From Paracyclopina nana (Eukaryota; Arthropoda; Copepoda; Cyclopoida; Cyclopettidae), in assembly GCA_019096065.1 (NCBI GenBank), contig JAGUCH010000001.1, forward strand, positions 6,820,001 to 6,884,000: 64,000 bases of DNA, in the 5' to 3' direction. How positions within the stretch are numbered: the stretch's first letter is position 1; each line of letters opens with the position of its first letter. Shown here piece after piece: positions 1 to 64,000 of this stretch. The notes under the pieces were generated by a model, which saw nothing but the letters and a program-made list of their open reading frames with translations, ran no database searches and was not told the DNA's origin. Position numbers and translations under genes: made by a program.

Positions 1-838
1 TGCACCTGCTGGCGAATACACCGTGACGCTAACCTGTCATCTCTTGGTAATTAGTGCTTCAAATGAAAAAAGTGTTGCAGTCATGAAGCGAAAGAAATAA
101 TTATCAGTATATTAGATAATTCTTGATTTTTGAATTTTTTATTTAGAACTCGTAAAAAAGTATTTTCCGTCTAATCGTTGGGGGCGAAAGTGTTAGCATT
201 ATTCCAAATTTAGAGGATTATTCCTGAGCATCATAAAATGTTTCGCACCTTTTGAAGAGCCCGCGATATAATAGTTCATTGGCAGATTGATTATCGAAAA
301 AATTGAGCTCCGTTCATAATCGATCCCTCAGCGTCCCAAGCTCACGCTCAAGAATAGACGAACAAGCTCGGCTTTGGCAGCAGCAGTAATATTATTATTA
401 TTCGTGTGCTCGAGCGCTGACTCCAACGACTTGGCCATGATGGCGTCCTGAGCTGCAACAACAACAACAACACCATCAACAGTAACTATTTTTGAAGAAT
501 CCAGCAACCATTGATCCAGCAACTTCTATGTACTCGGTAAAGTAAAACTACAGCGTAAGCCCGAAAAAACACCGCCGAAAAAGACTTCAAGATCGTTCTT
601 TGGGATTTGGCAATCGTCATGCATGTGCCATTTTTCACGCTTTCGTTGCTTAGTTTGCTAATTCTATGATTTCTTCCAATTTAAATGTCATTGCGTGAGA
701 GGTGTTCGAGAAATGTTTCAAGTTGATAAGCCCTAGTTATGCTAGCTGTCAAAAATTTGCTTTCTGCTCATCGATAAAATCATTGGCCAAGATCACTTAT
801 TTCGTTGTTTACTCAGCAGCTAATTGCTTTCATTTCAG
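1..838. other. 5' flank and probable 5' intron of the KDM3-like gene
   Basis: AT-rich sequence without a convincing plus-strand coding exon. A pyrimidine-rich tract ending in CATTTCAG at 831-838 looks like a splice acceptor, so part of this stretch is probably an intron after an untranslated first exon that I cannot place. A CAA/CAACAA microsatellite lies at about 458-475. The only other candidate is the minus-strand exon at 328-452. Confidence 0.45.
328..452 (-). CDS. possible 3'-terminal coding exon of an unidentified divergent gene
   Basis: Read on the minus strand, a GTTGTTGTTGCAG acceptor-like sequence at about 453-465 is followed by an open frame of about 41 residues (QDAIMAKSLESALEH, a short Asn run, then AELVRLFLSVSLGR), ending at a TGA at 328-330. 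The peptide is amphipathic and looks more protein-like than the surrounding AT-rich DNA. A TTTATT (AATAAA on the minus strand) lies near 138-143 and could be its polyadenylation signal. I do not recognise a family and see no upstream exon. It may be chance. Confidence 0.2.
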
Positions 839-916
839 AGGGCCCGGTCGGCAGAACGCAAATGCAATGCAAAAGAAGTGATGGTGTAAAATGTCTAGAG
901 AAACATCATCATAATA
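839..916 (+). promoter_or_regulatory. 5' untranslated segment with four upstream ATGs
   Basis: This segment lies between the acceptor at 838 and the chosen ATG at 917. It contains upstream ATGs at 862, 867, 881 and 891. The ATG at 881 is in frame with the main start but hits TAA after two codons. Those at 867 and 891 stop within a few codons. The one at 862 runs to a TGA at 931-933 and overlaps the main start. The ATG at 917 has A at -3 and G at +4. The pattern suggests start-site regulation by uORFs. Confidence 0.5.
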
Positions 917-3900
917 ATGGCCGCCAACTTTGAAAATAAGGACTGTAAAAAGTCGACAAACGGCAACAATGAGGAGAATCTTGACAACGAAACGGAGGAA
1001 GATACCGAAGATGAAGAAGAAGATTCCGAGGAGTCAGAGGACACTGAAATCGAGTTCAAAAACAGTCCTCGTAGGACCACTCGATCCTCAGTGGCTGAAG
1101 CAGCGAAAAAGGTCAAAAAGCCGATCAGAAGGCCAGCTGCAACCGCAGCACCGTCATCTAAAAAAATCGCAACGAAAAACGGCAAAAAGAAAGGTCCTCC
1201 ATCTTCGGGCAGGAAAGGAACTCCTCCTCGCAAGTCTTCCATTAACTGCCAATTGTGCTCCGAAGTGGTCGCGGATTCAAGCCTAGATGACCATCTATCA
1301 CTTGTGCACTTCAAAACCAAGTTGGCTAAATTGTTGCCTTCTCAGCCGCCCTACAAGTGTCCTAAATGTGCCTCAACTTTTTCTGACGATGACCATGACG
1401 GACTCATTTCTCACTATGGGGGCCATCATGGGCTGAATGACAAGTTCGTCGACGAGGAAATTCGTGACAAAGTGAACAACGGGGGACATAAGCAATCCTT
1501 ACGATCCTTGAGATCAGCCTCAAGGTCCTCCAGCTCGGATTCATCTGTAGAGTGCAAAATGTGTCACGTGACATTACCTGATTTGGCTAGCCTCAAGGAT
1601 CACGGCCTTGAAGTCCATTTCAAGGAGGAGATTCTCAGTAGCCTATCAAGGACGCAGCCTTTTTCTTGCCCAAATCCTCGGTGCTCAACCATGTTTAATG
1701 ACTTTGACGATTTGAGCTGTCATTTTCTAAATGATCACGATCCCATGGCTGCATTCATGACGAAAATGACTTCGTCACCCTCGAACACAACCTCAAATGG
1801 GAACGAGGATCCGGAAGAAGACGTCACAAGGCCACCAAAAGCTTGGTCAATACCGAAACCAAGGAATTACACCGAATACTGCAAACAAATAAAAACGTCC
1901 TTGAGATTAAACGACGGTCGAACCGCCGAGGCTGAGGATGACAGATCTGTTAAGTGCGTTTGCGGCAAGGTTATCCGGGTGAACTTCCGGTTCAACTGGC
2001 GCTTCATGATTCAAAGGCCGACTTTGAGAAATGGCCAGGCGAAGCCCAAAGGCCACTGGTTCATGTGTTCGGAGGTGGCGAAGGTTGGCTCGTGCGTGGA
2101 GGATTGGAAATTTTCTGCGGCAGAACTAGAAGCTTCAAAACACTTTGGCTGTGATCAAGCTGACTTTGAACAAGTTAGTTTAAATAAGAGAAGACAGAAG
2201 CGAAAGCGAGGCCCTGATAGCTTCTATGAGGAATTTGACGATCAAGACGAAGAAGATACGAAGAAAAAGGCCAAGGACGAAGAGCTCGATGATGATGACG
2301 ACGAGGAGGATGAAAGCTTTAGTGATGAGGAAGAAACGCCTCGAGAGCAGAGGCTTATCATTCGTAAAAGGGTGAACGAGCTCATGGCGAAAAGGGTGCC
2401 AAACGAAACTTTTCTGCAGGATGGTCCTTGTTTTCAGGTATGCTAATGGACGCCAAAAAAGGTGCTGTTTACTAAAGGTTTATTTCTAGATGTCTCATGA
2501 AGGCTCATTGATGTGCCATGAATGCAAGTACATGCCTCTGGCAGAAAAAAGGACTATTTTGGCTTCCGAGACGTCCGAGGGAGAGATCTCTTGCTGTTTC
2601 TACAGTTTTCGCAAGTTAAAAAGCTCAAAATTCGGAGGATCTCTGAGCGTGGCCGGATTCCTTGACCCATTGAGAGATCCAACTGATACCAACTTGCTAG
2701 TGTGGCAAAAATCATTATCGCAGCCCGAGTTTGTGAACGTTGAAAAGGCCAAGTTCATTTTGGGCTTGATTGGTGACCAGTTTTGTGACATGGTGCTAGC
2801 CGAAAGAAAATGCCTTTCAATGCATTCGGAAATTGCAGAGAACAAGCTAAGCGTTTGGAAACCAGCGGTCAAAGGAGTGCGAGAAATGTGCGATGTTTGC
2901 AAAACGACCATTTTCAATTATCACTGGATTTGTGGCCGATGTGGGGTTTTTATTTGCCTTGACTGCTATCAGGTAATTTTGGCGTTTTGCAATATTTAGG
3001 AGTGGCATGACAAAAGCAATATTAACGAATAGGATTCCAGTATCGCAAGGAAATAATATTTCTAAATCGCTTCTACTTTGTGAAATAGAAGTCAAGTAAT
3101 TTGAATGAAGCACTAAAACTTTTGAAAAATAAGATCCCGTATAATGTGTGTTTTTCTTGATTAATAACATCAATTGAAGTAAGGGAAATTTTAAAAGCCT
3201 TTCCAAGTAATTAGAAGTTAAATTTTGGCGTTATTTTTTGCATTGCTCTCTCCAGCTTTCTACCTGCTATTTCATCAGAGGGATTGTCGAAGCGTAAAAA
3301 GCTATCACGAAAAAAAGCAATTCTTTGAGGAAAGCCTTCACTTTAGCAGTTTTTCATAGGATAGGGATAAATTATCAAAATAAACAATCGATCATTTCCA
3401 GCTCCCTCTGCTAATTAATTCATCTATTTTGGGTCAGTAAAGCGTTGCAAAAAGAGTGCACTTAAAGTATTTTGGCCTTTGCAACAATGTAAAGGTTACG
3501 GGAGTACTTTGATGCTGCACCACAATTAAATGGCTTTACATTGACTCGCCTCATTTACATTTCCTTCTGGACTTTTCAGTTTCGGAAAGGCGGGTTGATC
3601 AAAGAACAGCATCAGTTGACTGACTCGGATCGGGACGAATACAACTGGCCATTATGTACTATTGGAGAGTCACATTCCATCCGAAAGCTTCTCTTGGCTC
3701 AGATCATTCCCAGAAACGAATTGGTCGAACTGGCCAACAAGTTACACAGGCTCAGAAATGAACATGGGATCAACCAGTTTTGCCACAAACCTGATGACTT
3801 CTCCGAAGCCTACAGCTTACAAACGTTGGCCGACAATAAATCCAGGGTAACATTCCTTTCTTCTTTACGACAAAATGACTTAAATGAGCTAACCGTTAAG

Positions 3901-6900
3901 ATAGTCGGTAACTATCAGAACAGAGCACTTTTAGAGGCATGTTTGCCTTACTGTGATTGGTGCTTGCGTGCTATGTTAAATAAAGCGAGGGGAGAAAAAA
4001 TTGACAGCAGTGGCACGGTGAAATTAGCAAGGGCATGTTTTTCTGAGAGCCGCCAACTTTTCGGAGAAAGCGTCTGCCATCCTAAATTGTCGACTATGAT
4101 CCTTTTTAATTTCAGGTAAAATCCAGTCCAACACTCTCAGGAAGGCCATCGTTGTTGTATGTGTGTCGCTTATGCCCTGAGACCGCTTTTAAATGGCAGT
4201 CGTGTCTGTACAAGCACTTCCTGATCAATCATTTCAATGAGCAAATTCGTAGCCTGCTTCCCAATGAAGAACCGTACAAATGTCCCAAGTGCGAGTATTC
4301 CGCAAAACAAAAGCACATTCTCATGCTCCACTTCGGTATCACTCACAAAGTTGTTCTCAAACTGATCGAAGACGCGGCAGCTCAGGGGCAACCCATGTTT
4401 CTCAAGGCTTCGGCCGAAGATCTTCAACTGTCGACGAGCTCTAGAACCTCGAAAAGCTTAATCGCTGGTGAAATTTCAAAGCAGCTCGACAAAGCCTTTA
4501 ACTGTCCACTCTGTCCGCTCTCTATATCACACGGGCAAAAACGTGGCCATCTGGTCAAACATTTTTATGCTCAATTGTCGGCCGAAGTGGCCTTAAAGTC
4601 CTCATCATCGGAATCTACCCCTTTCGAGTGTTATTTGTGCCGGCACGTCGCGATCGATAGGAGGAGTCTGGTTCGCCATGTCGGTGTTATCCATGGCCTT
4701 GTTGACACTTTTATCAAGGAATACTTGCCTGATCATGCCGAAGATCTGAGCTACAATCATCAGTTATTCAACGAGCCCAAAGAAGAGATTTCAAATCAAG
4801 TGACTTCCGGGGCAGAGTGTAGACTTTGTGAACGTCCTCAATTTTTCAGGTAAAAATTAGTACCTTATATTGAATGAAGTAACGTTTACAAATGGAGCCT
4901 ACTTTAACTCGCATGATCGAGGCCACAGGAAGTGGCAAAAATTGGATTACATATCACTTAAAAGCTCTAAATGCACTTTTTGTAATGATATAATTGCGTC
5001 TGTGAACAGATCTATTATAGCTATCTGTGCGACACATAAACATTCGTGACTTTTTTCACTGACATTTCACGAATGCTAGCTCTTAATTTTACTCTTCACG
5101 AACCTGTGAAAGAAAGCACCTCAAGTCATTAGGTTTATTCCATGGGAGAATGCTTCTCTTCGGAGGTCCTTTTTCAATTATAAACTATATACTTTTTAGA
5201 GTGACTGATGATGATGATGTTTCAGGCCATTTGATGGCCATTTTTCGTGTCTTACACTTTGTGAGATACAATTGTTTGTTTAGCATATTTCGTGATCAAG
5301 ATCGCCTGATTGGTGGTTGCTTGAGCAAACTTTTTCTTCTTGGTCTTGATTGCTGTCATGACAGTATTAGTTTCTCCACTTTTCTTAGTCGACCCTCAGC
5401 CATTCACGAAGAAGCAAACTTGTACAATCATATTGCTCTTACACCATTACGCTAAAAATCGAACAATAGTGTTCCCTCCAAGAAAAAAACCCTCGGTTTT
5501 TAGAGGTTTCTTTCAATAAACCTTTGGTTAAAACTTATCAAGGCTCCTATGTATTGTATACTTTCAGGCACAATGGAGAGCTTTACAGACATTTGGCCCT
5601 GTCCCACTTCAGTCAGAGGATCTGGAAAGAAGATCTTGGCGATCTTCCCAAAGATCAAAGGCCGTTCAAATGCACAAGTTGTGACTATACGAATGGCTCA
5701 AGTATCCAGCTGATCGTCCATGTCGGAGTCGTCCACAGGATGGCAATTAAGTACCATTTTGAAACTCTCAACGTGAAAGACTCTGACTGGAGCCAGATCG
5801 AGACTTTTGGCGTCCCTCGGAAGACCAATAGCACAACTACAAGTTCTTCCAGCTCGCAAAGCCAGGCCGTACAGCAGCACCAGCATAAAAAGCAGCCTTC
5901 CAAGCCCGAAAAGTGCCCTGTATGCGACGAAACTCTCGCTCTACCAGCCTTACTTTTTCACTTGGCGCAACACCACTTTTCATCCATGTTGGCAGCAGCT
6001 AGGGTGCCTGTGGAGGCTCCCTTCAAGTGTCCTTTGTGCCCTCATTTTGCCGAACAATACGGTGGAATTTTGAGGCACTTTTTTATCTTCCACAAGCAAT
6101 TGGATGTCATGACTGAATCACTCAAGAATGCTCAAAATGAACCAAAGGTCAGCAGTACAAACTATTTTTTTTACCTCCTCTTACTTATCAAAGGATGCAT
6201 TTTGCTCTACAGGAAGAGGATCTACCACTTCCACCTATTCCCGTCATACCTCAGGATTTTAGCCAAAAGGGTCCATTTCAATGTTTACTCTGCGATGACA
6301 TCCCTCCCATTGGGCAAACATCGTATGACTTCCACAAGCACCTGTGCGAAGCTCATTTTCGCGATCGCTTGCTTTCGGCGATTCGACAAATTGAGGTCAA
6401 GGAGGGCGAAGCAACTGTCAAAAAGTATGCTTGTCCAGCACCCAATTGTGGCTACGAGTTGCCTCAGAAGTGGGTGATGGCCAAGCATTACGGGCTCAAG
6501 CATCAAATAGCCAAGCAATTCTACGCAACAATCTGCGATTTGGGTAGCTTACCTTCGTCTCAACTGGTCGTTCAGGTAAACCTGCAATTTTCCCCATATT
6601 TATAAGAAGAGCTGAACTTTGTTCTTAAAGGGACAAGCTGAGGAATCACGGGGACCGGAGGAAGAATTTGATGATGAGCATTTTAATGAACAAGAAGGAA
6701 TAAGCAAAAATGTCACACAATTGCCGCCAGTTACACCGATTCCCCAGGCTCAAATCCTTCCAAGTGCTCATTCTCAGCCCCTTGTAATCCCGCACGCTCC
6801 TCTTCCACCACCTCAATCTCATCCTCATCAAATAAGTCCTCATCTCGGTGAAAATCAGTATTTACCCCCTCCTTCTCAATTGCACCAGATTCATGTCGCT

Positions 6901-9900
6901 TCTCCGAATCCTCAGCACCACGCATATCATTCTCATCCAGTGGATTATGTTCAACAGCCAAATCCATACGTCAACTCAATTTCAGATCCCTCTCTAGACC
7001 AAAGTTTTGCTTCCTCGTCCATGGATGATTCGTCTATGACCTCAGAGAGTCCTCACACTAATAGCGATAATAAGTCGTACGATTGTCAAATTTGCGCTGT
7101 AAAAAGTCCTGGAATGTCTGCTTATTTGAAACATCTGAGCAAAGTCCATTTCAAGCACAAGCTCCTTTCTATGGTGCCTAAGACGAGTCCCTTCACATGT
7201 CCATGGGAGGGCTGCGAAGTGACCAAAAAAGATCGATTCAACATAAGCCTTCACTATGGGATGACTCACAAAGTTGCGCTTAGATTAATGCAAGAAATGC
7301 CAGAAGATGCTCTCAACGAGGATGTCGAAGCTGTATGCAAACTCTGTCACGAGAGTTTCACGGCCCATAGGTACTCATTTTTTTGCTATCCCTTTGACAA
7401 TAATTGTTCATTGCTCAATATCAGGTACCTGTACACACACTTGTCGGACTCTCATTTTACCGCTGAGTTAGATCTTGAACTGCCAGCCAGTAGCCCCTGG
7501 AAGTGCCCAAAGTGCCCTTATGAAGGCAGCGACATCAGAGGCCTCCGAGTGCATTATGGAGTACGGCACAAAGTTGTCCTCAACTTCTTGGCCACAAGAT
7601 TGGGGGTTAATGCCAACAATTTGAAGAAGGAGATGAAAGCAGGAAGGAAAAAGGCTGTTTCCGCATTGAAGACCACACTGACATGCCGGTTTTGCCCCAT
7701 GCTTTTCAAAAGTCCACCTGATCATGCGAAGCATGTGGTAATGCATCTGAGGCATGTTTTGGCCGCTCAGCTTCCACAAAACGAACCTTGGAAGTGTCCA
7801 AAGTGTGAATTTGCAGCTGTCAATGCCCAGAATTTATTAATTCACTATGGAATCAATCACCCAGATGTTGTGAAAGAAATCATGGCTGGAGATGCGTCAC
7901 AATTAGTAATTGACATGAGCTTTATTCATCAACAACCCAACTCTTCCGCTAATCAGAGAGGAGCTCAGCAGCTTTCACAGCCTCATGGGCACAACCAACA
8001 ATTTCCTCAAAGAAATAACGTTGCATCTGAAGATGCCACTTTGGCAGCTGAAGCAAATAGACTCGCTATGGAGGATAAAAGATTCCCCAAGTGCAGACTT
8101 TGCAACTATAGGTAGATATTTGGAATAACCATTCAGCTTTTTGTGGCACACCGTCTAACGAATATTTTGCTTTAGATATTTCACAAGGCTGGACTTGTGT
8201 CGTCATTTTGTGGACTATCATTTGAGGATGAGACTGCACAACATCATAGATCCTAATAACAGTCGCTGCCCTGTCTGCCCCCTTACGTATGAAAAGAAGC
8301 AATCAAGATTGAGACATTTCATATGGTCTCACCAAGACCTTGAGGGTCTTGTCATTCAAGATTCTCAAGTCAGGCTGTCGGAATTCACTCCTTCACTGAG
8401 AGACCTTGAAATCGTTCGGCAGAAAAACGATATTAAGATGAACCCTGGAGCTGAAATGATGCCAGCAGTGAAAGATATCACCGATCTCGCAGCACTGCCG
8501 GTGCATGATAATATTGATGTCAAGCTGCAAAACTCCCATTGCGAATTGTGTGGAGAAGAATTCAAAACGAGCGTGAATAAGGCCCGTGACAAAGGAAGCC
8601 ATCTGCTCAGCCATTTCAGAGAAGACATAATGAAGGATTTGCCCTCTAAAAGGCCTTATAAGTGTCCAAAATGCACATTTTTGGGAAAGGATAGCCAAGA
8701 CTTATTGCGACACTATGGTCTCAACCACAAGGCAGTATATTATTGTTTGCAACGCGAATTGGGTGAAACATGGACCCTTTCAGAGATTGACGAAGCCAAT
8801 GATTGCAAGATCTGCAAGCAAGTCTTCTTGAACAGTCGAGCTCTCACTGATCACTATTGCTCCCAGCATTTCTACGCAAAACTGTCTGAAGGATTGCCAA
8901 ATGCTCCTCCTTTCAAGTGCTCGAGCTGCAGCTTCAGCTCTAAGACTCACTTGGCCCTCGTGAGGCATATGGGGAACAAGCACAAATTAGTCAACAAATT
9001 TCTTCAAGAATCCGGATACGAGAGAAGACGGAGCAGCTCAACTAGCCAGGACTCGGCTCATTTTGATCAATATCATGGTCAACAGCAGCCTTCGTTTCAT
9101 CATGCGCAGCAGCAGCATCAGATTCAATTACAGCAACAACAATGGGTGGACCACTACCAACACCCACATACTGGTCCTCCACAGTTTCACCATCAAAGTC
9201 CCCCGACACTTCAGCAGTCTCAAGTCTCGTATAGCGCCCCTCCGGAGGCAACATCTTCTCCTTTTGCCTCACCAAGCCACCATCACCATGGGTTTGCTTC
9301 ACCCCATCATCAATCCCAGTTGATGTCTCCTCCACCTCCGCAGCATCACCAACAGCTTGTTGTGCCTCATAACCAGCCCCAACCAGGGATGGCAACAACA
9401 CCTCAGCCTCAGGACTATCCCAAAGAAGGTAGCCCAAAGTTGTCAACCAAGTCTGACCATACGCCGGTAGCCTGTCCTATATGCAATTCGACGTTCCTTA
9501 ATGGTACCCATTTCTTGAGGCACGCTGCAGACAAACACTTTGTAGAGCAACTGCGGGCTGATTTGCCTCAGTCTCCTCCCTTCAAGTGCCCCTACTGCTC
9601 GTTCGTTGGGAAGGACATCAAACTCTTGGTGCGTCATTATGGCCTTTTGCATAAGATGGTGCTCAAGCTCTTGAACGAACGATCTGGTATCATGGACAGT
9701 TACGATGACTCCATCCTAAAGCAATATGAGACCCAAGAGAGCAATAGGGACTGTTGTCCACTTTGCAAGTCTACCTTTGGGGGCAAATACATGCTTCTGA
9801 GGCACTTGGCAGATTGCCATTTTCGTGAGAGGTTGTGTCAAGGCTTGCAACAGGGTGAGGTGTTCAAGTGCCCACAGTGCAATCATGAGTCGAAAGACAA

Positions 9901-12900
9901 GGGAGGATTTGTCCGGCATTACGGCCTGGTGCACAAAATGGTTCAGAAATGGCTCAAAGAAATGGGCATATCTGGCTTTGATGACGGCGATCCCAAAAAC
10001 AAAGCTATTCCGCCCTTGTCACCAGCTCAACATCATTCTCCGACTCCACAGCCTCAGGCCTTTTATTCGGCTCAACAAATCAATAATCAGCATTATCCAG
10101 AGTATCCTCAACCGCAGGCTGCGGCGGTTGATCAGTATTACCCGTCACCGCCACCCGCACTTCCATCAGTGCAACCACCTGGAGCAGCCTACATGTCGGC
10201 CGATCATCAACGTCAATATCCTAATCAAATGCCAAGTCCAGCATCTCAACAGACTTCTCCGCAAAACCTAAGTAGCGAAGCATATGCTAGTCCAAGCACT
10301 CCTCACACGTACCATCAGTACGAGCAGCCACAGCAATACTATCCGCAGGACCTTTCTCGCTCCACCCCGAGCGTTGGCCAACAGCCCTTGGACTACTCAA
10401 ATGGACAATACTACGGTATCAGGCCTCCCAGTCAGCAGTACGGACATCAGCCACTGACTCCTCAGACGCCAAATCCTGCTGTCACTCCGCAACCAATGAC
10501 TCCTCAGCCAATGACTCCTGGATCACATGGGGCTCCAACACCTCAGCCAATGACTCCACATGATCAAAATAGTAACGGCAGTGCTGGAATGATGAGTCCT
10601 GGAGGGTACAACTACGAAAGCAGGCAGGTGATCTTGACTCCTGTGTCTTCGACCTCCTCATACTATCAACAAAGACCCGTCACTCTCCAGCCCATTGATG
10701 CTCCCAAGGAATTGCCTCCTCCAACAACTGCGGCACCGAATTCAGCAAACAATCGGGCCCAGTCTAATTATGTTCCCCCTGGAGACGAATTCATTGAGGC
10801 TCCTCCGCCTGGTATGAAAGGGCCTTACGCAATTCAATGCATGTACTGTCAAGGTGTGAGCAAGAACAAGTCTGACTTCTACCGACACTTGAGTGAAAGG
10901 CACTTCAAGAATGATCTGGCCAAAGAACTTCCCACCGTGGCCCCATTCAAATGCCCAGTCCCTGATTGCCAATATGAGACGAAAGACAACACTGTTTCCC
11001 CTTTGATCAAGCATTACGGCATAGTGCACAAGTCTGTACAGAAGTATTTGAGAGGTCAGATTGCCGGAAAATATGTCCACTCGGAGGCTAAGCCCACCAA
11101 TGCTAAAGGTGTCACACCAACTCCAACAGTTCTAGAGCATCGCCAGCAACCATCACGACCATCACCCCATATGAAGCCACCTACTCCCGCGGGGGCCATG
11201 ATGAATGGCGGAGAAGTGACAACAATGTCAAACCTCGCTTTGAAAGTCAAGTGTCCGTTTTGCGACTTGATGTTTGCTGCTCGATACACCTTTCATCAGC
11301 ATCTTTGTGACAGACATTTCAAAGAGGCCTTGGCTGAACAAGTGCCACAGCAGCCGCCATATTTGTGTCCGGTGAACGACTGTGGATACGTGGCCAAAGA
11401 CTCCAGGCAAAGCTTGATTCGTCACTATGGAATGACCCACAAAGTGATTGTTGATCTTCTGAAAAGGCATGCCCCTGAGTATGCCGATCTAAGCGATCCT
11501 TTTAATCAAGGTGAAGTTCAGCAGCAACAGCCTCCTCCGCCACCCCCAGCGCAGCAGTACTATTTGCCTCAACCAAATCAAGGGCCTGCGTATCAAGAAT
11601 ATTACCAACAGCCCGACCAGCAGCAGCTCATCTCTCCAAACGAGCAGTACCAGCAGCAGCATCAGTACGCTCCTATGCAGCATGGCTTGCCAGCTCAAGA
11701 TCTCCGTTTCGAACCCCAGATTGATGGCACCTTCGACCCATCGCATTACTCTGATCAGTCGAGCTTGGATGGGTTTAAATCGCTGCCGACCACTCCGGTT
11801 AAACAGATAAAAGAGGAGCTTCCCTCTATCCCAGAGCCAAGTGTTTCTGCCACCAAGGCTAAGGGTGGGCCTAAAATATGCGAAATTTGCGGAAAACAGT
11901 TTGAAGGTAAAAACAGAGCCATGCTCAAGGTGCAACATATGGCCCATCACTTCAAAGACAAGCTGTTTGCTGATATCCCAGACAAAACGCCTCCGTTTAA
12001 ATGTCCGATAGAAGGTTGCCAGTATCAAACCAAACACAAACCCGATTGGGCCAGGCACTACGGATCCGTTCATCAGTACATTGCCAAGTATTTGAAAGAA
12101 TATTTGGAGACTCATGAGTCCAAAGCAGAGCCTCTGGAAGATGAAAATGGGGAGCAACATGAAATGACTGACGAGGAGAAGACTTATTCTGCCTTCTTGC
12201 CCAAGGCTGAATTGTCTCAAATTATTAGCACTGCCATGGACCAGCAGAGCCAACCTCTTAGAAACTTTGGGGTGATCACAATAACAAGCTCCGATTTGGA
12301 GAGTGAGCATGGTGAGCCTGGTCACGTGGAGCCTCAACAGTGCTTCATTTGCCCGAACGGCCCGTGGTTCAAGTGCGATAAGGACCTCAATGATCATTTC
12401 GCTACGCAGCATATTGAATTTGTGCAAGAACTTAAGCCAAGGCTTGAAGTCCTCGATGATCTTGGTGAAGTTTTGAACGACTTGGATATAGAGCCTCAGG
12501 AAGCCAACATTCTCAACCAGGCTCATCCGCCACATGCTCCAACAGCTTCGCGGGTTCCGAACCGCTCCACTGGGCGACCATGTGAACTTTGTGGCTTCGA
12601 GCCGAAAACCAAGAACAAGTCTAGGGAGAGGCAGGACCACCTTGCAATGAAGCATTACAGAGATCGAATTCAGTCCGACCTGACAGCCTCCACCAATTTC
12701 TCTTGTCCTCTTTGCGACTACGTCGGCAAAGACAAGCAAACCATCTACAGGCACTACACGGGTAAGCACAAAGTGGTCGAGCAATACTTGGCGGAGGACA
12801 TCGCTGCTGGTCGAGTGGAGACTTTGGCTCAAAAACAAGCCTACGAAGCTGTAGTGGAGACTTTGGCTCAGAAGCAAGCCCAAGAAATGGAGGTGAAATC

Positions 12901-15684
12901 TTTAGCCGTGGAAGGTACGAGCACCACTGTTGGAGTCTTTTCACCTGCAGCCTCCGAGATGAAAACGCTGCCAAGTTTTGAAACAACCGCAATGGAATTG
13001 CAAACCTCTGGTGGTCTTGATCTAAGCCTTCATGCAATTGCCAACCCTGAATCTGGGCAAAGGATCAGCCTGACCGAATTCCTCGAAAGCCACGATGCTC
13101 TGGAAGCTGGAACGGCACCTTCTTCTGGTGCCAGCGTTAATTCGGATCGAATCATGCAAGTAGACGGCAGTATTTCGTCGACCATCATGCAGGTCGACGG
13201 GGCTGATGATATCATTCCTCAAATTGACGGTGAAGACGAAATGATGTTTCCACCCGAAGATGAATTGTATGGCAATGATTCGAATGGTTCCACATCCTCA
13301 AATGGAGCAAGGCAAATCGATTCGAGGTGTCCTATTTGCGATTTTCCAACTAAGCTTCACAAGACCTACCATTTGGCTACGAAGCACTTCAGGGATCGTC
13401 TGATTGCCCTCCTGCCAAATGATAAGCCATTCAAGTGTCCCGAATGTGGAGAATATGAGGCCAAAACGAGAATCAACTTGTGGACTCATTATCTGGGAAA
13501 GCACAACTATAGCAAGAAATGGATCAACGAGCTCTTGGGGCATCCTGAAGTGGTGGAGTTTCCCCAACACACAAACCATCTTCCTCCTCCATATGAATCG
13601 TCGCCAAGTAAGCTCCAATCAATTCTAACGCAGTCCAAAAGCCTTCCTCCGCCGCCACCGTATCCTATAGTGCAAACGCCTGCCATTGATGCCATTATCA
13701 AACCCGAAATGATCAAAACTGAGCCATCTGTCGCTCTTCCGCACGCCGCCCCAACAATCCCGATTGAAGACATCATTAAGCTGGAGATGATTGGTACCAA
13801 TGAAATTAAGACTGAAGCTCCGGATACGCCAGTGACTTCAAAGCCTTTGCTCAAGCCAACTGAAACAACACCGAAGACAACCAGCAGAGTCGAGTTTTGG
13901 TGCGACCTTTGCCAAAAGCTGATCAAGTTCATCACCAAAACGAACCATTACGCCTCTGTCCATTTTGAAGCAAAATTGAGAGACACTCTGCCCACAGCCG
14001 AGCCCTTTTTGTGCATCATGTGCAATCACATTGGCAAAGACTTTAACAAGCTCACCAACCATTTCTTGAGCAGACATGATCTCCTCGACGAGTGGATTAG
14101 AGAGGAGTTGGATATAATTGAAGATGAAGCGATTGCGAGATCAGGCAATAGCTTGTTCATTTCCCAGCCCGACGAAGCCGACCTGATTGAAGTAGACTCA
14201 GACATCGAGAATGAGAACCCGAATGAAACCTCAACCAATGATCTCGGCCAATTGATCTCGCACTTATATCCGAATGCGCAGGGATCTTCCAAGAGGAGGA
14301 AAGTTCATCGGTCAGTTCAAGAACGAGGTTTGGAGGCGGTGAAGGACATCATCGAGCCGAACCGCTCAAAGTACTATGGCTGCGTGAAGCGAAGTTGGCC
14401 CACGAATCGTGAGCCGATCCCAGTGAGAGTTATGACCTCGGTTATGACCCAAAAGTTGTACCCAGATGTTCCTCACGATTGGTTCTGTGATGGAAAGCTC
14501 TTAATGCTGCTTGATCCTCTGTGCCCAGGCAATCTTAAGCTGTTCCAAGATCAGTGGATCAGAGGGCAGCCAGTGTTGGTGGCCAACGTCACCAAGCTCC
14601 TCAACATGGATCTTTGGCGACCAGAGGCTTTTTCGAATGAGTTTGGCCACATCAGGCATGACATTGTCAACACAAAAACGGGTCGCAAAATCCCCAATCT
14701 CTTGCTGAAAAAGTTCTGGGATGGGTTCATAAATCTGGGAGATCGTCTCACAGATGAGCATGGCCTCCCTATGCTGCTGAAGCTGAAAGATTGGCCTCCC
14801 GATAATGACTTGGCTATGACCCTTCCATCCAGGTTCGAAGACCTTATGAAATGCATTCCCTTGAAGGAGTACACGAAGCGTGAAGGTCGTTTCAACTTGG
14901 CCTCCTTCATGCCGGACTTTTTTGTGAAGCCCGACCTCGGACCCAAGATGTACATCGCCTACGGAAACGCCTTGTATCCTGACACAGGAACTACCAATCT
15001 CCACATTGACATGAGTGATGCTTGCAACCTAATGGTTCACGTTGGTCTTCCCCAAGATGGAATTCGCGAGGAGCACATCAGCGAGGGCCTCAAGTCTGTG
15101 GAGGAGGCGGACTGTGATCCAGTCTTCCGGAGTCGTGTCCGGGAGGAGAATCCTGTGATTGGAGCAATTTGGCACATCTACCATCCTCGGGATGCTGACA
15201 AAATTCGTGACCTGCTCAACAAGGTTGCTCTTGAAAAGGGGCAGAAACTGGAGCCCAACACCGACCCCATCCATGACCAAAACGTTTTCCTCGATTCCAA
15301 GCTGAGGAAGAGGTTGTACGAGGAGTACGGAGTTGTGGGTTACGCCTTTCCTCAGAGAGAAGGAGACGTTGTTTTTATTCCTGCTGGAGCTCCTCACCAG
15401 GTAATTCGCGAAAGCCTTTCTATCTTGCCAAGATGTGCTATTCACTAAGAGGTTTTCTCGTGCTTTAGGTTCGGAACATTCACAACTGCATCAAGATAGC
15501 CGAAGATTTTGTCTCTCCCGAAAACTTGGAGTGGTGCTTCTACCAAACTGAGGAATTTCGTCATCTCAGCGATACTCACACCAACCACGAGGATAAGCTT
15601 CAGATCAAAAACATTTTGTATCACTCGGTGAAAGAGTGCGTCAATCTCCTAGAAACCGTGACCAAAAAAAGGGATGCAAACTAA
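917..15684 (+). CDS. KDM3-type JmjC histone demethylase carrying a giant C2H2 zinc-finger array
   Basis: Inferred exons: 917-2437, 2490-2972, 3580-3846, 4116-4849, 5568-6147, 6213-6575, 6631-7370, 7425-8111, 8176-15400 and 15469-15684. All junctions are GT-AG and phase-compatible; the total is 12,816 nt (about 4,271 aa). Order: acidic/basic N-terminus; two finger modules (residues about 111-281); KDM3 cysteine-rich region (about 508-757); some twenty more two-finger modules (about 774-3769) with Gln/Pro-rich linkers; basic SKRRKV nuclear signal (about 3830); JmjC domain (about 3890-4230). The iron ligands are present: H4068-x-D4070 within [10 protein letters not shown], and H4199 in GAPHQVRN. 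KDM3 enzymes demethylate H3K9me1/2 in the nucleus using Fe(II) and 2-oxoglutarate; activity here is inferred from family. Usual KDM3 proteins are about 850-2,500 aa, so this one is exceptional. The weakest junction is the GTAACA donor after 3846. Without it, exons 1-3 would end at a stop near 4117. The 54-bp intron 7371-7424 has no stop and could be retained. Confidence 0.85.
1247..1770 (+). other. N-terminal pair of two-finger C2H2 modules
   Basis: Two modules sit upstream of the KDM3 zinc region. The first has CQLC...H...HF then PPYKCPKC...HYGGHH. The second has CKMC...H...HF then CPNPRC...HFLNDH. They match the main array in order (first finger, LP-like spacer, second finger). The array family is therefore present on both sides of the KDM3-specific zinc region, which argues that all exons belong to one gene. 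The segment between them and exon 2 ([14 protein letters not shown] onward) is Cys-containing and basic. Confidence 0.8.
2490..3846 (+). other. KDM3 cysteine-rich zinc region (exons 2 and 3)
   Basis: Exon 2 starts at residue 508 with MCHECKYMP, continues through CCFYSFRKL and GFLDPLRD, and ends with a clustered finger: [15 protein letters not shown] (from residue 641), then [13 protein letters not shown] partly overlapping it. Exon 3 holds [12 protein letters not shown] and [15 protein letters not shown]. These correspond to the conserved region that in KDM3A/B/C precedes the JmjC domain and is needed for activity. Here it is separated from the JmjC domain by about 3,000 residues of finger array. 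Confidence 0.85.
10480..10565 (+). repeat. coding PQPMTP repeat in a linker
   Basis: The linker after the CPLCKS module contains three close copies of PQPMTP, encoded by near-identical CCTCAGCCAATGACTCC units. Surrounding sequence is rich in Gln, Pro, Tyr and Ser and looks disordered. Confidence 0.75.
12815..12892 (+). repeat. 39-bp coding tandem duplication (VETLAQKQA)
   Basis: Two adjacent 39-bp copies, at 12815-12853 and 12854-12892, encode [13 protein letters not shown] and [13 protein letters not shown]. They sit just after the CELCGF module. A second small repeat, IMQVDG twice then IPQIDG, follows at about 13153-13230. Confidence 0.7.
14467..15684 (+). other. JmjC catalytic domain, KDM3 subfamily
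   Basis: The domain spans the end of exon 9 and exon 10. The first ligand pair lies at codons beginning 15002 (His) and 15008 (Asp), in [20 protein letters not shown], which is the KDM3 signature. The distal His codon is at 15395-15397, three codons from the window's largest exon's end counting the Gln that follows, and exon 10 continues [20 protein letters not shown]. No frameshift or stop interrupts it. The stop codon TAA is at 15682-15684. Confidence 0.9.
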
Positions 15685-15990
15685 ACCAAGAGATTAACGA
15701 TTGAAATACTTATTGAATGACTAGCAAATAACACACTACAATTTAATTATTGTTGCAATAATGACCTTTTTCAAGACTTGACCACATTCCCACGCATACC
15801 AAATTATCCCTTTAGTTAAGGAACTAAACACAAGAATCCCCTAAATCAGCAGAGCACATTTTTGAAACATCATGAAATCACACCATAACATGTTAATGCA
15901 ACTTGAAAAGAAAGAACTGTTATGACATATATCAGATTGTGCTGCAAATATATGCAAATGAAAAATAAAGTGACTCTAAATGAATTGCGT
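15685..15990 (+). other. 3' UTR of the KDM3-like gene with AATAAA at 15964-15969
   Basis: AT-rich sequence after the TAA stop, with one clear AATAAA at 15964-15969. The next gene's start codon is only about 0.8 kb further on. Confidence 0.6.
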
Positions 15991-16793
15991 GGGTGATACT
16001 AGAATATTCGCGGTTGCATTATGAACGAGTCCAGGCTGCTTTCCAAGAAATAAGCCTACTGCTACTAATTAGCTTCATTTACTCACAGTAGTTAATGAAT
16101 GAGCCACATGATTATAACTAGGCTGTGTATCATCATAGTTTTGTTGAACAAGGCACAGCTAGCGTAACTATTAAAAAGTCAGCCATCTGTGGCGCGTCTG
16201 TGTATATGCTATGTAATTTATTTTATCAGCTAACAAAACATCTTGCAGAGTAGTATTCTATCTAAGTATAACAACTAGCGTTCAGGAATTCATCGGCTAT
16301 TGCAGTTGTATCGCTCGGAGGACACCTTCACAAACATACACAAACTGATGTTTACATACCACACTTGTGTCAAACAAAAAGATAAGAGCTATAAGTCATT
16401 AAAGTCAAAATAAGACGACCTCTTTTATTTGTAAAAGGCTCGCTTTTCACTTTTCAGAGAGTGTTTCAGTCGTTCTCAAAAACAAGCGAATATCGTTAGC
16501 AAAATCAACCGCGTAATTGCATGCCATCACGTTCATTTTTGCAGTGGCATAGCAGCTACAAAACGGCGGTAGCTAATTGATTGTGAAAAGTCATTTGCGA
16601 CACATTAGCAAGTAGTCAATTGCTCTCTTCTCTTTTTGCTAGCGCGCGAGATCGCGCTCTCCGCGGACTCGAGGAATGACTTTGGTGCGCGCAGGCAATT
16701 TCGGCAGTCGAAAAAGTGCGAGTGAATGGTGAACAAGAAGAACATGACATAATAGTGTGACAGTGAAACGAAAGTGTCAAAATTACCGCAAAA
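15991..16793 (+). promoter_or_regulatory. short intergenic region, promoter and 5' UTR of groucho A
   Basis: About 800 bp separate the KDM3-like gene from the groucho A start codon. A TCAGTCGTTC sequence at 16466-16475 resembles an arthropod initiator. A CpG-rich patch (GCGCGCGAGATCGCGC) lies near 16642. The ATG at 16794 is preceded by CAAAA, giving A at -3. No TATA box is obvious. The exact start of transcription cannot be read from the sequence. Confidence 0.4.
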
Positions 16794-37845
<21,052 letters not shown>

Positions 37846-38375
37846 TTAGAGATTGTAAGTGCAGCAGCCAACTTTTCTCCCCACATAGACCATATACTGA
37901 AATGCCTTATACATCACACATGACTACCATTACAATTATAATGTAATTGCTATAAATGTTTCTGCAAGCGAAAAGAGATTTTCCTATAGAGTTTTATTCT
38001 AAGTGGATAAGGTGGTGATAAATCAAGCAAGAATAATGGCATATAGAGCATCAGTGCATGGAAAAAGGGGCCATCGCATCTCTTGTTTGTTGTTGTTGTA
38101 GCTTGTATGTGTGAATAAATGTATTGTGTACATATGGCTCCATACATATATATAAGATTGTGCTGCTATACTTTCCCAAGTATGTACTACTCTCGTAGAT
38201 TTATGTAAAGCTAGCTACATTCTAGCTGCTACTATATCAATACCTAATGCTACCACGATACTTTTTTCCCTTCTGTTCTAATATTATTAATGCTATTCAT
38301 GCAATGATTATCTGCTGTGTTTTTATTTACAATCACAGGAGAAAAATAAAGCCACTACAACTTTTGCTTGCGTGA
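37846..38375 (+). other. 3' UTR of groucho A with two AATAAA signals
   Basis: AATAAA occurs at 38114-38119 and at 38345-38350. Either could direct polyadenylation; the second is followed by a T/G-rich stretch. Confidence 0.55.
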
Positions 38376-40918
38376 TTGATGATTTGTAGCAATTTCGACT
38401 CTAACCTCGAGAAGATCTACGCTCAAAATTCCTTAGGGGAGCTGAAATGAGTACTGAGCTGCTGTAGTAGTATAACTAGGATGGGAGGGGAGTGAGGAGG
38501 GAAATGGATTGAAATTGCATGTCAACGTTCCTGTCAAAATTGAACTTCATTTTGAGCCTAAACGCCGCCAGATAAAATGGGAGGGGAAGGCGAGCATGCT
38601 GCTACTGGCTGTGTCTACTTGAGAAGTTCAAAGGGTGGAAAAACTATTAGAAAGCTCGAAACGTCTACTGCTTAGTCCATACACCCAGACCTTTTTGTCA
38701 GTCAAAATGGCAAAAGTAAGCCATAAATAAAGTACTAGATGAAGCAGAAATACAGCTCTGAAAGGGAGAACAAGCAGAACCCTCGAATGCAAAAGAGGGG
38801 AAAGTTACGAAACTGACTAATCCACTTTAGAATGTAAAACTCCAAAGTAGTCAGAAAGTTTTTTGAAAAGCCAGAAACTGTCTAAAAGCTGCCTTAGTTG
38901 ATTCCAATGTTTGCCTGCGCACAACTCAATGAGGAAAGATGACATCTTTAAAAAAAGCCTTAATGGTAGTAAATAGGGTCTTTTACTCTCTAAGAGTGCC
39001 ATAAAGAGAATGTGGTCATGGTTCCTAACCGCGCCGCTGAACTGCAGATTTCGTGAATGGCATGACATTGTCAACGGAATTTAATAAAAGTCACATCTGG
39101 CAAGAAAAAGAGTGTGGGGAAGTAACCTCGTTTTCCACAGATGTTGCCTCACTTTGCCACTACTGCTGATGTCATTTTTTGTATTCTTTTAAAATGAACT
39201 GAGTAATGAGATGCATGCGAGAAAGAAGAAGGGGAAAAGAGGAATTTTCTCCGTAGACCCAGAAGTTTTGGAACCACTAACGATCTACACACTGGGGGGA
39301 TGCTATTTACTTCTTCTCCTTCTTCTCTGCCCGAAGTTTGGGGAGTTTGGCATCTCTCCTCGACACAAAGTTTTGCAGCAAGCAGCAAAAAGTTTCTCAG
39401 CCTGCTAGCTAGCTTCCCATCTTCTTTTTTTTCTAATCCAGAAAAGTCTACTATATTTCTTTGGAGGATCCCCATTAATTTCGGCACAAATCCTTTCCTT
39501 AGATGGCTCGTGAAATTAAAATCTTTAATGAGAAAAGTTTAGAGTGATTTTCACCTCTGCTTTCTAATTAACATTAGAAAGCTCAAAGCAATGTTGTTGT
39601 AATAGTAAACTTTTGGCTAAACATCTTCCGCAAAGACAAATAGACTTTCCCTTATTCCTCTACAACTCCTGCTACTATACTAGCACGAAACTTTTCGTGC
39701 TTACTGTTCTTCAAGTGTTTACACAGTGGAGAGAGCTAGAAAGTAAAACGGTCACGATTGCCCTGCTCTTTTAAAGCTCTTATTAATGAGCTGCCCTAGC
39801 AGAGCTGTTTTTGCCACTACTGCTCATTTTCCAGGTGTGAGCAAATTGAAGAGCACTTTTTCCTGACATCAAGTCATTTTAGCAGCGGTGTATTTGTGTC
39901 TGCTCATCGAATATATCGGGTGAGCTAAAGCATTTTAATCATTAGAAAGCCATTTTCCCAGAGTGCACACAAGCAACTATGTGGCTGCAAAGTTAGTCAA
40001 GCAATTTACTTTTGGATGGCGCGAGCACGCAATGTTTAACACTCTATGGGATGCCAAAGTTTATCGGCTTTTGGAGCTTTCTAGCTTCTAAAAGTCAGGC
40101 GTGAAAACTTTCCAGGCTGTAAATCACATTTTGTCTTTACTGCATACTTCTCCTCCCTTTTCGAAAGTTATGAAAATATCTTTACTCTTGTCATATTTCA
40201 CGTCGCATACAGATGACTTGTTTTACCCAAGGGGAATCTCTCTTGCCAAAGAGAGACAATATTACATTTTTACGGGAATTGGACGACGACATTTCAAGAA
40301 GAAAGAAGGGGGGAGAGAAAGAAGTGCAATAATAGTGCTACATACAAAAAGCTGCTGCTGCTTTTTCTGCTTCCACGGAAAATGATTGTAAAGAACTCAA
40401 TTTGTGGCTCAGCACCGTTTTATTGCACTGTGGGCAAAATTGTCAAGGGATTGTTGAGCAAGAGGGGCCAGGGCTTAAATTGACAAAAATTGAATTCAGC
40501 CCAACTGCACGCATCTCTCTTTTTTGGCTTCGTTTTCGTTTTGCACAAGTAGCTAGCTGCGTGTGTCAATATACGGCTCATTAATTGCTCTTTTTATCAG
40601 TCGGAGCATTGCTATTTGCCTAACAAACACATCTTCAAATGTCAGTCAGTTGCTATTGGAAGACGAATTTTAAAGCTATCTATTTTTGCCGCGGCCCGCT
40701 CTCTGGCGGCCAAGAATGTCACTGAATCGGTATATGATTATTATTATTTTTATTACCGGCTCTCGTCAATTTTCGACGTCATTGATGAGGGGGGCTTTAG
40801 CCAGATTTTTTTGCGTTCCTCGTTCACAAGCCAAACGAGAATGTTAGACTTTAGCAGTCAAGGCGCAAAGTGCTGCTTTTCATAATCATATATCAATACC
40901 CCCCTTTGTTACAGACAC

Positions 40919-41130
40919 TCCACGTGGACCAGGAGACGGAGCCTAAAAGATCCAATTTACAAGCGGGCCAATGCCTTCCCAGGAAAGCCTGGCATGGGTG
41001 TTTGCCGCTTTGCCACAGCCAATCCGGGACTGGGGCTTGCCATGTCCCAGCCTTTGCTATACACGTGGAGCATAGATATAGTTGCTGCTGCTGCTGCGCT
41101 AATGCACACACACACTGGTCCATAACACAT
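40919..41130. promoter_or_regulatory. regulatory-like block with TCCACGTGGA and GCCAATCCGGGA
   Basis: The palindrome TCCACGTGGA is at 40919-40928, followed by GGGCCAATG near 40966 and GCCAATCCGGGA at 41018-41029. A second CACGTG is near 41061. The same pair of motifs recurs at about 42.5 kb and 51.9 kb. Confidence 0.35.
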
Positions 41131-42042
41131 GAGAGATAGGGTTAAATATGTGGGATGTGAGAGTATGTAATTCGGGATGAAGCTCCTGCTCCAATCTATA
41201 TATATGGAGCTGCCTACTTTATCCGGTAATTGGTGGTATGATTCATTTCATCACGTCCTTGGCAATAATTGCAAACCCTTCTCTGGGCCCATTTTATGCC
41301 TACTAATACGCTGGAAAAAAAACGGACTGATGAAGTAGCTTGTGGCTTCATTTCAGGCCGTTCTCGAGAAAAATGTCTCCTACGTGTGCGTCATTGAGGA
41401 CATTTAAGGAAGTTTCATTGCATTACGAGCTGGCTGCAGCAGGAGTCTATTGGGTTAAGTGATGCTTTCTCTTCGACGAGAAAGCATGTCATATGGGCCA
41501 AGAGGCTGCTTTGAGGCCGCCATCTCCAACCCGTTTCCGCTTTTGAGGCTGCTTTCTAAACAGGACCTCAGGACAGCGCCAGAGCCTTTTGCGACCTCGA
41601 TTTCGACAAAGAAGAAGGGAGAGGGAGAAAGGAAAGGCAGCGGCAAAAAATGGCTTGTGGCCTCCGAAGTACAATTTCGCAGCTTTCGAGGCTGACTCCT
41701 CCCATTTTTGGCCTTTTTTACTTCTTCAGCCTGGTGGTGGCAGCGGTGGTGGTGGTACACAACAGTGCCATTAAAGCAGCTGACATCCAACCAACATAAA
41801 GGCTTCCTCCTCTGAAGCCCTAGACGTGGCACAAAGGCGGCTTTCTCCTCTTTTTTGCACCTTTCTTTCTTTTCTTCCAAGATGTTTTGCGTGGAACTTT
41901 GCTAACCATAAAAGTAGTCTGGAAAGCAGAGCGGCGGCTTTCCAGGTTTCCTCCCCAGGAAACAAAGGAAGTCGGGAGCTGATAAAGGGGATTCAATCTT
42001 AATTATGAGAAGCTCTCTGGCCTCTCTTCCCTCGGGACATGA

Positions 42043-42067
42043 GAAGAAGAAGAAGAAGAAGAAGAAG
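42043..42067 (+). repeat. (GAA)n microsatellite
   Basis: About eight uninterrupted GAA units, just upstream of a CpG-richer block. Confidence 0.9.
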
Positions 42068-42269
42068 CCATTACAAACGGAATAGATTAGGTCGAGTTCT
42101 GCTCCTTCCACAAACTATTATATGGCTTGCGTGTCTAGCCTTTGCACAACAATAACATTGACTTGTCGCTGCTGCACAGGCGAAGAGAAGCTTCTCTCCC
42201 TTCTCGCTCTCTCGACCACCGTGCATAATGGGAGGATACCCCGCGAGCATGCAGATTGACGCGATCGAG

Positions 42270-42650
42270 CCCTTTTTGAAATTTCGCGCGCGACGAGGAC
42301 AGGCGAGGAGCGGAGCTGAAATAATTAGCTTGTAATTAGACACTGTCAGTGCGAGTTGTAGCGGAGCACGGTGGGTTTGGCTCAGTGTCTTCTTTTCGAA
42401 TAGCAGAACGACACATGACTGCACAGACATGTCTACTGGGTGTTGACGCCATGTTTCCAAATTCCCAACACAGCCAAAAGAGTCCACGTGGGATTGAGAA
42501 GGGCCGAGGGCCAATCCGGGGCGAGCTCTTGCCATTTGCCGCTTCTCGATTGGCCAGCTGGTCTACCGACTCAGTCCACGTGGACTTCGATTAGCTGCCG
42601 CGATCCTACGAAAGGTGGCGCTCAAACTCCCGTGCTGCATGCGGAGAACT
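42270..42650. promoter_or_regulatory. CpG-rich block with CACGTG palindromes and CCAAT motifs
   Basis: GC- and CpG-richer than its surroundings. It contains TCCACGTGGG at 42483-42492, GGGCCAATCCGGGG at 42508-42521, an inverted CCAAT (GATTGGCC) near 42548, and TCCACGTGGA at 42575-42584. No coding exon was found. It may be a distal promoter or enhancer of groucho B; this is inferred from motif sharing with 51870-52010. Confidence 0.4.
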
Positions 42651-44735
42651 GCTAGCTAATTAGTTAGTGGCTTAAATTGGGTGCTAAGCCTTGATGGATG
42701 AATGGGAAAATCGTCATTATTATTGGGAGGAAAAAAGAAGAAGTCAGTTTCGCAATCATGATGGTGCATCGTCATCATCGAGTTATCTCAATTTATATGG
42801 CTACAATGCTTGCGCGAGCAAGTGCGACATTACAGCGTTTGGCATAAAGCTTGATGCAACACAACAGCTAGTCCTCAAAGCAATGCGATGATTGTGGTGC
42901 AACGAAAACAACTGCAGCACCATATAGAGCTGTCATTAGGAAAAAGGTGTCCGGGGACCGCATCATCATCGTCTTAATGCGACTTATTTTTTTCTCTCTT
43001 ATTCTCCATGGCCCACATTGGGCCGGGGCTTGTTTTTGTTCATTATGGAGGATAACTGGACAAGCCGGCTCTCAATGCTGACAAAACAATCTCGAAGCGA
43101 TTTGAAGCTAGCTGAAAGGGCAAGTCAACAATCCGAGCACTTCTTCTACTTCTTCGCCCGAAGACCGATGTAGGCCAAGCTATCATAGCTTACTTCTTTC
43201 GCGCCTGCAATTAAAATAGATCTTCTGGACAAATGCGAGGTCGCGATGCATCCCCAACAATCATAGAGACGTCCTCTTTCGCACCTGCCATTAGTAATGG
43301 ATGCTTTTGAGTGCTTATTTCGCTCATGCATGCCTAATGCCAAGAATGCGAATGTCATTGTAGTCGCAGTGGGGGACGTTTGCGCCCGCAAGATTGCCCA
43401 AGACTATGACGGATAGCTACATGCGCACACCAACATTAGGAATGTGCAGATACGACAAACTTGTCACCACTCTTGTTGTTCCCGGCTGCCATATTACTAT
43501 GCCGTTCTCCTACGTAGTCCACTACAGGCTGCTTTCTCGCAGGCTAAAATACTTGCGTCTAGTGGGGCTATCATTTTAAAAGCCAGCCCTCTCGTTTTGC
43601 ATATGCTCGCGCGAGAATTAATGCAAAAGTGCACCGAAGTGCACTGCTTTTAAACCCGTTTTGCTGACACATTTAAGCACTCGCCTCTTTGTCAAGAAAC
43701 GTCCAAAAAGTAGCAGCAGTAGCCTGATGATGATGGCTTTACAGCTCTTAGTCAAGGCTGGTTATCGCTAAAAGCGTTTTGTAGTCGTATTTTTCAGTCG
43801 TGGCCCACTATTTATGTGGTGTCTATTTTAAATTGCAGGACCCACTCCTGGGCTATAAATGCATTCTCAAATGCAGATACTGCTGCAAATTGAACGCACA
43901 CAAGCTAGCGAGCCGCAAATAATATTGTGCTGCCAGCAATGCTACCTTTTCTGATTTTATTTATATGCACACAATTTCCTAATACTTATTTCTCGAAACC
44001 AGTTCTTTGCATACTTTTGCGTGTAGTTGGGTGGAACGGTCACGATACACCAAAAGATATTTCATTGCGCAATAAAATACTATAAAGTTTGCTACCCAAC
44101 CAATTTTAAACTTCATTTTAGCTATCTAAGCAATTAATCTCATGCTGCATGTGAGGCCCATCAAATAAAATTGGACAATTGAGCATGACCAACTTTTCGA
44201 ATCCAAGCAAGTTTTGATCTCATCGCGTTTCGTTTGATGTTTTTTTTTCGTAATGCCAAAAGCGACTTTTCCCGCAATTTTGCAAGAAAAGTTCAATGCA
44301 TTTGAATGCATTTTTGCATCATCCTGAAGCCGCTGCTGCTGTCACACAATAATAATCAAGGAGAATGATAGTAATGCCATGGTATCATCTTTGCAAGCAA
44401 AGCATTTGATATCTCGTTTTTGTTTGTGCCTGAGTGTTTTTTAGCGCACTGCATCAGCTACGTCAGCCTTGTTGTGTTGATACAGCTCAAGATAAGCTGG
44501 CCAAGAAGTTGCTAATTACTCAATCCTAGCCTTGATAAGGGATTAATCACCCTCGAGGCTTTTTTGCAACTTTTTGCACACACACACTGAGTGGTCTGGC
44601 ATGCTCAGGATATGACATTTTGGCATGCAAAAAGCCGCAATCTAGAACAGCTTGAGCGCAGTTTTGCGTGGCAAACAGTCCTTAAAGCCATGATTTAATG
44701 AAGTTGCATACTCTCTAATGGATAACTCTCCGCAG

Positions 44736-44812
44736 CAAAAAGCAGCCAGCAGTTTCAGCAAGCAGACGAGGAAAAAAGGCAGCTGGAATTCAGCAAACTC
44801 CAAGTGAAAGAG
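44736..44812 (+). other. isolated exon-like stretch with coiled-coil character
   Basis: A 77-nt stretch lies between an acceptor-like CTCTCCGCAG (ends 44735) and a donor-like GTGAGA (starts 44813). One frame reads QQFQQADEEKRQLEF then SKLQVKE, rich in charged and Gln residues. No partner exons with compatible phase were found nearby, so this is only a candidate. Confidence 0.15.
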
Positions 44813-47800
44813 GTGAGACTCGTGGTGCGCTCGAAGCTAGGGGTCTTCTGACCCCACAAACGAACGGCGGATTTGCGTGTTTTTCGACCACTATTACGCC
44901 ACAAATACCAAACAAGAGCCATAACTCAATCTACTGCCGTGGCGTGGTTGTTCGAATGTAGAAACCATTTCATCGCGTGCTTGTCCCTGTTTTGTCGTGC
45001 CACACTGCAATCTAGATGGCATACTTTTGTTGCCAAAAAAATACCCCTGCGTAATCTGGATTTGATGGAGAAATTCCACTTATCTAACACTGCCAAAAGA
45101 AGTCCAAAACTGCCGTGTGTCACTTAATCTTTAGTATGGCTCTGTAATCCGGACACGTGCAAAGCAGCCGCGCGAGCTTTCTACATCGACTTTTCCCACA
45201 AAATGGCTAATGAAAAAATAACGACACTGCATCAGCTAGCAGCCATCTCGTACAACGCTCCAAAAAACTGTTCTATTCAATTGGAGAAGCGTGTCTGGCT
45301 TTCCATTCAAGTGGATATTATTATAATGCAATGAAATGAAGGGGATAGCCAACTTTGGTTGGAAGTCCTGGTTAATAAATGAACCTTCTCTGGGGTCTGA
45401 TAGTAATTCCCCTTCTCCCGAGTTTAGCACACTGTAATTTAGGGAGCAAACATTATCATACTATTTGGAAAGGGTGGCTGTCAAAAAAACCAGTGTGCGA
45501 TGGCTATCAACTTTTTTTATGTGCTAGACGACCGAAAAAAACCACTCCAGCCCCCCATATCAAAGCGATTTTACTGGCTAGATTGCTTTAGCTGTGGCTC
45601 TGATTGATTGGGTTTGAATTAATAGTCCCGTAGAAGGTGTGTGTTATGGCCCGATTTTTGAATAGCAAATGTGGTTTTGAATGGTTCTATTTGAGCTTCA
45701 CTCCGCCAGCTGCTTTTGAAAAGAATGTATTAAAAAACTCAATCTGAAAGGAAAACGATGATTCTTTTTTTCCCTTCAGTATTGTTCAAATCAAATTCAG
45801 TTACGGCAGTACTTTAGGGTGGAACCATAGAGCAATATTTTAATTAGGCTACTTTCCAATAATGCCACAATCGATGCAGACATTGAATCATCGATGACAC
45901 AGAAAAGCAGTATCATCAGTGGAAAACTGGTTTCGAATTCGTGGAACAATTCAAATTATCTGGCTATCAATTTGCATGGCTAACAGCCAAATAAATCGAT
46001 GAAACTGGCTCCAGCCGCTGCTCCTGAATCTGACAATCAAATTACCAAATCTGTCACGTAATACCATGTGTCGTACAGTATCGCATTATGGGCTCGATCA
46101 ATATCCCAACTCTCAGAAACGCATCGTTTTCTATCTACTCCCAGGGTTAATGACTCGTTCAGCACACATGCTTTCTAAAATGGGATCTTTGCTCCGGAGA
46201 AAGGGGAGCACACATATCAACCTGCGACTAATGTCCTTTGCTTTATTGATTAGTGTCAGCTATGAAGCCATTCTAATTGATTTTATGTAGGAGTAGTACA
46301 TCTGCTCGGATAACTAACTTCCAAAGAGTGACATCTGGTGTCAAGATTCAAATTAGTGGTTTGACGAGAATTGCGCGAGCCATAAACGATGTTGATATGC
46401 ATGGTTGAATCTCATTGGAGGGAAGCATCAACCAACTGAGTGGAACATGGATACACTAGCATTATGGATGTAGCCTAAATTATGGTAGTAGTTGTAGAAG
46501 AGGAGGCTTTTTTGGCAAACTCTTTGTGTGTGCATCATTCCCGGGTTAGTTCCTATGGGAGAGACTTCCTTTTATGGGTGAAGTGAGCACGCTAATGTCT
46601 TGAACGTGAGGAAGCTGGCAAGTTAGTTTTCCTTGGTGAATTGCACACTGGCACAAAAATGTGAACGACCGTACTGTAGCAGTATTCGTTGTAGGATTAC
46701 ATTGCTGCTCCAACTAAGTACATTTTTTCAAAAGACTTGCTGATGTGCATGCAGTAGCTGCACTGAACTACATATCCCCAGCCCATATTTTTTTGCTGTT
46801 TCTCGTCTTGTTGCGCACCTCTTCACTTCCGTCTTCCGATCTTCAAATGACATCAGTCATGAACTTGTCATGGAGCTCGTTGAGTTGAACAAGGAGCAGT
46901 GTTGTACTATACATAAGCCTTTTTAAAGAGCCCCATTGAGACTTTCTAGAGCATGAAGTGGCCAGTGTGCACGCATCTGAGAAAACTCTAGGAGCTTTCA
47001 CCCATTCAAGCTCTTAAAGAGTTGGCAGGAGTAGGAAAAACTTTAGCACAAGACAGGGGAGAAAGCCAGATTCTTCTTTCAGTGGTTAAGTCCCACTTTC
47101 CAGCTACCACCATCGAAAAAAGGGAGAGAGAGAGCCTATATACTAGAGTGTGGCAAGGGGGTCCCACTTTTGTAATCCACATCTAGCCAGCTCATGCGAG
47201 ATAGCTTTTATGGGGCCAAGACCGACGAAGTAAAAGGCTTTCTCCCCCTTCCTTTCTATAAGAGCTGCTGCTGTACAATCAGTGAGCATATTTTTGATGA
47301 TGTCTCTTCACGCTTGTGTTACGACTATCCCAGCTTCCCCTAAGCTCTTCATCATCACGGCTGGTTGGTTTCCTCTCAATCTAGCGGTGATGCACATACA
47401 TAGTATAGTAGTCGTATGAGCTGCTCAAAGACCTACGCGCGGAACAATGTATTCGTCGCATCATCAAATAACCTTCCCAGTCTCACAAAATGGAAGAGGG
47501 GATCTTTGCTTCACGCCTGCAGCAGCTCGCTAGCACTCTCACATGCTACTTGTGACGTGTGCGTAGTTTAAGCTAACGCCTCTGGCATGCTGTGATGCCA
47601 TGGTTTGGGGATTTATTGATGGAGGGTGAATGGAAACTGGAAAGATAAGGAGAGGCAAAAAGCCAATATGCTATTGTTCCTCAATACATACTGCTAGTAT
47701 GCTATATCCAAGAGCAGGATATGCTTTCTAGTACATGCCGTCGATTGGCAGCTCGAAAGATTCATATTTAATCCCTTTTAGTAGCACGTATACATTGGCA

Positions 47801-48468
47801 TTTCAGGTGGTGTGGGAAATAAAATGAAGCGTTTTAGATCTGGATTCTTAATGCTCCCAGGCTTACCTCTACCAAAAAGGGAGATTCTCCGATGCAAGCT
47901 CTAGAAAATTGACATTTGGACCTTCCTCGCCAGAAGCCATTTTCGCCTCAACTTAACAACTTTCACTTGAGCTGCTTCAGGTCCCAAGGGACATCCTATC
48001 ACATTATAGTTCCCCCTTGCAGGAAAATGCTGCTCGCAAGAACTTTTGTGTGTGTGGCAAAGTGGGGGTCTGTATTACTATACTATGGTAGAACACACAC
48101 CAGATGTTTGTTATGTGTGTGTGAAAAGAAAGCTGCATGGAAGTTAAACCAATTTCAGCTTGCTGCTGCAGTTGACTCGCTGATCAAGGGTAACAAGGTA
48201 TTTTGGACGGGTGTGAGGTTCAAATTGGCCCATGTGCACATGGTCAGAATGAAGTGGGACGACGCTGCGACCCAGGGGATCGAGCCAGTCGCGTCATCAA
48301 TATTAATGCCGGGAGCTCGATGATCTCATGGGTGCCAACTTTCCCTGTTCTAGTCCACAAAATACAATGTGACAGCAGCAGTTGCAAGTACTGCGGGACG
48401 TGATGAAAATAGCCAAATAGCTCCGCCGCTATCTCCCCTTAAAGTAGTGTCACGTGTCTCAATGCGGC

Positions 48469-49105
48469 ATGTTCACAGTGGGGTCATCTCTTTGCGAAAA
48501 GTGGCGTTTGGCGGCAAAGTGAAAAAGTCTAGTGCTAAATTCCCTAGGCCTTTCAAACGTAGATTAAAGGCCTAGTTTTAAATTTTTTGGCTTGAATTGG
48601 TGATTTTTCATTGTAAAGTGCTATAAAACACGGTTTTGGCAGCTATTACCGAGTTTGTTATTGTTTTGAAAATTCAAAAAGGGCCACTGAAGCCGGGAAA
48701 ATGGGCTCAGTGAAAACTGTGATATCTCAAAATGGCGCCAAAATGTGCAAATAAAACTTTGTCATAATGATTTCAGGTAATCAACTGAATGTTTCATGCA
48801 AAAATTGTTGAGGAATTTTGAGGAGTAACGAGCAAATCAATATTTGAAAATGATCAAAAATAGCTTAACTTCAGGATCCCATTTTCGCGGAAAAATTGAG
48901 CGAATCGCAAATTTCCATTTATAGTAATCATAATTTGTAATGTTACCAAAATTTAATTCTTATCCCACAATCATGATTGAATTGTTTTCGGCCTCGAAAT
49001 TTCCAATTTTAAACAACCGCGTTTTCAGAGAGTTTGAATGATGCTGCCATTTCGCGAGATTTCCAAACGCCACTTTTTGCAACGGGATGTCCCCACTGTG
49101 ATGTT
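48469..49105. mobile_element. Transib-like non-autonomous DNA transposon with 5-bp target duplication
   Basis: The element is 48474-49100 (627 bp). Its terminal inverted repeats of about 38 bp (about 34 matches) begin CACAGTGGGG and end with GTGGCGTTTGG inward. It is flanked by 5-bp direct repeats ATGTT at 48469-48473 and 49101-49105. CAC-ended termini with a 5-bp duplication are the hallmark of Transib and RAG-related elements. No transposase frame is present, so it would be mobilised in trans. The family call rests on ends and duplication size only. Confidence 0.7.
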
Positions 49106-49855
49106 GTTCAATAAGGACAATACTGTGGCTGCGGCAAATCACGAACATTTCCTCCATAAACATGGACGACGACTTCACGGCTCGATGCTGCTCACAAACG
49201 CCACATTTCAGTGCCAGAGCTGCTATTTACTCAAGCTTTTACGATCGCGACAAATCGTATTAATGAGGTCCGGCTGTTTCCTCCGCTGCACAATGGATCG
49301 CGGCCAGGCCACCGCATGCTGTAGCGCGTATGCACGGCAGAATAAAATGTCATTACGAGATCTGGAACGGCTTAATTGCACGGGGGAACAACCGGCAATT
49401 GACTGGCGGCAGTCAAGCCATGAAATCTGAGACGTGAGCTCGCCATGGCATCCCCTTCAGCGAGCTTATCATCAGATTAGCGCGAGTAATAATATTCAGT
49501 CAATCAAACATGATTACATGTTGTCATCCCGTATGCATGGCGCAGTCCATTGGAATTGGATGCCGCTGTCACAGAGAGAGAGAAGAGGGAGCTGCTATCT
49601 GGGCAAATAATGCCCTCGGAGGATATAAAGCTTCCTTTCCAGCAGCCGAGTGAAAGACCCAAGGGAGTTTTGGATCTATGTGTACATCGTTACTACTTCG
49701 AGCTTCTGGGGGAAGACGAGAGAAAGCTATCGAGGTGGAAGAATGAGATTAGGAGAGATTGAGTTTGCAGCCATCATTCCGAGTGCTACATGCATGCACT
49801 ATAGACTGTGTATATGGAGAGAGAAGAAAGAAACAACATCTATTACCACGACCGG
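49106..49855. other. intergenic stretch between two mobile elements
   Basis: About 750 bp between the Transib-like and Mutator-like elements. GC content is moderately raised in 49200-49450. Open frames here have no recognisable domain. A GA-rich run lies near 49574. Confidence 0.5.
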
Positions 49856-50736
49856 GACAAGATGGCTCTGCTGGTAAAAGGCACTTTTTGGGAAAGGCAC
49901 CTACATAAATTGGCACTGCAACAATTGGCACTATTGTACAATGGCACTGCAATAATTGGCACTGCAATAAAAGGCACCATTCATGAAAGGCACCATTACT
50001 ACTAATAGCATGCAAGACAGATGAGCTTTATCACGAACTCAAAATTCCGCAAAATTTGCGTGCGTGCGCTCGCTCAAGGTAAGTGACCAATATCACGTGA
50101 TTTTTAGCGCGAAAAAGGGGCATTTTCCGCTTCTTGAACGTCAGTTTGCTATAATAGTTCCATTTGGCAAAATGTGTGATGTTAACATCCCTGTTCATAA
50201 CTTTGTCTATGAGAAGAAAATCACAAAAAGTGGAAAAAGTGCTGGTGCAATTAAGTATTTTGTTTGGATTGTCCATGGTTCTTAACAAGTCAAGATGAGA
50301 GTATGGTTAAAGGGGATGCAACTACTGACTCTGGAAGAGTGATCTTGTTTGCCATAAATGGCTCCTTGAAAGCCTTGTCTCGAGCAAAAACAATGAGTGT
50401 GGATTGCACTTTCAAAAGTTGTCGAAAGTTGTTGTACCAATTAATGGTTGTGTCTTGTGAAGTTCAAGAGGACGTATGGATTCCTACTGCATTTGGACTT
50501 CTGCCTGACAAAAAAGCTTGATTCGTACCAGACATTTTTCAGGCTCCTCAAAAAGAGGTTTTGCTCCGTTTTTGATCAAATAAATTTTGAGATGGGTGCC
50601 TTTTAATAGGGGTGCCAATATTATGAAGTGCCTTCTCCTAAAGTGCTTATATTGTATGGTGCCTTTTATAGTAGTGCCAATTTATGTAGGTGCCTTTCCC
50701 AAAAAGTGCCTTTTACCAGTATACCCGACAAGATGG
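49856..50736 (+). mobile_element. decayed Mutator-like (MULE) DNA transposon
   Basis: Perfect 47-bp inverted repeats lie at 49871-49917 and 50673-50719 (starting CTGGTAAAAGGCACTTTTTG). Inside them are repeated GGCAC/GTGCC subterminal motifs. The 10-bp sequence GACAAGATGG is present at both flanks (49856-49865 and 50727-50736), a candidate target duplication near the 9-10 bp typical of MULEs; a few bases lie between it and the repeats. The interior encodes a MULE transposase fragment (see next entry). At about 850 bp it is far too short to be autonomous. Confidence 0.8.
50180..50620 (+). pseudogene. MULE transposase fragment, frameshifted and truncated
   Basis: A FLYWCH-like stretch (HNFVYEKKITKSGKS, then IKYFVW) runs to about 50285. 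A shifted frame from about 50264 carries GRVILFAINGSLKALSRAKT, VDCTFKSCRKLLYQL and AFGLLPDKK, typical of the MULE domain N-terminal half (the DGTFK and LLP-K blocks). A second frameshift follows DKK, after which another frame reads LDSYQTFFRLLKKR. The rest of the catalytic core is missing. Non-functional. Confidence 0.7.
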
Positions 50737-50799
50737 ATGGCGCAACTTTACGAACATGATGATGCATTTACGGGGACTACGACGACGAGACGGTACTTT

Positions 50800-52565
50800 A
50801 TTTATTAATGTTCTTCAGTCAATTGATGCTAAAAGGTTCCGCCGGTGGAGGAGGCTCGCGTTACCGAACAAAAAAAGCAAGAGATCGGGAATGCGAAATC
50901 GAAACGTTTTTCCACCGATTTGCTCGTTCGAACGAATGGAGCTGCGGATTTGGAGGGCGCAATTAAGGCGCATTCCCAGCATCGCCGCGGCATATCGCGT
51001 TTTCAAGACGTCGTTTTGCGGACTGCTGAGTTGACGAGGCGAAATGGAGCGTAGCGGCATTAAAAGAATTGCCTTCATTGCTCTTGATTTATGGCCATGT
51101 TGTTTTCCGCCACCGTTTTCCCAACATCTGCTTTTATAGTAAATAATCAGCGCAGCAGTTGTTGTTTCGACCGATAAAAAGCCTCGCATCCTCGATGATG
51201 ATCGGTCGTAAAAGAAATATTTATCGCGTTGTTCCGTCTAGACGGTCAAATTCCCGGTCGTCGCAAGTATCTCATCTCACGGTGCTTTCCTCCCCTCGCT
51301 CGCTCGTCGCATTAGATATGTCATCATATCCGGCGCTGAATGGCTTCGGGGGGGTTGGACACCCTGCTTTCACCCCATTTTGCTTTTGAGGGTGCCACTG
51401 ACAACTCGCGTTTCCCCTCGGCCGAATGACAGCCTCATCGGATGAGCCCGGCGAGCTTTCGAGTTCAACGGCGTTTTACGACAATGTAGCGAGCGAGGGA
51501 TGGATTAACTAACTATTTATGATGGGGGGGAAGAAGGCGGCTTTCAAAGCGTGCTCCACATAGACCACTTGGATTTGCAAATGGGAATTGGGGGATTAGG
51601 ATCCGCGCGCATCAATGGAAAACGACGAGACGCTCGCTAATGCTCCCATGGGAGTCGCAAAAAAGGAGCAACGATGCCTTTTCGCGCACTTGATTGGCGT
51701 CATTTACTCCTTTTAGCACCGACCGCAGGCAGCCGGAGAGCTCCATAAAGTCACAACAGCTTCGGCTGCGGTCTCGGGAGCGTGATGAGTGTTGAAGCTA
51801 AATGCGTACAACTTGAACTCGGTGTGATTAGTCGCCGGCCATGGCATGACAACGACTACTTGGCCGCAGAGAGCCCACGTGGACTTCGAGGGCGGCTCCG
51901 TGTTTACCCCGGGCCAATCGGGAGGCCGTTTTAGCGCCTCGCGCCAATGGCGAGGCCGGGAAACGAAGAGCCCCGCTCCGATTGGAGGCCGAGTCCACGT
52001 GGAGCCGCGCGCGTCTGCGCGCCGATGGAGGAGGCTGGCGGCCATCTTGGAACCGGCGGTCCGGCCGCTCGCGCTGTTTGTGGAACTGATTGAGTGCAGT
52101 CGTTTAAGCGGAGCCACCCACGGTGCGCGCGGCAGATGACGCGGGCCGCTGAGGGCGCGGCTGACACGGCGATCATGCGTCGAGGTCAGCAGCTGAGGAG
52201 GGCTGATTGTTGTTGTTCACGCGCTCGGCGTGGCAGCGGCAGCAGATGATCCGGGTGCTCTCTTTTGGATGCGCACCGCTTATTGGGAGGTGCAGCTGCG
52301 GATTGCGGTTCGAGCAACTCCTCGCGGCTCGTTTTCATGCCGATGCAGCAGCTACTACAATGTACACTTGTAGGCTAAGAGATGGAGTCAACCGACGAGC
52401 GCCTTTGGCTCCAATGCGCAATCGAGGGAGGAAAGGGCGAGCCATGCTCATTTTCACCGCGACAACAATTCAGTAGCGCGCTTCGGGTCAATCACGTCGC
52501 ACCTGCACCACGGGGAAGCGAATCGCGTCGGAATACGTCGAAATACGTCGCTCACCACGCGCAAC
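50800..52565 (+). promoter_or_regulatory. CpG-rich promoter region and 5' UTR of groucho B
   Basis: GC and CpG content rise from about 50.8 kb to the start codon. CCCACGTGGA is at 51874-51883, GGCCAATCGGGA at 51912-51923, further CCAAT/ATTGG motifs at about 51945 and 51980, and TCCACGTGGA at 51994-52003. The start ATG (52566) has A at -3. Several short open frames occur here but none has a recognisable domain; they follow from the GC-rich composition. The transcription start cannot be placed. Confidence 0.5.
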
Positions 52566-61611
<9,046 letters not shown>

Positions 61612-62290
61612 GGGTAGACTTTGCTGATGCGTGTGCTTTAGTTAAAGTAGCTGAAGATGAAGAAGAAGAAGAAGACCTTTCTTGTACAAATGTTGTAAAC
61701 TTTTTCGTGAACAAATGCTTCCCTGTTACCGCTTCATTGAGGTCTCATGCTCATCTTCATGTTGGGTGTAGACAACAGCTTCAACAACATGCTGGCTAGC
61801 GAGCAAGCCTGCGCATAGTTTCACCTTTTACAAATACCTGGTGCGAGTTTGAGTGTTCGCCTGCTGCAGCAGCAGGCTCCACCAACAGCAGCCACCTCCA
61901 GCTCTAGGCTTCAGAAGTCGATTAATAAATATTGACGGCCACTTCCACGTATATGAATGCTGCTGCTGTAATGCCGACAGCTATCACCGAAAAGCTTTGC
62001 GGTGACGCTTGTACCCACCTCCCTTGCCCCAAAAAGTACGATTATAAAAAGAAACGAAGCACCACCTTTTGCGGTCTTTCAAAATGCATAGTACGCCACT
62101 GCAACGATTAAATATGATATTAGACAATAGTCTCCCTCTGTATTACTCATCCTCTCGTTTAATATTTCTCATGTACCACAACAATGGAGCCCCCTCTATC
62201 ATTTGGGGGTTGTTTTGTGACATACAATAAAAAGCAGCTGGACGCGGAGATGACACGCTGAAAGAGCTCTAATAAAAACCGGAAATTACC
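61612..62290 (+). other. 3' UTR of groucho B with three AATAAA candidates
   Basis: AATAAA occurs at 61924-61929, 62226-62231 and 62271-62276. A GAA microsatellite lies at about 61659-61676. The true end cannot be chosen by sequence alone. Confidence 0.5.
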
Positions 62291-62960
62291 ACTGCACCAG
62301 CAGCACTCTTTTATGCTAACCGATCATCATCATAGAATTTCTAACGGGCAATGAGGGAGAAAATGCGGTGGCAATGACTGCATTCATCAATATCACCACG
62401 TATCGGCTCTTGATAGAATTGTGTACTAGACACACATGCACAAGTTGGTAGTCACGTTGGAAGCCTACTTGCGCCAGTCAGCGCGGGCCCCCCACCACCA
62501 CAATCATTATCCGCAGATCATTTAGGCACACCGGACGACACCTAACGGGCAAACGCGAGAACTAGACGGCGTGTGCTTCACACTAAACGCCACTCCAATC
62601 AGGAGGCGCATTTGGCCAAGTGGAAGCCTCCATTGGCGGGTGCTTTCCCGGTCGCCATCGGCCCAGCTCGGCGACTGCCAGAGCTGTGAGCGTCGGATTC
62701 CTGAGCCGGTCGTGCAATTGAGTAGTTTCTTAACGGCCATCTCTGGTCTGCAGCTAGCTCCGTCGTAGGTCGGGGTCCGTGAGGCCATTATTATCCGAAG
62801 TGGCGGGAGATTGGTGCAGGAGAAGGCCAGCCAACACATGTTTATTGCCGAGGACCCCTGGTGCACTAATGACGGCTTGTCACTTGAAGGCTCAACTGGA
62901 ACCAATCCGCCGACTCTTCCAGCACGCAAAATGAATCCGTCAATGCGAACAACGCTCATT
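62291..62960. other. intergenic region between two convergent groucho genes, with a CpG-rich patch
   Basis: GC-richer from about 62540 to 62950, with CCAATCAGGAGG near 62595 and ATTGGCGGG near 62632. No exon was recognised on either strand. Because it lies between two 3' ends, a promoter for B or C is not expected here; an enhancer or an unrecognised non-coding transcript is possible. Confidence 0.35.
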
Positions 62961-63312
62961 AAGGAATAGCTCGATTTTTATTTCTCTTCATCAAAAAAAT
63001 GATCATTGTAGACGCTCTGCTAATCAGCGCAATATAGACTGGCCAACGCCAATGCTGCCGACAATCAACGAGGGTAGCTACTAAATTCTCGCACGTTCAG
63101 GGGCGGATGGGGGCAGTAATAAGCAGAGCCAAAACGGGGAATCATTTAGAGAATAATAATAATACTGGCCAGACGTCGTCTCATCTTCTTCTTCGATATA
63201 GTGTAATTATAGGGTGTATCAATGGTGCCTTGTGGGGTCAATCATTTCTTCTTCATCATGGATGAAGAGGCTTTGGGATCTTGTTGTACCACTTGCTTCA
63301 ATGAATGCTCAG
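62961..63312 (-). other. 3' UTR of groucho C
   Basis: Sequence after the groucho C stop, read on the minus strand. TTTATT at 62978-62983 is AATAAA on that strand and is a plausible polyadenylation signal. Confidence 0.45.

Positions 63313-64000
<688 letters not shown>

Follow-up and report, generated by a model that had tools for sequence, protein, structure and literature searches.

A KDM3-type histone demethylase gene of the copepod Paracyclopina nana carries a long array of paired C2H2 fingers in its predicted protein

A single gene of Paracyclopina nana is best read as encoding a KDM3 histone demethylase fused to an array of 43 C2H2 zinc fingers. The gene lies on the forward strand of the 64,000-nucleotide stretch analysed here (C1:6820001-6884000, referred to as the window) and is modelled in ten exons with GT-AG introns and compatible phases (Table 1). 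The joined exons comprise 12,816 nt, or 4,271 codons and a stop, with no internal stops. By the defining sequence features tested, the predicted protein is a KDM3, and it bears a targeting-type array unmatched in those parts of the KDM3 literature that were consulted. An earlier sequence-only reading had proposed about 43 fingers in a protein of about 4,270 residues between positions 917 and 15684, and the ten-exon model agrees with each of these figures, the finger number being that given by a loose expression.

Table 1. Features of the fused KDM3 gene, in window coordinates
Feature	Position	Strand	Content
Exon 1	917-2437	+	start codon at 917 is the first ATG of the frame (putative); donor CAG/GTATGC; acidic/basic N-terminus; finger pairs 1 (1235-1474) and 2 (1541-1783)
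Exon 1, 3' end	2411-2437	+	first half of KDM3 block FLQDGPCF
Exon 2	2490-2972	+	KDM3 block (CHECKY..), then KDM3-type zinc domain 2889-2972
Exon 3	3580-3846	+	KDM3 block W.LCTI...LLAQIIP at 3643-3783
Exon 4	4116-4849	+	finger pairs 3 (4152-4397) and 4 (4491-4745), first part of pair 5
Exon 5	5568-6147	+	remainder of pair 5; pair 6 (5902-6144)
Exon 6	6213-6575	+	finger pair 7 (6270-6548)
Exon 7	6631-7370	+	proline/glutamine/histidine-rich linker, pair 8 (7072-7314), first part of pair 9
Exon 8	7425-8111	+	remainder of pair 9, pair 10 (7672-7911), first part of pair 11
Exon 9	8176-15400	+	remainder of pair 11, pairs 12-21, low-complexity linkers, most of the JmjC domain (from 14474)
Pairs 12-16 (exon 9)	8528-8779, 8792-9034, 9461-9703, 9743-9985, 10826-11068	+	
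Pairs 17-21 (exon 9)	11240-11482, 11867-12118, 12569-12820, 13316-13552, 13889-14128	+	
Single unpaired finger (exon 9)	12341-12412	+	
Iron ligands HID (HxD), residues 4068-4070	15002-15010	+	aligned to HLD of human KDM3B
Third iron ligand His4199 (GAPHQV)	15395-15397	+	aligned to KDM3B
Exon 10	15469-15684	+	end of KDM3 JmjC domain, stop codon
Candidate polyadenylation signal AATAAA	15964-15969	+	280 bases past the stop

Forward-strand exons were located from stop-to-stop frames, from position 899 onward, and the genome used for comparison throughout comprises 92 Mb in 10 contigs. Exon 9, of 7,225 bases, is stop-free over 2,408 codons; between 8001 and 15700 the longest forward frame was 2,429 codons, compared with 194 in 20 mononucleotide shuffles. 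Within this one exon, 22 complete fingers and the greater part of the JmjC domain lie in a single frame, so the fusion of fingers and JmjC is independent of any splicing call. Introns 4, 7, and 8 are all phase 2, and each splits one finger between its Cys pair and its His pair; the fingers thus cut become complete only through splicing. The junctions of exons 5/6 and 6/7 were called from GT-AG consensus and phase alone. At the 5' end, the KDM3 block FLQDGPCF...CHEC spans the exon 1/2 junction, and its counterpart in a fingerless KDM3 gene of the same genome (see below), FLQDADCF, continues uninterrupted into CRECKW, an arrangement that links exon 1, with four fingers, to the main KDM3 part. 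Exon 1 also contains, outside the C2H2 modules, a Cys/His-rich stretch at 1951-2160 ([17 protein letters not shown]...GHWFMC...C), which is covered by none of the best Pfam stretches listed for that exon.

Against the 43 fingers given by the loose expression and the 38 given by a strict one, 200 shuffled versions of the protein averaged 2.6 (maximum 8) and 0.26 (maximum 3), respectively, which rules out chance matches. Four fingers precede the KDM3 zinc domain and 39 follow it. All but one (42 of 43) are joined in 21 pairs, or two-finger modules, 18 of them within single exons and three cut by introns. The majority consensus of the module is CxxCxxxFxxxxxxxxHLxxxHFxxxLxxxLPxxxPFKCPxCxxxxKDxxxLxRHYGxxHKxV. 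Because the modules were chosen by a C2H2 expression and the invariance of their eight ligands is therefore partly built in, conservation was judged from the other positions. F26 is kept in 18 of the 21 modules, P39 and P43 in 17 each, L30 in 16, and G60 in 15, and position 40 is aromatic in 20. The two fingers of a pair are separated by an inner gap of 16 residues in 13 of 21 cases, and no TGE[KR]P linker occurs anywhere in the protein; on both grounds the array is not of the classical kind that tracks the major groove. Linkers between pairs range from 2 to 479 residues, the longest containing the KDM3 zinc region, and many are rich in Q, P, S, T, G, N, H, and A.

Searched against the PDB, the module profile found its best solved relatives in CTCF and other C2H2 proteins, with PRDM9 array chains also present among the matches (best 60 of 261). 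The match to CTCF-type arrays is read as one at the level of C2H2 fingers. The helix positions expected to make contacts are variable in both fingers of the module, though not clearly more so than other surface positions, and hypervariable contacts of the KRAB-ZNF kind are thus unsupported.

The catalytic part is of the KDM3 type. All seven PDB sequences matched by the JmjC stretch (E up to 0.1) are KDM3B or JHDM2C (JMJD1C), the best being KDM3B with an E of 1.9e-108. Identity to human KDM3B is 56.8% over 345 aligned positions, and in this alignment the Fe(II) ligands HxD...H are intact. The zinc domain of exon 2 ([28 protein letters not shown]) and the W.LCTI...QIIP block align with those of two further KDM3 genes, on contigs C7 and C1, described below. 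Exon 2 gave no significant Pfam or PDB match to the zinc domain (best E 0.4 and 1.6, respectively); it is named a KDM3 zinc finger from the alignment with the C7 and C1 genes together with its resemblance to human KDM3 zinc domains. No JmjN match was found in exons 1, 2, 3, 4, 9, and 10 (Pfam, E up to 1). Five L..LL strings, candidate LXXLL motifs that may be due to chance, occur in the 4,271 residues. The claim that KDM3 zinc blocks, a complete KDM3 JmjC domain, and a finger array stand in compatible frames on one strand is confirmed by the gene model and the KDM3B match. At the sequence level, both the KDM3-type zinc domain and the JmjC active site are intact, and family membership suggests that the enzyme most likely removes H3K9me2/me1.

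A genome search with the JmjC stretch, in which the best candidates were scored, returned at least five matches at three places. One of these is a second fused KDM3 gene on contig C7 (C7:5567027-5575638, L014:9027 to L015:7638), modelled in eight GT-AG exons with a frame of 2,676 residues. It encodes 22 fingers by the loose expression and 18 by the strict one, 12 before and 10 after the KDM3 zinc domain. In one exon (L015:2904-4429) the KDM3 zinc domain shares a frame with one finger and a finger pair; the next exon (L015:4491-6777) encodes eight fingers together with the beginning of the JmjC domain. The JmjC ligands are intact (HID and GAAHQ). The two JmjC domains are 61.2% identical over 374 positions, and that of the C7 gene is 54.2% identical to KDM3B over 345. 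The fusion appears to have been duplicated, giving the window and C7 copies. Ten pairs were marked by eye in the C7 protein, some of them irregular, and the closest window module to each shares 25-43% of residues. Such values do not by themselves demonstrate fast evolution of the array, since the KDM3 zinc region itself is just 36.5% identical between the two genes. After duplication the arrays may have diverged unusually fast, been partly regained, or drifted like other parts outside the JmjC domain. The N-terminal part of the C7 protein carries a long SKAED repeat, and the frames adjoining this gene, at about L015 8255-9174, presumably encode a nucleoside monophosphate kinase.

The third KDM3 gene lies at 9.24 Mb on the same contig as the window (L016:5811-10000, L040; C1:9236811 onward). 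Its model of 1,300 residues, whose 5' end is provisional, contains the KDM3 zinc domain and JmjC, and no C2H2 fingers were found in it. Its JmjC domain is 37.5% identical to that of the window protein over 376 positions and 35.5% identical to KDM3B over 341. In place of HxD and H it has QVE and R; both iron histidines are lost and the Asp is replaced by Glu, a replacement also seen in other JmjC proteins such as JMJD1C. In human KDM3A and KDM3B, changing one iron histidine to alanine abolished H3K9 demethylation in cells, according to the available passages of PMC3623819. With both iron-binding histidines gone, the fingerless protein is probably a pseudo-demethylase with a dead active site. 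The only fingerless KDM3 found therefore looks dead, and both array-fused copies look catalytically competent. The loss need not be tied to the fusion, as dead KDM3 copies are known elsewhere: excerpts of PMC2579438 and PMC3623819 describe two Arabidopsis KDM3s with changed cofactor sites.

Separate genes or an assembly join were ruled out as the source of the fused model, since exon 9 is a single frame and the same architecture recurs in the C7 paralogue, where one exon combines KDM3 zinc domain and fingers. A split into two or more transcription units, in which an independent zinc-finger gene would interrupt the KDM3 gene or be read along with it, would find some room in the intron between exons 3 and 4 (3847-4115), which reads open in the exon 3 frame as far as the acceptor and whose boundary is putative; the fused model is predicted from genomic DNA, and internal promoters are possible. 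Such an arrangement is nonetheless very improbable, because fingers and JmjC share the frame of exon 9, a C7 exon joins finger, KDM3 zinc domain, and finger pair, three introns split fingers, and a KDM3 block is common to exons 1 and 2. The same four observations support the earlier proposal of one fused protein, and the C7 exon in particular makes separate transcripts for exons 1-3 and 4-10 unlikely. It is also improbable, if less so, that the array-bearing copies are decaying or non-catalytic KDM3s that perform no histone demethylation. Human JMJD1C keeps the KDM3 JmjC fold and no H3K9 activity was seen for it in the excerpted text of PMC3623819, so that an intact-looking site is no proof of activity, and the loss of both iron histidines in the fingerless copy suggests that KDM3 activity may be dispensable in the animal. 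Yet JMJD1C itself has HxE. In the window and C7 proteins HxD and the third His are retained, identity to the active KDM3B is 56.8% and 54.2%, respectively, and the long open frames are free of signs of decay.

The reading preferred here, at a probability of roughly 0.6, is that of a fused KDM3 demethylase that acts on H3K9me2/me1 and is targeted or tethered by its own multivalent array, the array copies having taken over catalysis. This explanation draws on the exon 9 frame, the gene model and shuffle controls, the KDM3B match, the intact HID...H ligands, the second fused gene, and the conserved modules. The 21 two-finger modules, which flank the KDM3 zinc domain on either side and are joined by flexible linkers, would form a built-in device for multivalent targeting or tethering. 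Each module would probably make a weak and separately tuned contact to DNA, perhaps to RNA or chromatin proteins, and jointly the modules would bring the enzyme to chosen loci and keep these free of H3K9 methylation. In this genome the array-bearing copies would seem to replace the fingerless KDM3 in the catalytic role. Self-targeting without separate recruiters is plausible, and targeting by the array has a precedent in plant REF6, whose C2H2 fingers bind a motif at its targets (available text of PMC7105484). A possible but less likely alternative accepts the fusion and has the modules bind proteins, or one another, in place of nucleic acid, the array being a scaffold that gathers cofactors around KDM3. 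The paired, non-TGEKP design of the modules, with their conserved inner linker (HF...L...LP...PFKCP) and framework, would fit such a scaffold, as would the occurrence of one to three module-like pairs in other genes that have no long array (see below) and the homodimeric action of KDM3A (passages of PMC7280979). A set of 21 divergent modules, however, is easier to reconcile with a variety of contacts than with a single protein contact made over and over. Nucleic acid, moreover, is the commonest ligand of C2H2 fingers. A wider extension of the self-targeting reading, decidedly more tentative and on balance unlikely, is a shift within the lineage, in which H3K9 demethylation, once the task of a recruited KDM3 without fingers that would now be dead, would have passed to two KDM3s that target themselves and whose arrays are diverging. 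As the eraser counterpart of PRDM9- or KRAB-type arrays, these would read many sites and protect chosen loci from H3K9me2 and silencing driven by small RNAs.

Compared with known proteins, the predicted enzyme shares with animal KDM3s (KDM3A/JMJD1A, KDM3B/JMJD1B, and Drosophila Kdm3) the KDM3-type JmjC domain with HxD...H, the upstream zinc domain, and the QIIP block, but adds 43 C2H2 fingers flanking the zinc domain. The human KDM3s share one C2HC4-type zinc finger, an LXXLL motif, and JmjC (excerpts of PMC7280979), and the earlier statement that a single zinc finger and no C2H2 array are found in known KDM3s agrees with the portions of PMC7280979 and PMC7105484 available. Plant REF6 and ELF6, H3K27 demethylases of the KDM4 type, also combine JmjC and C2H2 fingers in one chain, and REF6 binds CTCTGYTY via its fingers (PMC7105484, in excerpt). 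Unlike them, the window protein has a JmjC domain of the KDM3 rather than the KDM4 type, no JmjN match in the six exons scanned, and 43 fingers in two-finger modules where REF6 has four at the C-terminus. The window protein is most likely a KDM3 counterpart of REF6. PRDM9, a methyltransferase with a tandem C2H2 array joined by TGEKP-type linkers, likewise unites a histone-modifying enzyme with a DNA-reading array; it writes, whereas the window enzyme would erase, and the window array is without such linkers. CTCF and other C2H2 arrays resemble the window array in their fingers but differ in linker and pairing, as do Krueppel-type tandem arrays, which the window protein departs from in its complete lack of TGEKP and in the 16-residue inner gap of most pairs.

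Module-like pairs were also found elsewhere in the genome. One pair each occurs at L036:5136-6782 (C6), L037:4776-6125 (C8), and L038:3196-5391 (C4), the last in a frame that presumably begins with a BTB-like domain. A coiled-coil protein at L035:5334-8528 (C2) has three by eye, some of them irregular; its coiled coil and a PHD-like end are our own reading of the frame. Window module 19 clusters with the C6 and C8 modules, to which it is 56% and 51% identical, at a local support of 0.914; C7 module 3 joins window modules 7 and 16 at 0.944, and support is low at many of the remaining nodes. The JmjC query gave 16 pattern stretches and no relatives in a collection of genome contigs from bacteria, archaea, and viruses, a set uninformative on animals, and it found no relatives in viral contigs, which likewise says nothing on animals. 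A 16-residue match of the C6 module in the viral contigs (L041) was taken as chance, on a phage-like contig. Among the matches listed from the open-licence PMC literature, a KDM3 with a C2H2 array is not described in the text that was available, and a description in print elsewhere is possible.

Several neighbouring features were recorded. Downstream of the KDM3 gene, frames at 36847-37842 (+), 60484-61608 (+), and 63316-63999 (-), which we take to be WD40 parts of Groucho/TLE, stand as if a co-repressor gene had been locally duplicated. At C7:1138388-1171372 (L043, L046, L047) four Myosin_tail_1 genes lie in tandem with frames of about 1,700 codons, and more occur elsewhere; L043 is a muscle myosin heavy chain by PDB match, its best matches being to what we take to be insect chains (1701 and 1699 bits), above tarantula (1619) and vertebrates. 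The genome contains 80 chitin_bind_4 matches; this cuticle family and the myosin both indicate an arthropod. Searches for COX1 and for the hemocyanin family found no match in the genome, though the hemocyanin family was likewise absent from the results for every control genome.

The novelty of the architecture would fall if it were common in crustaceans and already in protein databases. The architecture would bear on how broadly acting H3K9 demethylases reach their loci; mammalian KDM3A, for example, is brought to target genes by Stat1 following heat shock (PMC4275180). With 43 fingers built into the enzyme, targeting could be tested within one protein, and the presence in one genome of a probably dead fingerless copy and live-looking fused copies would allow erasers that are recruited and erasers that guide themselves to be compared in a natural experiment. 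When Kdm3 was knocked down in Drosophila ovaries, H3K9me2 expanded to 30.7% of the genome, up from 19.5%, and new regions began to produce piRNAs (excerpts of PMC10081847), so the choice of loci by such an enzyme could matter for genome defence.
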